This document shows, in pieces, positions 1 to 64,000 of a stretch of DNA of 64,000 bases. Both the position numbers and the translations under genes were made by a program. The DNA comes from Orenia metallireducens (GTDB taxonomy: Bacteria; Bacillota; Halanaerobiia; Halobacteroidales; Halobacteroidaceae). The stretch spans positions 555,753-619,752 of the forward strand of contig NZ_LWDV01000009.1 in NCBI RefSeq assembly GCF_001693735.1, given 5' to 3'. Below the pieces are notes generated by a model. It was given only the letters and a program-made list of their open reading frames with translations. It did no database searches and had not been told where the DNA came from. How positions within the stretch are numbered: the stretch's first letter is position 1; every line of letters begins with the position of its first letter.

Positions 1-692
1 CCTTTTAAGATAATAAATTTATAAAAAGATTTATATGCAAAGTGATAGACTATTATAATAGCTATTATCAAATAAGCTATCCCATAAATAGTTTGCCAGA
101 ACTCTATTCCAGAGAAAGCACCACTAATTAATAATAATGAGGCTTGAGTTGGCGAAAAATAAGAAAGAAAACTCTGGTATAACCCAAAATACTCAAAAAG
201 AGGATAATTTAAGATCATCATATATATTATCGAACTAAATATATAATCATTTATAGTATTGAATCTAGCTACAGCAACAAATCCGATTAAGACAAAAAAG
301 CAAGAGGTTAAGACTATACCACTAATCAATAATAAGTAATTAAACTCAGTACCATAACTGAATAGAACAATAATCATACTAGCTAATAAACCTAAGATAG
401 TTAAAGAGACCATTTTGGAAATAAGATACTCTCTAATTCTTAAAGGTGTTGCAACTAGACAATCTAGAGTATTTTCATCCTTCTCTAATAAAATTAATCC
501 TCCAATAAAATAAAAACCTAATAATGATGGGTCAGAGAAGATAATTATCGGTAGTAAGAAGGCTGATATCTTAACTGCTAAGAACCTTAAAGTAAGTATA
601 TAAAAGAGAACAAGTATTGCATAGACCCCATAGAACCCATATTTAAACTGTAAGAAGATATCTCCCTTGATATTGGCTAATAGTCTTCTCAT
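1..692 (-). CDS. ABC-2 type transporter permease, 3' part cut by the window edge
   Basis: The minus strand reads open from an ATG at 692 to the window edge; the protein begins MRRLLANIKGDIFLQFKYG and then runs through at least five hydrophobic segments, with a charged loop containing LEKDENTLDCLVATPLR after the second. This loop is typical of ABC-2 / fluoroquinolone-exporter-type permeases (family knowledge). A GGGAGG ribosome site lies 8 bases before the ATG, and the ATG overlaps the stop of the upstream ATPase gene (ATGA), so the two are translationally coupled. It should form the membrane half of an exporter with that ATPase; the substrate cannot be told. The C-terminus is outside the window. 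Confidence 0.85.
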   Translation of the reverse strand, partial: MRRLLANIKGDIFLQFKYGFYGVYAILVLFYILTLRFLAVKISAFLLPIIIFSDPSLLGFYFIGGLILLEKDENTLDCLVATPLRIREYLISKMVSLTILGLLASMIIVLFSYGTEFNYLLLISGIVLTSCFFVLIGFVAVARFNTINDYIFSSIIYMMILNYPLFEYFGLYQSFLSYFSPTQASLLLISGAFSGIEFWQTIYGIAYLIIAIIIVYHFAYKSFYKFIILK

Positions 693-1543
693 AATAAATT
701 CCTCCCAGTAGCTTCAATAAAGATATCTTCTAATGTAGCTTCTTGGGTATGGATAGTTTTAATCTCCTTAGAGTTCAATAATTTATTGAACTCTTCATTC
801 TGACCAATCTTTTCCAACGGAAACTCTTTGCTAAGAGTCTCTCTTCCTTGGTAATACTCTACCCTTACTATCCTCTTTCCTCTCTTTACTTTCAATTCCT
901 TAGGAGAATCAATCAATTTAATCTCTCCATCAACAATAAATGCAACCCTATCACACAACTTATCGGCTACAGTCATATTATGGGTAGTTAAAAAGATGGT
1001 CTTTCCTTCTTTCTTCTTCTCCAATATAATCTCTTTTATTTTCTTAGCATTCACAGGGTCCAATCCTGAAGTAGGTTCATCTAAGAAGATAAGCTCTGGT
1101 TGATGAATAAAGGCTCTAGCAAAATTAAGTCTCATCTTCATCCCTTTAGAAAAATCTGCTACCTTAATATCAGCCTTATCACCTAATCCAACCATCTCCA
1201 ATAATTCCATTAAGTCTGCTTTCTTACCAGTATATAATGAACTAATAAACTTTAAGTTTTCTTTAGCAGTCAACTTATTATATAAATTAGGTAATTCAAA
1301 GGAGATACCTATCTGCTCATAATAATCTTTTCCCCAATCTCTTATCTCCTGATTCATCACCTTAACTTTACCTTGGTAATCCTTCAATAAGCCGATAATA
1401 ATCTTCTGCGTTGTACTCTTCCCAGCCCCACTTGGTCCTAAGAAACCAAATATCTCCCCTTTACCTACATTAAAATCAATACCTTTAATCGTCTCTTCAG
1501 AGTTATTTGAATAAGTGAAATGCAAATTTTTAACCTCTATCAT
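689..1543 (-). CDS. ABC transporter ATP-binding protein
   Basis: A 284-residue ATPase with Walker A GPSGAGKST (residues 36-44), a divergent signature FSKGMKMR (131-138) instead of LSGGQ, Walker B LIFLDEP (151-157) and the H-loop histidine 188. The KGM form of the signature is usual in the drug/antibiotic exporter branch. The last ~70 residues form a C-terminal extension common to this branch. The start is fixed by AAGGAGGT 6 bases upstream. It lies downstream of a TetR regulator (65-base gap) and overlaps the permease by 4 bases, giving an operon TetR-ATPase-permease. The likely role is export of a toxic compound or lipid, controlled by the TetR protein; the substrate is unknown. Confidence 0.93.
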   Translation of the reverse strand: MIEVKNLHFTYSNNSEETIKGIDFNVGKGEIFGFLGPSGAGKSTTQKIIIGLLKDYQGKVKVMNQEIRDWGKDYYEQIGISFELPNLYNKLTAKENLKFISSLYTGKKADLMELLEMVGLGDKADIKVADFSKGMKMRLNFARAFIHQPELIFLDEPTSGLDPVNAKKIKEIILEKKKEGKTIFLTTHNMTVADKLCDRVAFIVDGEIKLIDSPKELKVKRGKRIVRVEYYQGRETLSKEFPLEKIGQNEEFNKLLNSKEIKTIHTQEATLEDIFIEATGRNLL

Positions 1544-1608
1544 TTTTCTACCTCCTTATATTTAAAATCAATTAACATAATATTTATTTGATCATTTAAT
1601 GATAAAGA

Positions 1609-2217
1609 CTAGTTCCTCTTCACAGTTAATCCTTCAGTCACAAGGTCAATCAATAAATCCATAGTTTCAGGATAGATCTCTTCACCTATCTCTTTTTTAT
1701 GCAAACTAATAGAGATAACTGCTCTGATTACATTAATTATAATCTCCGGATCTTCTTCTATTAATCCTCCTTGTTCTTGCCACATCTCTATTACTGGAAT
1801 AAGTGCCTTAACTGATAAACTTCTATGCTCATCCCACTGCTCTTTACTTAATTTTTGATAGGCATAATCTAAATCATCAGAGTTATAGATTTTACTGATA
1901 ATAGGGTTTTCTTCCATTTCCCGTAAGATAACTTTTATCAAGCCTTTTAATCCTCGAGCTGCATTTTTAGAATTATTCAAAATCTGTTGGCTAATTTCAC
2001 CTCTTAGTTTATCGCCTTCCAATTCAAAAATAGTAAAAAATAACTCCTCTTTAGAACTAAAAAAATTATAAAAACTTCCCTTAGATATTCCAACTGCTTT
2101 GGTTAAATCAGATATAGTAGTTTTTTTTAAACCAAATACTGCAATTAGCTCTTTTCCTTTCTCTATTAATTCTTCTCTAATCAATTCTTGTTCTTGCTGC
2201 GAAAAATGTCTTGGCAT
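1609..2217 (-). CDS. TetR/AcrR family transcriptional regulator
   Basis: A 202-residue protein beginning MPRHFSQQEQELIREELI, with the TetR helix-turn-helix TTISDLTKAVGISKGSFYNFF near residues 33-53 followed by an all-helical ligand-binding half. An in-frame ATG 16 codons further up has no ribosome site, whereas the ATG at 2217 follows GGAG at 8 bases, so the shorter form is chosen. The gene is the first of the ABC exporter operon. A good promoter (2310-2338) and two inverted repeats upstream are candidate operators, so autoregulation is likely (inference). The inducer is unknown. Confidence 0.9.
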   Translation of the reverse strand: MPRHFSQQEQELIREELIEKGKELIAVFGLKKTTISDLTKAVGISKGSFYNFFSSKEELFFTIFELEGDKLRGEISQQILNNSKNAARGLKGLIKVILREMEENPIISKIYNSDDLDYAYQKLSKEQWDEHRSLSVKALIPVIEMWQEQGGLIEEDPEIIINVIRAVISISLHKKEIGEEIYPETMDLLIDLVTEGLTVKRN

Positions 2218-2309
2218 ATTAATCTCCTTTCTAAAAACAAATGAACGTTTTATTATTTGGGTCATTGGTATATAAAAAAATATTCTTTCAATATCATACT
2301 CTTATTTGT

Positions 2310-2338
2310 ATTATACTTACATCCAAGAAATCTATCAA
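2310..2338 (-). promoter_or_regulatory. Sigma-A-type promoter of the TetR-ABC operon
   Basis: On the minus strand TTGATA (2338-2333) and TATAAT (2315-2310) are separated by exactly 17 bases. The -35 box lies inside a perfect 9-bp inverted repeat (2321-2329 and 2344-2352, half-site ATCCAAGAA), a likely operator. Confidence 0.7.
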
Positions 2339-2352
2339 TATTCTTCTTGGAT
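2321..2352. promoter_or_regulatory. Perfect 9-bp inverted repeat over the -35 box, candidate operator
   Basis: ATCCAAGAA (2321-2329) and TTCTTGGAT (2344-2352) are perfect reverse complements 14 bases apart. There is no T-tract to make it a terminator and it covers the -35 element of the TetR operon promoter, so a repressor site is the best reading. A second, imperfect pair (AATGAAC near 2241 and GGTCATT near 2261) lies between promoter and gene. Confidence 0.5.
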
Positions 2353-2384
2353 TATTCTAGATACCAAATTTTAGCCGATGAGTA

Positions 2385-2525
2385 TTTATAGACCTCACCC
2401 CTTAATGCCCTTCGGGTCTAAAGAACAAGCACTCTGCACACAATCAGTCTCTCCTTCTCTACTGAGAGAGGTCTCCCTTCTCCTAAGAATAGGAGAAGGG
2501 TTGGGGTTGAGAATGAGGTGTGAAG
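2385..2525. repeat. Palindromic intergenic repeat, copy 1
   Basis: The stretch is framed by ACCTCA (2392-2397) and TGAGGT (2514-2519) and contains a perfect 11-bp hairpin, CCCTTCTCCTA (2475-2485) with TAGGAGAAGGG (2490-2500). A related copy lies at 53594-53810 with the same outer ACCTCA/TGAGGT ends and an AAGGG-GGG-TGAGGT tail. It sits between the convergent-free ends of the EamA gene and the TetR promoter. It is probably a REP/MITE-type mobile repeat or a processed RNA hairpin; a short open frame through it is an accident of the repeat. Confidence 0.55.
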
Positions 2526-2578
2526 GTTTTAATTCTCCCTTCTTAATTTTAAATTTAAATAATTAAAAGTTTAATTCA

Positions 2579-3526
2579 TCAGACTCTCTCTACATCTACT
2601 ACTCTCTTTTTATAGTTAATAATTACAATCCCAACCGATACTAAAATTAATGCTGCCAATATATTAAAATTTAAACTCTCTTCTACTAATAATAAACTGG
2701 AAAAGAATACTCCACTGACTGGAATTACAAACTTATAGATAGTAATATAACCTAGGGGATTATATTTGATCAAAGTATACCATAGAGCAAAACCTACTGC
2801 TGAAACCATAGCTAAATAAATTAATAATAAGAAGGTTGAACTAGTAAAGTTTAGGCTTAATGGCTTTACTTTAGTAATTGAAATCAAGAATAAAGTAACT
2901 GAACCCACTAACATCTGATAGGCTGTCACCAACATAGGATCGATTCTTCTGGTCAGGCTTTTAGCTATAATACTGGCTATAGTAGCTACAATCGCTGATG
3001 AGATTAAAAATCCCTCTCCTAAGAAAGTAAAGGAGAAGTCAAAGCTTCTCTGCTTTAAATTAACAATTATAACTCCCAAAAGACCTACAACTAATCCTAC
3101 CCCCTTTTGAAGATTGAGTTTATCATTCTCATAGATGAAATGAGCCAAAATAACCGTTAAGAAGGTTCCTGTTGTGCCTAATATGGAAGCTTTAGCCCCA
3201 GTAGTATTGGCAAGCCCATTATAGAAGAAGAAATACTGTAAAGTAGTCTGTAATAATCCTAAGAACAATAGGGGCTGAAAATTAATAATTTTTAGCTTAA
3301 AACTCTTCTTACCTTTACTTAAAACTTGATAACTTAACAATAATAATGATGCTATAAAGAAACGATAAGATGCAAAAAGCATCTTTAAAAAGTAATCATC
3401 TTTACCTATCTCCAACGCCTCATAACTTAGCTTTAAAGATGGAAAAGCAGTCCCCCATAGTAGACAAGCTAAAATTGCTAATAATGGTACTAAATATTTA
3501 TTAGTAAAAATATCTCTTTCTCTCAT
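2579..3526 (-). CDS. EamA/DMT superfamily permease
   Basis: A 315-residue membrane protein with about ten hydrophobic segments arranged as two EamA repeats. The first repeat contains LLWGTAFPSLKLS near residues 21-33 and the second NPLGYITIYKFVIPVSGVFFS near 255-275, both typical of the drug/metabolite transporter superfamily. Such permeases export amino acids, nucleobases or other metabolites; the substrate cannot be read from the sequence. The start at 3526 has AAAGGA about 9 bases upstream. It is followed, 77 bases upstream on the same strand, by oligoendopeptidase F; a bulged hairpin (about 3560-3597) fills the gap. Confidence 0.88.
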   Translation of the reverse strand: MRERDIFTNKYLVPLLAILACLLWGTAFPSLKLSYEALEIGKDDYFLKMLFASYRFFIASLLLLSYQVLSKGKKSFKLKIINFQPLLFLGLLQTTLQYFFFYNGLANTTGAKASILGTTGTFLTVILAHFIYENDKLNLQKGVGLVVGLLGVIIVNLKQRSFDFSFTFLGEGFLISSAIVATIASIIAKSLTRRIDPMLVTAYQMLVGSVTLFLISITKVKPLSLNFTSSTFLLLIYLAMVSAVGFALWYTLIKYNPLGYITIYKFVIPVSGVFFSSLLLVEESLNFNILAALILVSVGIVIINYKKRVVDVERV

Positions 3527-3603
3527 TCATTACTCAATCCTTTGCAATATGTGTTTAATGTGAGTAGATTCTACATATTTAAAATCTTTACTCACACTAG
3601 TTA

Positions 3604-5370
3604 TCAAAATTTAAGAAACTCTTCAATATCTCTCTTAATAATATCTAAAGAATTTCGCCAAAAATCTATAGAATTAACATCTATTCCAATAGTTTTGGCG
3701 ACATTTATTATATCATTCTTCCCACTAACAGCCAATAAAGAGTTATATTCTTGTATAAACTCTTGACCCTTCTCTAAATATTGAGCATAGATACCCTTAG
3801 CAAAAAGTAATCCAAAAGCATATGGGAAGTTATAAAAGTTCAACTCTGCTGAATAATAATGGGGCTTACATAACCACATATAAGGATGTAGATAATTATG
3901 GTCTAATCCTCTACCATAGGCCTTCTTTTGAGCATCTACCATCATCTCTTTAAGCTCATCTACTGATAAAGATGACTCCTTTCTTCTCTTAAAGACTTCA
4001 CTCTCAAATAGATAACGGCTATAAATATCAACTATTACCTGCCCGGCATCAGAGATTGAACTCTCTAAAATAGTCAAGACTTCTTCTTTAGAAGCCTTAT
4101 CTAATGTTGCCTTTTGAACGATAGTCTCACAGAAAATCGATGCAGTCTCTGCTAAAGGCATGGGATAGTCACTATTGATTATACTCTCATCAACTAAGCA
4201 ACTTCCATGATATCCATGCCCTAACTCATGGGCTAAAGTCAAGACATCACTTAAACTCCCTGTAAAGTTTGCTAAAATTCTACTCTCACCTATTGGATGG
4301 ATATTGCTACAGAAGGCTCCCCCTCTCTTCCCATCTCTAGGCTCAGCATCTATCCACCGTTTAGCAAAGGCATTATCGGCATAATTGGCTAAATCATCAT
4401 TAAAACTCCTAAAGTTATCTACTATGAACTTCCTTGCTTCATCATATGTAAATCTCATCTTAGCCTCACCTATTGGGGCAAAAAGATCATAAAAAGGCAA
4501 TCCATCATTATACCCTAATAGTTCTGCTTTCTTTCTATAATAATTATGAAAGAGTGGTAAATACTCTTTGATTGCTTTAAACATCACTTCTAAAGTCTCA
4601 GCTTCCATTCTAGAGTCTAGCAATGTCTTTTCTAAAGGACTCTGATATCCTCTTTGCTCACTGATAGTCAGTACTTCACCTTTAATTCCATTCAAAGCAG
4701 CTGCGATAGATTCCTCTATTTGTTCATAGGACTTTAACTCTGCCTGATAAGCATTTTTTCTAAGAACTAAGTCATCTTCATAAGCCATATTCCTGATAAC
4801 TGGTAGTGGCAACTCCTTCTCCTCACCATCTATCTCTATCTTAACCAATAAAGTAGAAGTCAATAAATCATATAGCTTCTCCCATGCTTTAGAAGCAGTA
4901 CTGCTCATTTTAGCAATTAATATCTCTTGTTCCTCACTTAACAGATACTTACTCTCTTTAGCCAATTCCAATAAGAAGAACTTATGTTCAGTTAATAGCT
5001 TAGAAGACTCTATTATCCTTTCTAAATCATCTAAAGAAGCAATCCATTTTTGGAACTTAACAGAGGGCTTTGTTAATAAGACCTCTTTTTCTTCTAAACT
5101 CTCTATTACCTTTAGAGCCTGCTGATTCTTAGCTTCTACACTCAAAGTTAGTTGAGAAAAATTGAAAAGCAGTTCAAATAAAGTATAAATCTCCTTTAAT
5201 AAGATTATGTATTCTTCTGCTTGCTGTATAGGATTATCTCTATTATCTAAACCATCTTCACTCAATTTACTAATCTCACTAATCTTATCTTCTAATCTCT
5301 TAAAATCACTTTTAAACTTTTTAGAATCAAAACTGGGATATAACTCCTTCAAACTCCATCTTAAATCCAT
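3604..5370 (-). CDS. pepF: Oligoendopeptidase F, M3 family zinc metallopeptidase
   Basis: A 588-residue cytoplasmic peptidase of the usual PepF length. The zinc site HELGH is at residues 381-385 and the third ligand is Glu408 in LAETASIFCE. The helical N-terminal half (about 1-200) is the PepF N domain and the rest the M3 catalytic domain. PepF cleaves short peptides (7-17 residues) in peptide recycling. No signal peptide. The start at 5370 follows GAGGAG and a promoter lies just upstream at 5407-5435. It stands alone; the EamA gene downstream may be co-transcribed. Confidence 0.95.
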   Translation of the reverse strand: MDLRWSLKELYPSFDSKKFKSDFKRLEDKISEISKLSEDGLDNRDNPIQQAEEYIILLKEIYTLFELLFNFSQLTLSVEAKNQQALKVIESLEEKEVLLTKPSVKFQKWIASLDDLERIIESSKLLTEHKFFLLELAKESKYLLSEEQEILIAKMSSTASKAWEKLYDLLTSTLLVKIEIDGEEKELPLPVIRNMAYEDDLVLRKNAYQAELKSYEQIEESIAAALNGIKGEVLTISEQRGYQSPLEKTLLDSRMEAETLEVMFKAIKEYLPLFHNYYRKKAELLGYNDGLPFYDLFAPIGEAKMRFTYDEARKFIVDNFRSFNDDLANYADNAFAKRWIDAEPRDGKRGGAFCSNIHPIGESRILANFTGSLSDVLTLAHELGHGYHGSCLVDESIINSDYPMPLAETASIFCETIVQKATLDKASKEEVLTILESSISDAGQVIVDIYSRYLFESEVFKRRKESSLSVDELKEMMVDAQKKAYGRGLDHNYLHPYMWLCKPHYYSAELNFYNFPYAFGLLFAKGIYAQYLEKGQEFIQEYNSLLAVSGKNDIINVAKTIGIDVNSIDFWRNSLDIIKRDIEEFLKF

Positions 5371-5406
5371 CTCATCAACTCCTCATCTCTATTTGATATT
5401 ACTAGC

Positions 5407-5435
5407 ATAGTATAAAAAAACTAATTTCTTGTCAA
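5407..5435 (-). promoter_or_regulatory. Promoter of the oligoendopeptidase F gene
   Basis: On the minus strand TTGACA (5435-5430), a 17-base spacer and TACTAT (5412-5407), 37 bases before the start codon. Confidence 0.7.
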
Positions 5436-5900
5436 GATAAAGTTATTTTTGATACTTGCTAATAATACTACTCAAATCTAAAATTTAGTTTATATAATAC
5501 TGTTATATTATTCTTTTATAGTGTTTATTATTTACTATCCTTATACTTTATCTTTTTACTGTCCGTATTCGTGTATATTTGTGACCATTCGTGGTTTCTT
5601 TTATTTAATAATTATTTTTTGAATTTACATTTTGCAGCCCAAGACTACTCCCTCAGTCAACAAAAAAGTCTTCTTCAAATCATCTGTATTAATCATGGGT
5701 AATAATATCTTTGCCTTTATTTCATTTTATATTAAATGACTATAGTGGTTAAAGTATGAAGTGATATTTTTCATTTTTAGGAATTTTAAATTGTTAAATT
5801 TGTATTTTAATATTATGAACTTAAAAAATTAATCTATTTATTGTATTTTGTATTAAACATAGTCATAAGTAACTAATATTGAATTGACTATTAAACACAT
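5436..5900. other. Gene-free AT-rich spacer
   Basis: No credible reading frame or RNA was seen. Around 5560-5605 lies a decayed phrase (ATTCGTGTATATTTGTG, CCATTCGTGG) that recurs in variant form near 26990-27030 and 9340, so it is probably worn repeat DNA. Confidence 0.5.
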
Positions 5901-5924
5901 AAAAAAAGCCAGGTAATTCTGGCT
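5901..5924 (-). terminator. Intrinsic terminator of the HD-GYP gene
   Basis: On the minus strand AGCCAG (5924-5919), a 6-base loop, CTGGCT (5912-5907) and then a run of seven T, 10 bases past the stop codon. Confidence 0.8.
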
Positions 5925-5934
5925 TAATTAATTT

Positions 5935-7008
5935 CTAAACTATTTCCTCTATAATATCAATATTCAAATCCTTTGATAAGTCAATTATGAAGTCTCTATC
6001 TAGACCACTAAAATTTAAGACTTTAACTACTGGTCTTAACTTCATAGTCTCATTTACTCTAGTAACTACTGCTTCACAACCAATGTTTAGTTTAACCTTG
6101 GTTCCTATTGGATAAGGGGTTACCATCCTTAAAAACCTCTCCACTAGCTCTCTATCCATCTTATTTTCTGTAAAGGTAGTATACAAATACTCAATTACCT
6201 CTTTGACTTTAATTGAACTACGATAAACCCTATCATTAATCATAGAATCAAAGACATCGGCGATAGCTACAATTCTAGCATATTCATCAATATACCTTCT
6301 ACTTATTCCTTTAGGATAACCAGAACCATCACATCTCTCATGGTGCAAATAAGCAATACGAGCAGATACTTCTGGAATACCTTCTATATTGCCTAAAATC
6401 TGATATCCATAAGTCGTATGTTTCTTAACCTCTTCAAACTCTTCATCAGTAAGCCTGCCAGGCTTATTTATAATCTCTAAAGGAACTTTTATCTTACCTA
6501 CATCATGCAAAAAAGCACCTATCCCTAACTCCATTAACCTCTCTTTCTCATAGCCCAATTGCTTTCCAACTACTAAAGAAAGTACCGTCACATTGGTTAG
6601 ATGGAAGAATAGCTCATCTTGTAATAATCTGATATCCTTAATGCAATTAAGGATTTTCTTATTAATAGTTATAGTATCAATAATATCTGCAATTATTCTG
6701 TATAATTGATGTTTTTCCTGATGATTCAATCCAGTATCAGCATCAATTATCTTCTTAATACAATCCCTAGCTATAATTATTGCTTCTTTTCTAATCTCTT
6801 CTGGTATTATCTCAATATCCTCTTTCTTTAACTCTTTTAATCTATTATCTTTAAGATAGATATGGTTAATACCAATTTTATCTAATTTATTGATATATTT
6901 CTTATTCAGTCTTCTTCCTGCACCTAATAGTAATTTGCCATCTGAAGTATATATATTCTTAGCTAATATGTCCCCTTCTTTTAAGTCACCTATGCTAGCT
7001 AGATACAT
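5935..7008 (-). CDS. HD-GYP domain protein, probable cyclic-di-GMP phosphodiesterase
   Basis: About 357 residues from the chosen ATG, beginning MYLASIGDLKEGDILAKNIY. An N-terminal helical/beta region of ~130 residues is followed by the HD-GYP domain with HDVGKIKVP, a KKHTTYGYQIL stretch and LHHERCDGSGYP, the metal-binding and GYP signatures. Such enzymes hydrolyse c-di-GMP and lower biofilm-type signalling. A longer in-frame start exists, but its codons for GGGG are the ribosome site itself (AGGAGGAGG), so the start is at 7008 or one codon earlier (7011). It is monocistronic with a strong terminator at 5901. Confidence 0.9.
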   Translation of the reverse strand: MYLASIGDLKEGDILAKNIYTSDGKLLLGAGRRLNKKYINKLDKIGINHIYLKDNRLKELKKEDIEIIPEEIRKEAIIIARDCIKKIIDADTGLNHQEKHQLYRIIADIIDTITINKKILNCIKDIRLLQDELFFHLTNVTVLSLVVGKQLGYEKERLMELGIGAFLHDVGKIKVPLEIINKPGRLTDEEFEEVKKHTTYGYQILGNIEGIPEVSARIAYLHHERCDGSGYPKGISRRYIDEYARIVAIADVFDSMINDRVYRSSIKVKEVIEYLYTTFTENKMDRELVERFLRMVTPYPIGTKVKLNIGCEAVVTRVNETMKLRPVVKVLNFSGLDRDFIIDLSKDLNIDIIEEIV

Positions 7009-7205
7009 CATGATACCTCCTCCTCCCATAAAAGAAAATTTACAGTTGAACTTCATGAGGAGTATTATTAAAGCCTTATCCATGATATCACAGTTCTTAT
7101 CTCCTGTTTTGAGCAAATAGCAATTACCTCTTAAAAAATATTACTTACATTAGTATTTCTATATTTATAAAAAATTTCCTTCTTTCAGAGATGAGGATTT
7201 ATGAT

Positions 7206-7703
7206 TCATCTAGAAAATTTTTCTCCCCACTTTTCCTTGACTTTATCTTCACCTTTAAAGTAATCAACAGTGCTATTTTTTTGATATACCTCTTGATAAG
7301 GTAATATGTTTATTTTATTTGAATCTGGATATTCACATACATCTATCCCAATGTCGGTTCTGATATCAAGGTATTTACAGGGCTTTTGGGTATGATTATA
7401 TAATTGGTGAGCACCTTCAGGTCCCATCTCAAAAAATATAATATCACCTTCATTTAATTCTACAAATTTCTTTGGTGTTCTAAGCATTGCTTTGCCACTT
7501 AATATAATAAATATCTCTTCGGCATTTCTGTGAAAATGATATGGATAAGAGTATTTACCTGAATCAAGCATCCTTAGGTCAAATTTTAAGTTTTGGGAGT
7601 TGACTATTTTTGATAGTTCTTGGCTGCTATGCCAAGAAAATTCTGGAATCTTTGATTCTTTGAGCTTATAGCTAATATTCTCTTCATTAAAAATATGAGC
7701 CAT
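7206..7703 (-). CDS. Cupin domain protein
   Basis: A 165-residue protein with a single cupin barrel. The two cupin motifs are visible as PYHFHRNAEEIFIILSGKAMLR (written here as PYHFHRNAEE then IFIILSGKA, about residues 54-75) and GDIIFFEMGPEGAHQLYNHT (about 86-105), with His56, His58, Glu62 and His99 as the probable metal ligands. The start follows AAGGAGAG. Small cupins of this sort bind metals and act as isomerases or dioxygenases or as sensors; no substrate can be assigned and the neighbours do not help. Confidence 0.8.
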   Translation of the reverse strand: MAHIFNEENISYKLKESKIPEFSWHSSQELSKIVNSQNLKFDLRMLDSGKYSYPYHFHRNAEEIFIILSGKAMLRTPKKFVELNEGDIIFFEMGPEGAHQLYNHTQKPCKYLDIRTDIGIDVCEYPDSNKINILPYQEVYQKNSTVDYFKGEDKVKEKWGEKFSR

Positions 7704-7801
7704 TATCTTCTCTCCTTTTTAAGTTGATTGTGTCTAAGGGTCTTAATAATTAATATAAAATCTGTAACACCAGCATAAATCCCATTGTTCTCCTGATATT
7801 G

Positions 7802-7959
7802 ATTTACATCCCACATAGTTAATATAAAACTAAATTCTACCTAATATATAATATAATATAAGTGTATTTACATCTCACATAGTTAATATAAAACGTGGAG
7901 GATAACGTTAAAGAATCTAAGAAGAAAATAATTTACATCTCACATAGTTAATATAAAAC
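7802..7959 (-). CRISPR. Orphan CRISPR mini-array, I-B-type repeat, 3 repeats
   Basis: Three 29-base repeats at 7802-7830, 7866-7894 and 7931-7959, with spacers of 35 and 36 bases. Read on the minus strand the repeat starts GTTTTATATTAACTATGTG and ends GATGTAAAT, which matches the type I-B repeat family of clostridia. The leftmost repeat has one change (CCC for CTC), so the leader is at the right, and a half-matching remnant (TTAATATAAAA) near 7751-7760 may be a fourth, decayed repeat. No I-B cas genes are in the window, and the repeat is unrelated to those of the main locus. Confidence 0.85.
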
Positions 7960-8375
7960 CCCAATTTTGCCACACACTCTAACCCCTGATTCTATCTGGA
8001 TTTAGAGCAGATCAGCAAATTCAAAAAAACCTCGATTTTGCAGTAAACCTCCAGTAGTGCAATTGAGAAAGATTATCAAACCCTTCTTAACTAAGTAACC
8101 ACAAGGCTTTACTCTACTTTCTTCAAAAAATAGCTTCACTGCAAAACCTAAAAACCATTAATTTATCATTATTCTTTGGTCTTATCCCTTATTTATTTTC
8201 TATTTTTAATAATTATTTATGATTTTAAACAAACACACAAGCATACCAAACTATACTATATAACTTATCCTTAAAAGATAAATTTCCTTTTTTAATTGTA
8301 AAACTTATCCCTAATTCTCTCCTACTATCAATGATCAATTAATTTTAAACAGCCTTGTGTTGAATAAATTTCTAC
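7960..8375 (-). promoter_or_regulatory. Probable leader of the orphan mini-array, then empty spacer
   Basis: This gene-free stretch is leader-proximal to the mini-array. Two related phrases, TTTTGCAGTAAACC (about 8036) and CACTGCAAAACC (about 8139, its inverse form), suggest a leader motif within the first 200 bases. Nothing else was seen from about 8160 to 8375. Confidence 0.4.
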
Positions 8376-9152
8376 TTAGCCCTTCCATAACTTATTGGTT
8401 ATCTCCAGCAACTCCTTATCAGCTAACTTCTGAGGCCATAGCTGTAAGGGAGCACCTGCTCTCATAGCCGCTGCTACATTATAAAATATCTGTTTACTAT
8501 CATCAAAGCTTCGTAGCAACTGTTTTATCTCTTCTCTTTTAGTCTCACCATCATGGGGGCAAGGACTTAGAATAGGTTCAAAACCAGTAATCTTTTTAGC
8601 TTCACGGGTCTCTTTCTCCCTTAAGTAAATTAAAGGTCTGATTACATAGATATCACTATTATCTAAATAACTCTTTGGTTCAAAGGTCTTAACCTGTCCA
8701 GAGTAGAGGATGCTCATCAAAAATGTCTCTACTGCGTCATCATAATGGTGCCCATAAGCAATCTTATTAAAACCATGCTCTTTCATAAATTTAGAGATTG
8801 CCCCTTTTCTAAAATAAGCACATTTAGCACAGGGGTTTTTAGTAGCCTCATCGGTAATGACCTCAGATATTTTAGTTCTTTCAATATAATAAGGCACTTC
8901 CAAGCTCTTACAATAATCTTTCATTTCTTTAAACTCTGCATTCTCTTCAAAGCCCAAATCAATAGTTAAAGCGCTTACCTTAAAATTAATTCCCATACTC
9001 CTTTGTAAGACTGCCAGAGCATATAATAGTAAAGAACTATCTTTGCCTCCTGAGAAGCCAACTAGAATATTATCACCTTCTTCTATCAAGCCAAACTCTG
9101 CTATCGCTCTTGCAATCTTTCTGGTGTAACTTTTTGGTAATGATAATTTCAT
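8376..9152 (-). CDS. TtcA-family PP-loop ATPase, probable tRNA 2-thiocytidine synthase
   Basis: A 258-residue protein with the PP-loop SGGKDS (34-39), a paired cysteine motif CAKC (108-111), GHHYDDAVET (134-143) and the C-terminal CPHDGETKRE (198-207) with Cys198. This set (PP-loop, CxxC plus a third Cys that hold a 4Fe-4S cluster) defines the TtcA/TtuA group, which thiolates tRNA; TtcA makes 2-thiocytidine at position 32. The start follows GGGAGGAT. It stands alone. A related role in thiolating another tRNA position is possible, so no symbol is given. Confidence 0.85.
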   Translation of the reverse strand: MKLSLPKSYTRKIARAIAEFGLIEEGDNILVGFSGGKDSSLLLYALAVLQRSMGINFKVSALTIDLGFEENAEFKEMKDYCKSLEVPYYIERTKISEVITDEATKNPCAKCAYFRKGAISKFMKEHGFNKIAYGHHYDDAVETFLMSILYSGQVKTFEPKSYLDNSDIYVIRPLIYLREKETREAKKITGFEPILSPCPHDGETKREEIKQLLRSFDDSKQIFYNVAAAMRAGAPLQLWPQKLADKELLEITNKLWKG

Positions 9153-9514
9153 AATTCTATCCTCCCATAACGATAAAAATATTAATAGTGTTCATAAATA
9201 TTATAACAGATTAAAATCACGAGTTTAAACAAAATATAGGATCAACAACGAACTTTGTGATTCATAATAATTCTAGATTTTAATTAAGATACAAAAACTA
9301 AATCTTGATTTATATATAAGACAAAAAAGAATTGTTAGCCACAGATAGGCACGGATTTTCAAGGATTAATTATTTAGCTAATGTTTTAAATTATTTTCAC
9401 AAAAGTCATTGAAGAGCCAAAATATAATAAGAACAAGTATAATAAATATCAATTTATCCTCCCAACTAAAATACTCTGTTAAAAAATCATATGGGAAATA
9501 AATTAATAATATCA
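9153..9514. other. Gene-free spacer
   Basis: AT-rich DNA with no reading frame supported by a ribosome site. A phrase near 9340-9375 (GCCACAGATAGGCACGG) looks like a worn member of the repeat wording also seen near 5570 and 27000. Confidence 0.45.
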
Positions 9515-11056
9515 TTACATTAATGGAGAGAAGAGGCGTAATACTGAACTTCCTAACGCTTTATACCACTTAATATCCTCAAAATCTTCCATAGTAATCT
9601 CTTTACAGACCTTTAAGGTATTAAGAAAATCTTCTTTCATTTCAATAATAGTGTTACAATCATACATCCAAACCCCACATTCAAAGTGTAAGTATAGACT
9701 TCTATAATCCATATTTATAGTGCCAACAACTCCATAATTATCATCTGATATGTAGTTTTTTGAATGGATAAAGCCTGGGAGATACTCATAGATTTTTACT
9801 CCGCTTTCAATAAGAATCCTATAATAGGACCTGGTAACCGCATGAACATACCATTTATCTGCACAATGAGGAGTAATTATACGAATATCAACCCCTCCCT
9901 TAGCGGCTGATGATAGTGCTGTTACCATCTCATTATTGATAATCAGATAAGGTGTTGTGATATAGACATATTTTTTGGCTTTATTAATTAGATTAAGATA
10001 GACTATCTCTCCAACAGTTTCATCATCTAAGGGACTATCTGCAAAGGGCTGAATATATCCATCTCCGTTCTTTGAATTATCCTCTAATAGATTATTATCG
10101 TACTTAAATTCTTCTAAATTCTCTTCGATTCCTCTAAGATAACTCCACATGGATAAGAACATTACAGTCATACTCCAGACAGCTTCTCCCTTAAGCATAA
10201 TAGCAGAATCCTTCCAATGCCCATATTTTTCGACCTTATTTATATATTCATCTGCTAAATTAGATCCTCCTGTAAATCCTGTATGACCATCAATGATTGT
10301 GAGTTTACGATGATCACGATTGTTGATCATAGGAGATAATATAGGGATTAAGGGATTGAAAACACAACACTTAATTCCCATCTCTTCAAGCTTTGTATCA
10401 TATCTATAAGGTAAGGTAAATAAACAGCCTACATCATCATATATAACTCTAACATCTACACCCTCTGACGCCTTTTCTACTAATATATCAAGTATACTAT
10501 TCCACATCTCACCTTCTTCAATAATAAAGTACTCTAAAAAGATATAATACTCTGCCTTTCTTAATTCTTCCTTTAACTTTTCAAACTTCATCTCACCGCT
10601 TGGAAAATATTTTGTTATTGTATTGCGATATGGTGGAAAATAGGCATAATCCTGAAGATATCTTGATTGATTAGCAGCAGTTTCATTTTCTGATTCCATT
10701 TCTTCTAAAATAGATTCTTGAGATGCTAATGCTTTTCTTGTTTTATTTCCGATTGATATCATTCTATTTTTTGCACGTTTACCCAACTTTTTACCACCAA
10801 AGAAGATATAAAACATACCTCCAATGATTGGAAATAATAGTATAGGTATAATCCATGCAATCTTATATGCGGGATTAATATGATTATTTATAATTCCTAA
10901 TACTGCAGCCATGCTGATAAGTATACTTCCCCCATAGAAAAAGATAAAGTATTCATTAAATTTCAAGATTATTCCTATCAAAACTAGCAGCTGTACTAGT
11001 ATTGCAAGAAATAAGAAAGTAATTCTGTGAAACAAAAACTTTCTAACAAATTTCAT
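9515..11056 (-). CDS. cls: Cardiolipin synthase
   Basis: About 513 residues. Two or three N-terminal membrane segments (first ~90 residues, including the PLDc_N-type IIPILLFPIIGGMFYIFFGG) precede two phospholipase-D domains with HKD motifs HRKLTIIDG (near 250) and HSKNYISDD (near 432). The enzyme joins two phosphatidylglycerols to cardiolipin plus glycerol at the inner membrane. Two in-frame ATG codons are 9 bases apart; the second (11056) is 9 bases from AAGGA and is preferred. Length and layout match bacterial Cls. No operon partner is evident. Confidence 0.93.
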   Translation of the reverse strand: MKFVRKFLFHRITFLFLAILVQLLVLIGIILKFNEYFIFFYGGSILISMAAVLGIINNHINPAYKIAWIIPILLFPIIGGMFYIFFGGKKLGKRAKNRMISIGNKTRKALASQESILEEMESENETAANQSRYLQDYAYFPPYRNTITKYFPSGEMKFEKLKEELRKAEYYIFLEYFIIEEGEMWNSILDILVEKASEGVDVRVIYDDVGCLFTLPYRYDTKLEEMGIKCCVFNPLIPILSPMINNRDHRKLTIIDGHTGFTGGSNLADEYINKVEKYGHWKDSAIMLKGEAVWSMTVMFLSMWSYLRGIEENLEEFKYDNNLLEDNSKNGDGYIQPFADSPLDDETVGEIVYLNLINKAKKYVYITTPYLIINNEMVTALSSAAKGGVDIRIITPHCADKWYVHAVTRSYYRILIESGVKIYEYLPGFIHSKNYISDDNYGVVGTINMDYRSLYLHFECGVWMYDCNTIIEMKEDFLNTLKVCKEITMEDFEDIKWYKALGSSVLRLFSPLM

Positions 11057-11210
11057 CTTAATCATTCCTTAAAATTATTATTTAACTTCCACATATCAAT
11101 AATTGATTGCTAATTTTTCATAATTTAAGCTAATTACAGAGCATTCAAGGTACCTTAATTATAATCATAAACTTAAGAATATTATAACTCATTATTGAAA
11201 TATATAGAAG

Positions 11211-11447
11211 TTAAACTAAGATTTTTTTAAAAAACTTTAAATTTATTTTGGTTGAGATTCCGCCTATATAGATACATAAAATATAGTAGATAATTAATAT
11301 AAGATAAAGTTTAAAGACAAGCAGGTAAAATAATAACACTACCCCATTATTAATGATTTTTAATATTTCCTCTTCTCTAGCTAAGAAGAAGGTTAAAATC
11401 GATATAAGGACTAATTTTAATATAGAAACAATAATAACTTGACCCAT
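11211..11447 (-). CDS. Small hydrophobic protein, hypothetical
   Basis: A possible 78-residue protein with two strongly hydrophobic stretches (about 5-22 and 33-62). There is no convincing ribosome site directly before the ATG, and the codons are AT-rich enough for such a frame to arise by chance. It lies between cls and the AIR-synthase-like gene on the same strand. If real it is a small membrane protein of unknown role. Confidence 0.3.
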   Translation of the reverse strand: MGQVIIVSILKLVLISILTFFLAREEEILKIINNGVVLLFYLLVFKLYLILIIYYILCIYIGGISTKINLKFFKKILV

Positions 11448-11460
11448 ACTATATACTTAT

Positions 11461-11483
11461 AATGTTCAGCTTCCTTGAACATT
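11461..11483. promoter_or_regulatory. Perfect 8-bp hairpin or operator
   Basis: AATGTTCA and TGAACATT pair perfectly around a 7-base loop. No T-run follows on either strand, so an operator or RNA hairpin in front of the small hydrophobic frame is more likely than a terminator. Confidence 0.35.
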
Positions 11484-11544
11484 AAACCACTCTCCATTCT
11501 ACCTTTATCATGCCCAATAAAGATTTAAGATAGAAGAGATAATA

Positions 11545-11572
11545 AAAAGCAACCCCAATAGAAGCTGCTTTA
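11545..11572 (-). terminator. Weak terminator after the AIR-synthase-like gene
   Basis: On the minus strand AAAGCAGC pairs with GTTGCTTT (one G-U pair) and is followed by TTATT. Confidence 0.45.
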
Positions 11573-11585
11573 GTCTCATTTAGAT

Positions 11586-12575
11586 TTAATTTTCTGCTAA
11601 AAATCTCCATAATTCATCTTGGGGTGCATTAGTCATTTTAACCTGAACCTCTTTAGTATTGACTACTCTATCTTCTTTAATAATCTTACCGATAATGGTA
11701 GCCTTAATCCCTGCCAACTCCAACTCTCTAACCAACTCTTTACCACGTTCACTGGTTAAAATCATCATCCCTGAACCAATTAATTGATAGGGGTTAATCT
11801 GAAGCTTATCAGCAATAGCCTTTGTAGCTGGATGTAGAGGTACCAAATCCTCCTCTATCTCAAAACCAACCTCTGCTGCAATAGAGAGTTCAAAGACCGA
11901 CCCATATAAACCACCCTCTGTTACGTCATGCATAGCATTAACTCCAAACTCTGCTCCTATTAACCCTTCAGGAATTACACTTAAATCTTCAATTAATTCT
12001 TGTCCTTCTTTCAATAAACTTTCATCAATTCCTAATTCTAATAACTTATCATAATAATCATTAGCCAAAATAGCAGTTCCCTCAAGCCCTGACCACTTAG
12101 TTACTACAATATCATCACCAACTTTGGCACCAGAAGAGGTTACATACTTATCCTTAGTCGTCTTGCCAATAGCAGTACAGACTACCAAAGGCTGATTGAC
12201 TATATCAGTTATCTCAGTATGCCCTCCCAAGATATCTATTCCTAAATCTTGAGCAGCCTGATTGATATCTTGAATAATAGCTACAATCTCCTCTTCACTG
12301 GTAGATGGAGGAACCAATAGGGCTTGTTGAATCCCAATAGCCTTAGCTCCATTAGCTGCGATATCATTACAAGCTACATTAACAGCTAAACTCCCCATCC
12401 CCTCTTTCACCCCAGTAATAGGATCTGTAGACATTACAGCTACAAACTCTCCAAAGTCGATAACTGTTGAATCTTCTCCAATCTTTGGTCTAACCAATAC
12501 ATCTTGATGGCTTGCTGAAATTTTATCTAAAATCAGTTCCTTTAAATTTCCAATATCAATCTTGCCTGCTTTCAT
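11586..12575 (-). CDS. AIR synthase-related (PurM/HypE/ThiL fold) protein
   Basis: About 329 residues. The N-terminal half carries GEDSTVIDFG and VMSTDPITG, and then VNVACNDIAANGAKAIG, the ATP-binding signatures of the PurM-like fold; GGHTEITDIV and HDVTEGGLYGSVFEL belong to the same family. It lacks the C-terminal PRIC cysteine tail of HypE and the Sec/Cys loop of SelD, so neither name fits. Such enzymes phosphorylate or dehydrate small substrates with ATP. The ATG at 12575 is preferred to an upstream GTG because AAGGTGAGG sits just before it. The gene is 26 bases behind the ECF S-component, in the same operon, suggesting it acts on the imported compound. Confidence 0.75.
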   Translation of the reverse strand: MKAGKIDIGNLKELILDKISASHQDVLVRPKIGEDSTVIDFGEFVAVMSTDPITGVKEGMGSLAVNVACNDIAANGAKAIGIQQALLVPPSTSEEEIVAIIQDINQAAQDLGIDILGGHTEITDIVNQPLVVCTAIGKTTKDKYVTSSGAKVGDDIVVTKWSGLEGTAILANDYYDKLLELGIDESLLKEGQELIEDLSVIPEGLIGAEFGVNAMHDVTEGGLYGSVFELSIAAEVGFEIEEDLVPLHPATKAIADKLQINPYQLIGSGMMILTSERGKELVRELELAGIKATIIGKIIKEDRVVNTKEVQVKMTNAPQDELWRFLAEN

Positions 12576-12601
12576 TAACCTCACCTTTCACTAATTAATA
12601 T

Positions 12602-13120
12602 CTATTTACCCTTACTAAGCTCTACTATATTCGTCTTTAAAAGAGCAAATATAAGAGGGATTGCAATTACTGCTCCTCCCAATGCTTGAGTTAAATTCCA
12701 AGAGATATTAGCCACTGGTACTATAAAGCTCTTAACCATGATTGCCTCTGCTAGGTAATAGCCACCTACCATCCATAATGCACCGACAAGTACTGCGATA
12801 ATATCCCTTACTCTCAATTTAATATCGGTCAATTTACGACTAGCTATTTTAGCAATAATATACCCTTCTATACCTTTAATAATTAGAGTAGGTACTGCCC
12901 ATTGACCATAACCAGATAGCATATCTGCTAAGGCTGAACCAATTCCTCCTGCTAATAGAGCATATTTTCCACCAAATAAGATAGCCACTAAATAAATTAT
13001 ACTATCACCTGGATGAATATATCCACCTGTGGCTGGCATAGGTACCTTAATTGACATTGTTGCTACAGCTACTAGTGCAATTAATAATCCCCCTAAAGCT
13101 AAATGTTTAGTACTATTCAT
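12602..13120 (-). CDS. ECF transporter S-component
   Basis: About 172 residues with five to six hydrophobic segments. The segment MPATGGYIHPGDSIIYLVA followed by ALLAGGIGSALADMLSGYG is typical of the riboflavin-like ECF S-component family (Pfam PF07155 type). S-components bind a vitamin or precursor and need the shared EcfA/A'/T module, which is not in this window. Two ATGs are in frame; the second (13120) lies 8 bases from AGGAGG and is chosen. First gene of an operon with the AIR-synthase-like protein. The substrate is not identifiable. Confidence 0.82.
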   Translation of the reverse strand: MNSTKHLALGGLLIALVAVATMSIKVPMPATGGYIHPGDSIIYLVAILFGGKYALLAGGIGSALADMLSGYGQWAVPTLIIKGIEGYIIAKIASRKLTDIKLRVRDIIAVLVGALWMVGGYYLAEAIMVKSFIVPVANISWNLTQALGGAVIAIPLIFALLKTNIVELSKGK

Positions 13121-13159
13121 ACCCATATCCTCCTTTAATTACAACTATGTTTTTTCTCA

Positions 13160-13188
13160 ATAATAGCATAAAAGAGGAAGGTTGTCAA
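13160..13188 (-). promoter_or_regulatory. Promoter of the ECF/AIR-synthase operon
   Basis: On the minus strand TTGACA (13188-13183), 17 bases, TATTAT (13165-13160). The predicted leader is only about 30 bases, too short for a riboswitch. Confidence 0.75.
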
Positions 13189-13228
13189 AACTTTACCTAA
13201 TAGCAAAACTGATGCAATAAAATAATAA

Positions 13229-13624
13229 TGTAACACTTTTAAAAATTTAGAATTAGATGTTTTAAAGGTTTTAAATCGAAAAAAATTTCTGTTTGAACGA
13301 AGCAAGTATTCTCAAGGATTAATAATACCAATATAATCGTTGAAGTAGGACTCTTATATTTCTTAATCTCAATAGATATTGATTGTGAAGTGAGTTGAAT
13401 CTTTTCTAGATTGGGCTGGTTTTACTGGTTTTGTGCAAAAGAGGATTGTTCTTATATTCCCTAGAGAGCCACGAAGAATTTTGGTTCTAGGCTGCCCTTG
13501 CCACGAAGGGGTTGCTTTATAACCCCAAAGGTAAAACTCGTAGGTGCTGATAAGCTTTCTCGTAAATGTTTTAATAGATTTATTAAAGATTTATTTATTT
13601 TTAAAGCAAAAATGTCGTAACACC
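13229..13624 (-). repeat. Dispersed MITE-like repeat, copy C (inverted)
   Basis: This copy runs opposite to the copies at 16681 and 51912. It contains the family core TGATAAGCTTT (13548-13558), the module CACGAAGGGGTTGCTTTATA (13502-13521) and TTTGAACGAAGCAAGTATT near 13292. The ends read ATGTAACACTTTT at the left and AAAATGTCGTAACACC at the right, an imperfect terminal inverted repeat. It fills the space between the ECF operon and plsC. Confidence 0.6.
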
Positions 13625-13665
13625 CCATACTCCTACACTTTTACCCTCTGTTTAAATGATAATGC

Positions 13666-13695
13666 TTGTCAATTAGACTAATAGTATGATATAAT
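13666..13695 (+). promoter_or_regulatory. Promoter of plsC
   Basis: TTGTCA (13666-13671), 18 bases, TATAAT (13690-13695), 35 bases before the start codon. Confidence 0.65.
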
Positions 13696-13730
13696 ATAAT
13701 CCCAAATAAGAGATTTAAGGAGGGAAGATT

Positions 13731-14315
13731 ATGAACTTAACCTATAGAATTGCAATCAATTTATTTAAAATCTTTTATGGTATTGGTCCCAAACCACAGA
13801 TAATTGGGAGTAGAAAACTTCCTAAAGACCAGAGTTTTATTGTTGTATCAAATCATATTAGTAATTATGATCCTCCATTTTTAACTACTTTATTGAATAG
13901 AAAGATTAACTTTATGGCAAAGGATAATCTCTTTAAAAATAAATTTGGTAGCTTTATATTGAAAAAACTAGGAGCTTTTCCTATCAAAAGAGGAAGTTTT
14001 GATAGAAGTGCTATTAAATATGCTTTAGAGCTATTAAAGAATAATCAGATTTTAGGAATCTTTCCTGAAGGTACTAGAAGTACAGATGGTCAGCTACAAG
14101 AGCCTCAATTAGGAGCAACAATGCTTGCATTAAAGTCTAAAAGTCCAATTATCCCTATTGGTATTAAAGGAACTAACTCTCCTTTTAAAGAGAATATCAT
14201 TGCTAATATCGGAGAGATCTTTACTTTAGATGAGTTCTATGATAAGAAACTATCTAAAGAGGAGATGAAAGAAGCAGGTTCTATAATTATGAGTAAGATT
14301 AAAGAATTGCTTTAA
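13731..14315 (+). CDS. plsC: 1-acyl-sn-glycerol-3-phosphate acyltransferase
   Basis: A 194-residue acyltransferase with the catalytic motif NHISNYDP (NHx4D, about residues 42-49), the glycerol-3-phosphate motif FPEGTRS (about 113-119) and an IPIGIKG block. It acylates lysophosphatidic acid to phosphatidic acid in membrane lipid synthesis, and the length is usual for the short bacterial form. The start follows AAGGAGGG. It is one of the few plus-strand genes in this half and faces recQ across a shared terminator. Confidence 0.9.
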   Translation: MNLTYRIAINLFKIFYGIGPKPQIIGSRKLPKDQSFIVVSNHISNYDPPFLTTLLNRKINFMAKDNLFKNKFGSFILKKLGAFPIKRGSFDRSAIKYALELLKNNQILGIFPEGTRSTDGQLQEPQLGATMLALKSKSPIIPIGIKGTNSPFKENIIANIGEIFTLDEFYDKKLSKEEMKEAGSIIMSKIKELL

Positions 14316-14354
14316 AAAGAGAGGATTCTAATTAAATTAGAATCCTCTCTTTTT
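14314..14354. terminator. Bidirectional terminator between plsC and recQ
   Basis: A near-perfect palindrome, AAAAAGAGAGGATTCTAATT with its complement, gives A-run/hairpin/T-run on both strands and ends the convergent plsC and recQ genes. Confidence 0.9.
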
Positions 14355-14358
14355 AAAA

Positions 14359-16473
14359 TTAGATAGCATCTTTTAATCTATCCTGCAATAACATTATTTT
14401 AATGTGAAAATAGCTTACTTCCGCTGGTAAAACTTTTTTGATAGGAGTTAACTTCTCCCCGCCAACCTCTTTGATTTTCTCCAAAATCAGCTCCTGATAT
14501 TCATCAGGGACAAAAGATTTTAAATCTATCTCATAACCTTCTGTCGATGCTTTAATCATATGACCTTCTATAGTAGAACTGGCTAATCCTCTTAGCTTAG
14601 CTATCTCTTCTAGGGACTTATCTTCTTGATATAGATTGTAACTTATCAGATAACTTGGAATCTTCTCTTGATTGGACTCACTCTGGTTACTCTGTTCATC
14701 TTGATTCTGCTTGTAATCTTTAATCTTCTCTAAAAACTGCTGCCCATACTTCTGATACTTAATAAATCCTACTCCTTTAACTTTGAGCATCTGATCCTTA
14801 TTTGTAGGTAACTTACTGGCAAACTCCTTTAAGGTACTGTCTTGGAAGATAACATAAGGAGGAAGATCCTCTGCCTTTGCCAGCTCTGCTCGTAAATCCC
14901 GCAGAATATCAAAGAGCTTATTCTTAACAAAGACCTTCTCAATTTTCTTTCTAACCTTATGATATACCTTCTTCTCACCCTTTAAGACTGGTGTAGCTTT
15001 ATTGCTTAATTTGGTTACAGAGTATTTACTATTACTTAAGAGAACATACCCATCAGCAATTAAGAAATTAATCAGATTCTTAATCTCTTTCATCTTATAT
15101 TGGCTCATAATACCATAAGTCGATAGCTTATCAAACCCATTTTCTAAAATCTTTTGCCTTTTAGATCCCTTTAAGACAGCGGCTACAAGACCTATCCCAA
15201 ATCTCTGTTCAGTCCTATAAATGCAAGATAGAATCTTCTGAGCCTCTTCAGTTATATCCTCTAAGTCACCCTCTCCATTACAGTTAGTACAATTATCACA
15301 GCTCTCTTTAGGGTTCTCTTCACCAAAGTAATCTAAAATAAAATGCCTTAAACACTTACCTGTATAAGAGTAGTCGATCATCTTCTGTAGCTTCTCATAT
15401 TCATACTCTTTACGCTCTTCTGATAGATTGGACTGATCTATGAAGAATTTAGGCAATCTAATATCTGCAGGGCTAAATAATAAAATACATTCACTATTCT
15501 CTCCATCCCTACCTGCTCTTCCTGCTTCCTGGTAATAAGCCTCTATATTTTTAGTCATATTATGATGGATTACATATCTGACATTACTCTTATCAATTCC
15601 CATTCCAAAGGCATTGGTAGCTACAATTACCTTCAATTCATCATAGATAAAGCTCTCTTGGGTCTTCTTACGCTCCTCATAATTTAATCCTGCATGATAC
15701 TTTCCTACAGAATAGCCCCTATCATTTAAAAAGTTATATAATGCTTCTACTTCCTTTCTAGTAGCAGCATAGATGATCCCTGCATCATCCCGGTTGACAC
15801 TCAAATACTCTTCGATAAAGTCCCGCTTATTCTCACCTTTAATCACCTTAAAAGTGAGATTTGGTCTATCAAAACCTGTTACAAAGGTATTCTCTGTACT
15901 AATTCCTAATAATTCATTGATATCATCTCTAACCTCTTGGGTGGCTGTAGCAGTAAAAGCCGTTACCAATGGTCTAGCTGAGAGATTATTGATAAGTTTA
16001 GGAATCAAACGATAACTAGGGCGAAAATCATGACCCCAACTGGAGATACAATGAGCTTCATCTACTGCTAACATTGAGATATCTATCTCATTTAGCTTCC
16101 ATAAGAAATCCTCACTCTCTAGCCTTTCTGGTGCAATATACAATAGCTTATAATCTCCTCGCCGAGCCATTTCAATCCGTTCCTCTATCTCAATCCACTC
16201 TAGAGAACTATTGATAAAGGTAGCTGGAATTCCGATAGTATTTAAAGAATCAATCTGGTCTTTCATTAAAGAGATCAGTGGAGAGATCACCAAGGTAATT
16301 CCTGGAAAACAGAGGGCTGGTATCTGAAAGCAGATTGATTTTCCACCACCAGTAGGCATTATCCCTAAGGTATTATAGCCTGATAATATATTCTTGATTA
16401 TCTTCTCCTGCCCTATCCTAAAGGATTGATAACCATAATATTCTTGTAAAGCTTGTTGAGCCTGTTCAAACAT
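14359..16473 (-). CDS. recQ: ATP-dependent DNA helicase RecQ
   Basis: A 704-residue superfamily 2 helicase with Walker A TGGGKS (41-46), DEAH (138-141) and CISSWGHDFR just after it, then the RecQ zinc cluster around KCLRHFILDYFG...CDNCTNC (about 373-399), the RQC winged helix, an HRDC domain (about 510-590) and a C-terminal helix-turn-helix (LEEIAKLRGLASSTIEGHM). RecQ unwinds recombination and stalled-fork DNA 3'-5'. The start follows AAGGAG. Its extra C-terminal domain is common in Firmicute RecQ proteins of this length. Confidence 0.94.
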   Translation of the reverse strand: MFEQAQQALQEYYGYQSFRIGQEKIIKNILSGYNTLGIMPTGGGKSICFQIPALCFPGITLVISPLISLMKDQIDSLNTIGIPATFINSSLEWIEIEERIEMARRGDYKLLYIAPERLESEDFLWKLNEIDISMLAVDEAHCISSWGHDFRPSYRLIPKLINNLSARPLVTAFTATATQEVRDDINELLGISTENTFVTGFDRPNLTFKVIKGENKRDFIEEYLSVNRDDAGIIYAATRKEVEALYNFLNDRGYSVGKYHAGLNYEERKKTQESFIYDELKVIVATNAFGMGIDKSNVRYVIHHNMTKNIEAYYQEAGRAGRDGENSECILLFSPADIRLPKFFIDQSNLSEERKEYEYEKLQKMIDYSYTGKCLRHFILDYFGEENPKESCDNCTNCNGEGDLEDITEEAQKILSCIYRTEQRFGIGLVAAVLKGSKRQKILENGFDKLSTYGIMSQYKMKEIKNLINFLIADGYVLLSNSKYSVTKLSNKATPVLKGEKKVYHKVRKKIEKVFVKNKLFDILRDLRAELAKAEDLPPYVIFQDSTLKEFASKLPTNKDQMLKVKGVGFIKYQKYGQQFLEKIKDYKQNQDEQSNQSESNQEKIPSYLISYNLYQEDKSLEEIAKLRGLASSTIEGHMIKASTEGYEIDLKSFVPDEYQELILEKIKEVGGEKLTPIKKVLPAEVSYFHIKIMLLQDRLKDAI

Positions 16474-16633
16474 AAAAACACTCCTTACGTTTATTGATTA
16501 ACCTAATTTTGAATTTCTTTCTTAAAATTTAGTATCCTATGTTATATAACTTCTAAAGAGATTGGGAATCACCTTTTTAAAGTGGGATGAGTTTTCTGTT
16601 ATTTTGAACTATTTTTGGGGTTTTATTCATGAA

Positions 16634-16665
16634 AAAGTCTACTTTATGGAGATAAAGTAGACTTT
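16634..16665 (-). terminator. Terminator distal to the HNH gene
   Basis: AAAGTCTACTTTA (16634-16646) pairs perfectly with TAAAGTAGACTTT (16653-16665); on the minus strand a run of T follows. It lies about 335 bases beyond the HNH stop with repeat copy A in between. The terminator of the chemoreceptor gene at 20428 has a related stem. Confidence 0.7.
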
Positions 16666-16680
16666 AAATATAAATTAAAA

Positions 16681-16976
16681 AACTATTTCGGTAAAGCTTA
16701 TCAGCTTTTACCGAAATAGTTTTGGCATTGCCCCAAAAGTAACCAAAAAGTCTAGAAGAAAATATACCTGCGGGTTTAAAGAACAAACCCTCCATGGCAA
16801 AGCCCACTCCCTTAGCAATCAATGTTTATAGAGAATTAGAAATATAGTACTTCTAATTCAAAGCCTAAAATATAATTATTATCCTTTGAAAATATTTGCT
16901 CCGTTCAAACAATAATTTTCTTCACTTTTAAAACCTTTTAATTATCCATTATCAATTTGAAAAAGTGTCGAAATAT
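16681..16976 (+). repeat. Dispersed MITE-like repeat, copy A
   Basis: Starts with a long hairpin (AACTATTTCGGTAAAGC pairing with GCTTTTACCGAAATAGTT, 16681-16722) that holds the family core AAAGCTTATCA (16693-16703), and ends AAAAAGTGTCGAAATAT. It shares long blocks with copy B at 51912 (GTCTAGAAGAAAATATACCT, GGCAAAGCCCACTC, AATTAGAAATATAGTACTTC). It abuts the HNH/ATPase defence pair on the left. Confidence 0.7.
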
Positions 16977-16998
16977 CCTGCTGACGTTAAATTAATGT

Positions 16999-18033
16999 TT
17001 AAGTATAATCAAATAAATTTAACTCTTCACAAATATCCTTAGTCAATTTAGCTAAAACTCTTTTATCCAAATTATCCTCGGTAATATAATTGGATACTAT
17101 CATCCTTACAATATCATCTTTACTATTAAATAACTGATTAAAATTTTGATATAATTCTTTAATTCTATCTTTATTATAAATCATATTCTTCTTTATTAGT
17201 TCTGCTACATTGTCTTTGTGAAAATCATATAGTTCTTCTAATTTAAAAACCTTTATATTATTTTCAGCTTTTTTAATAAACTCATTATTTACTTCTTTAC
17301 CAGCTTTAAATTTAATATCAAATTCATCACTCTCGCCAAAGAAAAAATCTAGATATTTTAAATCGTTATAGTTATTTATATCTTTTTCTTCTCTTATTTT
17401 CACACTAAATTTCATACTATCTCCAAATCCTTCTTCATAAGGATGTATGTATTTCTTATATTCAAATTCTGTATCTCTCTTTAATCTTGAATTACAAATA
17501 TTACAACTAGGAATAAGATTATAAAGTGATAATGCTAAATAAGGATAAATTGATTTAGCAAAAAAGTGGTCTAATTGTGGTCTTATTACTTTTTTCTCTT
17601 CTGAATGATATGTTACAATATATTGTCTATTACAATAAGGACATATATTTACATTTAAATTTTTAGTAAGCTGGTATGCTCCCCAATCAGGTGGGTCGGG
17701 TTTAAGAAAAGCATCATAATTAAAAATATTTTTCAAATTCAACTTATTAATTAATTTTTTCTCATGACCACTTCTCTGTCTAGTACCCTTTTTAAATAAA
17801 CTACTTAGATAAGGAAATCCATTATCTATTTTTATAATAACATCATTCAATTCTTTAGGTCTTCCAGTTATTATTTGTTCAATATTTAATAAAAGAAATC
17901 TATAAAAATCTCTAAATGAATCTTCAACTTTAGATAAACTTATGAGCTTGTCTAGAAAATTATCTTTGAAATACTGGTAATGTTTTTCTTCAACCTCTTC
18001 TCTCTTAGCTTTGCTAATATTAATCTTAATCAT
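16999..18033 (-). CDS. HNH endonuclease, partner of the AAA-type ATPase (PtuB-like)
   Basis: A 344-residue protein with an HNH/zinc module in the middle: CPYCNRQY (about 131-138), then LDHFFAKSIYPYLALSLYNL (about 153-172) and PSCNICNSRLKR (about 173-184). The two CxxC pairs hold zinc and DH plus N form the nuclease site. It starts inside the end of the ATPase gene (8-base overlap, ATGATTAA), so the two are made together. An SMC/ABC-like ATPase with an HNH nuclease is the layout of Septu (PtuA/PtuB) and some retron effectors. The protein is longer than typical PtuB, so it is called Septu-like only. Probable role: DNA cleavage on phage infection (inference). Confidence 0.78.
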   Translation of the reverse strand: MIKINISKAKREEVEEKHYQYFKDNFLDKLISLSKVEDSFRDFYRFLLLNIEQIITGRPKELNDVIIKIDNGFPYLSSLFKKGTRQRSGHEKKLINKLNLKNIFNYDAFLKPDPPDWGAYQLTKNLNVNICPYCNRQYIVTYHSEEKKVIRPQLDHFFAKSIYPYLALSLYNLIPSCNICNSRLKRDTEFEYKKYIHPYEEGFGDSMKFSVKIREEKDINNYNDLKYLDFFFGESDEFDIKFKAGKEVNNEFIKKAENNIKVFKLEELYDFHKDNVAELIKKNMIYNKDRIKELYQNFNQLFNSKDDIVRMIVSNYITEDNLDKRVLAKLTKDICEELNLFDYT

Positions 18034-19942
18034 TTGCTTTCTTCCTCTTCAATTCATCTAATTCTCTTTCTAAATTTGCAATTCTTTCATCAAGACTAAT
18101 TAAATCTACTTCTAACTTTTCTTTTAGCATATTCAATAACTTAGTTCTAATTACAGGCTCACCTATAATATTAATTGAACTTTGAATATAATCTTTCTTC
18201 TCTTTTATCTTCTTAGTATCACCAAGCAATAACTTAATTAACTCATTAATCTTATGTTTCGCAAAATCCCCCATTAATCCATCCTTCATAAAGAAAGAAT
18301 CCGAGAATAATGTATGAATATTTGCTCCAAAAGTCCGATTATTCTCTTCTAAACCATCAACTACTTTACATCTACCTTTCTCATCCTTTTTTAAAAATAT
18401 TATATTAGAACTGGGTAAATCAGATGCTACAAAAGGAGAATGTGAAGTTAAAATTATATGAATATATTTATTAGGATATATCTCAGGTAAAATCTCAATT
18501 AAATCATAGATAAATCTTTTCTGCCATTGAGGATGTAAGTATAATTCTCCTTCATCTATTAATATAATCAGATTATCTTCTAAATTATGGTCTACTAATG
18601 AATAAAATCTAGAATAGATGTTTAATAATGCCTTTTCTCCTGAACTTAAGTCCCTCCAATCAAAATTAAAAAAATCAATATTTTTGGCTGCTTTACTATG
18701 ATATTCAAATATTTTTTCAAATTTTATTTTTTCCTTCTTTTCATTATTATCTTGTATTATAGAAATACTAAAACTTTTATCAGTTATATTTTTTATATTA
18801 TCCTTTCCTAGGTTCCTATCAATAAATTTAATAAATTCTATTATTTGTTCTAACCAACCTAGCCTATCTTCTTCTAATTTACCTTTTTCATTTCCTAACG
18901 TCTCTACTTTATCCTTTTGTTGTTTTAACATTGTTTCAAACAAACACATTACTTTTTCTAATATATTTTCTCCTACTAAATTATTAAAATCAAAAATTTC
19001 TTTATCAAAAACCCATATTAAGTGCTTATCTAAAGAATCATAGAAAAAATTATTCAAAACAGTCTCATAAAAATTACATCTAAATTTATCTATTTGAGTA
19101 ATATCAAGTTTCCTTCTAAATCTAGAAAATTGATTTTTTATATCTTTTAGAAATTCATAACAACCAGCTTTTTTATATTTCTCTTTTAGACTTAAATCCC
19201 TATCACTTATCTCTGACTGAATAAGTTGAACAGTAATTTCTTTAGGTAATTTAAATAATTTTTCAATGTTTATTTTTGAAAACTCATTTATAAACCTTAT
19301 TTGTCTATTAATATCAAATAATCTATGTACTTCACTTTCAGTAGCTTCATAATTAATAAGCTTATCTTCTATTGCTAATCGTTTATCTTTTTTGATTAAG
19401 AAATTAGTAGAAATATTATACAATGCTCCTCCGCTAATTTCATATTTGCCATCGAAGATATTTGAAAAATATATAATAGATAAAGGATTTAGTGTTGTAT
19501 TCCATTTATAACACTCAACATTTTCTCTTTTATATAGTGTCTCATATTGTATTCTTTCATCAAAATTTAATACATCAGATTTGACTTGTAAATTAATATT
19601 TATATCCTTATTATAATAAAGATAGTATTTTCCATTAATTTCTAAAACCATTATAGCTTTTTCTAAAAAACCATTATCACCTTTGACTAAATTATCTTTA
19701 ATAAAATCCAATATACTTGATTTTCCTGCTCCATTCTCACCAATAATAGCTGTAATATTATTTATCTTAGTAGAGTTAGTCTTATCAAGATTAAAAAAAT
19801 TATCTATATAATTAAGATTTTTCTCAATCTTTAGCTCTCCACTCTCTGAGTTATAATCAAATCTATATTCACTACTAAAATTAAACCCCTGCTTAACAAT
19901 AAAATCTCTATAATTATCAATCCAAAGATATAATAGCTCCAT
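18026..19942 (-). CDS. AAA/ABC-type ATPase of a two-gene defence system (PtuA-like)
   Basis: A 638-residue ATPase with Walker A GENGAGKSS (68-76), a long coiled and helical insertion, the signature DLSSGEKALL, Walker B NLIILIDEGELYLHP and a switch histidine in LTSHSPFVASDLP. This is the overcoming-lysogenization/RecF/SMC-like layout found in PtuA and retron-associated ATPases. The C-terminal ~35 residues form a heptad-like charged helix. The start follows AAGGAGAG. Operon with the HNH gene downstream. No reverse transcriptase or msr-like RNA was seen beside it, so it is not a retron. Expected to sense infection and gate the nuclease. Confidence 0.8.
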   Translation of the reverse strand: MELLYLWIDNYRDFIVKQGFNFSSEYRFDYNSESGELKIEKNLNYIDNFFNLDKTNSTKINNITAIIGENGAGKSSILDFIKDNLVKGDNGFLEKAIMVLEINGKYYLYYNKDININLQVKSDVLNFDERIQYETLYKRENVECYKWNTTLNPLSIIYFSNIFDGKYEISGGALYNISTNFLIKKDKRLAIEDKLINYEATESEVHRLFDINRQIRFINEFSKINIEKLFKLPKEITVQLIQSEISDRDLSLKEKYKKAGCYEFLKDIKNQFSRFRRKLDITQIDKFRCNFYETVLNNFFYDSLDKHLIWVFDKEIFDFNNLVGENILEKVMCLFETMLKQQKDKVETLGNEKGKLEEDRLGWLEQIIEFIKFIDRNLGKDNIKNITDKSFSISIIQDNNEKKEKIKFEKIFEYHSKAAKNIDFFNFDWRDLSSGEKALLNIYSRFYSLVDHNLEDNLIILIDEGELYLHPQWQKRFIYDLIEILPEIYPNKYIHIILTSHSPFVASDLPSSNIIFLKKDEKGRCKVVDGLEENNRTFGANIHTLFSDSFFMKDGLMGDFAKHKINELIKLLLGDTKKIKEKKDYIQSSINIIGEPVIRTKLLNMLKEKLEVDLISLDERIANLERELDELKRKKAND

Positions 19943-20040
19943 CTATTCTCTCTCCTTCAAATAAGTCTATTTATATATTACAAAGAATCAATTAATTACT
20001 TCGGTTTTTTTCAACATATTTCCTTTTTAAATTTCAATTT

Positions 20041-20420
20041 ATTTGCAATTATAATCTTGATAAGCTTTTCTACCCTAGCAAACACTAACTTAGGCAAAGT
20101 AAGCGGTCCCTACTTTTAATCTCAACTCACAATAGAAAACCAAAAATTTAAATAACACTAAATCTCACTAAGCAAGTACTAGTGTTTTGCCTACCAAGAC
20201 ACCCAAATAGCGAAAAAAATTATTGTCTGAAATAAGCAAGTCTTACTATAAAATATTGATTTACTATAAAATTTTAATAAAATCCCCAAATAATTTCTAT
20301 TAGCATTACTACTTCATTGCTTATTGAGTTTAATTTTTTCTTGATTTTTTGGTTACTTTTTCATCAAGGAAAAACGTAACTCGCCAATAGGCGAAATCTA
20401 TAAATAACAATATAATATAT
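20041..20420 (-). repeat. Dispersed MITE-like repeat, copy D (inverted, decayed)
   Basis: Holds the core TGATAAGCTTT (20058-20068) and the phrases AAAATTATTGTCTGAA with AAGCAAGT (about 20216-20241) and TTTTTTGGTTACTTTTTC (about 20347), which match the inverse of copy A with many changes. It lies on the right of the ATPase/HNH pair, opposite in direction to copy A on the left. The part from 19943 to 20040 is otherwise empty. Confidence 0.45.
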
Positions 20421-20427
20421 ATCAAAA

Positions 20428-20463
20428 ATAAAAAAAGCCTACTTTGCCAACGCAAAGTAGACT
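20428..20463 (-). terminator. Terminator of the chemoreceptor gene
   Basis: On the minus strand AAGTCTACTTTGC, a short loop, GCAAAGTAGGCTT and a T-run, just past the stop. Confidence 0.85.
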
Positions 20464-20476
20464 TAATAATTATAAA

Positions 20477-22126
20477 TTATAATCTATAATTATCTATCAT
20501 CCCTCGTAACTCTAATGCCATATTAGCCAACTCTTCTGCTGATTTATTAACTTCATTAGACATAGATTTCATATTGGAAGTTGAGTCTGTCACAAGCTCA
20601 CTACTTGAGGCTAACTCTTGAGTAGAAGCAGTAGTCTCTTCAATATAAGCTGAAGTATCTGTTACTACCTCTGCAATCTTATTTAAAGATGCTTCTGTCT
20701 CTCCAATCAACTCTTCTCCCCGCTTGGTCTCTTGATTTACCGATTCTATAGCCAACAACCCTTCTTGGGATCTACTTTGAGTATCTTTAAGTAGATCTAT
20801 TGCCCTATCCGTAGCTTTAGCTGTCTCTTCGGCCAAAGCTTTAATTTCTTCAGCTACAACTGCAAAACCTCTACCAGATTCACCTGCTCTAGCAGCTTCA
20901 ATGGCAGCATTTAGAGCCAATAGATTAGTCTGCTCTGCAATTTCGGTAATCATATTTACAACCTCAGTAATCTCTTGGGAGATACTATCTAACTTACTGA
21001 TAACATTCTTAGCTTTAGCAACTTCAGTATTTATACTCTTTATCTTAGCAATAGTATCCTCCATCTTACTCCTACCTTCTTCTGTCCTCAGGTTAGCATT
21101 CTCAACCAACTCTACTATCTCTTGACTACTACTGGATATCTGTTGAATACTAGCTACCATCTGACTGATACTTTCGGTTGTAGCTTCAGTAGTAGCATTT
21201 CCTTCTTCAGCAGAAGCCAATAATTCCTGACTATAAGCTGATAAATCATCAACTATAGCTAATATCTTCTTTAAAATCTCTGCTTGTCCTTGGATAGCAT
21301 AGTTAAAGCCTTGAGTTAATTCACCTAGCTCATCATTACTATTAACCTCTAATTCAACAGTTAAGTCTCCCTTAGCAACCTTCTTCAATCCTCTTAAAAT
21401 TTTATCCATATTCCTAGTTAAATAATTGGATATCTTGACTATAATCAAGACCATAACTACTATAGAGATAGCAAATATTATACCTAATCTAATGACTGTA
21501 TCTAATTTCATCTCTTCTATCTCTTGATAAGACTCTGCCAAAGCTGAGTCGATGACAGACTCATATCCTCCTGAACCAACAAACCACTTAGTACCTTTAA
21601 TCGGCTCAACATAACCAAACTTTCTCTCATTTTCCTTAGTATTAGGATTTTGATAAATATAGCTAACAAAGTCTCCACCAGCTTTGGCTGCTGTGATAAA
21701 CTCTTTAATAATATATGTTCCTTCAGAATCTCGTAGATTTAAGCGGTTATTCCCTTCAAGCTCTGTTGCTGTTGGTAGAGCAATCGTCTCCCCTTTATAG
21801 TCATAGATAAAGAAGTAACCAGCTTCTCCAAACCTGACTAGATTGTTCTTCTCAACTATCAACTCCCTTAACTCTTTTGTAGATAGACTATCTTTATTCT
21901 CTCGATAGATTTCTGCTAGATTCTGTGCCATAGTATGGACAGTATCCCTGATTCTATCACGCTCTTTAGTTAATAGAGCTTCTTTAAGCAATACAGCATT
22001 ATTATTAGCTAACTTATCAAAGCCTTTAATCACAACCCCACCTAAGACTAGCATCATCAACAAGAAACTAAATCCAATTCCTACCAATATCTTTATTCTA
22101 ATCTTCATATCTCTTATTTTTATCAT
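20477..22126 (-). CDS. Methyl-accepting chemotaxis protein with sCache sensor
   Basis: A 549-residue receptor. A first membrane helix (about 10-33) is followed by an extracytoplasmic single-Cache domain (about 40-200, with [17 protein letters not shown] and [15 protein letters not shown]), a second membrane helix (about 212-234), HAMP (to about 285) and the methyl-accepting signalling domain with the conserved hairpin tip [20 protein letters not shown]. sCache_2 domains bind small organic ligands such as carboxylates. The first ATG (22126) has GGGAGG 11 bases upstream; a second ATG six codons in is also possible. Monocistronic. Confidence 0.92.
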
Positions 22127-22272
22127 TACTATTACAACCTCCCTCTAAATTAAAAAAATATTCTGACTACTAATATAAGAGTTCGATTTTTATAAAGAAA
22201 TTCCTATCTAAATAATCACTTTCATCAAATTACTAATTATGATAATTTTATAGTTAAATTTATTAATAAATC

Positions 22273-22309
22273 AAAAAGAAGCAGTAATTTATATAAATCC
22301 CTGCTTCTT
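22273..22309 (-). terminator. Terminator of the nad operon
   Basis: AAGAAGCAG (22276-22284) pairs with CTGCTTCTT (22301-22309); T-run on the minus strand. Lies just past the PTS-type gene. Confidence 0.8.
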
Positions 22310-22326
22310 CTTATATTTGTTTTAAA

Positions 22327-23340
22327 TTATAAATCTAGTAACAGATCATTCTCTTTAATCAATCCTTGTTTACGCATAAACTCTGCAATTAACCAAGTCA
22401 AAATAGCTGGTAAGATAAAATGTAGAAGAATAATAGAAAAGATAGCACCAGTTCCCATAGCTTCAATAGTACCAAACTGTCCCACTAAACCAGCCGTTCC
22501 CATCCCTGAACCGATAGGAATATTCTTCATTGGGATGATGGTGGTAGCAATTGGTCCCAAAATAGCCCCAGCTAGAGTTGGTGGAATCCAAATTAGAGGA
22601 TTCTTAACGATATTAGGCATCTGTAACATTGATGTCCCTAATCCTTGACTTACAGCTCCTCCCCAGCCATTCTCACGAAAGCTCATTACAGCAAAACCGA
22701 TCATTTGGGCACTACAACCAACTGTTGCTGCTCCTGCTGCTAGCCCACTTAAGCTCAACATAATACCAATAGCTGCACTACTAATCGGTAAAGTCAATGC
22801 TATTCCCATCAAAACCGATACCAAGATACCCATAGGAATTGGTTGCAATTCTGTTGCCCTCATAATCACTTGACCTAAGCCCTTCATCAAGGCATCAATT
22901 CCTGGACCTACAAATTTAGCAGCCAGCATCCCTGTAATAATTACTGTAGCTGGAGTCAAGACTATATCCAGCTTAGTCTCTTTAGAGATTGCTTTACCAA
23001 ACTCAGCACCAATTACTGCTGCAATAAATGCTCCTACAGGACCACCTAAGGCTGCACCAGCAGCACCTGTTACTACTGATGTAAAGATTACCAAAGGTGG
23101 TGCTTCTAATCCATAAGCAATGGCTACACCAATGGCAGGTCCCATCATCCCCATCGCAGTCTTACTAAATTCAAGGAGTATTGGAAAGTGTAATCGTTCA
23201 CCTAAAACCTTTAAGATTAAACCTACAATCAATGAAGCAAAAAGCCCCTGTGCCATAAATCCTAAAGCCTGAACTCCATAACGTTCTAAGGAAAACTCTA
23301 TATTCTTTCTTGCTAGGAATCCTTTTTTATCTCTATTCAT
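22327..23340 (-). CDS. PTS EIIC-like membrane protein (PF13303 type) in the nad operon
   Basis: About 337 residues, nearly all hydrophobic, with roughly ten membrane segments and many Gly/Ala/Pro-rich loops (GPVGAFIAAVIGAEFGK, WIPPTLAGAILGPIATT, IPIGSGMGTAGLVGQFG). It matches the stand-alone PTS EIIC_2 family that occurs without IIA or IIB parts. The ATG at 23340 is preferred to an upstream GTG because AGAGGTG precedes it. It begins 15 bases after nadC and ends at the operon terminator, so it is the last gene of nadA-nadB-nadC. A role in uptake or regulation linked to NAD precursors is inference; the family's substrate is not established. Confidence 0.8.
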   Translation of the reverse strand: MNRDKKGFLARKNIEFSLERYGVQALGFMAQGLFASLIVGLILKVLGERLHFPILLEFSKTAMGMMGPAIGVAIAYGLEAPPLVIFTSVVTGAAGAALGGPVGAFIAAVIGAEFGKAISKETKLDIVLTPATVIITGMLAAKFVGPGIDALMKGLGQVIMRATELQPIPMGILVSVLMGIALTLPISSAAIGIMLSLSGLAAGAATVGCSAQMIGFAVMSFRENGWGGAVSQGLGTSMLQMPNIVKNPLIWIPPTLAGAILGPIATTIIPMKNIPIGSGMGTAGLVGQFGTIEAMGTGAIFSIILLHFILPAILTWLIAEFMRKQGLIKENDLLLDL

Positions 23341-23355
23341 CCCGTTCACCTCTTA

Positions 23356-24189
23356 TTAAAAATTTAAACTGATATCTAAAGACTTAATACTATGGGTCAA
23401 AGTACCCAAGGAGATCACATCTACTCCTGTTTTGGCTACCTCAACTATATTTTCAGCAGTTATTCCACCAGAGGCTTCTATAATTGCTTGTTCTCCAATC
23501 AATTCTACTGCTTCCCTCATCATCTTAACATCCATATTATCGAGCATAATGATATCTGCACCAGCCTCTAAAGCCTCCTTAACATCAATCAAGTTCTCTG
23601 TCTCCACCTCTATCTTCATAGTATGAGGGATATTTTTTCTAGCTTGCTTGACTGCTTTGGAGATACTACCTACAGCCAAGATATGATTATCTTTAATCAT
23701 TACTGCATCATAAAGCCCAAAACGGTGATTAGCTCCACCACCAACTCTGACAGCATACTTCTCTAAAATTCTTAAATTTGGAGTAGTCTTACGAGTATCT
23801 ACAATTCTGACATTATAATCAGCTACTAAACTCTTATAATAATTTGTCTTAGTAGCTATCCCTGACATTCTCTGTAATAAGTTAAGGGCCAACCGCTCTG
23901 CTATTAAGATTGAGCTGCTCAAACCAGAGACCTTAGCAATCTCTGTACCATACTCTACTTGAGCCCCTTCTTCTACTAGAGGCTTAAATTTTATCATTTC
24001 ATCAACTCGCTCAAATACTAAAGCAGCTACCTCTAAACCTGCAATTACTCCTTTATCTTTGGCTAAGATAGTTGCTGTTACTTGCTCTCCAGCTCCAACA
24101 ACTGCTTCTGTACTAATATCTCCGGTACCAATATCTTCCCTTAAAGCATTATCTATAATCTCCAAAACCCTATCTCTATTCAAACTCAA
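23356..24189 (-). CDS. nadC: Nicotinate-nucleotide diphosphorylase (quinolinate phosphoribosyltransferase)
   Basis: A 277-residue enzyme converting quinolinate and PRPP to nicotinate mononucleotide. Visible family blocks are REDIGTGDIST (about 18-28), ERLALNLLQRMSGIAT (about 98-113), DTRKTTPNLRILEKYAV (about 132-148), GGGANHRFGLYDAVMIKDNH (about 150-169), EVETENL and EASGGI. Length is normal. The start is an unusual TTG at 24189, supported by GGGAGGAG at good spacing; it overlaps the end of nadB by 14 bases, so translation is coupled. Confidence 0.95.
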   Translation of the reverse strand: MSLNRDRVLEIIDNALREDIGTGDISTEAVVGAGEQVTATILAKDKGVIAGLEVAALVFERVDEMIKFKPLVEEGAQVEYGTEIAKVSGLSSSILIAERLALNLLQRMSGIATKTNYYKSLVADYNVRIVDTRKTTPNLRILEKYAVRVGGGANHRFGLYDAVMIKDNHILAVGSISKAVKQARKNIPHTMKIEVETENLIDVKEALEAGADIIMLDNMDVKMMREAVELIGEQAIIEASGGITAENIVEVAKTGVDVISLGTLTHSIKSLDISLNF

Positions 24190-25792
24190 TAGCCAACTCC
24201 TCCCACTCTCTATCTTTCTGTAAAATTATGTGTTTCTCCCAAGCAGTCTCAGCTACTGGGAAATCTTTGCGGTAATGTGCCCCTCTACTCTCTTCCCTAT
24301 ATAAAGCACCTTTAAAGGTCAAATAAGCTAAAGTAATTAGATTCTGTAGCTCAAAACCTTTAACATCTGCCAAATCATAGTTTAAACAATCAAGTAATCC
24401 TTCTATTTCAGCTAAACCTTCTTCTAATTCAGCTTTCTCTCTAACTATTCCTAATTTAGCTGACATAAGCCCTTTGATCTTCTCTTTAGAAGGAATAATC
24501 TCAGCATCTTTTAACCTTTGGGCATCATATTTCAAACTAAATTCTGTATTTAAATCACCCTGATCTAAATAGGTAACTGCTTTATCAGCTACTCGTTTAC
24601 CAAAGACCAACCCATCCAATAAAGAGTTACTAGCTAGTCTATTAGCTCCATGAATACCTATACAAGCCGTTTCTCCACAGACAAATAGACCTTTAATATT
24701 AGTCTCTCCATGAATATTGCTAAGAATTCCACCCATTAAGTAATGGGCTGCTGGAGCTATAGGGATATAATTTTGACTAATATCTATTCCATGCTTTAGA
24801 CAAGTTTTATAAATTGTAGGAAATCTTCTCTTTATAAATGTTAAATCTAAGGCTGTTACATCTAGATAAACATGATTTCTTCTACTCTCTTTCATCTCTT
24901 GATAGATGGCACGAGCTACTATATCTCTGGGAGCTAACTCTGCTAATGAATGATATTTGACCATAAATCTATCACCAGATTGATTTCTAAGTACTCCTCC
25001 TTCACCCCTAACAGCTTCAGAGATTAGAAAGTTATCTACTCCTTCTAATTCTAGAGTTGTAGGATGAAATTGAACAAACTCCAAATCTGTAACTTTTGCC
25101 CCTGCTCGATAAGCTAGAGCAATCCCATCACCTGTTGCTACTTGAGGATTGGTAGTAGCATGATATAACTGACCTGCCCCTCCAGTAGCCAAAACTACCA
25201 CTTTACTCAAATAAATCAGATACTCTTCCTGCTTTCTATCATATGCTAAGACTCCAAACACTTCTTTATCCTTAGTTAATAAATCTATAACAAAGATCCC
25301 ATCTTTTAAAGTAATATTTGTTTCTGAAGATACCTGCTCAACTAAAGATTTTCTAATCTCCCTACCTGTTGCATCACCACCAGCATGCAATATCCGCCGA
25401 CAGCTATGAGCACCTTCTTTGGTCAATGATATCTTTTCATCTTTCTGGTCAAAATTGACCCCTAAATCTATTAATTCCTTAATCCTCTTGCTCCCCTCAA
25501 TTACCAGAATATCTACCGCCTTAGGATTACATAGTCCTGCCCCTGCCTCTAAAGTATCTTGATAATGTGCTTGGGGGGTGTCTTCTTGAGCTATTACTGC
25601 CGCAATTCCACCTTGGGCATATTCGGTATTACACTCAGCCAATCTTTCCTTACTTAAGAGAGTAACTCTTCCTGATTTAGCTAGGTTCAGGGATGTCACC
25701 AATCCTGCAATCCCTGTCCCTATTACTAAAAAGTCGCTCTTCTCCCTCTTTAACTTATCTGTATTAAAATTCACTAAATATCTTGGAATCAT
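24176..25792 (-). CDS. nadB: L-aspartate oxidase
   Basis: A 538-residue flavoenzyme that oxidises L-aspartate to iminoaspartate, the substrate of NadA. The FAD-binding GTGIAGLVTSLNLA is at about 25-38, the conserved YAQGGIAAV at about 58-66, HPTTLELEG and RGEGGVLRN in the middle and the CGETACIGIHGANRLASNSL (about 371-390) block near the C-terminus. In anaerobes fumarate can replace oxygen as acceptor. It follows nadA by 13 bases. The ribosome site (GGTGGT) is weak, as expected within an operon. Confidence 0.95.
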   Translation of the reverse strand: MIPRYLVNFNTDKLKREKSDFLVIGTGIAGLVTSLNLAKSGRVTLLSKERLAECNTEYAQGGIAAVIAQEDTPQAHYQDTLEAGAGLCNPKAVDILVIEGSKRIKELIDLGVNFDQKDEKISLTKEGAHSCRRILHAGGDATGREIRKSLVEQVSSETNITLKDGIFVIDLLTKDKEVFGVLAYDRKQEEYLIYLSKVVVLATGGAGQLYHATTNPQVATGDGIALAYRAGAKVTDLEFVQFHPTTLELEGVDNFLISEAVRGEGGVLRNQSGDRFMVKYHSLAELAPRDIVARAIYQEMKESRRNHVYLDVTALDLTFIKRRFPTIYKTCLKHGIDISQNYIPIAPAAHYLMGGILSNIHGETNIKGLFVCGETACIGIHGANRLASNSLLDGLVFGKRVADKAVTYLDQGDLNTEFSLKYDAQRLKDAEIIPSKEKIKGLMSAKLGIVREKAELEEGLAEIEGLLDCLNYDLADVKGFELQNLITLAYLTFKGALYREESRGAHYRKDFPVAETAWEKHIILQKDREWEELAIEFE

Positions 25793-25805
25793 CTCTTGAC
25801 CACCA

Positions 25806-26714
25806 CTACTTACTTAACTCTAACATTTTATCTAAAGCCTCTCTAGCTTTGATTCTAGTAGCTTCATCGACACTGACCTGATACTTCATCTTTTCTAAAG
25901 CCTCTGCTACATGGTGTAAAGCAGTCTTTTTCATATTCTGGCAGATTAAGCCTTGATTTAAGAAGTAAAACTGTTTATTAGGACTATCTTGCTTCAATTG
26001 ATATAAGATTCCCATCTCTGTACCGATAATCATCTTGTCAACCTCTGATTGTCTAGCATAATTTAAGATTTGTGCTGTACTTCCTACAAAGTCAGCCAAC
26101 TCCACCACCTCTGGTCTACATTCAGGATGGACTAAAATCTCTGCATCAGGATGAAGTTCTCTAACCCTATGTATACTATCATCTTTGACTCTGTGGTGAG
26201 TAATACAGAATCCTTCCCATAAGATAATCTCCTTATCGGTCTGCTGACTCACATAATGACCTAAGTTCTGATCAGGGACAAATAAAATTTGATCGTTATC
26301 GATAGCATTGATAATATCTATTGCATTTGAGGATGTACAACAGACATCACTCTCTGCCTTCACCTCTGCTGAAGAGTTGACATAACAGACAACAGTAGCA
26401 TCAGGATACTCCTGCTTCTTCTCTCGTAAAGCATCGGCAGTAACCATATCTGCCATAGGACAGCCTGCATCTCTTTCTGGTAACAATACAGTCTTATCAG
26501 GTGATAAGATAGCAGCACTTTCAGCCATAAAATCTACTCCACAAAAGACTATCACGTCTGCATCGGTCTCTGCTGCTTTACGGCTCAATCCTAAAGAGTC
26601 TCCTGTATAATCTGCTATAGCTTGTACCTCATCTATCTGATAATAATGGGCTAAAATGATTGCATTTCGTTCTCTTTTAAGCTTATTTATCTTATTAACT
26701 AAATCTTCTTTCAT
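25806..26714 (-). CDS. nadA: Quinolinate synthase A
   Basis: A 302-residue enzyme that condenses iminoaspartate with dihydroxyacetone phosphate to quinolinate. The three cluster-binding cysteines are Cys85 (DAGCPMADM), Cys170 (EGFCITHH) and Cys258 (LICQNM), with the spacing of the Thermotoga-type short NadA. HYY near residue 23 and the VNSSAEVKA block are also present. The start follows GGGGAGGAT. First gene of the nad operon behind the promoter at 26774-26802. Confidence 0.96.
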
Positions 26715-26773
26715 GATATCCTCCCCAAAATAAATTTATTTCATAGTAATTGGCTCCGACTTTACTATTACAT

Positions 26774-26802
26774 ATTTTATAATTCAATCAATGTTATGTC
26801 AA
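26774..26802 (-). promoter_or_regulatory. Promoter of the nad operon
   Basis: On the minus strand TTGACA (26802-26797), 17 bases, TAAAAT (26779-26774). A niacin-responsive repressor site may overlap the upstream GACACTTGACA but no clear palindrome was seen. Confidence 0.7.
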
Positions 26803-27537
26803 GTGTCTTTACATCTCTTCTTTCGGTACATGTTCATAAGTGACTAGATTTAAAGTGAATTAATTGATAAAATTATTCAAAATAAAACCTTTTTAGACAC
26901 AGACTAAAATATGACTTTAAAAATTTACATCTTTTAATCTTTAGTCGGTTCTTCGTCAGACCTTAGTCCATGTCCAAATTGCTCTTGATTTTTAATTAGT
27001 GGAAATTCGTGTTAATTTGTTGCTAATTTATTTTGTTCTTATATTTTTGTTTTATATTTTTATCTTTAATACCTTGTTGAATAAATAAAACTTAATAATT
27101 ATATTCTTATTTTTAATCATAAATTTTTAAATTAGATTTCGCCTATGGCGACCTACCTTTTTTCCGTAGATACACCCCAAGAGTACTTCTTCAGGCGTAG
27201 TTCTTCGGGTTTGAAAAAATAACCCTTCGTGGGATTTTAATTTTTATAGTCCTCCTTCAGGGCGAAAAAGTAGGCAAAAAATCATCACCTACGAGTTTTT
27301 AACTAAAAAACTCTTCGTGATAAATCCAATCAGGAAAAACACTAGTACTATTTATTAAATTTTCTGCTATTATTTAATTTTTATTGATTATAGTTAATTT
27401 TCTCATTTAATATCATATACCGTTTACTTTTCCAAAATCCTAAGAAATAAAATAAAAAACCAAATTTAAAATTCAAAGAATTATTCAACAACCTATTTAA
27501 CCTTTAACCTCTAAAAAAGAATAATTTCCTTAACGAC
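26803..27537. repeat. Gene-free region with worn dispersed-repeat modules
   Basis: About 735 bases without a gene. From about 27127 to 27330 it carries modules also found in repeat copy B: CCCCAAGAGTACTTCTTCAGG-like wording, CCTTCAGGGCG and CTACGAGTTTTTAACT. Around 26990-27030 it has AATTCGTGTTAATTTG, like the worn phrase near 5570. No coding or RNA signal was seen. Confidence 0.45.
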
Positions 27538-27571
27538 AAAAACTACTCAGTAAGATTACTGAGTAGTTTTT
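27538..27571 (-). terminator. Terminator at the distal end of CRISPR array 1
   Basis: AAAAACTACTCAGTAA (27538-27553) is the exact complement of TTACTGAGTAGTTTTT (27556-27571). Array 1 is transcribed toward it on the minus strand, so it should end the precursor crRNA. Confidence 0.8.
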
Positions 27572-27582
27572 AAAGTTAAATA

Positions 27583-28060
27583 TTATCAATCTCTTACTAG
27601 AGATTATATATTGTTATTCTTAGCAAATTTCCGCAAGCACCAACTATTACGGTCAAGTTTCAATCTCTTACTAAAGATTATATATTGTTATTCAAACAGG
27701 AGTAGTATTACATAAGTCATATGATTCTTTGTTTCAATCTCTTACTAGAGATTATATATTGTTATTCTGAAAGGTGCAAATAAGCACCCTCCACCTGATT
27801 TTCTTGTTTCAATCTCTTACTAGAGATTATATATTGTTATCTAAAGTGGTATCTAAAGCTCAAGCTATGTTGAAGTGTTTCAATCTCTTACTAGAGATTA
27901 TATATTGTTATCGAAGATATAAAAGACTTAAGTATATCGAAAAGATATTAGTTTCAATCTCTTACTAGAGATTATATATTGTTATCTACAACCAAAAAAA
28001 TTAATAACTTTTCTTATTTTTTGGGTTTCAATCTCTTACTAGAGATTATATATTGTTATC
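27583..28060 (-). CRISPR. CRISPR array 1, 7 repeats, 6 spacers
   Basis: Repeats start at 27583, 27657, 27731, 27806, 27877, 27951 and 28025. The repeat reads GTTTCAATCTCTTACTAGAG then ATTATATATTGTTATTC on the plus strand; on the transcribed minus strand it ends ATTGAAAC, the usual Cas6-made 5' handle, after the hairpin AATCTCT/AGAGATT. The first repeat (left) is degenerate at its start and the second has one change, so the left end is old and the leader is at right. The three left repeats are 37 bases (GTTATTC), the four right ones 36 (GTTATC), see findings. Spacers are 35-38 bases. Confidence 0.97.
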
Positions 28061-28290
28061 TCCACCCCAGCTCAACCCCTATCATTACAAGTCCCAAATC
28101 GACTTTTACGACGACCTAGGGTAAAACTTCAAATCTTCAAAAATTATAGTAAAACAAACTACAAACAGAAGCTTCAATATATCGATTTTACTCAAATAAG
28201 CTCATGATTACTCTTAAATCATCTACTTCCGACTATCCCCTAGTATTTTAGGTACAACAACAGGTCGTCGGAGACTAAAGTAAAAAAATA
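28061..28290 (-). promoter_or_regulatory. Leader of CRISPR array 1
   Basis: About 230 bases homologous to, but more diverged than, the leaders of arrays 2 and 3. It keeps CGACGACCT (28109-28117) and AGGTCGTCG (28262-28270), exactly 144 bases apart, and CCTAGTATTTTAGG near 28240. Homology with the array 3 side goes on past the leader to the cas6 stop. Confidence 0.85.
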
Positions 28291-28393
28291 TCAAAGCACA
28301 CTAACTGTTTAAATTAATTACTTACTTAATCTCTTACCTTTCTACTTCTCCATTAGCAATAAATTTCCTCTTTTAAAACTAAATTTTCAATTG

Positions 28394-29140
28394 CTAATTA
28401 CTCTTATAAACTGTCTGACCCATTCCCATAGTAGTCTTATAACCAACTCCTGCATAGAAAGCAAACTGTGCTAAGCTCTGTACTTTCTTAATAAATTTCT
28501 TATCCTTACTAAATATCTTAGCTTCAATATAACCCACAAAGCCAACTTGAAAGTATCTCCCATAATTTATCACTTCACTCCTCACCTTGTGTTTAGTTAT
28601 TCCTACCTTTTGATTAATCTCTTCTATCAACCCAAAATCATACTTATAACCTGAAAAGAGATTCCATTTCTGTAATAATCCTCGGAAGATACTGTCTAAG
28701 TCAGGCAAAATATAATTCAAACTCCCCTTCTTAAAGGCTGTTGGTGTTAAAAAACTCAATCTAAAGCTCTTATTCTCACATTCTAGAAGCTGATTATAAT
28801 TACAAAAGTTAGCCAATCCACTCTCATCATCAACAGTTCTAATCGTATTGATGACAATCTCTTCATCCTTTAGAGTCAAAGGAAAATTATCTCTATCTAA
28901 TAGAGCAGATAACAGAGCCGACTGCATCTCATCCTCTAAGAAAGTAAATCTAATCTTTGGCTCCTTACCATAAATAATCCCTGTAGTAAAAGGCTTGACT
29001 TGATTACTCTGATGTAGGTTATCTGCTATCTTCTTATCTACAGAGCTAATCAAATCAAAAAAGAGACCATGGGTCTGCTTTCCATTAAAATCTCTATAAC
29101 TCTTCCCTAGTGCTAAATCTAAAACTGTACTATAAGGCAT
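28394..29140 (-). CDS. cas6: CRISPR repeat endoribonuclease Cas6
   Basis: A 248-residue RAMP-fold protein. The C-terminal glycine-rich loop GVGYKTTMGMGQTVY (last ~18 residues) is the Cas6 signature; N-terminal ferredoxin-like strands contain TTGIIYGKEPKIRFTF. Cas6 cuts precursor crRNA at the base of the repeat hairpin leaving an 8-base 5' handle. The ATG at 29140 follows GGAGG at 8 bases; a TTG five codons earlier is inside the ribosome site. It is the last gene of the I-D operon and the only cas6 in the window, so it probably supplies crRNA to both effectors and all three arrays. Confidence 0.9.
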   Translation of the reverse strand: MPYSTVLDLALGKSYRDFNGKQTHGLFFDLISSVDKKIADNLHQSNQVKPFTTGIIYGKEPKIRFTFLEDEMQSALLSALLDRDNFPLTLKDEEIVINTIRTVDDESGLANFCNYNQLLECENKSFRLSFLTPTAFKKGSLNYILPDLDSIFRGLLQKWNLFSGYKYDFGLIEEINQKVGITKHKVRSEVINYGRYFQVGFVGYIEAKIFSKDKKFIKKVQSLAQFAFYAGVGYKTTMGMGQTVYKSN

Positions 29141-29190
29141 TCTAATTTCCTCCAATTTAATATTAATTCCTTTTTATGAATAAATTTTTA

Positions 29191-29213
29191 GCCACAGGGT
29201 CTTAGCCTGTGGC
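29191..29213 (-). terminator. Hairpin between cas3 and cas6, possible attenuator
   Basis: GCCACAGG (29191-29198) and CCTGTGGC (29206-29213) pair perfectly; on the minus strand TAAAAATTT follows. The T-tract is weak, so it may only reduce read-through into cas6 or stabilise the upstream mRNA. Confidence 0.5.
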
Positions 29214-29268
29214 GGTATCATAGTTATTACATGGTCTATGGGCTAAACCCCGTAGCTAACTTAATAAA

Positions 29269-31407
29269 TCAAACAAATAGCAATTCACCTTCTTCTTCCT
29301 CTTTTAAGCTATCTAATAAGAAAGCATTGCTATCAAAAGCTATCACATAATCTCCCCTTCTAATAATGCCACCAGAACTTATAAACTTCAGCGGATAAAC
29401 TTGGAACATCGGAGGTAAGCTATTGGCTTTACTAAAACCCCAGCTGTTTCCTTTAGTAATATATGCTACAGCCCTTTTCTCCTCTAAGATTTCATTAATA
29501 TAAGCTAATTTCTCTGGCTTATCACCTTTCTCTACCTTCAACTCTAAATCTCCAAGATTACTTATCTTATCTCTTCTCCAATATTGATTATCTGGTAGAG
29601 TAAAGATAATATTACGGTTCTCCTCTCGAAAAGCATCAACTTTAACAAAAAAATCCAACTTTCTCTTCTCTAGACTCTTCTTAAACACCTTGATTTCTTC
29701 TGGAAAATCTCCTTGATATAATTCTAATTCGTCCATAAAGCTAGATCTACTGATTAATCTAAAATTACACTTTTTCAATATCCAGAGTAGATTATAGACT
29801 TTAGCAGGAAAATTTCCTTTAACAATCTCTCGATTATCAATAATAGCTGTATCTAAATTAATCTGGGGTCTATCATCAATTCCTGTTAAATCTAGTCCAC
29901 CACCTCTAAAAGTCAACAGACCACCTAGAGTTTTATCTTTCTTTAATTTATTATAATTACCTTGGACAACCTGTAGGTTACCACAAGAATATAAGTCCAT
30001 CATTAAATCTTTAGTCCTTCTTCTCTCTTGACTATAAGTATCATCGGCATTCTGAGATAGAATCCAATTCCGAGCATAATAGGCCTCTATTGGAGCGTAT
30101 TTGTCCAAGTAAGGTTTAAAGTCTTCATTACTATGATAAATCCTCTCTAACTCTTGGGCAAGCTCTTCCCTATTCAATTCTAAATAATAACCTAAATTCC
30201 CTTTAAAGTAATTATAGACATAAACAGGAACAATAGCTACTACATAATTAGGTGTTGATATTTCATCTTCCCTTCTTCCACCCCTACCTAACCTACCAAG
30301 GCGTTGCATAAATTGGCTTGCAGACTTTGCTTCAAAGACCATAAAGTCCTTATGCATATCATCCTTAAAATCTATCCCTACCTCAATCGTTGATGTACCT
30401 ACTGTAAACTTCTTAGAGAGCCCTTCTCTTCGTTTAAACTTATCCTTATATCCATGAACCTCTCCGACTTCAATGTCATATCTAGCTGTCAATCTATCTG
30501 CCAACTGACAAGCATCACCTACTGAATCTAAAATAAAGACACCTCTAGCATCGGGATACTCTTTTAGATAATTATCTATTAAATTTAAGTTATCCTCAAC
30601 TGCTTCTAGAGCTTTCCACTGCTCTAAATCAGCTGGAATCAGCTCTAAATCAAGCCCCTCCATTACTATCCGTTCACCTTTATACTTGATGTTTTCATCA
30701 TCATGGGGAATCTCTAGATAATCCATCCCAATTCTATCTAACTGCTCTAAAAAGAGTGAATTTGGCGTAGCAGAAGAGAAGACGAAGAAATGGGGGATAT
30801 CTAACTCTAATCTATCAATCATCCCTATCATCCAAGCTATATTGGCTATCTGCTTGATATCATAGAGGTGGAATTCATCAAAGATGATAATCGGATACTT
30901 GCTGATAATCTCTCTAAAGACAGCTTCAGCAGAATAGTTCTTATTTCTGTAAAGGCCGAACATAATCAAGTAAAGAATATCAGGATTGGTCAATACAATA
31001 TCTGACCAACTCTCAAATAAAGGCTTCAGCATCTCTATACTATAGCCAAACTCTGAGAAATCCTCTTTCCATTGGGAGATAGTTAAGCTATCAAGCTGAC
31101 AAAGGCGAGTAGAATCATCTACAAATTTCTCTAAAGCACTCCACTGGTCTTTAATCAACTCATTAGTTGAATAGACACCTATAGCCTTTTGCTTATAAAG
31201 AAGAGCAGGAGCAAAGGAAGCCAGAGTCTTGCCCCCACCTGTAGAGGTATAATTAAAGATAGCCAGACTTCGTTTGCTTTCATAGACTTCCTTGAAGGCT
31301 TCTAAAGTCTGATACTGATGTAAATAAGGGTTAAAACCATTGACATAATCCACCCCATCTACTAACTTCAATCTCTTCTCTACCAATTTAATCTTTATTG
31401 ATTCCAT
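29269..31407 (-). CDS. cas3: CRISPR-associated helicase Cas3 of type I-D (no HD domain)
   Basis: A 712-residue SF2 helicase with Walker A TSTGGGKT (54-61), DEFH box (177-180), a SATP motif III (FVFSSATPNS) and motif VI QRLGRLGRGGR. There is no HD nuclease domain, which is normal for I-D because the HD nuclease is on Cas10d. The helicase unwinds target DNA recruited by the I-D Cascade. It overlaps the csc1 stop by 13 bases and is separated from cas6 by a hairpin. Confidence 0.93.
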   Translation of the reverse strand: MESIKIKLVEKRLKLVDGVDYVNGFNPYLHQYQTLEAFKEVYESKRSLAIFNYTSTGGGKTLASFAPALLYKQKAIGVYSTNELIKDQWSALEKFVDDSTRLCQLDSLTISQWKEDFSEFGYSIEMLKPLFESWSDIVLTNPDILYLIMFGLYRNKNYSAEAVFREIISKYPIIIFDEFHLYDIKQIANIAWMIGMIDRLELDIPHFFVFSSATPNSLFLEQLDRIGMDYLEIPHDDENIKYKGERIVMEGLDLELIPADLEQWKALEAVEDNLNLIDNYLKEYPDARGVFILDSVGDACQLADRLTARYDIEVGEVHGYKDKFKRREGLSKKFTVGTSTIEVGIDFKDDMHKDFMVFEAKSASQFMQRLGRLGRGGRREDEISTPNYVVAIVPVYVYNYFKGNLGYYLELNREELAQELERIYHSNEDFKPYLDKYAPIEAYYARNWILSQNADDTYSQERRRTKDLMMDLYSCGNLQVVQGNYNKLKKDKTLGGLLTFRGGGLDLTGIDDRPQINLDTAIIDNREIVKGNFPAKVYNLLWILKKCNFRLISRSSFMDELELYQGDFPEEIKVFKKSLEKRKLDFFVKVDAFREENRNIIFTLPDNQYWRRDKISNLGDLELKVEKGDKPEKLAYINEILEEKRAVAYITKGNSWGFSKANSLPPMFQVYPLKFISSGGIIRRGDYVIAFDSNAFLLDSLKEEEEGELLFV

Positions 31408-32069
31408 AAATAATCCATCCCCTCTGGTAATAGAATCTTATCTTTACCAAACTTAGCTTCCCAATACCTTCCTTCTAGATAATGAGCATTCTCTATTAAT
31501 TGGGTCGGGAGGGTTTGAGGAAGTATATCAAAGACTTCTGGTCTATCTTTTAAATCTTCCCAATTCAGCAGATGATAAGCAGTAAATTTGCCTTTCTTCT
31601 TCATCACTGACTCAGCTTCCTCAATAGTCAGTTTAGCTTTGCCCATAAACTTACCCAATCTGATATAACGAGGTATCTCTAACTCTTCTTCTGATAAGAT
31701 ATAAAATTCAAATCGGCTTCCAGGTAAGAAAGGCTTGATATAGCCCCAATTAGGATAACCTAAGCTCCTTCCTTTAGATAGTGTATACCCTTCATTGATA
31801 GTATTGTACTGAATAACCTTCTGCTTACCCTGTATCAATTTAGCAGGGGTCACATAGAAGTCAACACTATTTAATTCTACTTTATACTTAGGCTGTTGTT
31901 TCTGATGATACCTTGGCGGTAGTTTACTCTTATCAGCCCAGAGCTTAGATAGAGCATAAGTTAGAGCATAATTATGAATATATGCTCCTGTCTCAGCAAT
32001 CTTCCCCCGTTCAGTAGTAGCATAGAAGAGATAATCATACATTTCCAACTTACAACGATAAATTCTCAT
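31395..32069 (-). CDS. csc1: Cas5 subunit of type I-D Cascade (Csc1)
   Basis: A 224-residue RAMP protein beginning MRIYRCKLEMYDYLFYATTE, with the conserved N-terminal strand pattern and YNTINEGYTLSKGRSLGYPNWG (here shortened: YNTINEGY then LGYPNWG) typical of Csc1. It holds the 5' handle of crRNA in the I-D effector. Position between csc2 and cas3 is the standard I-D order. The start follows AGGAGGGG; a 10-base gap separates it from csc2. Confidence 0.88.
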   Translation of the reverse strand: MRIYRCKLEMYDYLFYATTERGKIAETGAYIHNYALTYALSKLWADKSKLPPRYHQKQQPKYKVELNSVDFYVTPAKLIQGKQKVIQYNTINEGYTLSKGRSLGYPNWGYIKPFLPGSRFEFYILSEEELEIPRYIRLGKFMGKAKLTIEEAESVMKKKGKFTAYHLLNWEDLKDRPEVFDILPQTLPTQLIENAHYLEGRYWEAKFGKDKILLPEGMDYLWNQ

Positions 32070-32079
32070 CTTACCCCTC

Positions 32080-33057
32080 CTATCTTCTAGCTACATAATC
32101 AGCAATATCTCCAAGTAAGGAGTTAATAAACTCTTCTGTCTGCTTACAGTCAGAGTAAATATCCCTCACTTTAGTTAACAGGGTATCTAAAGCACCTTCT
32201 TGACTAGACAAACAATACACAGGAGTAAAGACTTCACCTTCAATATCCCTGATAGATTCTGATAGGTATTTTTGAGTATTCTCTAAGGTTAAGGATTCAT
32301 CATTACTTGCTTGGTACTTATCATAGATTCTTTGAGTCAACTCTAGATTAGAGGCAATTTCACTATCTGAGAAGATAATATCGACAATATGGTTCTTGAT
32401 TGTGCCTTGACGATTACTCTCTGCTCCATAACGGGTAGTCCTTAAGATATTTCCTAAGACATAGATGAACTCATTTTCAGTAACATCTACCAAGGTCTCT
32501 ACCGTTGGAATATAGATTTCTGGAATGATATGGCTTTTAGCATTAAAGGAACTACCTGCTACTCCTCCTTTAGTAGAGTCCTCAATTGCATTGAATTTAA
32601 TATTCTTCTCCAACTCTTCAAAGCCACGAATAGTAAATCCAGAGTCTGTTAAGATTCTTGATTTTTGAGAATCAGCACCACCTGCTGCATAACCATATAA
32701 AATACAATCAGGGCAGACTCCACACATTCCTTCCATTAAATAACAGTCATCAATCTTTTTAAATAACTTTTTATAATCTTGATTTTCAAATATCTTATAA
32801 TCTCTAAGTAGAGATTTACCCTTTCTCCGCTCAGGAGCAACCTGCTTTCTCTTATACATCAAGATTCTATCCATAAAGCCTGAACTCTCCACCCCACTTC
32901 TAACTCGCTCTCCATCGAGGATAGTCCCTTCAGTAGTGAAGACTGCATGGGATTTGCTCTCACGTAAGACTACAATACTCACATACTTATCCCTTGGTGT
33001 TTTAGGAATCTTCGTTACAAAAGCATCACTATAGTTTTGATTATCTAATAAAGTCAT
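32080..33057 (-). CDS. csc2: Cas7 backbone subunit of type I-D Cascade (Csc2)
   Basis: A 325-residue Cas7-family protein. A zinc-finger-like cluster lies at Cys105, Cys112, Cys115 and Cys118 (MCGVCPDCILYGYA), followed by GYAAGGADSQKSRI and FEELEKNIKFNAIEDSTKGG. Several copies coat the crRNA along the spacer. The ATG overlaps the cas10d stop (TAATG), so the subunits are co-translated. Confidence 0.92.
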   Translation of the reverse strand: MTLLDNQNYSDAFVTKIPKTPRDKYVSIVVLRESKSHAVFTTEGTILDGERVRSGVESSGFMDRILMYKRKQVAPERRKGKSLLRDYKIFENQDYKKLFKKIDDCYLMEGMCGVCPDCILYGYAAGGADSQKSRILTDSGFTIRGFEELEKNIKFNAIEDSTKGGVAGSSFNAKSHIIPEIYIPTVETLVDVTENEFIYVLGNILRTTRYGAESNRQGTIKNHIVDIIFSDSEIASNLELTQRIYDKYQASNDESLTLENTQKYLSESIRDIEGEVFTPVYCLSSQEGALDTLLTKVRDIYSDCKQTEEFINSLLGDIADYVARR

Positions 33058-36029
33058 TATTCTGCCTCCCCTTGATTTTCTTGATTCTTCTCAGCCCAAT
33101 ACTTTGCTACCAATTCGTCAGTCATGACATAAACCCCATCAGCCAAACTGTTAATCTCTTGATTTAAACGGGCGTAACTCTTTTTACACCTTTTATAAAA
33201 GACCTCCTCTAAGATAAATTGAACCAAGTCTTTTACATCAGCTAATTCATGTTTTGGAATATAACCTGTATTTCCAGAACGTAAGCGTTCTAACCGTTTC
33301 TCTATTTTACCTGTTATCCTAGTAATCAGTTCTTCTTTTTCAGCATCCCTAATCTCTATAATTCCTTCTACTACTGTTCTAAATAGATTCTCATATCTAT
33401 GGGCTTTACCCTGCTGTCTACTGGCAGGAATATATAACTTAAAAGACTTTTCAGCTATCTCTTTGACTAAATTCACTTTAACACCCCCAAAATAATCTAA
33501 TAATATCTGACAAGCTTTCTTCAGTAATTGACTAGCATTAACCCCCTTCTCACTCTCATATCGCTTATAGAAATAAGCACCTGCTAAATTATTACTATTG
33601 AGAATATCTAAGACATTAGCAACCTCTTTATCTCGTTGATATAGCAAGTTAGTAATCTCCCAAATTGCCGAGAAGATATCGAACAGCTTCTCAGCCTTAG
33701 TTAAAGGAATTTCACCTAAAAACTCTCCTTCTTCACCTAAAGAAATCTCTGGTAAGACCTTTCTTAATAGATTATGGATACTATCTAATCTCATAGCTGT
33801 CTTAAAGTCATGGTTTGATAGATTCAGATAAGGGGTCTGACTGATATAGACCCTTACACCTAATAGATTCTGTAATAGTGCTCCTAAGTAGATGGCTTTC
33901 ATCAGCATCTCAATTCTAGTCGGTTTATGCTTCAATTCGGCATTATCACTGACTGACTTTTCATAGGGGATTACATGGAAGTTACTCTCTATATCTGAGA
34001 TAGATATATACTCCCCTACTATCCTCTGTTCCCTACCTTCATGCTTCTTTTTAATCTTCTCAGCTTCTTTTTGAAATTGTTGTTTGACCCTCTGCACCCA
34101 ATCATCTAAGCCTTGTTTTTCTGTCAGCCAGAGTTCTGATAAAGATATCTCATCCTCTAATCCATACCTTCTAACCTTCAACCTTGTCATCTCTGTAAAA
34201 GGCTTTAATAGTTTGTGACTATCTGCTAAATAGTCAGGTGTAAAGTAATAATCAGGGAATAAGAAGAGATATACCCTCATCGAATCATTACTATTAGCTC
34301 TAGGGGAGAAGCCTAAATTCTTAACCTTTCTTAACATAAATTCTAAATAACAGCTAGGACACCAGACATGGGCTGATACATTCTTCATCTTCGGTAATGG
34401 TCGATTAGAAAAAGTCTGAATATTATCCTCTATAATCCCAGCTTTAATCTCCAAATCCTTCTTAGAAATCTTACTACTAATCCCACGATTACAGATAACA
34501 CATATCTTCTTATGGCTACCAGTCTTCTTTTTGCTATACTCTTTAAAAGAACTACTAACTTTAACAGAGTCCTGATTAAAGGAAAACTTTATATTTTCTG
34601 TTAAATAATCCTGGATATCAGATTTAATTCCCAAGGTCTCATTGACATAATTCAACCTAATTTCAAAGGAATCCAACTCTTCTAAGATAGTCGATAACAG
34701 CTTAATTAAATTCTCCTGTAACACAGCTACTGGAATCTCAAATAAGCTTCTACCATCTCTAGTTCTTTTAGTATTTAAGAGATGATATCCATAGATTAAA
34801 CCATCCTCTTTACTTCTGGGGTCACTAAGATAACGGGAAGGCATATTTTCTATTAAATTATCGTAAATATCTTCATCTAGTGCCAGCTTAGTAACTAACC
34901 AATGGTCAACTTCTTCCTTATCTAAATAAAATCTTGCAATACTCTTTGCCACCACTATTGCTCTCTGTGCTATCCCCCAACGTTCTGCCTTATCTTCATC
35001 TCCATCCCAGCTTAAATCAATAGCAAATTTCTCACAGAAATCCTCTAAAGAATCACAGTATTTGCCTATCCTCGACTTAATTAAATCACTAGCAAATCCT
35101 GTGGATTGCTTATTAGCTATAAAGCTTTTTGCTTCTTCTAATAATTCTCTTGGTCCTCCAAATAGTAGTGCATAATCTTCAAAAGTATTATAGCTTGTCT
35201 TATAAGTCCCTGCTACACCTTCATATCTTCCTACCTCTTGTACCCCTTTTAAGAAGCTATTAGCAATCTTCTCTATCATCTCTTGTCTACTGACCTCAAC
35301 TAAATTATCTGCTCTAAGGTAGACTATCCCTTCAGCAAAATAAAAGAGAGGATATAACCCTAGTTCTAAACTTAAAACTTCTTTAGTAACTTGGTGAATC
35401 AGATTGGTAGATAGACCTCGATAATCTTCAAGCTTGTGATACTCAAATTTAAGCTTTTTAGCTATATGTGGATTATTGACTACCTGTATCAGCCACTTTC
35501 TACTATTTAAAATATTGTCTATTGAAGTAGATGAAGCAAAACTATCAGCCAATCTAATTAAATTTACTAAAAGAGAATCAACACTAGCAAAGTCAGCAAT
35601 CCCCTTCTTCCTATAAGTATTATAATGAATCGAACCAGCCCGACATAACTTAGGGTCAACCTCTGCAAAGTTATCTAAGCTTAACTCCTTCGCCTTCTGC
35701 TGATACTCTCTTAAAGAGATATTAAACTCCTCTTTCTCAGGTCTCTCAATCTCAGACAACTTATGGACATCATGTAAGGTATAAGCTACTAGTAATTGCT
35801 TATAATCTTCCTCGCTTAAATTGATTGCTCCAATTCCCTGTAGATAATCAATCACTCCAGTTACTCCATATAATCCATTGAGAATGTGGGTCATTAAGGA
35901 CTGGTCTGTATAGGTCTTTAACTCTACATGCTCAAAATCAGAACTTTTAGCAGGGATAAAATTATAACTCTGCTGGTATAACTTTGGTAAATATTCCTCT
36001 ACATAAACTGATAAAATATTACTAAACAA
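33057..36029 (-). CDS. cas10d: Cas10d (Csc3), large subunit with HD nuclease, type I-D
   Basis: A 990-residue protein. The N-terminal HD nuclease region contains His48 and HD at 86-87 (YTLHDVHKLSE); a central zinc finger uses Cys510/Cys513 and Cys557/Cys560; the rest is the Cas10-like body without a GGDD polymerase motif. In I-D this subunit recognises the PAM and supplies DNA cleavage. The start is TTG at 36029, with AAGGAGG 7 bases upstream and no alternative ATG nearby. First gene of the I-D effector operon, downstream of the WYL regulator. Confidence 0.92.
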   Translation of the reverse strand: MFSNILSVYVEEYLPKLYQQSYNFIPAKSSDFEHVELKTYTDQSLMTHILNGLYGVTGVIDYLQGIGAINLSEEDYKQLLVAYTLHDVHKLSEIERPEKEEFNISLREYQQKAKELSLDNFAEVDPKLCRAGSIHYNTYRKKGIADFASVDSLLVNLIRLADSFASSTSIDNILNSRKWLIQVVNNPHIAKKLKFEYHKLEDYRGLSTNLIHQVTKEVLSLELGLYPLFYFAEGIVYLRADNLVEVSRQEMIEKIANSFLKGVQEVGRYEGVAGTYKTSYNTFEDYALLFGGPRELLEEAKSFIANKQSTGFASDLIKSRIGKYCDSLEDFCEKFAIDLSWDGDEDKAERWGIAQRAIVVAKSIARFYLDKEEVDHWLVTKLALDEDIYDNLIENMPSRYLSDPRSKEDGLIYGYHLLNTKRTRDGRSLFEIPVAVLQENLIKLLSTILEELDSFEIRLNYVNETLGIKSDIQDYLTENIKFSFNQDSVKVSSSFKEYSKKKTGSHKKICVICNRGISSKISKKDLEIKAGIIEDNIQTFSNRPLPKMKNVSAHVWCPSCYLEFMLRKVKNLGFSPRANSNDSMRVYLFLFPDYYFTPDYLADSHKLLKPFTEMTRLKVRRYGLEDEISLSELWLTEKQGLDDWVQRVKQQFQKEAEKIKKKHEGREQRIVGEYISISDIESNFHVIPYEKSVSDNAELKHKPTRIEMLMKAIYLGALLQNLLGVRVYISQTPYLNLSNHDFKTAMRLDSIHNLLRKVLPEISLGEEGEFLGEIPLTKAEKLFDIFSAIWEITNLLYQRDKEVANVLDILNSNNLAGAYFYKRYESEKGVNASQLLKKACQILLDYFGGVKVNLVKEIAEKSFKLYIPASRQQGKAHRYENLFRTVVEGIIEIRDAEKEELITRITGKIEKRLERLRSGNTGYIPKHELADVKDLVQFILEEVFYKRCKKSYARLNQEINSLADGVYVMTDELVAKYWAEKNQENQGEAE

Positions 36030-36135
36030 TTATCTTCCTCCTTTCATAGGGTAGTGACAGCTAGTCAGTGACGAGCAACAATACATTATTATTACTACTC
36101 ACTATTCACTTTTTACTCTTCACTGCTATTCTAAC

Positions 36136-36154
36136 AGAGGGGTGTCAGCACCCT
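36136..36154 (-). promoter_or_regulatory. Hairpin between the WYL gene and cas10d
   Basis: AGGGGTG, loop TCAG, CACCCT lies just past the WYL stop on the minus strand. There is no T-run; it may be an attenuator or an mRNA-stability hairpin. Confidence 0.35.
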
Positions 36155-36172
36155 AACTTACACCCTCAACAA

Positions 36173-37144
36173 TTATTTTCGGTATTTTTCAACTAAGCCT
36201 TGAGCCGTCTCTAATATAGCTTCTCTTAGACTCTCTGGTTCTAATACTTCTACAGCAGTTCCTAGACTCAATAACCATATCTTAATACCACCTATCCCCC
36301 TAGCTACAGTCTCCAAAATAAAATATTCTTTACTCTCATCTATAATCTGATAAGGTCTTTGAGCAAAGTTATCCTCTACCAAGGTTCTGAGTTTATTGGA
36401 GAATTTCAACTTCATTCTCTCTGGATGACCACTGAACATCTTCCAGGTCTCTCCTAGATACTCTTTGAGACTGAAATCTTCTGGGATAATAGACTCTTCT
36501 TTACTAATCTCCAACTCGATTATCCTATCTAAGCGGTAATTGATGATTAAACCACCTGCTTGTCCCTCCTCTTTAGCGATTAGATAACACTTATCCCGTT
36601 CCCAAGCCAACCCATAGGGACTTACTATCTTCTGATTATCTTCAAAAAGCGAGGGGGAATAGTAAAATTCAAGCCTCTTCTGCTCTAAAATAGCCTGATT
36701 AATCTTGGTAATATGATTGAGATTACCTTGCTGGGTATCTTTAATCTGGTGAAATCCAAAGTCCTCTACTACTTTTTTAAATTCTTCTCTAACCCTTATT
36801 GGTACTAAGGAAATTAGGCGAGATTGGAGGTTATAAATCTCTACCCCTGCTAAATTATTGATTGAATCCAATGCCATCAATAAGAGCATAATCTCATCTA
36901 TAGTAAATCCTTTATCTAAATCAGTATAATCTTCTCTATAATATTGATAACTATTACTTTGATAGTTGAATGCAATTGGATAGCCAAAGACATCCTTCAA
37001 AATCTTAATATACTCACTGATGGTTTGGCGAGCTACTCCACCACATAATCTAGATAAATCTTTACTCGTCAGATTAGAGTTCTCTTTAATTGCCTTAGCA
37101 ATCGCTATTAATCTGTCAAATTTTGTCTTATATCTGTCTTCCAT
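36173..37144 (-). CDS. WYL-domain transcriptional regulator of the CRISPR locus
   Basis: About 323 residues. An N-terminal helix-turn-helix (KENSNLTSKDLSRLCGG, RQTISEYIKILKD) precedes a WYL domain (about 140-230, with INQAILEQKRLEFYYSP and YRLDRIIELEI) and a C-terminal WCX-like end. WYL proteins sense nucleotides or oligonucleotides; in Synechocystis the WYL protein Sll7009 represses the crRNA of a type I-D locus (established). Here it lies upstream of cas10d on the same strand, between array 2 and the I-D operon, so control of these arrays is likely. The ATG at 37144 has GAGGAG at 7 bases; an earlier ATG overlaps the ribosome site. Confidence 0.9.
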   Translation of the reverse strand: MEDRYKTKFDRLIAIAKAIKENSNLTSKDLSRLCGGVARQTISEYIKILKDVFGYPIAFNYQSNSYQYYREDYTDLDKGFTIDEIMLLLMALDSINNLAGVEIYNLQSRLISLVPIRVREEFKKVVEDFGFHQIKDTQQGNLNHITKINQAILEQKRLEFYYSPSLFEDNQKIVSPYGLAWERDKCYLIAKEEGQAGGLIINYRLDRIIELEISKEESIIPEDFSLKEYLGETWKMFSGHPERMKLKFSNKLRTLVEDNFAQRPYQIIDESKEYFILETVARGIGGIKIWLLSLGTAVEVLEPESLREAILETAQGLVEKYRK

Positions 37145-37231
37145 AGTTACTCTCCTCATTAATATTCCTATTTTGTTATTCTATGTAAATTTTAGTATTC
37201 CTTTAATAGTTTTAAAAATTACACTAAATAG

Positions 37232-37255
37232 AAAAAACCCTACTTTTTCAAGTAG
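37232..37255 (-). terminator. Terminator at the distal end of CRISPR array 2
   Basis: CTACTT (37240-37245) pairs with AAGTAG (37250-37255); on the minus strand GGG and a T-run follow. Ends the array 2 precursor. Confidence 0.65.
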
Positions 37256-37258
37256 AGC

Positions 37259-38624
37259 TGAATTATCTCTTATTAGAGATTATATATTGTTATTCATTAG
37301 GAGGATTTTTTTATGGATTTAAATAAGATAGTTTCAATCTCTTATTAGAGATTATATATTGTTATTCGTACTCTTCATCGTTAACTAAAGTAACTTCGAT
37401 TGATGTTTCAATCTCTTATTAGAGATTATATATTGTTATTCGTATTACCTTTCTTATCAGTTTCAGTATAAGTATTATTGTTTCAATCTCTTATTAGAGA
37501 TTATATATTGTTATTCTTAGCTATAGTTTTGTGTTTAGTTTTATTAGCTGGGTTTCAATCTCTTATTAGAGATTATATATTGTTATTCCTAACAGCAAAG
37601 AGGTAGAAATTATAATTAGCACATTGAGTTTCAATCTCTTATTAGAGATTATATATTGTTATTCTTATCCCTCCCTTCTCTATTCATATCCAACTTCTAC
37701 TGTTTCAATCTCTTATTAGAGATTATATATTGTTATTCACAAATGCCTTTATCGTAATGATAAGCTCTATATTGGTTTCAATCTCTTATTAGAGATTATA
37801 TATTGTTATTCTCAATTAGGAGTTAGTATAGGTTTAAGTTTAAGGGGTTTCAATCTCTTATTAGAGATTATATATTGTTATTCCTAAAGTGTCTAATTCC
37901 AGCTAATGAAGTAACAAACAGTTTCAATCTCTTATTAGAGATTATATATTGTTATTCCTAGAGAATAGCCTTCTCCATTACCTCTATCTAGTGTTTCAAT
38001 CTCTTATTAGAGATTATATATTGTTATTCAGATACTGCTTCTTTTTATATTTTATGAAGGGAGGAGTTTCAATCTCTTATTAGAGATTATATATTGTTAT
38101 TCGCGTAAGAACGAGAGTGCTACCTGCTGGAACATCTTGCTGGTTTCAATCTCTTATTAGAGATTATATATTGTTATTCTTGTTCAACGTGCTATAAACG
38201 AAGGTATAGAACCTGAGTTTCAATCTCTTATTAGAGATTATATATTGTTATTCCTATTGGGTAAAATTGAAGTGAAAGAAGAAGATGTAGGTTTCAATCT
38301 CTTATTAGAGATTATATATTGTTATTCGTTGGCTTTGAGTCTTATTAGATCATTGAGTTGTACAGTTTCAATCTCTTATTAGAGATTATATATTGTTATT
38401 CTCTTGAATCGCTTGCGATTGAAATCGGATAATTATTGTTTCAATCTCTTATTAGAGATTATATATTGTTATTCACTATTCCAATCTTAAGACTAGTTAT
38501 ATCATTAATACCTGTTTCAATCTCTTATTAGAGATTATATATTGTTATTCTCGGAATTTGCCTTTGAGGAGGTCGAGAATCTCTCTAGTTTCAATCTCTT
38601 ATTAGAGATTATATATTGTTATTC
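37259..38624 (-). CRISPR. CRISPR array 2, 19 repeats, 18 spacers
   Basis: Repeats of 37 bases start at 37259, 37331, 37405, 37480, 37552, 37628, 37702, 37775, 37847, 37921, 37993, 38066, 38143, 38217, 38291, 38365, 38438, 38514 and 38588. All carry CTCTTATTAGAG where arrays 1 and 3 have CTCTTACTAGAG. The leftmost repeat is degenerate at its first six bases, placing the leader at right. Spacers are about 35-40 bases. The array lies between the I-D and III-B operons. Confidence 0.98.
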
Positions 38625-38850
38625 TGTACCCCAGCTCAGCCCCTATCACTCCAAGGCTCAAATCGACATTTGCGACGACCTAGAGCAGAGATTCCAACTT
38701 TCAAAATTTCTGATTAAAGAAGCTAAAAATCAAAATCAGATTAAATCTCAAATACTAAGTTGTTCTCTTTATTACTCTTGGATACTCTGTTTCCGACAAC
38801 CTCCTAGTATTTGAGGTGCAACAACAGGTCGTCGCAAGATAGAGCAAAAA
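38625..38850 (-). promoter_or_regulatory. Leader of CRISPR array 2
   Basis: Nearly identical to the array 3 leader over about 210 bases. Contains CGACGACCT (38673-38681) and AGGTCGTCG (38826-38834), plus a nested 11-bp inverted repeat CTCAAATACTA (38747-38757) with TAGTATTTGAG (38805-38815). Homology stops soon after AGGTCGTCG, where a different hairpin (AAGATAGAG 38836-38844 with CTCTATCTT 38857-38865) begins. Confidence 0.9.
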
Positions 38851-38944
38851 ATTTAACTCTATCTTTAATAATTCTAAATTAATTCTTTGATTCCTTCACT
38901 TAATTTAAATTTTCAAAAATAATTACTACTTTATTATTCACCTA

Positions 38945-39874
38945 TTAGGTTGCTCTTATAAATTCATCAAGAATAGCCTCAACATTATCCTCTTTATTAT
39001 CTATTAAAATTTCTCCTCCTAGTTTAACATAATATCCAAATTGATAGCCCTCATCTAAATTTTCCATAACCTTAAAGATAACTTTTGATGCAAACCTATC
39101 CTTGTTATTTTCATATTCTTCAATTGGAAGCCCAAAACCCACCAATTCACCTTTATTAGATTTTTTACTTTGTCTAAACTCTTTATATTTTTTGCCTATT
39201 TTACTTAAAATTTTATTCTTATCATTATGTTCGAATTTTATTAAATCACCAGTTACCAAATTTGATATAACCTTAGTTAATTTACTTTCACCTCTAATCT
39301 TATCATAAACTTTTTTTACCTTTTCAAATGTGTAAGGATAATCAAATAGGTTCTTAATCTCTTCTATCTTTGTTATACATTCCTTTACAACAAAGTTCCC
39401 TCCACCTTTTCTACTTCTAGCACCCATTCCACCAAAAAGCATTAATGCTCGAAAAGCCCTAATTGCTTCAACTAATCTCTCTCTATCTCTTGATATAAAG
39501 GTTAAATCAAACTCTATACCAGCCTTATAATAATTATCTGGAGAGTCTTTAGTAGTCATAAAATAGAATAAATATTTATTCTTCTTTAGATATTTAGTCT
39601 TTTTTATATCTTTTTCTTTAGCTTTATTTTTGACCAACAACTTAAAAGAAGATTTTATCTGTTTTATTTCCCCGTTTTTATTATAAGAACCTCCAAAAAT
39701 ATTACATTCTGCTTCTTTCAAATCTATAAGATTATCATATTCTTGGCAGTTTATTGCTCTCCACCAAAATCTCAGCAATCCTTTTATTGAATCAGCTCTA
39801 ATCTCTAATTTATTATCTGCTCCATACATAAATAATGGAGTTAGTGTTTCACAAGATAACCTAACTTTATACAT
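38945..39874 (-). CDS. cmr1: Type III-B effector subunit Cmr1
   Basis: A 309-residue RAMP protein beginning MYKVRLSCETLTPLFMYGA, with EIRADSIKGLLRFWWRA (about 24-40) and a glycine-rich GGMGARSRKGGGNF loop (about 145-160), both Cmr1 signatures. Cmr1 caps the 3' end of the crRNA in the Cmr complex. It starts within the cmr6 stop (TAATG) and is the last gene of the cmr operon. Confidence 0.93.
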   Translation of the reverse strand: MYKVRLSCETLTPLFMYGADNKLEIRADSIKGLLRFWWRAINCQEYDNLIDLKEAECNIFGGSYNKNGEIKQIKSSFKLLVKNKAKEKDIKKTKYLKKNKYLFYFMTTKDSPDNYYKAGIEFDLTFISRDRERLVEAIRAFRALMLFGGMGARSRKGGGNFVVKECITKIEEIKNLFDYPYTFEKVKKVYDKIRGESKLTKVISNLVTGDLIKFEHNDKNKILSKIGKKYKEFRQSKKSNKGELVGFGLPIEEYENNKDRFASKVIFKVMENLDEGYQFGYYVKLGGEILIDNKEDNVEAILDEFIRAT

Positions 39875-40872
39875 TAACTTTCACCTCTATTAATATTCTG
39901 TATTGATTTTTTCAAATTTTCTACTTGCATAAAACCATACCCTAAAGAGGTCTTAGCACCAATTCCCACATACTCAAATGCTTCTATAAAATACTTTTCT
40001 ATATAAGTTCTAATCTCCTTATTAGTATTCTTTTTAATTCCAATATAAACTTTAAAGGTTGCATCCTTTACAACTAAAAAATTTATAGGATTAGGTTGCA
40101 TATCATCAGTTGGAGCTTCATTCTCTTCTCCATAATAATCTCCATAATGTGGGGTCACTACATCCTTTTCAATCTTATATTTATCTTTAGGAAAGGCATC
40201 GAAGAAAATAAGATTCCCTTGATTTTTATCAGGATTTTTTTGATTGTCATCCTTCTTTTTAGAAGCACCAAATATGTATCTAAAATTATCATTCTCAAAA
40301 GCCTTTTCCTCTAAAGTTTTCTTCTTTTCATCATCGCTTTTTTCATCTTTATTATCTACTTCCTTTTCATCTTGATTCTCACTAAATTCTTTTAGAAGAA
40401 TATAATTTCTAATTACACCCTTGATAGCTTGTCCTGGAATATATGGAATACCATAAATGTGATGCAATAAGATTGATGTTTCAAAGACTGAGGTCGTGCC
40501 TAAGCCAATCACCAGCTTATCCAATACTTTAAATTCTAACTCTAAAAAATCATGAGTTTTTGTCCATTCTTTCTTTATCACTTCCATCTCTTCTTCCTGC
40601 TTCTTCATTATTTCCTTTTCAATCTCACGTACCTCTAATTTCTTAGGCAAATAATTAATATTACAGAATTTATTTATTCTCAATAATTTATTAATCACTT
40701 TATCTTGTTGTTTAGGAGCTATATCACGTAACTCCTTATATAAGTGATTTTCAATAATTTCACATCTACCTTTCTCATCCTTTTGCACAAAGATATATTT
40801 ACCTTCTCTTATCTGTTTGCTTCTCTTTTCATCATTTTTAGTAGCTTTTTTTAACTCATAATCACTCTTCAT
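39874..40872 (-). CDS. cmr6: Type III-B effector subunit Cmr6
   Basis: A 332-residue RAMP protein. An N-terminal tail ending GKYIFVQKDEKGRC leads to a RAMP core with IYGIPYIPGQAIKGVIRNYI (about 148-167) and GAKTSLGYGFMQV near the C-terminus, the Cmr6 pattern. A lysine/aspartate-rich low-complexity insert lies in the middle (about 172-215). Backbone subunit beside Cmr1. It overlaps cmr5 by 11 bases and cmr1 by one. Confidence 0.92.
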   Translation of the reverse strand: MKSDYELKKATKNDEKRSKQIREGKYIFVQKDEKGRCEIIENHLYKELRDIAPKQQDKVINKLLRINKFCNINYLPKKLEVREIEKEIMKKQEEEMEVIKKEWTKTHDFLELEFKVLDKLVIGLGTTSVFETSILLHHIYGIPYIPGQAIKGVIRNYILLKEFSENQDEKEVDNKDEKSDDEKKKTLEEKAFENDNFRYIFGASKKKDDNQKNPDKNQGNLIFFDAFPKDKYKIEKDVVTPHYGDYYGEENEAPTDDMQPNPINFLVVKDATFKVYIGIKKNTNKEIRTYIEKYFIEAFEYVGIGAKTSLGYGFMQVENLKKSIQNINRGES

Positions 40873-41281
40873 CAGCTATCATCCCATCTGCCAACCTAGC
40901 TAACCAAATAGATAATTTTAAACTTTCTTTGGTATATAGTTTATAATTCTTAGAACTTAATTGAGTTACTTTTTCAAGAGCCTTCTGATTTGCTGTGCTC
41001 ATTTCTTCATCTTCATAATCAATCTCTTTAGTAACTAATGAACCATCTAATCTAGATGTCTTCTCCCACCATTTTACTAAATGCTTGATTAATTGCTTAT
41101 GTTCATCTTTATTTTTCGAATGTAAAAAAACTAGTGTTTGAATCAAACCATTTTTGAGAATCATCTGACCTAGCTTTTTAGCTATTGTCTTATACTTAGC
41201 TTTATACTTTTTATCACTTATTTCAGTTATACACTTATATGAATAAGCTGAAATCTGTAAACTGACATTCTTATTCTCCAT
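40862..41281 (-). CDS. cmr5: Type III-B small subunit Cmr5
   Basis: A 139-residue, mostly helical protein (MENKNVSLQISAYSYKCITE) with the length and helix pattern of Cmr5, including KTIAKKLGQMILKNGLIQTL. It forms the inner filament of the complex. An earlier GTG start is possible but the ATG at 41281, overlapping the cmr4 stop by 11 bases, fits better. The position between cmr4 and cmr6 supports the call. Confidence 0.9.
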   Translation of the reverse strand: MENKNVSLQISAYSYKCITEISDKKYKAKYKTIAKKLGQMILKNGLIQTLVFLHSKNKDEHKQLIKHLVKWWEKTSRLDGSLVTKEIDYEDEEMSTANQKALEKVTQLSSKNYKLYTKESLKLSIWLARLADGMIADEE

Positions 41282-42218
41282 TTTGACCACCACCCTGTTC
41301 AGCGACACCTAACCTCTTTACTAATCCTTTACCAATTGTCTTATTCCCACCAACTTGAAATACATTAGCAATGTTACTTTGATAATATTCTATTGCTTCT
41401 TCTCCATTGTTCTTTTTTATATTCTTTTCTGGGTTGTCTTCTTTAAACTTAGGAGAGCCTAAGACCATATAATACATAATACTTTCACTTGGTAGATACT
41501 CCTCTGTAAATAACCCCGTATTTTCAGCTACCCCTGTTTCAGGGTCGATCTTATTTCTAGTAATCATTTCAGTGTACATAGTTACTAAATCCTTAAAATC
41601 TTCATCAGAAACAATAATTGTATTATTTTCATTAAGAATTTCTTTTAATCCTTCTTCTGTTATTACATCTGCAAAATTTAAATTTGAATTTGAATGTTTT
41701 TCAAAGATATATTCTTCTAATATAATCTTATCTTTGTTATTATTAAAAGCAATATATTCTCCTTCGCCTAGCTTACCTCTATAATTAAAACTACCTCCAT
41801 TACCAACTTCCTCATGCCATCTCTTTAAGATATACGGACACGTAACATAATAAAATAGACGATCTACTGCTTTGACTGGAAAGAATAGTAACTTAGCATC
41901 GGTAAAAGCCAGTCTGCTTGCTCCCTTTTCATCATTATTATTGCTATTTTTATCATCATCTTCATAACCTAACATCTCATAAAATTCATTAAATTTTCGA
42001 CTATTTTTTATATCTTCCTCTGCTTCTTTACTATAATCTCTTATCTTATTATAGATATGAAATTTAATTGCTCCTTTCAAGCTTGACCCTTCTATCTTAG
42101 GAAAACCTGTGTGAGTTTCCCTTTGAATAGGCATATCAACTATTCCCAAATCTTGTCCAGTTCCTGCATGGACTGGTGATATTGCTTTTATGTATTCTAC
42201 CTTTTTATGATTAAACAT
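41271..42218 (-). CDS. cmr4: Type III-B backbone RNase subunit Cmr4
   Basis: A 315-residue Cas7-family protein with SPVHAGTGQDLGIVDMPIQRE near 14-34 (written as SPVHAGTG, then VDMPIQRE) and TGFPKIEGSSLKGAIKFH. The aspartate at 28 matches the catalytic Asp of Cmr4 (Asp26 in Pyrococcus), so target-RNA cutting should be intact. C-terminal VGGNKTIGKGLVKR is also typical. Starts within the stop of the CARF-nuclease gene (TAATG). Confidence 0.94.
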   Translation of the reverse strand: MFNHKKVEYIKAISPVHAGTGQDLGIVDMPIQRETHTGFPKIEGSSLKGAIKFHIYNKIRDYSKEAEEDIKNSRKFNEFYEMLGYEDDDKNSNNNDEKGASRLAFTDAKLLFFPVKAVDRLFYYVTCPYILKRWHEEVGNGGSFNYRGKLGEGEYIAFNNNKDKIILEEYIFEKHSNSNLNFADVITEEGLKEILNENNTIIVSDEDFKDLVTMYTEMITRNKIDPETGVAENTGLFTEEYLPSESIMYYMVLGSPKFKEDNPEKNIKKNNGEEAIEYYQSNIANVFQVGGNKTIGKGLVKRLGVAEQGGGQNGE

Positions 42219-43576
42219 TAGTTAGCACCTTCCTCTTTATACTTTTTCATTAAAGTTTCAAATCCATCTTCAATATTATCAACCGCCCATGTTTCTAATT
42301 CAGCTCTATTAGCTGAACGATATGCACTTAAACAAGTAGATAATCTTTTCTCTTCAATATTTCCTGACTCTTTTCTTTCTTCTTCAAATAAAGGAGTTAA
42401 GAATATCGGAGCACCAAAGACTCCTGCTAAACGATAAGTAGTATATTTATGGCTTTTGGCATTGTCGCTTGACATTCCACCAGATTTACATTCAAAGATA
42501 ATTATCTGTCCCGTTGCAGTCAATAAAATAATATCCAGTTCATCAACTTGCTTATCAGAACTATCATCATCTTTTGTTGCTCCATCAAACTTTACTCTAC
42601 AGTTCATCCGCATATCTACAATATTGTAATCTCCATTCTTTATAACCTTTAACAACTTATACCCTACTATCATTTCAAAGATAGTTCCTGCTGGGTAGGA
42701 GCCATTTATAATTTCATACTTTTTCTTTTCAACTTCTTCTCCATCTTTTTTTACTTTTTCAATTTTATATTCAGTCAAATATTCAACTTGCTCTTCCTTT
42801 AAATGTTCCATCCTAGCTAATTCATTAAAAATCTCTACTAAATATTCTTTTCTTCCTTCTGATTTTAACTCTCCTTTATTTGACTCAATTAAATGATCTC
42901 TTAAATTCAAGTCATTGCCATTAACTTCAAATATTAAATCATTGTCAACAATCAAATCATATAGCTTTAAAAATATATCACACTCTTTTTGATTATGCTC
43001 TTTTATTAAATTTTCTTCATCAACATCAAAGTTCTCAAAACCAACCAACTTAAAAGCCGTTTCTAAATTTAACTTTTCGTCTTTATAATCTTCAATACCA
43101 CAAAGACCATTTATATCTTGAATTAATAACTTTTCAGAATTTCCTTCAATATATAACATTCTATCCTTCTCACGCTTATTTTCTAAAATGAATTTTTGAA
43201 TAGCTAAGGCAATCGTTCGCTGTCCACCTGTAATATTCCAATATACAATTTTATCTTTATCATTCAAAATTTCAAAAAAATCATTTTCTACTCTAAAACT
43301 TTCTTCTATATCTGCAATACTTATTAATTCCTGAAATTCTAATTCAATATCTATTTTTTCATATTCATATTTCAACTTCTCTTTATTGTCTTTGATAGTT
43401 TCTTTAAGATAATCATCCCACTCTTTATTCTTTATATTTATACCAGTATCATCATCTTCTTTAAGTGTGATATTAACAATAGTTTCTGGCTGATACTTCT
43501 TTATCATCAGATAATTTGTAATCTGGTTCAAAGTTGAACATATCACTAATACATTTACTTGTTCTTTATTATTCAT
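42218..43576 (-). CDS. CARF-domain nuclease of the Card1/Can2 (DUF1887) type
   Basis: A 452-residue protein. The N-terminal CARF domain has the Rossmann start VNVLVICSTLNQITNYL (7-23) and the ligand loop NITGGQRTIALAI (114-126). The C-terminal PD-(D/E)XK nuclease has Glu301 (FEMIVGYKLLK), Asp348 (ELDIILL) and Glu362-Cys-Lys364 (FECKSGG), followed by YTTYRLAGVFGAPIFL. Card1/Can2 proteins bind cyclic oligoadenylate (cA4 in studied cases) and cut single-stranded DNA and RNA or nick DNA. It lies inside the cmr operon between cmr3 and cmr4, so it is made together with the Cas10 that would synthesise its signal. Confidence 0.88.
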   Translation of the reverse strand: MNNKEQVNVLVICSTLNQITNYLMIKKYQPETIVNITLKEDDDTGINIKNKEWDDYLKETIKDNKEKLKYEYEKIDIELEFQELISIADIEESFRVENDFFEILNDKDKIVYWNITGGQRTIALAIQKFILENKREKDRMLYIEGNSEKLLIQDINGLCGIEDYKDEKLNLETAFKLVGFENFDVDEENLIKEHNQKECDIFLKLYDLIVDNDLIFEVNGNDLNLRDHLIESNKGELKSEGRKEYLVEIFNELARMEHLKEEQVEYLTEYKIEKVKKDGEEVEKKKYEIINGSYPAGTIFEMIVGYKLLKVIKNGDYNIVDMRMNCRVKFDGATKDDDSSDKQVDELDIILLTATGQIIIFECKSGGMSSDNAKSHKYTTYRLAGVFGAPIFLTPLFEEERKESGNIEEKRLSTCLSAYRSANRAELETWAVDNIEDGFETLMKKYKEEGAN

Positions 43577-43590
43577 CTTTAATAACCTCC

Positions 43591-44709
43591 TTAAATAATA
43601 ATATACTTTCCTGCTCCTGATTTATCTCTAGCTTTTAAGCTATCATCCAATAGTTCTTTAATAACATCTTTTTTATTAATTTTCTCCTCATTAATCTTTT
43701 CTTCAATCTTTTGTTGATTAATTTTAAGTAGTAAAATAGTTCCTGCTGAATAACCCTTATACATAATCTTAGCTTGAGAATCTTTCATGTCATAGCCACC
43801 GATATATATTGCTTTACTATTTGACAGACCTACAATTTCTAAACTATCATTCTCACTAAATACCTCTTTAATATTCTCTTCAAAATAAACTTCCTGCAAA
43901 AAAAGAACCTTAATTAAGTCATCCTTTATCTTAAAGTCACCCTCTTTAAAATCTTTAAATTTATATACATTTTCTTCTGCTAATGTTTTATATCTACAAA
44001 CCTTATTCTCGCCACCCAACTTAAGATATCCTTCTTCCAAAGGTCTGATTTCACTTTTATATTGTCTTTCTTTTTCTGAGTTAATCTCATATTCAACTAC
44101 ATAACTCCATTTCTTATCTTTAAACTCCGTCTGTTCAATTGAATAAAGATGACTCTCTTCAACAGTACCTATTTCTTTATTTAGCTTTATTCCTACCTTA
44201 TCATTTTTGACAAATATTTCATCCCTAGATTTTAATATAATATTAGGAAGAGTTCTTCTTTTATACTTTCGTAAAAAATCATTAACTGATATATAATAAT
44301 CATCTACTCGCTCATAGTCACCTTTAGGAGCAACTAAAAGATACTTAAAAGCAAAATTGGAAAAGTTAGATTTAATATTTAATCTCTCAAATTTTCCTTT
44401 TTTAACCTTTCCCACTCTTTTATCTTCATTAATAAACAAGTCTAAGGGTGCTTTTATATATAACCTCTTATTATCATACAAAAACACATTCTTAATTGAT
44501 AATATCTTTTTGTGGTCATATTTCCCCTTATTGAAAAATTCATTACGAAAATTATCATTCTCTGTTAACAAAGCAGTAAATATTGCTCCAAAGATAGTTG
44601 AATTATAAGGAGTATCCATCGACTCAATATGATTATTAACTGTGGTATCAAAAGGGTCTCCTTTTCTAAAGAAGGTATTATCAACTGCTTTTAGCTGTAC
44701 TAATGGCAT
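43591..44709 (-). CDS. cmr3: Type III-B effector subunit Cmr3
   Basis: A 372-residue Cas5-like protein. The N-terminus LKAVDNTFFRKGDPFDTT (about 7-24) and NSTIFGAIFTALL are the Cmr3 pattern; GYSAGTILLLKI is near the C-terminus. It holds the crRNA 5' handle beside Cas10. The ATG has AAGGAGGAAG upstream and overlaps the end of cmr2 by 29 bases. Confidence 0.9.
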   Translation of the reverse strand: MPLVQLKAVDNTFFRKGDPFDTTVNNHIESMDTPYNSTIFGAIFTALLTENDNFRNEFFNKGKYDHKKILSIKNVFLYDNKRLYIKAPLDLFINEDKRVGKVKKGKFERLNIKSNFSNFAFKYLLVAPKGDYERVDDYYISVNDFLRKYKRRTLPNIILKSRDEIFVKNDKVGIKLNKEIGTVEESHLYSIEQTEFKDKKWSYVVEYEINSEKERQYKSEIRPLEEGYLKLGGENKVCRYKTLAEENVYKFKDFKEGDFKIKDDLIKVLFLQEVYFEENIKEVFSENDSLEIVGLSNSKAIYIGGYDMKDSQAKIMYKGYSAGTILLLKINQQKIEEKINEEKINKKDVIKELLDDSLKARDKSGAGKYIII

Positions 44710-46600
44710 TATCTTCCTCCTTTTTATGAAGATTGTATTTCAATAATTTATCGATAGTATTCAGTATATTAATATAATTTTCATAATCTATATTATGATG
44801 ATTTGAACTAATCTCTGTTATTTGCTTACTAAAGAAGAGATAATTATTATCTATAATCTCATTTAAGATTTCAGTCTTTACTTTTTGCTCTCCTTCTTTC
44901 TCTTTCTCAACTTCCTTATTCAAATTATTAAGACTACGTTTTATAAGTCTTGAAGATTCTGCTTTAAATACTCTCTGTAACATCTCTATTTCATCTATAG
45001 TCAACTTAACAAAATCAAAACTATTAAATTCCTGCTCAATATTTCTCATAAAAGCTACTGAATTACCTTTATCCTCCAAGGAATCTTTCAAAAAATAATA
45101 AAACAGACTAAATTTATCAAAATTATTATTTTTCAAATAACATCTAACTATCTTATTTACATTAATCATATTATTAAAGACTATCCCATCTTTGCTATGT
45201 GCGATATCGTCATAACGTTTTTTTACTAATTCCAATGCTTCCCTTGTTCTTTTAATAACCAGTGATAGAGGGATTTTGACTTCTGCTAGGGTAACGCAGA
45301 TAGAATAGGTTAATTTATCAAATTGATTGTTATTGGATTTTAATTCTTTAAAAATATCTCTAACTTCAGCTACTGCTTTAAAGATATACTCTACTGGTAG
45401 AAAAGCTAAAAAATCATCTCCACCTGCATAGACCACATGACCTTTGAAATCATCATTAAAATACTCTTTAATTCTTTTACTAAAATCAATAATCAATTCT
45501 GATAATTCTTGTTGCTTCTCCTTTAAGCCCCCAGTTTCAAAATAATTACCACTCATCCAATCTCCCAAATTATCAATATCTAATTGGATTAGAGCATATT
45601 GTCTTGGAGGAACTACCCCTTCAGCCTTCTTATTCTGCAAAATCTCTGATAACTTATCAATATTGTTGATAACTTCTTGCTTCTCTTCTGCTTGAATCTT
45701 CTCATCTTCTAACACTTCTTTTAAAGTATGTAAATTCTCTAGATAATAATATCTTCCATCTATAATCTCATCTTTTATCTTACCATCCAAATCTTCCAAT
45801 AATCCTTCTATCTCTTCTCTATCCTTCTCTTCCATCTCTTGTATATATATAGTAGTTGCAATGTTATATGTAGAAGGAACATCATTTTCATTATCTTTAA
45901 CCCTTTTATAAAAACAGATATCACACAATGACTCATCCTTTTTTAATAGATGTCCTTCTTCTTTTACTAAATTGGTATATTGTAACTTATCAACCATCTC
46001 TTTATCCCTAGAATATCTAATGGTATACTCGCCACAGATAGAACATTTCTCTAAACCTGCTCTATCTTTACTGGGATTATTGAGTAATCCTTCTAATACT
46101 TGTAATTGTTCAAACTCATAAGTATTCTTCATATTATTTATTGTATTTTTAATCTCTGAATAATCTTTCTTGTAATCTTCTAGATTTTTCATAGCAATAT
46201 TAACCTTAAAATGATTTTTAAAAAAGGTTTCTACATCCTGTTGAAAGGTCTTTATACATTGTATATATCCCTTCCGTAATAAATCAACTATCCTCTTCTT
46301 ATATTCATTACTCATCTGCTTATAAGCATTTTCTTCAATTTCATTAATCAGTTTATCAGCCTTCTCTGCTTTAAAGGTTAGTATAGCATAATTTGAATAA
46401 TCTGTATCTCTATCGTCTTTAATTTTGATTCTAGGATAAATCATCTCCAAATCCTCTGTATTCTCGTCAAGTTTTTTAATCAAATTCTTCATCATATCTG
46501 ATATAATCTTGCTACTATTGGATAAATCCTTAGTTTTTCTTGATTTTATAATATAATCCTGCACAGACTTAATGTTAGCTCCAAGTATATACCTCATCAT
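44681..46600 (-). CDS. cmr2: Cas10/Cmr2 of type III-B, HD nuclease absent, GGDD cyclase present
   Basis: A 639-residue Cas10. It begins directly with a Palm-like strand (YILGANIKSVQDYI), so the N-terminal HD DNase domain of full Cmr2 is missing. A zinc finger uses Cys186/Cys189 and Cys226/Cys229. The second Palm domain has QLDIDNLGDWMSG (339-351) and GGDD at 393-396 in VVYAGGDDFLAFLP, the cyclic-oligoadenylate synthase site. Thus signalling, not direct DNA cutting, should be its output. ATG at 46600 or the adjacent 46597; both follow AGGAG. First gene of the cmr operon. Confidence 0.93.
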   Translation of the reverse strand: MMRYILGANIKSVQDYIIKSRKTKDLSNSSKIISDMMKNLIKKLDENTEDLEMIYPRIKIKDDRDTDYSNYAILTFKAEKADKLINEIEENAYKQMSNEYKKRIVDLLRKGYIQCIKTFQQDVETFFKNHFKVNIAMKNLEDYKKDYSEIKNTINNMKNTYEFEQLQVLEGLLNNPSKDRAGLEKCSICGEYTIRYSRDKEMVDKLQYTNLVKEEGHLLKKDESLCDICFYKRVKDNENDVPSTYNIATTIYIQEMEEKDREEIEGLLEDLDGKIKDEIIDGRYYYLENLHTLKEVLEDEKIQAEEKQEVINNIDKLSEILQNKKAEGVVPPRQYALIQLDIDNLGDWMSGNYFETGGLKEKQQELSELIIDFSKRIKEYFNDDFKGHVVYAGGDDFLAFLPVEYIFKAVAEVRDIFKELKSNNNQFDKLTYSICVTLAEVKIPLSLVIKRTREALELVKKRYDDIAHSKDGIVFNNMINVNKIVRCYLKNNNFDKFSLFYYFLKDSLEDKGNSVAFMRNIEQEFNSFDFVKLTIDEIEMLQRVFKAESSRLIKRSLNNLNKEVEKEKEGEQKVKTEILNEIIDNNYLFFSKQITEISSNHHNIDYENYINILNTIDKLLKYNLHKKEEDNAISTAKSS

Positions 46601-46633
46601 TTCTCTCCTTCCATCTATTAACTTCTATAATCT

Positions 46634-46670
46634 GTTACTATCTCTAATTCAGAGATTAATCCTATTTATA
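46634..46670 (-). promoter_or_regulatory. CRISPR-repeat-like hairpin in the cmr operon leader
   Basis: On the minus strand TTAATCTCTGAATTAGAGAT is followed by AGTAAC (to 46634). The stem ATCTCT/AGAGAT and the tail ATAGTAAC closely resemble the CRISPR repeat stem AATCTCT/AGAGATT and handle ATTGAAAC (six of eight handle bases equal). A promoter-like TTGCTA (46691-46686) with TAAATA (46668-46663) at 17 bases places the hairpin at the very start of the transcript, about 35 bases before cmr2. It may be a Cas6 site or a Cas protein binding site. Confidence 0.5.
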
Positions 46671-46940
46671 TAATTGAGATATTTTTAGCAAGTACATCTT
46701 TACAATTCGTTATTAGGCTCTAATCTCCTTGTATTTTGTAGGAATTAATACTTTTTTATGAAATAATGTTATTTAAAAGAACAAAAGACTTTTGTATGCT
46801 AGATAAGTCATTAGATTAGTCCCCAATCCTATTCAAAACACTTTATTGAACTCTAATATATATAATTGTCTTGATAAATTAAAGAGTCCTACATTAATAT
46901 GTAGGACTTAAATTATAGTTTTAAATTATGAGATATCTTG
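46671..46940. other. Spacer between the cmr operon and CRISPR array 3
   Basis: Gene-free. It must hold the cmr promoter; the best candidate is TTGCTA at 46686-46691. On the minus strand A/T-rich wording near 46880-46910 (GTCCTACATATTAATGTAGG) forms a hairpin, AGTCCTACATTAATATGTAG-type, that probably ends the array 3 transcript. Confidence 0.45.
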
Positions 46941-48082
46941 ACTTTTATCTCTTATTAAAGATTATATGTTGTTATTCTCTCCAGCATTAGTTGTAACCTC
47001 CAACTTATCATTAGTTTCAATCTCTTACTAGAGATTATATATTGTTATTCTATACTGCTGGAATAGATGTCGCAGGTGATGACCAAGTTTCAATCTCTTA
47101 CTAGAGATTATATATTGTTATTCAAAAAGCAACCTTAACTTGTCAGGTACCATTAACTGTTTCAATCTCTTACTAGAGATTATATATTGTTATTCTCAAT
47201 TTTTATTTTCTCAACATTAGATCCATTTTGCGTTTCAATCTCTTACTAGAGATTATATATTGTTATTCATGAAGATTATTTCGAGAAGATCGAGAATGGA
47301 GAAAGGTTTCAATCTCTTACTAGAGATTATATATTGTTATTCAAAGCAGAATTACCAAATTAGAGATCATGTTTGAAGTTTCAATCTCTTACTAGAGATT
47401 ATATATTGTTATTCTGAAGAGATGAAAAATAGCAGATGGTATCATCAAGTGTTTCAATCTCTTACTAGAGATTATATATTGTTATTCAAGCTAGTCAAAG
47501 AGAGAATTATAGAAAGAGAACTACGTTTCAATCTCTTACTAGAGATTATATATTGTTATTCTACCTTGTGGGGAATATCTAAGAAATTTTATGGAACAGT
47601 TTCAATCTCTTACTAGAGATTATATATTGTTATTCTTAATCCACTTGCAGAATTAATTGAAGATGAGATTGTTTCAATCTCTTACTAGAGATTATATATT
47701 GTTATTCAATCCCTCAATGGGTTTCCTACCTTCAGAAAACCAAGTTTCAATCTCTTACTAGAGATTATATATTGTTATTCTTGCTTAGAAACGATATTAA
47801 GAGGATAGAGGATAGATGTTTCAATCTCTTACTAGAGATTATATATTGTTATTCTCCCTAGCGGAGCGACTGAATAATCATGTGCCCATAAGGTTTCAAT
47901 CTCTTACTAGAGATTATATATTGTTATTCCCTACAGCCGAAGCAATATCTAAGGATATAGGTACTAAGCCTAAGTTTCAATCTCTTACTAGAGATTATAT
48001 ATTGTTATTCAACTAGAAGGGAGCATTATAAATGGATAAGGGATGGTTTCAATCTCTTACTAGAGATTATATATTGTTATTC
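46941..48082 (-). CRISPR. CRISPR array 3, 16 repeats, 15 spacers
   Basis: Repeats of 37 bases start at 46941, 47014, 47087, 47159, 47232, 47306, 47378, 47451, 47525, 47599, 47671, 47744, 47818, 47893, 47974 and 48046. The leftmost repeat has several changes (including CTTATTAAAG and ATATGTTG), marking the old end; the leader and cas2-cas1-cas4 are at right. Spacers are about 35-44 bases. Confidence 0.98.
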
Positions 48083-48310
48083 TCCACCCCAGCTCAGCCC
48101 CTATCACTCCAAGGTTCAAATCGACATTTGCGACGACCTAGAGCAGAGATTCCAACTTTCAAAATTTCTGATTAAAGAAGCTAAAAATCAAAATCAGATT
48201 AAATCTCAAATACTAAGTTGTTCTCTTGATTACTCTTGGATACTCTGTTTCCGACAACCTCCTAGTATTTGAGGTGCAACAACAGGTCGTCGGAAACTAG
48301 AATAAAAAAT
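48083..48310 (-). promoter_or_regulatory. Leader of CRISPR array 3
   Basis: Nearly identical to the array 2 leader up to AGGTCGTCG. CGACGACCT is at 48131-48139 and AGGTCGTCG at 48284-48292, 144 bases between. An imperfect third copy of the box (CGACAACCT) lies at about 48252. Past 48292 it resembles the array 1 flank instead, as far as the cas2 stop. Confidence 0.9.
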
Positions 48311-48393
48311 ATATTAAAACAAACTAAATGTTTTAATTACTTAACCTCTTACCTTTCTATTTCTCCATTAGTAATAGATTCCCTCTTTTAAAG

Positions 48394-48669
48394 CTAAATA
48401 ATAATAGTATTTTTATCCATCTCTTCAATCCCACCTATCCTTTCTACCTTATTAGTACAATGTTCACAGAGAAAATAAAACCTAATGCTATCCCCAGCTT
48501 CTTCATCAATAAGCTGATTCAATCTACTCCTTAACTTTAAGTATTCCTTCTGCTCCAAACCACATTCAAAGATACTATATTGAATCCATTGTCCATAATC
48601 CTTCAACACCTTAAAGATTTTATTCCTCCTTTTATCATTGGAGATATCATAAGATACAACTATAAACAT
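48394..48669 (-). CDS. cas2: CRISPR adaptation protein Cas2
   Basis: A 91-residue protein with the Cas2 N-terminus MFIVVSYDISNDKRRNKIFK, the conserved aspartate in SYDIS, and the WIQYSIFECGL strand. With Cas1 it integrates spacers at the leader end. It starts directly after the cas1 stop and lies closest to array 3's leader. Confidence 0.96.
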   Translation of the reverse strand: MFIVVSYDISNDKRRNKIFKVLKDYGQWIQYSIFECGLEQKEYLKLRSRLNQLIDEEAGDSIRFYFLCEHCTNKVERIGGIEEMDKNTIII

Positions 48670-49665
48670 CTATCTCACCTCAAAGGGAATATATTTATCA
48701 CGTTCCCCTAATAATCTCTTTCCTAAAAGTCTTGCCTGCAATTCTATTGCTCTCCGTAAGGTTACCTTATATTCAAAGAGGGGATGTTTAATCTCTTTAG
48801 CAAAATCTTCTTCAAACTTCTGTAAGAAGCTCTTACATGCCTTTTCAGTCAATTCATAAGTACCATATTTTTCAATAAAGTCATCAGGTCTAATTATCTG
48901 CCTGTTTATTAATCGTTTAATTAGATTATCAATTAATGGTCGAAACTCTTCCATTAAATCTAGAGGTAAAGATGGCTTAGCATACTCGTCCTGATGTAAA
49001 TATCCTATATAAGGGTCATACCCCACCAAACTAACAGCATTAAACACCTCATTATATAAGAGCATATATCCAAAGCTAAGCAGGGCATTAACTTCATCTC
49101 GTGGTGGTCTTCTACTTCTTTTAGTAAAGGTGAAATCATCAATTAATAGTTCGTTAAAGAGACTAAAATACTTTCTTGAACCTAACCCCTCATAACCTCT
49201 CAGCTTATCCAAACTCTCTACTTTCTCAGCCTTAGTGATAATATTCTTTAATTCTCTAATTACCTTCTTTGCCCTTTCACTTCTATCATCTCTAGTAGCT
49301 CGCAATAAGAGAGTTCTAAGATTATTGAGTTTGGCTACTACAAAATACTTGGCTATCTCTAAACAGACAATTCTATCTTCAGAAGCCTTATATTGAGCCT
49401 TTCTCAAAATAGAATTTTTAGAGAATTGGGGCATCAGACGCCCACGAAATTTACCATTAAAACTTAGAAAACTGACTGGAATCTCAAACTTTAAAAAAGT
49501 ATCAATCATCGATGTAGTGATAGTAGCATTACCAAAGATAATTACCTGTTTGACCTTTATTAATGGTATATCCAAAGCCTTATTTCCAAACTTATTGATA
49601 ACTAAGCGCTCTCCTCGCTTAACTAAAGTACTATTTTCATCAGTAATAAATACAGTTGGCAACAA
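48670..49665 (-). CDS. cas1: CRISPR integrase Cas1
   Basis: About 331 residues. The metal ligands are Glu (in RGYEGLGSRKYF, about 159), His (in YLHQDEYAKPSL, about 224) and Glu (in LDLMEEFRP, about 239), with the N-terminal beta domain before them. The annotated GTG at 49671 would overlap the ribosome site AAGGAG, so one of two adjacent TTG codons (49665 or 49662) is the more likely start. Middle gene of cas4-cas1-cas2, the usual I-D adaptation set. Confidence 0.95.
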   Translation of the reverse strand: MLPTVFITDENSTLVKRGERLVINKFGNKALDIPLIKVKQVIIFGNATITTSMIDTFLKFEIPVSFLSFNGKFRGRLMPQFSKNSILRKAQYKASEDRIVCLEIAKYFVVAKLNNLRTLLLRATRDDRSERAKKVIRELKNIITKAEKVESLDKLRGYEGLGSRKYFSLFNELLIDDFTFTKRSRRPPRDEVNALLSFGYMLLYNEVFNAVSLVGYDPYIGYLHQDEYAKPSLPLDLMEEFRPLIDNLIKRLINRQIIRPDDFIEKYGTYELTEKACKSFLQKFEEDFAKEIKHPLFEYKVTLRRAIELQARLLGKRLLGERDKYIPFEVR

Positions 49666-49681
49666 AATCACTCCTTATAGA

Positions 49682-50242
49682 TTAATTTAAATCTGGCAAA
49701 CATATCCCCCTAATACTACATCCTTTACATCTATTAATAGACGCTCTCTTAGGAACTCTTCCTTCTTCTATAATGGCTAATGCCTCTTGGGTATTATTAA
49801 TTGTCTCTGCTCTTAACTTTTTAGTAAATTCTACTTCCTTTCTCCGATAAGAATCTAAAAACCAGAGATAACCTCGTTCAATCTCTATACCTAACTGCTC
49901 TTCCAAACAGATTGCTTGAGCACAGAGCTGTAACTTGTTATTTACCCATTCACTACTATTTCCTTTCTTAAATTCCACAGGATAAATCTCATCATTTCGC
50001 TCCTCTACAACATCAATCTTTCCTACTAAACGATACTTATCAGACTTTACATAAACTTGAGTCGTTTGCTTATATCCCTCTCTATATCTAGATATCTCTG
50101 AATGGACAAGTTCATGGTCTAAAGTACCCTTAGTAGTATGATAATTCTCTTCCCATTCACCACATATATAGACTAGATACATTCGATAAGGACAATAGAT
50201 ATAAGTATTCAATGCCGATAGTGGAAAATATATCTCCTCCAT
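49682..50242 (-). CDS. cas4: CRISPR-associated Cas4, RecB-like iron-sulfur nuclease
   Basis: A 186-residue protein. Cys17 (YIYCPYR) and Cys172, Cys175, Cys181 (RCKGCSIRGICLP) hold a 4Fe-4S cluster. The RecB-type nuclease core is Asp77 (GKIDVVEE), Glu90 and Lys92 (PVEFKKG) and the QLCAQAICLEE helix. Cas4 trims prespacers and helps choose the PAM end. First gene of the adaptation operon, 10-16 bases before cas1; an inverted repeat lies in its 5' region at 50271-50298. Confidence 0.95.
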   Translation of the reverse strand: MEEIYFPLSALNTYIYCPYRMYLVYICGEWEENYHTTKGTLDHELVHSEISRYREGYKQTTQVYVKSDKYRLVGKIDVVEERNDEIYPVEFKKGNSSEWVNNKLQLCAQAICLEEQLGIEIERGYLWFLDSYRRKEVEFTKKLRAETINNTQEALAIIEEGRVPKRASINRCKGCSIRGICLPDLN

Positions 50243-50270
50243 AAGCTCACCCCTACTCCATAATAGTATT

Positions 50271-50298
50271 AACCTGTCAGCACTCTCCCTGACAGGTT
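50271..50298. promoter_or_regulatory. Perfect 10-bp inverted repeat in front of cas4
   Basis: AACCTGTCAG (50271-50280) and CTGACAGGTT (50289-50298) pair perfectly, 8 bases apart, between divergent cas4 and the NSS symporter gene. It is a candidate operator for the adaptation genes or a hairpin in the cas4 leader. Confidence 0.5.
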
Positions 50299-50356
50299 AG
50301 AAAAATACTAATATTTTATTCTTTTCAGCAAAAATTCACTTTAATAGCTTAAATTA

Positions 50357-50385
50357 TTGAAATCTATTTGTTTTTTTGTTAAAAT
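50357..50385 (+). promoter_or_regulatory. Promoter of the NSS symporter gene
   Basis: TTGAAA (50357-50362), 17 bases, TAAAAT (50380-50385). The expected RNA start near 50392 is too close to an ATG at 50398 for translation there, supporting the start at 50431. Confidence 0.6.
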
Positions 50386-50430
50386 TTTTATATAATTATG
50401 TTTTGCTTTGATGAGACGAGGAGGATGAGA

Positions 50431-51759
50431 GTGAGAATGGAAAAGAGAGAGACCTTTAGTGGTAAGATTGGATTTATTTTAGCGTGTATTGGAGCAGCAA
50501 TTGGCTTAGGTAACATCTGGATGTTCCCTTGGAGACTAGGCAGTTATGGTGGAGCAGCCTTTTTGATTCCTTACCTATTCTTTATTTTAGTTTTAGGAAC
50601 TACTGGTTTAATGGGTGAATTTGCCTTTGGACGTAATAAAAAAAGAGGAGCTATTGGTGCCTTCAAGGAAGTCTTTGAAGAGAGAAATTTACCCCTTGCT
50701 TCCCCTTTAGGGGCAATCCCTGTAATTGGAGTCAGCGGAGTATTTGTCTTCTACTTAATTGTAGTTGGCTGGATACTGAAATATTTTATTTTAGCTTTAA
50801 CTAATGGCTTTGCAACTGTAAGTGTAGATAATATACCTGCTATGTTTGGTGGATTTGCTGGTCAACCCCAGAGTATAGTGTGGCATATGTTAGCTATAAT
50901 TATCACCTTAATTATAGTCAACCTAGGAGTCGTTAAAGGGATAGAAAAGGCTAATAAGTATATGATGCCTACTTTATTTGCAATATTAATTGTTTTAGGA
51001 AGTCGTTCTTTAACCTTACCTGGTGCACTTGAAGGATTAAAGTTCTTATTTATCCCTGATTGGGCTTTATTAAAAGACCCTACTACTTGGATTATGGCTT
51101 TAGGACAATCCTTCTTTACAGTCAGCTTAGGTGGAGCAGCTATGTTAGTTTATGGTAGCTACTTAAAGGATGATGTCGATATCCCTGAATCAGCTATCCA
51201 TACTGCTATCTTCAATACTTGTGCCTCATTCCTAGCAGCTTTAGTGATTATTCCAGCAGTCTTTGCCTTTGGATTAAGCCCACAAGCTGGACCGACCTTA
51301 TTATTTATTACGATTCCTAATATCTTAAAATTGATGCCTGGAGGATATATCTTTGGTACCTTCTTCTTCTTAAGTATCTTCTTTGCTGCATTATCTTCGG
51401 CACTGAATTTGATGGAGGTGCCTGTAGAGGCATTGATGGATCGCTTCAATATCTCTAGAAGAAAAAGTGCTATTATCGTAGGTACTCTTGGCTTCTTAAT
51501 TGGAATACCATTAGATTTAAATATAAATTTATTTGGTAAATTTGCTGACTTTGTCAGTATCTACTTGATACCTTTAGGTGCAGTTTTAGCAGCTATTGTC
51601 TTCTTCTGGGTCTTTGGTGTCTCTAGAGCTAGAGAAGAGATAAATAAAGGTGCTAATAAACCCTTAGGAGTATGGTGGGAGTTTGTAGCCAAGTATGTAT
51701 TTACTATAGTAGCTGTTATAGTACTAGTGCTGGGAGTTATCTATGGAGGAATTGGGTAA
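50431..51759 (+). CDS. Sodium-dependent symporter, NSS (SNF) family
   Basis: About 442 residues with 11-12 membrane segments. The start of segment 1, FILACIGAAIGLGNIWMFPW (written to 20), holds the NSS sodium/substrate site GAAIGLGNIWMFP; GQSFFTVSLGGAAMLVYGSY is segment 6. NSS carriers import amino acids with Na+ (LeuT/MhsT relatives). The GTG at 50431 lies 6 bases after AGGAGG and is preferred to ATG at 50398 or 50437. Monocistronic with a strong terminator. Confidence 0.9.
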   Translation: MRMEKRETFSGKIGFILACIGAAIGLGNIWMFPWRLGSYGGAAFLIPYLFFILVLGTTGLMGEFAFGRNKKRGAIGAFKEVFEERNLPLASPLGAIPVIGVSGVFVFYLIVVGWILKYFILALTNGFATVSVDNIPAMFGGFAGQPQSIVWHMLAIIITLIIVNLGVVKGIEKANKYMMPTLFAILIVLGSRSLTLPGALEGLKFLFIPDWALLKDPTTWIMALGQSFFTVSLGGAAMLVYGSYLKDDVDIPESAIHTAIFNTCASFLAALVIIPAVFAFGLSPQAGPTLLFITIPNILKLMPGGYIFGTFFFLSIFFAALSSALNLMEVPVEALMDRFNISRRKSAIIVGTLGFLIGIPLDLNINLFGKFADFVSIYLIPLGAVLAAIVFFWVFGVSRAREEINKGANKPLGVWWEFVAKYVFTIVAVIVLVLGVIYGGIG

Positions 51760-51795
51760 GAATAGTGCAAAGTTACTACTAACAAGTAATTGCTT

Positions 51796-51839
51796 AAATA
51801 GAGAAAACAAGGTGAATATTCACCTTGTTTTCTCTATTT
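51796..51839 (+). terminator. Terminator of the NSS gene
   Basis: A perfect 22-bp inverted repeat centred at 51817/51818 (ACAAGGTGAAT with ATTCACCTTGT inside) and a T-rich tail. Confidence 0.85.
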
Positions 51840-51911
51840 TTATTTACAGATTAAAGAGTTAGTTTAATGCACTCTAATAATCAAATTTCAATATAGATAG
51901 TGTCTTTTTAT

Positions 51912-52375
51912 GGGTATATTACGACACTTTTTACTTTAAAAGTTAGCAAAATTATTAAAACATTTTTCAGGAAAGCTTATCAGCTTTTTTCCAATTTACT
52001 GTTAGCATTGCACCCCAAGAGTACTTCCTCAGGAAGAAAGAACACTTCCTTCAGGGCGCCCTAAAAGTAACCAAACTTACGAGTTTTATCTTTGGAGTTA
52101 TAAAGCAACCCCTTCGTGGTAAAAGCAGCCCAGTCTAGAAGAAAATATACCTGCAGGTTTAAAGAACAAACCTTCCGTGGCAAAGCCCACTCTCTCAGCA
52201 ATCAATATCTATTTAGAATTAGAAATATAGTACTTCTAATTCTAAGTTTGGAGTAGAATTATTATCCCTTGAGAATATTTGCTTTGCTCAAACATTAATC
52301 TTCTTCACTTTTAAAGACCTTAACTATCCACAATCAACCCTCAACTATACACTGATGTAAAAAATATCGCAATAT
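51912..52375 (+). repeat. Dispersed MITE-like repeat, copy B (longest)
   Basis: Begins ATTACGACACTTTTTAC and ends near GTAAAAAATATCGCAATAT; with the copy A end AAAAAGTGTCGAAAT these make an approximately 13-bp terminal inverted repeat. It holds the core AAAGCTTATCA (51972-51982) and blocks shared with copies A and C, plus extra modules (AAGAGTACTTCCTCAGG, TTATAAAGCAACCCCTTCG) seen also near 27180 and 13500. No coding frame. Confidence 0.7.
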
Positions 52376-52490
52376 CTACTCTATCACTTCTTAAATCCTA
52401 CAAAACTTTAGCTTACTAATTACTCTTTGATAGTCACTCCTCTTACTATACTAAGAATTTTCACACTATTCACTAAAATAACTGAAGTTA

Positions 52491-52534
52491 TTGAATTATA
52501 ATCACAGGTATGTTATGATTGAATTCGTGATTAT
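52491..52534 (+). promoter_or_regulatory. Promoter and candidate operator of the FNT channel gene
   Basis: TTGAAT (52491-52496), 17 bases, TATGAT (52514-52519). An 8-bp inverted repeat, ATAATCAC (52498-52505) and GTGATTAT (52527-52534), brackets the -10 box and suggests repressor control. Confidence 0.6.
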
Positions 52535-52564
52535 TTTAACAAAATATATTTCAGGGGGACTAAA

Positions 52565-53428
52565 ATGGAGAAACGTTATTTAAAACCAAAAGAAACCATT
52601 GAATATACCATTGAATCTGGGGTTAAAAAGACTCATAGAAGTAATAGCATTATCTTATTGTCAGCTATTATTGCAGGGGTATTCATTGCTATGGGAGCTT
52701 TATCTAGTAACACTGCTGCTTATACTATCAAAAACTCTGGTGCTGCTAAGGTAGTCACTGGGGCAATCTTTCCAGTAGGTCTTATGTTAATCATTATTGT
52801 TGGTGCGGACTTATTTACTAGTAACTGTTTATTGCTGATTAGTACTTTAGAAAAAAGAATTAAATGGGGTAGCTTTTTGAAAGTTTTAGGAATTGTCTAT
52901 ATTGGTAACTTTCTTGGAGCAGTTTTAATTGCTATTATGACCATCTCTGCAGGGCAATTTGATGCTGGAAATGGTGCTTTAGGTGCTTATCATATCCATT
53001 TAGCATTACATAAGTTAGAGGCTAGCTTTGGTCAAGCTATTATCTTAGGTACTTTATGTAACATTATTGTTTGTGCTGCAGCCCTGGCTATGTATAGTGC
53101 ACAAGATATTACAAGTAAAGTCTGGGGAGGATTTTTCCCAATATTTGCTTTTATTATTGCAGGATTCCAACATAGTATTGCAAATATGTACTATATCCCA
53201 GCAGGAATCATAGCAAGTAAGAACCCACTTTACTTAAAGGCTGGACATTTTACTCAAAGTGAACTAGCTAAACTTACTTGGAAGCACTTCTTCATCGATA
53301 ACCTATTGCCAGTAACTATCGGTAATATTATTGGTGGAGCAGTAATAATTGGAGTTAGTTATTGGTATATCTTTGCTTATCAAAAATACAATACTTCTGC
53401 CAAAAATTCCAAAAACATTGCCGCTTAA
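52565..53428 (+). CDS. Formate/nitrite transporter (FNT) family channel
   Basis: A 287-residue, six-helix membrane protein with the FNT blocks GADLFTSNCLLL (about 80-91), LGTLCNIIVCAAA (about 161-173) and GFQHSIANMYYIPAGI (about 207-222, with the conserved pore histidine). It moves formate, nitrite or a similar small anion across the membrane. Without a pyruvate formate-lyase or nitrite reductase neighbour the anion cannot be fixed. The start follows GGGGGA. Terminator at 53501. Confidence 0.92.
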   Translation: MEKRYLKPKETIEYTIESGVKKTHRSNSIILLSAIIAGVFIAMGALSSNTAAYTIKNSGAAKVVTGAIFPVGLMLIIIVGADLFTSNCLLLISTLEKRIKWGSFLKVLGIVYIGNFLGAVLIAIMTISAGQFDAGNGALGAYHIHLALHKLEASFGQAIILGTLCNIIVCAAALAMYSAQDITSKVWGGFFPIFAFIIAGFQHSIANMYYIPAGIIASKNPLYLKAGHFTQSELAKLTWKHFFIDNLLPVTIGNIIGGAVIIGVSYWYIFAYQKYNTSAKNSKNIAA

Positions 53429-53500
53429 TTCGGATGATAGTGGAAAAACAAGTAATGAGTAAAATAAAATCATTATAAATTTAACTTTTCAGTTATTTTT

Positions 53501-53552
53501 CTATAATAAAAGAGATTGATAGATAATTATCTATCAATCTCTTTTATTATAG
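53501..53552. terminator. 52-base perfect palindrome, terminator of the FNT gene
   Basis: The 26 bases 53501-53526 (CTATAATAAAAGAGATTGAT and on) are exactly complementary to 53527-53552. A/T-rich ends give a T-run on both strands. Confidence 0.8.
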
Positions 53553-53593
53553 ATATCTAAGTCTAAAATGTAATTTTATAAAAATTTAAAACC

Positions 53594-53810
53594 ATTTTCA
53601 TACCTCACTCCTTACGAGTCTCAAGAGACTCTCCATGGTAATTATACTTTATTAAAAATGATTATAAAGTATAATTTCCCTAGCTCTCTCCTACCTTAGG
53701 AAATTCTTTTTATTACGAAGTGGTCAATAGACCCGAAGAGAGAACTAAAACATATTTTGTTCTCTCTCCTTGTATAAGGATAAGGGCTAGGGATGAGGTA
53801 GATTGGTTTT
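53594..53810. repeat. Palindromic intergenic repeat, copy 2
   Basis: Framed by ACCTCA at the left (about 53600) and GGGATGAGGT at the right (about 53792-53801), with internal hairpins (GAGTCTCAAGAGACTC near 53620; TTATACTTTATT pairing with AATAAAGTATAA-like wording; CTCTCTCC/GGAGAGAG). It is related to the repeat at 2385-2525. Lies between the FNT and GH13 genes and is non-coding. Confidence 0.5.
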
Positions 53811-53839
53811 ATATTTCATTCTAAAGTTGTATATCTATA

Positions 53840-55171
53840 TTATAATTCTGATAATATTACCTTCTTCTCATTATCTTCAACCTCTACTGCAAAGATAATT
53901 GGCTCTACACTTAAGGTTACCTTTCCATCTTCTACTTTGATTGTTTTAGCACTGATTAAGTTTTCATACTTGCCATCAGAGACTGGTACACTAATATCCC
54001 CTAACTTCTGTTCTAAATTAAAGATTCCAACCATTAATCTATTATCTAGTTGATATGTAGCTACTACTACTCCCTCTCTATTACTATCTAAGATCTCATA
54101 ATAACCTTTAGCAAAGATTTCATCCTTTTTAATCTCTCCTAAATCCTTCAATAAATCTACATAATATTCATCAAGTAAAGTCCAATCAACTGGATCATGA
54201 TCAAATAGACTTGGAGAGATTATATCATCGGTCTCTTGCCCTCCATAGATTAAGGTTAGCCCTTGTTGGAAGTAATAGAAAGCTGTCCAGTTATATAGGT
54301 CTTCTTTTACTGGTAACCACCTTCTTGCCCTTTCTTGGTCATGATTTTCGATAAATCTCATCTTAACATAGTTAGCAGGATAGATATACTCTTGCATCCT
54401 TACCTTCTCTAGATATTCAGCAAAAGATATCTTCCCACTCTTATACTTCTTAAAGTATAGGAAAGTATCATAATCATAACTAACATCAAAAGCTTGATAA
54501 AGCTCCGCATCTGATAAACCTACAAATCCATTCTTCCTTAGAGCCTTAAGAAAGTCTGGTTCTACACTCTCAGCAATCCAAATGATCCCTTCTCTTACTT
54601 GAGCAACCTCTTTACGGGCCCTCTTCCAGAATTTAAGAGGAATCATCGAAGCCACATCACAACGGAATCCATCTACTCCAAGCTCTACCCAATATTTAAG
54701 AGCATCTATTAAATAATTCCATAAAGCTAAATTATCAAAATCTAAATCTATAACATCATACCAATCACCAACCTTATTCCCTACCTCACCATCAGCAGTC
54801 TGATAAAACCACTCCGGATGCTCTTTAAATAACTTAGAATCATGGGCAGTATGGTTATAGACTACATCTATCATCAACTTCATACCCCTCTGATGCACAG
54901 CCTTAATTAAGCCTTTAAAATCATCTAAAGTACCATACTCAGGATTGACTCCTTTATAGTCTTGAATAGAGTAAGGACAACCTAACTCACCCTTCTTATT
55001 CTTCTGCCCAATAGGGTGAATTGGCATCAACCATAGAATATCAACTCCCAGCTCTTTAATATTATCTAAATCCTTGACAAGCTCATTAAAGGTACCCTCT
55101 TTACTATGATTTCTCACATAAGCCTCATAAATAATCTGGTTCCTTAATTCAATCGGTGTATCAAAGGCCAT
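53840..55171 (-). CDS. Alpha-amylase family (GH13) glycoside hydrolase, cytoplasmic
   Basis: A 443-residue enzyme without signal peptide. GH13 regions are visible: DVVYNH (102-107), GFRCDVA with nucleophile Asp172, WIAESVE with acid Glu201, and FIENHDQER with Asp278. It should act on alpha-glucans or oligosaccharides inside the cell; the short chain and small domain C suggest an oligosaccharide-acting enzyme. It stands alone between two gene-poor spacers. Confidence 0.9.
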   Translation of the reverse strand: MAFDTPIELRNQIIYEAYVRNHSKEGTFNELVKDLDNIKELGVDILWLMPIHPIGQKNKKGELGCPYSIQDYKGVNPEYGTLDDFKGLIKAVHQRGMKLMIDVVYNHTAHDSKLFKEHPEWFYQTADGEVGNKVGDWYDVIDLDFDNLALWNYLIDALKYWVELGVDGFRCDVASMIPLKFWKRARKEVAQVREGIIWIAESVEPDFLKALRKNGFVGLSDAELYQAFDVSYDYDTFLYFKKYKSGKISFAEYLEKVRMQEYIYPANYVKMRFIENHDQERARRWLPVKEDLYNWTAFYYFQQGLTLIYGGQETDDIISPSLFDHDPVDWTLLDEYYVDLLKDLGEIKKDEIFAKGYYEILDSNREGVVVATYQLDNRLMVGIFNLEQKLGDISVPVSDGKYENLISAKTIKVEDGKVTLSVEPIIFAVEVEDNEKKVILSEL

Positions 55172-55321
55172 CTTAACCCCTCCAGTTATATTATTATTTA
55201 ATAGAGTAGTTCTACATAAGAAAAACAGTTTCCCGTATATAATTTATTCTTCATAATTATATTTTTACCCTTTTCAAGAACGACGATACTTAATAATTTA
55301 AAATTAAAATTGAAATAAAAA

Positions 55322-55356
55322 ACACCACTAAGGTTATCAAGAAACCACAGTGGTGT
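55322..55356 (-). terminator. Terminator of mntP
   Basis: ACACCACT (55322-55329) pairs with AGTGGTGT (55349-55356) with inner GGTT/AACC pairing; T-run on the minus strand. Confidence 0.8.
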
Positions 55357-55371
55357 AAGAACAATTCTAAA

Positions 55372-55926
55372 TTAAATGATATCCATTAGCATATTAATCC
55401 CAAAGATAACTAAGATTATCCCTCCTAGATAGTTGGCATACTTCTCAACAATTGCAAAGTTTTTAATATAATTGACTATCATTAAGGAGACAGCCGTTAA
55501 GATTGCAGTGATTACTGCAATAGTTGTACCATTACTGAGTATAGGAATAATATCTAAGTTATACAATACAGAAAAGCCTACTCCAAAGGAATCAATACTT
55601 ACACTAACTCCCAAAACTATATAGGTCCAAGGGCTGAACTCCATATAAACACAGGCTTCTTGATTATCATAACCTTCCTTCAAAAATAAGATGCCGATAA
55701 TTAGAATAATAGCTCCACCTATGTAATTACCAAAATCAAAGATATTACTATTGATATAACTTCCTAATTGAGCACCAAAGATTGCAAACAATCCCTGAAA
55801 GAAACCAAAAGAGAGTACAATCAAAAACTTCTCCTTAGCCTTCAACCTACTTCCACAGCCTAATCCTAAGGCTACTGCAAAGGCATCTAAAGCCAAAGCT
55901 ACTGCAATAAAAATAATATTTGTCAT
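55372..55926 (-). CDS. mntP: MntP-type manganese efflux pump
   Basis: A 184-residue, six-helix membrane protein beginning MTNIIFIAVALALDAFAVAL. The paired motifs LALDAFAVALGLG (about 10-22) and VSIDSFGVGFS (about 113-123) are the two halves of the MntP family (formerly DUF204). It exports Mn2+. The ATG at 55926 follows GAGGTG; a longer frame upstream lacks a ribosome site. No yybP-ykoY riboswitch was recognised upstream. Confidence 0.88.
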   Translation of the reverse strand: MTNIIFIAVALALDAFAVALGLGCGSRLKAKEKFLIVLSFGFFQGLFAIFGAQLGSYINSNIFDFGNYIGGAIILIIGILFLKEGYDNQEACVYMEFSPWTYIVLGVSVSIDSFGVGFSVLYNLDIIPILSNGTTIAVITAILTAVSLMIVNYIKNFAIVEKYANYLGGIILVIFGINMLMDII

Positions 55927-56096
55927 TATAAGCACCTCTACTTCTTCAAAAATTACATCTAAAAATACCATTGTTTATAATACATGATTGTTATACCTAT
56001 ATCCTTTATTATTTGAAAGAAAACTTGATTTATGTGCCTTTATAGTTACCCAACTATATGATATCTTCCAAAACAATAAATAATAGCTTAATTATA

Positions 56097-56127
56097 AAAA
56101 TCAGGGAGTAGATTACTCCCTGATTTT
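56097..56127 (-). terminator. Terminator of the hemerythrin operon
   Basis: AAAATCAGGGAGTA (56097-56110) pairs perfectly with TACTCCCTGATTTT (56114-56127). Confidence 0.85.
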
Positions 56128-56145
56128 AAACCTTACCTTATTAAA

Positions 56146-56700
56146 TTAATCGACTCTCTTCTCTAAATCGTCTATTAATTTCAAGTATTTATCCTGTATT
56201 CCCTGCTGGCTAGCTTCTATTTCTACTTTCTTACATGCCTCTTCTACCTCTGCTAAAGAATCTTGACTTAAGTTCTTCTCACCATAGATATAAATAGCAT
56301 TATCCTCTTTATCGATATGTCTATATAATAAATCAGTATAAGCAACGGCATTGGCAATAATATCCACTTTAGCTTCACCGTTACCTGCTTTAACTGCTTT
56401 TAAAGCTTGCTCTAAATTATAGATAAATAATCTACCTAAATCATGCTCAGAGAACATAGCTGAAATTGGACCACTGGCTAGAGGTTCACCTAACTCTTCA
56501 GATAACTTCTTAAAGAGTATCTCCTCTTCTTTATTATGGTGGTGCTTATCAGCATAATTTCTAATAAAATCAATTCCATTATAAAAAGAAGCAAAATCTA
56601 CTTCCCCACTTTCAAAGACCTTAATAGATAATTTTCTAACAACTTTTAAGACTCTTTTAATATTCTTATGTTCTTCAACCAATAACTTTATAGATTCCAT
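56146..56700 (-). CDS. Hemerythrin HHE-domain protein
   Basis: A 184-residue four-helix protein with the di-iron ligands visible as His11 (VEEHKNIKR), HHH at 53-55 plus Glu58-60 (DKHHHNKEEE), His86 (SEHDLGR) and RHIDKEDN near 133. HHE proteins bind oxygen, NO or repair iron centres. It follows the DUF1858 gene by 42 bases in one operon with a Crp/Fnr-type site upstream, which together resemble a split YtfE/ScdA (RIC) iron-repair protein. Confidence 0.9.
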   Translation of the reverse strand: MESIKLLVEEHKNIKRVLKVVRKLSIKVFESGEVDFASFYNGIDFIRNYADKHHHNKEEEILFKKLSEELGEPLASGPISAMFSEHDLGRLFIYNLEQALKAVKAGNGEAKVDIIANAVAYTDLLYRHIDKEDNAIYIYGEKNLSQDSLAEVEEACKKVEIEASQQGIQDKYLKLIDDLEKRVD

Positions 56701-56742
56701 CTCATCCCCTCCTCTTTAGAGTTGATAGTGTATAGTTCTTAA

Positions 56743-56937
56743 TTAATTTACCTTTTCATTTAAAGCTTTCATCATCTTATCAAGGTCAATTCCATGTACC
56801 ATCACGGCTTGTTCAATGGCTTCCCCTGTTGCTGTTGGGCATCCCAAGCAGTGCATACCAAAACTCATAAATACTTCGGCAGTCTCTGGATACTTTCTTA
56901 ATACCTCTGAAATAATATCTGTTTTTTCAATTTTCAT
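56743..56937 (-). CDS. DUF1858 (ScdA_N-like) small protein
   Basis: A 64-residue protein, MKIEKTDIISEVLRKYPETA, with the CxxC pair HCLGC (Cys30, Cys33) and GHAT-like TATGEAIEQA. DUF1858 is related to the N-terminal domain of ScdA/YtfE. The start follows GGAGGGG. Co-transcribed with the hemerythrin gene. Expected to act in redox or iron-sulfur repair (inference). Confidence 0.9.
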   Translation of the reverse strand: MKIEKTDIISEVLRKYPETAEVFMSFGMHCLGCPTATGEAIEQAVMVHGIDLDKMMKALNEKVN

Positions 56938-57003
56938 AATTAAACCCCTCCGATTTATTTAAATTTTGAATCAAGTTCTCAACATTCCCTTACTTACAAT
57001 TAC

Positions 57004-57046
57004 ATTATAAAGAAGCTCACCTAACCTTTATATGACCTTAGTCACA
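57004..57046 (-). promoter_or_regulatory. Crp/Fnr-type site at -41.5 of the DUF1858-hemerythrin promoter
   Basis: On the minus strand TGTGACTAAGGTCATA (57046-57031) resembles TGTGA-N6-TCACA with one change. TATAAT lies at 57009-57004; with the RNA start near 56997 the site centre (57038.5) falls at -41.5, the class II activator position. No good -35 box is present, as expected for an activated promoter. Confidence 0.55.
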
Positions 57047-57085
57047 TTATCAAAAATATTTTTAATAATTATTATCAATATAATT

Positions 57086-57574
57086 TTATCTTCTCTTATA
57101 CAGATAAAAACTATAATTATAAGGGTTGTTTTTATCCTTGTTCCCCTCTTGACTCCAAACCTTCTCCCAAAGTTCTAAATTTATTGAGGGAAAGTAAGTA
57201 TCCCCTTCAAACTCTTCTTCTATTCTTGTTATATATAATTTATCGACATAGGGTAAGAATAGCTTGTATATCTCTGTTCCTCCACAAACAAAGATCTCTT
57301 CACTACTATCTTTAAAGTGATTTAAAAGACTTTCTTTAGAATGAAATATCTCACACCCCTGTTGAGAATAATCTTTATCCCTTGTTAAGATAAGGTTTCT
57401 TCTATCTTGGAGGGGTTTACCAATAGATTCAAAGGTCTTTCTACCCATCACTATTGTATGATTTAAAGTTCTCTCTTTAAAATATTTTAAGTCAGAGGGC
57501 AAGTTCCAAGGCATTTCATTATTCTTTCCTATTAAATTATTCTTATCCATAGCTACTATTATAGATAGGTTCAT
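57086..57574 (-). CDS. folA: Dihydrofolate reductase
   Basis: A 162-residue enzyme of standard length reducing dihydrofolate with NADPH. Family blocks are IVAMDKNNLIGKNNEMPWNL (about 6-25), IVMGRKTFESIG (about 41-52), LTRD and VCGGTEIYKLFLPYVDKLYI (about 92-111). No thyA lies beside it, so the gene stands alone here. Confidence 0.95.
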   Translation of the reverse strand: MNLSIIVAMDKNNLIGKNNEMPWNLPSDLKYFKERTLNHTIVMGRKTFESIGKPLQDRRNLILTRDKDYSQQGCEIFHSKESLLNHFKDSSEEIFVCGGTEIYKLFLPYVDKLYITRIEEEFEGDTYFPSINLELWEKVWSQEGNKDKNNPYNYSFYLYKRR

Positions 57575-57700
57575 CTGTAGTCCCCTTCCATTCGATTATT
57601 AACTATTCTAATATTGCTTAGTATTTTATCATATTTAACTATAGATTGATAGGTATTAATATAAAAGCATAAAGCAACTTCTGATTGAATATTAACCCAA

Positions 57701-57733
57701 AATAAAATGACCTCCTTCAATAGGAGATCATTT
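57701..57733 (-). terminator. Terminator of the acidic repeat protein gene
   Basis: AAATGACCTCCT (57705-57716) pairs with AGGAGATCATTT (57722-57733) with one mismatch; T-rich on the minus strand. Confidence 0.75.
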
Positions 57734-57748
57734 CCTAATATATACCTT

Positions 57749-58327
57749 CTACTTACCCTTAACTTCCTCTTCTAATTCTTCCTCTTCCTCTTCTAGTTCA
57801 TCCTCTTCCTCTTCTAGTTCATCCTCTTCCTCTTCTAATTCATCCTCTTCCTCTTCTAATTCATCCTCTTCCTCTTCTAATTCATCCTCTTCCTCTTCTA
57901 GTCCATTCTCTTCCTCTTCTAGTTCATTCTCTTCCTCTTCTAGTTCATTCTCTTCCTCTTCTAGTTCATCTTCTTCCTCTTCTAGTTCATCTTCTTCCTC
58001 TTCTAGTTCATCCTCTTCCTCTTCTAGTTCATCCTCTTCCTCTTCTAGTTCATCTTCTTCCTCTTCTAGTTCATCCTCTTCCTCTTCTAGTTCCTTATCT
58101 AATTCTTGCTTCATTTTAAGATTGTCATCTAAGTTAATCTCTTCTAATATCTCCTCTTCTTCATAATTGGAACAATCCACCATAAATTCTCTCTTTAACT
58201 CTTCATCCTCCTTATCCTTAGGCATTGGAATAATCTTAGCTTCTTCATCATACTTATTCTTTCTCCACCAAACCGCTGCTATAATCAATCCACCCAACAC
58301 AACAAGAGTTACAATTATAGCTTCCAT
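57749..58327 (-). CDS. Membrane-anchored acidic heptad-repeat protein
   Basis: A 192-residue protein. One N-terminal membrane helix (about 3-20, IIVTLVVLGGLIIAAVWW) with RKNK behind it places the rest in the cytoplasm. Residues 79-183 are 15 near-identical heptads ELEEEED (three ELEEEEN, one GLEEEED), then a short basic end VKGK. The heptad is strongly acidic and would form a single long helix rather than a normal coiled coil, since only one Leu per heptad is hydrophobic. No family was recognised. The start is odd: see the hairpin at 58332-58359. Possible roles are a scaffold, spacer or ion-binding tether in a salt-adapted cell (inference). Confidence 0.8.
   Translation of the reverse strand: MEAIIVTLVVLGGLIIAAVWWRKNKYDEEAKIIPMPKDKEDEELKREFMVDCSNYEEEEILEEINLDDNLKMKQELDKELEEEEDELEEEEDELEEEEDELEEEEDELEEEEDELEEEEDELEEEENELEEEENELEEEENGLEEEEDELEEEEDELEEEEDELEEEEDELEEEEDELEEEEEELEEEVKGK
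57779..58093. repeat. 21-bp tandem repeat (15 units) within the acidic protein gene
   Basis: Each unit, of the type CTTCCTCTTCTAGTTCATC plus two bases on the plus strand, codes one ELEEEED heptad. Units differ by only a few silent or D/N changes, so copy number is likely to vary between strains by slippage. Confidence 0.9.
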
Positions 58328-58371
58328 AAGTAAGATTACCTGCTTAGCACGGTAATCTTTTCACCTCCCTT
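58328..58371 (-). promoter_or_regulatory. Ribosome site separated from its start codon by a hairpin
   Basis: On the minus strand AAGGGAGGTG (58371-58362) is 36 bases from the ATG at 58327, too far for direct use. Between them AAGATTACC (58359-58351) pairs perfectly with GGTAATCTT (58340-58332). If the 28-base hairpin is looped out the effective spacing is 8 bases, which is ideal. Confidence 0.6.
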
Positions 58372-58479
58372 AATAAATTTACGTTCTTATAATGTTTATA
58401 AGATTTAAGGAAGGAATATTCCAACCAAAAATAAATTTTCCCTATATCTTCATATCTAAGCCCACCTTAGTACTCCAAT

Positions 58480-58517
58480 AAAAAAAGAAGAGACTAAAAC
58501 CTATAGTTCTTAATCTC
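58480..58517 (-). terminator. Terminator of the Mur ligase gene
   Basis: On the minus strand AGAGATTAA pairs imperfectly with TTTTAGTCTCT and is followed by TCTTTTTTTATT. The stem overlaps the last codons of the gene. Confidence 0.55.
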
Positions 58518-59874
58518 TCTGAGCCCATTCTCTAGCAAAAGTATCTATATCTCCAGCACCTAAGAATAGATAGATTGCTTGATTATCTTGTTTATATTGA
58601 TCTAGCCACCTCTTTAAATCCTCGAATCTATTATAATAGGCAGTATCACCTTTACTGACCATCTGACTCAATTTATTACCTAATTTTTCCAAATCTTCAT
58701 TCTCCACAGCCTCTCTAACCTTATAAATCTTTAGTATCACCTTTTCATCTATCTCTTTATCCAAGATTCCCTTATAATCTTCAAATAAACTTTTAGTTCT
58801 AATATACTGATGGGGTTGGAAGATTAAAACCTTCTTCTTATTACTCTTAATCCTCTCTAAAATCTCAGCTACCGCCTCTACCTCGCTTGGGTGATGAGCA
58901 TAATCACTGATAACAATTCTACTCTCATCATCATCTAAAATTTCAAAACGGCGTTTCACCCCTTGCCATAACCTTAAGCCTCTCTTTATTGCTTCAAAAG
59001 ACAAGCCACAGTATTTGGCTACTGCCATTGCCTCTAAAGCATGTTTGACATTATAGCTTCCTAAAGCGTTTATCTTAAATTCACCAATCTCTTCACCTTG
59101 ATATTCAACATTAAAGTAAGAACTTAACTCTTCTTCCCTAATATTGATAGCATTAAACTCTGCTTGATTGTCATCAATTCCTACTGTAACTACCTCAATA
59201 CTCATCTCTTCTATCTTCAGCCCAAGTTGCTCAATAACCTGTTGATTGGTCACCAAGCACTCTCTTAACCCATCTACATATTGGTGATAAGTATCAAATA
59301 CCTCTGCCATATCTGCATAGATATCTGGATGATCAAATTCAATATTTGTAATAACTCCAATATCAGAAGGATACTTTAAGAATGATTTGTTATATTCATC
59401 CCCTTCAAGTACAAAATAGTCTCCTTGATTGGCTCTAAAATTACTACCAAAGTTATTCAAGATTCCTCCAATAATAAAACTAGGTTCCTTCTTTCCTTCC
59501 TCTAATAGATAAGCAATCATTGAAGAAGTAGTCGTCTTTCCATGGGTTCCTGAAGCTGAAATAACCCTCTTCTCTTTGGTAATCCAAGCAAGAGCATCAG
59601 AACGCCCTAATAAATCCAAACCATACTCCTTAGCCTTTACAATCTCAACATTAGTCTCAGGAATGGCATCAGAGCAGATTACCTTCTCTATCTTTGTAGA
59701 TATATTCTCTGCTTGATGCCCAATAGTGATTTCTACTCCTTGATTTCTCAGCTCTTCTACCAAATCATTATGGTGTAAGTCAGAACCTGTTACTTTATAA
59801 CCTAATTGAATTAAACATTGGGCAATAGCTGACATTGCTATTCCACCAATGCCAATAATATGTGCTCTCTTCAT
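58510..59874 (-). CDS. Mur ligase, UDP-N-acetylmuramate--L-alanine ligase (MurC) or Mpl type
   Basis: About 454 residues. The N-terminal Rossmann motif HIIGIGGIAMSAIAQCL, the ATP loop SASGTHGKTTTSS (about 107-119), GDEYNKSFLKYPS and TNIEFDHPDIY, then YAHHPSEVEAVAE (about 325-337) define a MurC/Mpl ligase. GIGGI and length fit MurC, while the EYNKSF and NIEFDHPDIY forms recall Mpl, which recycles the tripeptide; so the symbol is left open. The enzyme adds to UDP-MurNAc in peptidoglycan synthesis. ATG at 59874 has GAGGGGG at 7 bases. Confidence 0.85.
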   Translation of the reverse strand: MKRAHIIGIGGIAMSAIAQCLIQLGYKVTGSDLHHNDLVEELRNQGVEITIGHQAENISTKIEKVICSDAIPETNVEIVKAKEYGLDLLGRSDALAWITKEKRVISASGTHGKTTTSSMIAYLLEEGKKEPSFIIGGILNNFGSNFRANQGDYFVLEGDEYNKSFLKYPSDIGVITNIEFDHPDIYADMAEVFDTYHQYVDGLRECLVTNQQVIEQLGLKIEEMSIEVVTVGIDDNQAEFNAINIREEELSSYFNVEYQGEEIGEFKINALGSYNVKHALEAMAVAKYCGLSFEAIKRGLRLWQGVKRRFEILDDDESRIVISDYAHHPSEVEAVAEILERIKSNKKKVLIFQPHQYIRTKSLFEDYKGILDKEIDEKVILKIYKVREAVENEDLEKLGNKLSQMVSKGDTAYYNRFEDLKRWLDQYKQDNQAIYLFLGAGDIDTFAREWAQRD

Positions 59875-60187
59875 AAACAAACCCCCTCAAGAATCTCAGA
59901 AAACATCCTTTATAGTTCATTATATTCCTAATAAGATTATCATATAAATTATAATTATTTACTCTCAACTTTAAATTGCTATAAACAGATATACTCTATA
60001 TTAAAAATATAATTAACTACATACATTATTTTTATAAACTCTAGCTAACTAATTTATCATTTTGAAAAACTCATCTTCTTTTCCTTGTTTTTTATTCATT
60101 TTAATGGATTTTTGCCTAATTTCTCAAATATAACTTTTTAGTCAGCTAATTATTATTTTATATCCTTAACTTGATGTTGACAAGCTA
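59875..60187. other. Gene-free AT-rich spacer
   Basis: Nothing coding or structured was seen apart from the ribosome site of the Mur ligase gene and presumed promoter. Confidence 0.5.
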
Positions 60188-61822
60188 TTATTCTAAATTT
60201 CGCTGATAAATATAAATTCTACTCTGATTCTCTTCACTTACTAAGACTAATAGCTCTTCTTTTCCATCATTATTAATATCATCTATTACAAAATCCTTAA
60301 TCTCTCCTGCAAAGCTTTCACTCTTCCACTTGGAGCCATATTCCTCTCCATCCCACATAAAGGACAATAGTTGATTCTCTTTAGCAATAGTTGTATGAAA
60401 GAGTATTTCCTTCTTATCTCTAAAAATTCCAATATTGGCTCCATATTTACCTGGAAAGGTATACTCAAAGTTACCATCTAAATCATAAACCTTCATCCTA
60501 TTCTTCCCTTTTCCATCATAAGCTGTGACTATCATCTCAACCTCTTTGTCATCATCTATGTTTCCAATAGCTACACGATATCCTTCATTAGCTTTAATAT
60601 CTAACTTAAAATCAGTCTTATAAGAACCCTCTTCCCAAAGATTAAATCTTAATTGGTTACGATAATCCCTAGTAATTAGATAATCTTTCTCCTTTAGTTT
60701 CACCAAGCCTTTTGGTCGATTTCTGTATAAATTCTCAAAAGCCTTAGCTTTATAACCTTTTTTAGTCCAATTAAACTTAAATAAATAATTAAAATTTTCA
60801 GCAAAGAGCTCAGCAACTCCATCTTGATCATTATCACCAACTAATAATTCATAATCATCATATTCTGTCAATTGATAAGTATCTACTAGATTACTTTCAA
60901 CTAATTCCTCATCTTTATAATTAAAGACCTTTAGGGAATCTTTAGTATTTAATATAATCTCAACATCCTTATCATCATCAATATTACCAACAGCAATACT
61001 CTGGCTTATAATCTCAAGCAAGTCACTCTTATACAACAAACTAAACTCTTCTATTCTTTCCTTACTCTTATAGTATTGCAACAATTTATCATCTTTAGGT
61101 AGAGTTATGATCTCTTCTTTGTTGGGATTTTTATTCTTTCGTGAATATAATTGACTATAAACAAAGATACTATTCTTTCCTTCTGAAATATCTACAAGCA
61201 ACAATAGATCAAGGTTCAACTCTCCCATTAAAAAAGTAATCTGACCTGGATCGATATTCTCCTTTATTCCAATTCTTTCTAAGACTTTGTCTATCCTTTT
61301 ACTACCAACTACTTCAAACCTATCATCACTATCTAAATAGTCATTAAAATAATTCTGGATACGTTCTGACAATAGGTCGAAACCCTCACTACTATTAAAG
61401 AGAATAAACCCAGTTCTCTTTAATCTATCTTTAAGGACTATCTTGTCCCCTCTTTCTATCCTGACTTTAGAATCGACTCTACTTGCCTTGGCTATGGAGA
61501 AACCTTCTTTAACTTGACTAACCTCCAGCTCTCCTATCTCTCTTTCAAGTTTACCCAATATCATCTGGGTAATCGGGTCTTTTAAAAGCTCACCTTCTCT
61601 AACAACTTTAAATCTCTGCCCAATAAATAAATTCTCTTTATCACCTAGATTAATATAGATTTGATCCTCTTTGACATCTACTACATGCCCTTCCAAAAAC
61701 TCAATATCTTTAAATAAAGTTTTACTTAGCCCATCTAACTCTTCTATTATACTACTATCAGCATAAGTACTATTAGTTATAATCACTAAAAATAAAGATA
61801 ATAAAGTAATTATTCTCTTCAC
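60188..61822 (-). CDS. Secreted FG-GAP/VCBS-like repeat protein with FlgT-like N-terminal part
   Basis: A 544-residue protein. A signal peptide (MKRIITLLSLFLVIITNSTYA) ends near residue 21. Residues ~40-125 form a beta domain with INLGDKENLFIGQRFKVVRE, similar in pattern to FlgT or assembly-protein C domains. A middle region (about 130-215) resembles a CsgG/TolB-like fold. The rest has FG-GAP-type repeats: VGNIDDDKDVEIIL (about 278), GDNDQDGVAELFA (about 332), IGNIDDDKEVEMIV and DINNDGKEELLVLVS near the end, which bind calcium in relatives. Start is GTG behind GAGGGG. Probably periplasmic or surface-bound; function unknown. Confidence 0.75.
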   Translation of the reverse strand: MKRIITLLSLFLVIITNSTYADSSIIEELDGLSKTLFKDIEFLEGHVVDVKEDQIYINLGDKENLFIGQRFKVVREGELLKDPITQMILGKLEREIGELEVSQVKEGFSIAKASRVDSKVRIERGDKIVLKDRLKRTGFILFNSSEGFDLLSERIQNYFNDYLDSDDRFEVVGSKRIDKVLERIGIKENIDPGQITFLMGELNLDLLLLVDISEGKNSIFVYSQLYSRKNKNPNKEEIITLPKDDKLLQYYKSKERIEEFSLLYKSDLLEIISQSIAVGNIDDDKDVEIILNTKDSLKVFNYKDEELVESNLVDTYQLTEYDDYELLVGDNDQDGVAELFAENFNYLFKFNWTKKGYKAKAFENLYRNRPKGLVKLKEKDYLITRDYRNQLRFNLWEEGSYKTDFKLDIKANEGYRVAIGNIDDDKEVEMIVTAYDGKGKNRMKVYDLDGNFEYTFPGKYGANIGIFRDKKEILFHTTIAKENQLLSFMWDGEEYGSKWKSESFAGEIKDFVIDDINNDGKEELLVLVSEENQSRIYIYQRNLE

Positions 61823-62000
61823 AACTACCCCTCTTTCTATATATTAAGAGATTGATAGGAGGCGAGTAAAAACTCCACTCATTGCTACCTAACCTCTTTT
61901 TTAATTACTAAATTATAGATTCTATAATCAATAAATAATTCCTCTCTGTAATCAAGAGATTTGCTAATTACCACCATAGTATAAGTTTGGAAGGTATAAT
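61823..62000. other. Spacer between the small Cys-rich gene and the FG-GAP gene
   Basis: AT-rich, with a short hairpin GAGT-AAAA-ACTC at about 61863. The FG-GAP gene promoter must lie here; none was clear. Confidence 0.35.
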
Positions 62001-62036
62001 AAGATTAATGCTAGAGATATCTCTAGCATTAATCTT
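62001..62036. terminator. 36-base perfect palindrome overlapping the end of the small Cys-rich gene
   Basis: AAGATTAATGCTAGAGAT (62001-62018) is exactly complementary to 62019-62036. The stop codon of the 43-residue gene lies inside it. It probably ends that transcript, though the T-run is short. Confidence 0.6.
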
Positions 62037-62160
62037 CATCAATAGATTCTTCTACTCTTCTCCTAAAGTAACAACACTTATCGGTTAAATAAACATTACA
62101 CTTTAGACGACTGCAGTAGAACCTACCATATATAAAATAGACACAGTACCTACAGATCAA
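62029..62160 (-). CDS. Small cysteine-rich protein, 43 residues
   Basis: A TTG codon at 62160 with AGGAGGG five bases upstream opens a 43-codon frame, MICRYCVYFIYGRFYCSRLK then CNVYLTDKCCYFRRRVEESI-DED. Six cysteines (3, 6, 16, 21, 29, 30) in a CxxC...C....C.......CC pattern suggest a small zinc- or iron-sulfur-binding protein. The stop lies in a perfect palindrome that can serve as terminator. The good ribosome site, Cys pattern and terminator make it more than chance, but no family was recognised and the TTG start needs proof. Confidence 0.55.
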   Translation of the reverse strand: MICRYCVYFIYGRFYCSRLKCNVYLTDKCCYFRRRVEESIDED

Positions 62161-62553
62161 TAAATCCCTCCTAAACTATAAATAAATTAATAGCCTCTTA
62201 TTAATTATTATAAATAGCAATAACCAACTATTTTCATAAATAAAAGACACTAGACTAATTTATTTAAATTATAATTATATAATCATAATCTACAGCATTC
62301 TCTTATAAGTTAACTGAAATAATAAGTATTTTGCCTATTAGCTATAATTATGACCTTTATTTTTAACCTTAATCAGCTCTTATATTTCGACCTCACCTCT
62401 ATTTCTATGCCAAAAATACTTTAATCTTGCAATGAAATAATTTCCTAATAACACTCTAGATAAGATTTAGCTCATAGTATAATACTTTATGCTAGCAGTG
62501 CAGATGCAATATACCTATTAATCGCCCCATCAACAATTAACTATCAAAAAAAT
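62161..62553. other. Gene-free AT-rich spacer
   Basis: Beyond the ribosome site of the small gene (about 62166-62172) nothing coding was recognised up to the RND terminator. Confidence 0.45.
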
Positions 62554-62595
62554 AAAAGTGCTACCTAGCTTCTCAGCTAAGCAACACTTTTATTT
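62554..62595 (-). terminator. Terminator of the RND efflux gene
   Basis: On the minus strand AATAAAAGTG...CACTTTTATT with an inner AGCT-rich stem and a following T-run, 10 bases past the stop. Confidence 0.8.
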
Positions 62596-62604
62596 TACCT
62601 TAAA

Positions 62605-64000
62605 TTATGCTTTTACCTCTGTCTCTTCATCACCATGGAGGATCTTTCTTAAAAAGTTCATTACAAGTTGAGAAAGGTCTTCCATAATATCATAGATAAC
62701 TGGAACAATTACCAAGGTCAAGACTGTAGCAAGGGATAATCCACCAATTACTACAATTGCCATGGATTGTTGCATCTCAGCTCCTGCACCGATTCCTAAG
62801 GCTAAAGGTATCATCGCTAAGATAGTTGTAAGCGATGTCATCATAACTGGTCTTAATCTGATCGGTCCAGCATTTAAAATAGCCTGTTCTCGCTCTTCAT
62901 ATTCACGCCGTGTATTGATATAATCTACCAGTACGATACCATTATTAACAACAATTCCCGCCAGCATAATTATCCCAATAAAACCATTGATACTTAAAGG
63001 CACACCTGTAATTGCTAAAGCAGAGATTGCTCCTACCAAAGAGACTGGTACTGTGAACATAATTATAAAAGGATGGACTAAGGATTCAAACTGAGCAGCC
63101 ATTACCATATAAACTAAGATGATCGCTAGAATCATCGCCTTTCCTAACTCTTGGAAGGACTCTGCCATATCTCCAGCATCACCTTGATAATTGATACTAT
63201 ATCCAGCTGGAAGATCTATTTTATCTAGTCTCCCCCTAATATCTCCCAATACAGCCCCTAAACTACGGTTATGGGTATCTGTGGAGATAGTAAACTTACG
63301 TTCTTGCTCTTCTCTCTCAATTGCATTTGGACCAGTTGCATATCTTATCTTTGCTATCTGTGATAATGGTACCAATCCACCTTGTGGAGAGTTAATCTTG
63401 ATATTTAATAATTTATTAACTGAATCGGTCTCTTCATCAAATAGCTTCAAACGAATATCGTACTCTTTTCCATTCTCTTTATACTTACTTACTTCTGCAC
63501 CATCGATTGCAGTATCTAAGGTATTAAATAACTGCTGCTTAGTAATCCCTAGCTCTTTAGCTAAATTATCTTTAGGGATAATCTCCAATTCTGGTTTACT
63601 AGCTTTAGGTGTAATCGCAATGTTTCTAGTTCCTTCTGTAGCTTCAATCTCTCCTTCTATTCGCTTGGCTAAAGCTAATAGAGTATCTAAATCAGGTCCT
63701 TGAACATTAACACTAATTGCACTACCACCCTTACCTTTACGTCCCATCATTGAAGTCTGCGGCACAACATTGATCTTTGCTCCAGCCACATCCTTTAATC
63801 TAGTTCTAATTACCTCAGCAATTTCAGTAACACTACGTTCTCTATCTTCTAAATCTACTAAATCTACCTCTATTTCACCTTCATAGCTATTACCATTAGA
63901 GCCCACTTCACTAGAAAAACTCTCTATCTCTGGGATATCCCCAATCTTTGTTTTCATCTCTTTGATAAACTCATTAGTATTCTCTAACTTGGTTCCTTGA
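62605..64000 (-). CDS. RND (HAE1/AcrB-type) efflux pump, C-terminal part
   Basis: The frame is open to the right edge (…QGTKLENTNEFIKEMKTKIG), so this is the last ~465 residues of a protein of about 1000. Visible are the porter region (GSAISVNVQGPDLDTLLALA), PLSQIAKIRYATGPNAIERE and the membrane block GFIGIIMLAGIVVNNGIVLVDYIN followed by RLRPVMMTSLTTILAMIPLA, the AcrB segment 11-12 signature. RND pumps export drugs or metals with a membrane-fusion protein and need an outer membrane, which fits a diderm host. The true start is outside the window. Confidence 0.92.
   Translation of the reverse strand, partial: QGTKLENTNEFIKEMKTKIGDIPEIESFSSEVGSNGNSYEGEIEVDLVDLEDRERSVTEIAEVIRTRLKDVAGAKINVVPQTSMMGRKGKGGSAISVNVQGPDLDTLLALAKRIEGEIEATEGTRNIAITPKASKPELEIIPKDNLAKELGITKQQLFNTLDTAIDGAEVSKYKENGKEYDIRLKLFDEETDSVNKLLNIKINSPQGGLVPLSQIAKIRYATGPNAIEREEQERKFTISTDTHNRSLGAVLGDIRGRLDKIDLPAGYSINYQGDAGDMAESFQELGKAMILAIILVYMVMAAQFESLVHPFIIMFTVPVSLVGAISALAITGVPLSINGFIGIIMLAGIVVNNGIVLVDYINTRREYEEREQAILNAGPIRLRPVMMTSLTTILAMIPLALGIGAGAEMQQSMAIVVIGGLSLATVLTLVIVPVIYDIMEDLSQLVMNFLRKILHGDEETEVKA

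Follow-up and report, generated by a model that had tools for sequence, protein, structure and literature searches.

Predicted HcpR-like control of a DUF1858-hemerythrin operon in Orenia metallireducens and related genomes

The closest described system is the HcpR regulon, for which, as for the comparisons below, we drew on parts of the cited sources. The core targets of HcpR are hcp and frdX, and hemerythrin-like genes are also among its predicted targets (PMC1274295); the same source gives a rule by which R180/E181/R185-type residues of the recognition helix pair with TGTGA. The HcpR1 of Desulfovibrio binds TGTGA-N6-TCACA as well as its own promoter (PMC5701242), a C. difficile hcpR mutant is sensitive to NO (PMC12915319), and the P. 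gingivalis HcpR senses NO via heme, with Met68 implicated (PMC12750200). Outside the HcpR family, a Bradyrhizobium DUF1858 gene whose locus tag adjoins that of the Crp/Fnr gene nnrR is NnrR-dependent, with an entry of -29.2 in the table for the nnrR mutant (PMC6710368). A title-level literature search found no paper title on HcpR in Orenia or Halanaerobiales.

Here we analyzed a 64,000-nucleotide stretch of the O. metallireducens genome (the window), which contains a two-gene operon with the following features.

57031..57046, minus strand: predicted Crp/HcpR-type operator TGTGACTAAGGTCATA, centred at -41.5 and conserved in the sister promoters
57004..57009, minus strand: -10 box TATAAT, 21 bp downstream of the operator
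56997, minus strand: inferred +1, from TATAAT taken as -12 to -7
56743..56937, minus strand: 64-aa DUF1858 protein with a CLGC motif, a hybrid cluster protein-associated redox disulfide domain (PF08984, 7.8e-23; TIGR03980, 92.9 bits, cut-off 44.95)
56146..56700, minus strand: 184-aa hemerythrin (HHE) protein (PF01814, 8e-17)
56097..56127, minus strand: terminator-like hairpin AAAATCAGGGAGTA/TACTCCCTGATTTT at the end of the operon, read from the sequence

The DUF1858 gene comes first and the hemerythrin gene second, and the operon is flanked by a dihydrofolate reductase gene upstream and a putative manganese efflux gene downstream. Elsewhere in the window, an ORF at 57749-58327 encodes a membrane-like N-terminus followed by many acidic LEEEEDE-type repeats.

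Class II promoters of CRP and FNR have an operator centred at -41.5 and a weak -35 element. A preliminary description had placed a site of this kind at -41.5 as reckoned from TATAAT, with no good -35 box, and both statements hold. The coordinates were verified, the 21-bp gap between TGTGACTAAGGTCATA and TATAAT putting the operator centre at -41.5 relative to the inferred +1, and, judged by eye, no hexamer at a spacer of 16-18 bp agrees with TTGACA at more than 3 of its 6 positions. In both respects the promoter has the layout of a class II activator promoter, its start being the one predicted from TATAAT. A Fur-like box, TAATAATTATTATCA at 57063-57077, lies 16 bp upstream of the operator, with one mismatch to what we take to be the Fur consensus. 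Its conservation in the O. metallireducens ortholog is weak; we rejected it as a promoter part and omitted it from the model because the relatives keep just a 2-mismatch variant, in L092.

The operator was then compared across 39 target promoters from 13 genomes of the order, belonging to 12 frdX-like, 8 close DUF1858, 8 long hcp and 11 short hcp genes. The best match to TGTGAN6TCACA within 250 bp was scored, and TATAAT was allowed at most one mismatch. The label frdX-like is ours and denotes a Fer4 protein named by no NCBIfam model at E 1e-10. For L110 (at 3319) and L156 (at 1353) the gene anchor was assigned manually or taken from a profile hit; where two positions tied, the spacing count used the one closest to the gene; and L025, L026 and L027 were left uncounted, their loci apparently being present in G012 and G010 already. 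Of the 39 promoters, 35 have a site with no more than one mismatch; they are not independent because the genomes are related (three are Orenia). Such sites precede all 12 frdX-like genes, one in each genome possessing such a gene, all 8 close DUF1858 genes, which span three genera, 6 of 8 long hcp genes and 9 of 11 short ones. The DUF1858-hemerythrin operon itself is preceded by this promoter also in O. metallireducens (L025), G011 (L103) and G008 (L095). None of the 10 distant DUF1858 genes has a site, nor does the long hcp gene of L121; L113 has one with two mismatches, as do L161 and L163, at a spacing of 22. The distance to the -10 box is nearly constant: a TATAAT-like hexamer (at most one mismatch) lies at exactly 21 bp in 33 of the 35 site-bearing promoters, and the two exceptions keep a weaker hexamer there (TACTAT in L142, TAATAT in L146). 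The next commonest spacing, 26 (11/35), overlaps repeated TATAAT sequence. A poor -35 is likewise common in the sister promoters, the best one having four mismatches in 26 of 35. As far as sequence comparison can tell, the predicted operator is confirmed as real and is kept at its exact promoter distance in the relatives.

Within its own genome, seven sites share the exact spacing of the window site. One lies 0.85 kb further upstream of hcp; the others precede hcp itself, a DUF1858-regulator operon, the DUF1858-hemerythrin operon, a frdX-like 4Fe-4S gene, pflB-pflA, and DUF2325-FTR1-Fe2+ transport genes. The preliminary description had proposed looking for the same motif before hcp or norV-like genes. 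It is present before hcp with the same site and spacing; before the flavodiiron-ScdA operon, the spacing is the same and the sequence is a related variant, TTTGAT..ATCACA (L072:2822-5724, L148-L150), which in L150 becomes ATTGAT..GTCACA with two mismatches. This operon adjoins a gene for an FNR-like regulator with N-terminal cysteines, a regulator type found only in the three Orenia genomes. The main hcp gene, whose product scores 791.6 bits against TIGR01703 (above the cut-off), lies in a ferredoxin-hcp operon that is followed by what is presumably a rubrerythrin-like gene, with a weak MbfA profile match. The second operator upstream of hcp, also with TATAAT at 21 bp (L066:4683-4698; G000:C10:443655-443697), is conserved at L110:4136. 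The strand between it and the hcp operon has no ORF of at least 60 aa, and this operator would drive RNA antisense to an ORF that we take to be cyclodeaminase-like. The site before the DUF2325, FTR1 and Fe2+ transport genes (L068:4508-6896) is a perfect palindrome, TGTGAGATATCTCACA, at the same spacing. In the asrABC and FocA/NirC promoters, a TGTGAG-type site is followed after 21 bp by a -10-like hexamer (L071:5678-8226, L165, L166, L167), and the last gene of the asr operon encodes its own Crp/Fnr regulator.

The genome encodes four strong Crp-type helix-turn-helix proteins (at least 54.6 bits) and a fifth, partial match of 34 bits, above the cut-off. Our candidate regulator is a 224-aa protein (G000:C9:548473-549147) with a Crp/Fnr sensor and an HTH_Crp_2 domain, whose gene lies about 64 kb from the window site and about 6.6 kb outside the window, immediately downstream of a second DUF1858 gene, whose promoter is of the same kind. 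The order site-DUF1858-regulator is found in the own genome and G011, and Natroniella has site-NIR_SIR/4Fe-4S-DUF1858-regulator. In L085, L086 and L087 the regulator gene has frdX-like genes nearby; in G010, G011 and the own genome it is next to a DUF1858 gene; at several loci it has neither as neighbour. Orthologs at E ≤1e-40 occur in 12 of 13 genomes, of which we regard 11 as convincing because the G005 match is 37% identical and has N-terminal cysteines. Both frdX and the regulator are missing from G004. The O. metallireducens protein contains no cysteine, hence no FNR-type cysteine motif. It has Tyr-Pro, invariant in the 11 orthologs, where the cAMP-CRP candidate of the same genome has Arg-Ser, which we take to be the R82/S83 of the cyclic-nucleotide pocket; cAMP is thus an unlikely ligand. 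Among solved structures, those closest to it in both sequence and fold are of cAMP regulators (GlxR and M. tuberculosis CRP), not of DNR or HcpR; since the model is weak (mean pLDDT 68.7), the fold search confirms a Crp fold and no more.

Taken together, we consider it probable (roughly 75%) that the window site serves this HcpR-like regulator as its operator in an activator-dependent promoter of class II, the signal likely being NO or another nitrosative or redox cue. A homodimer of the 224-aa protein would bind TGTGA-N6-TCATA at -41.5, compensate for the missing -35 contact and recruit RNA polymerase to the DUF1858-hemerythrin operon, activating rather than repressing it. The same regulator would also switch on hcp, the gene for the frdX-like ferredoxin, and the DUF1858-regulator operon in which it is itself encoded. 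Our best guess for the inducer is NO, because hcp and frdX are core HcpR targets, because of the Desulfovibrio HcpR1 site, and because the C. difficile hcpR mutant is NO-sensitive. The signal may nevertheless be broader, as the operons of pfl, asr, nirC and FTR1 have similar sites. An HcpR-like regulator that acts at -41.5 but governs enzymes of iron and sulfur in response to anaerobic or redox conditions in general, not to NO stress, would also fit the sites that occur at this spacing before pflB-pflA, the DUF2325-FTR1-Fe2+ transport genes and the asrABC/nirC operons. We regard this as possible yet clearly less likely, the best-conserved targets being the hcp and frdX-like genes, which correspond to the core HcpR targets in the parts of PMC1274295 used here.

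A different question is which Crp/Fnr protein reads the site. The recognition helix of the candidate, SRETVSR, carries R180/E181/R185, which fit TGTGA under the rule in PMC1274295, with R189, E190 and R194 invariant in 11 orthologs, but it does not single out the binder because the other Crp/Fnr regulators of the genome share the R/E. The earlier assignment of the site to the HcpR type was borne out by comparison, the same promoter preceding hcp, the frdX-like genes (12/12) and the DUF1858-regulator operon. The asr-linked protein (L002), the Cys-bearing FNR-like protein (L003) and the cAMP-CRP candidate (L004) all share these R/E residues; related sites at the same spacing are present in promoters next to L002 and L003, and L004 is encoded directly downstream of a class III cyclase gene (L078:3-2277). 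Were one of these the reader, the operon would respond to sulfite, oxygen or cAMP. Their genome distribution disfavours all three as the main binder and makes this improbable: the L003 type occurs in 3 of 13 genomes, the L002 type in 4 (excluding the G003 row, which is the place of the HcpR-like ortholog), and the L004 type in 8 of 13, being absent from G008 and G010, which both keep the site. The best argument for the HcpR-like protein comes from genomes with few regulators. In a family scan, G008, G009, G010, G001 and G002 each have one strong Crp helix-turn-helix protein; in G008, G009 and G010 it is the HcpR-like ortholog, with other matches below 30 bits, and the three other regulator types are absent from these three genomes at the thresholds used. 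G008 keeps the site before both DUF1858-hemerythrin and hcp. Other Crp/Fnr proteins can nonetheless serve similar sites. The short hcp promoter of G004 (L132) has TTTGATATACATCACA at the same spacing although the regulator is absent there, and G005 has the frdX site with the 37% identical, Cys-bearing protein as its sole regulator homologue.

A chance match in AT-rich intergenic DNA would suit the 16-mer by itself, which is weak evidence: allowing up to one mismatch, the 3.47-Mb genome has 56 copies of TGTGAN6TCACA against 35 for a backwards control. Chance is excluded for practical purposes by the exact spacing in 33 of 35 promoters and by shuffling the regions upstream of the target genes, after which 32 of 7800 sequences had a site and 3 of 7800 had one with a -10 box at 21 bp. 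The genome-wide pattern TGTGAN6TCAN{20,26}TAWWWT gave 15 raw matches, or 12 distinct sites, against 4 in the control; seven of these distinct sites share the window site's N23 spacing exactly (p about 5e-4 under a 1-in-7 chance, hand calculation).

The operon had been read as one for iron repair. This is weakly supported, by the TIGR03980 membership of the DUF1858 protein and by a YtfE-like ligand stretch in the hemerythrin, whose His/Glu residues are invariant in five relatives and whose central part aligns weakly with the HxxxE and SEHD of YtfE (E 0.0084). Against the curated RIC families, the hemerythrin scores 20.1 vs 254 bits and the DUF1858 protein 25.1 vs 259 bits, so both fall below the RIC/ScdA cut-offs. 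BLASTP of the hemerythrin against the ScdA of the same genome was not significant, and a PDB fold search returned 3cax first, with no YtfE among the 50 matches listed; on these grounds we rejected it as a RIC member. The true RIC is encoded elsewhere in the genome (L072; TIGR03652, 243.5 bits, cut-off 204.7), behind the flavodiiron gene with TTTGAT..ATCACA at the same spacing and beside the Cys-bearing regulator. The closest solved relative of the DUF1858 protein is 2k53, and ScdA N-termini match DUF1858 weakly (8e-4). With the weak YtfE alignment, this suggests that DUF1858 and hemerythrin together may form a split relative of RIC. In a speculative reading that we think unlikely, DUF1858 would act with the HcpR-like protein as its thiol- or NO-sensing partner, and the DUF1858-hemerythrin pair would be a two-protein RIC counterpart for nitrosative damage.

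Predicted HcpR-like control of the DUF1858-hemerythrin operon is well supported by these comparisons, and it extends a known control system rather than adding a new kind of one; the known regulon is extended because hemerythrin-like genes were already among the HcpR targets predicted in the parts of PMC1274295 used here. It provides a concrete regulon for nitrosative or redox stress in halophilic anaerobes, links DUF1858, an unexplained family, with Hcp control by promoter evidence in addition to gene neighbourhood, and points to genomes with a single strong Crp-type regulator as a place for clean regulator assignment.

The locus compares with known systems as follows. First, like the HcpR regulon of Desulfovibrio and Clostridia, as far as the parts of PMC1274295, PMC5701242 and PMC12915319 used here describe it, it combines a Crp/Fnr protein that lacks the FNR cysteines with hcp and frdX genes preceded by TGTGA-N6-TCACA-like sites, and with probable self-regulation. 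Unlike that regulon, the targets here include a DUF1858-hemerythrin operon, the regulator appears to share a transcript with DUF1858, TCATA is a frequent right half-site, and the spacing is nearly fixed at -41.5. Second, it shares with class II CRP/FNR promoters the operator centre at -41.5 and the weak -35, reckoned here from a predicted start; unlike CRP, the regulator lacks the cAMP arginine. Third, ScdA of the RIC/ScdA/YtfE group is a fusion in which a hemerythrin domain follows an N-terminal domain resembling DUF1858, and the window proteins match these halves weakly, whereas here the two are encoded by separate genes and score far under the curated cut-offs. Finally, as in the Bradyrhizobium NnrR-DUF1858 pair (PMC6710368, in part), a DUF1858 gene lies beside a Crp/Fnr regulator gene; NnrR is a different regulator with TTG-type sites, and the case independently connects DUF1858 with control of the NO type.
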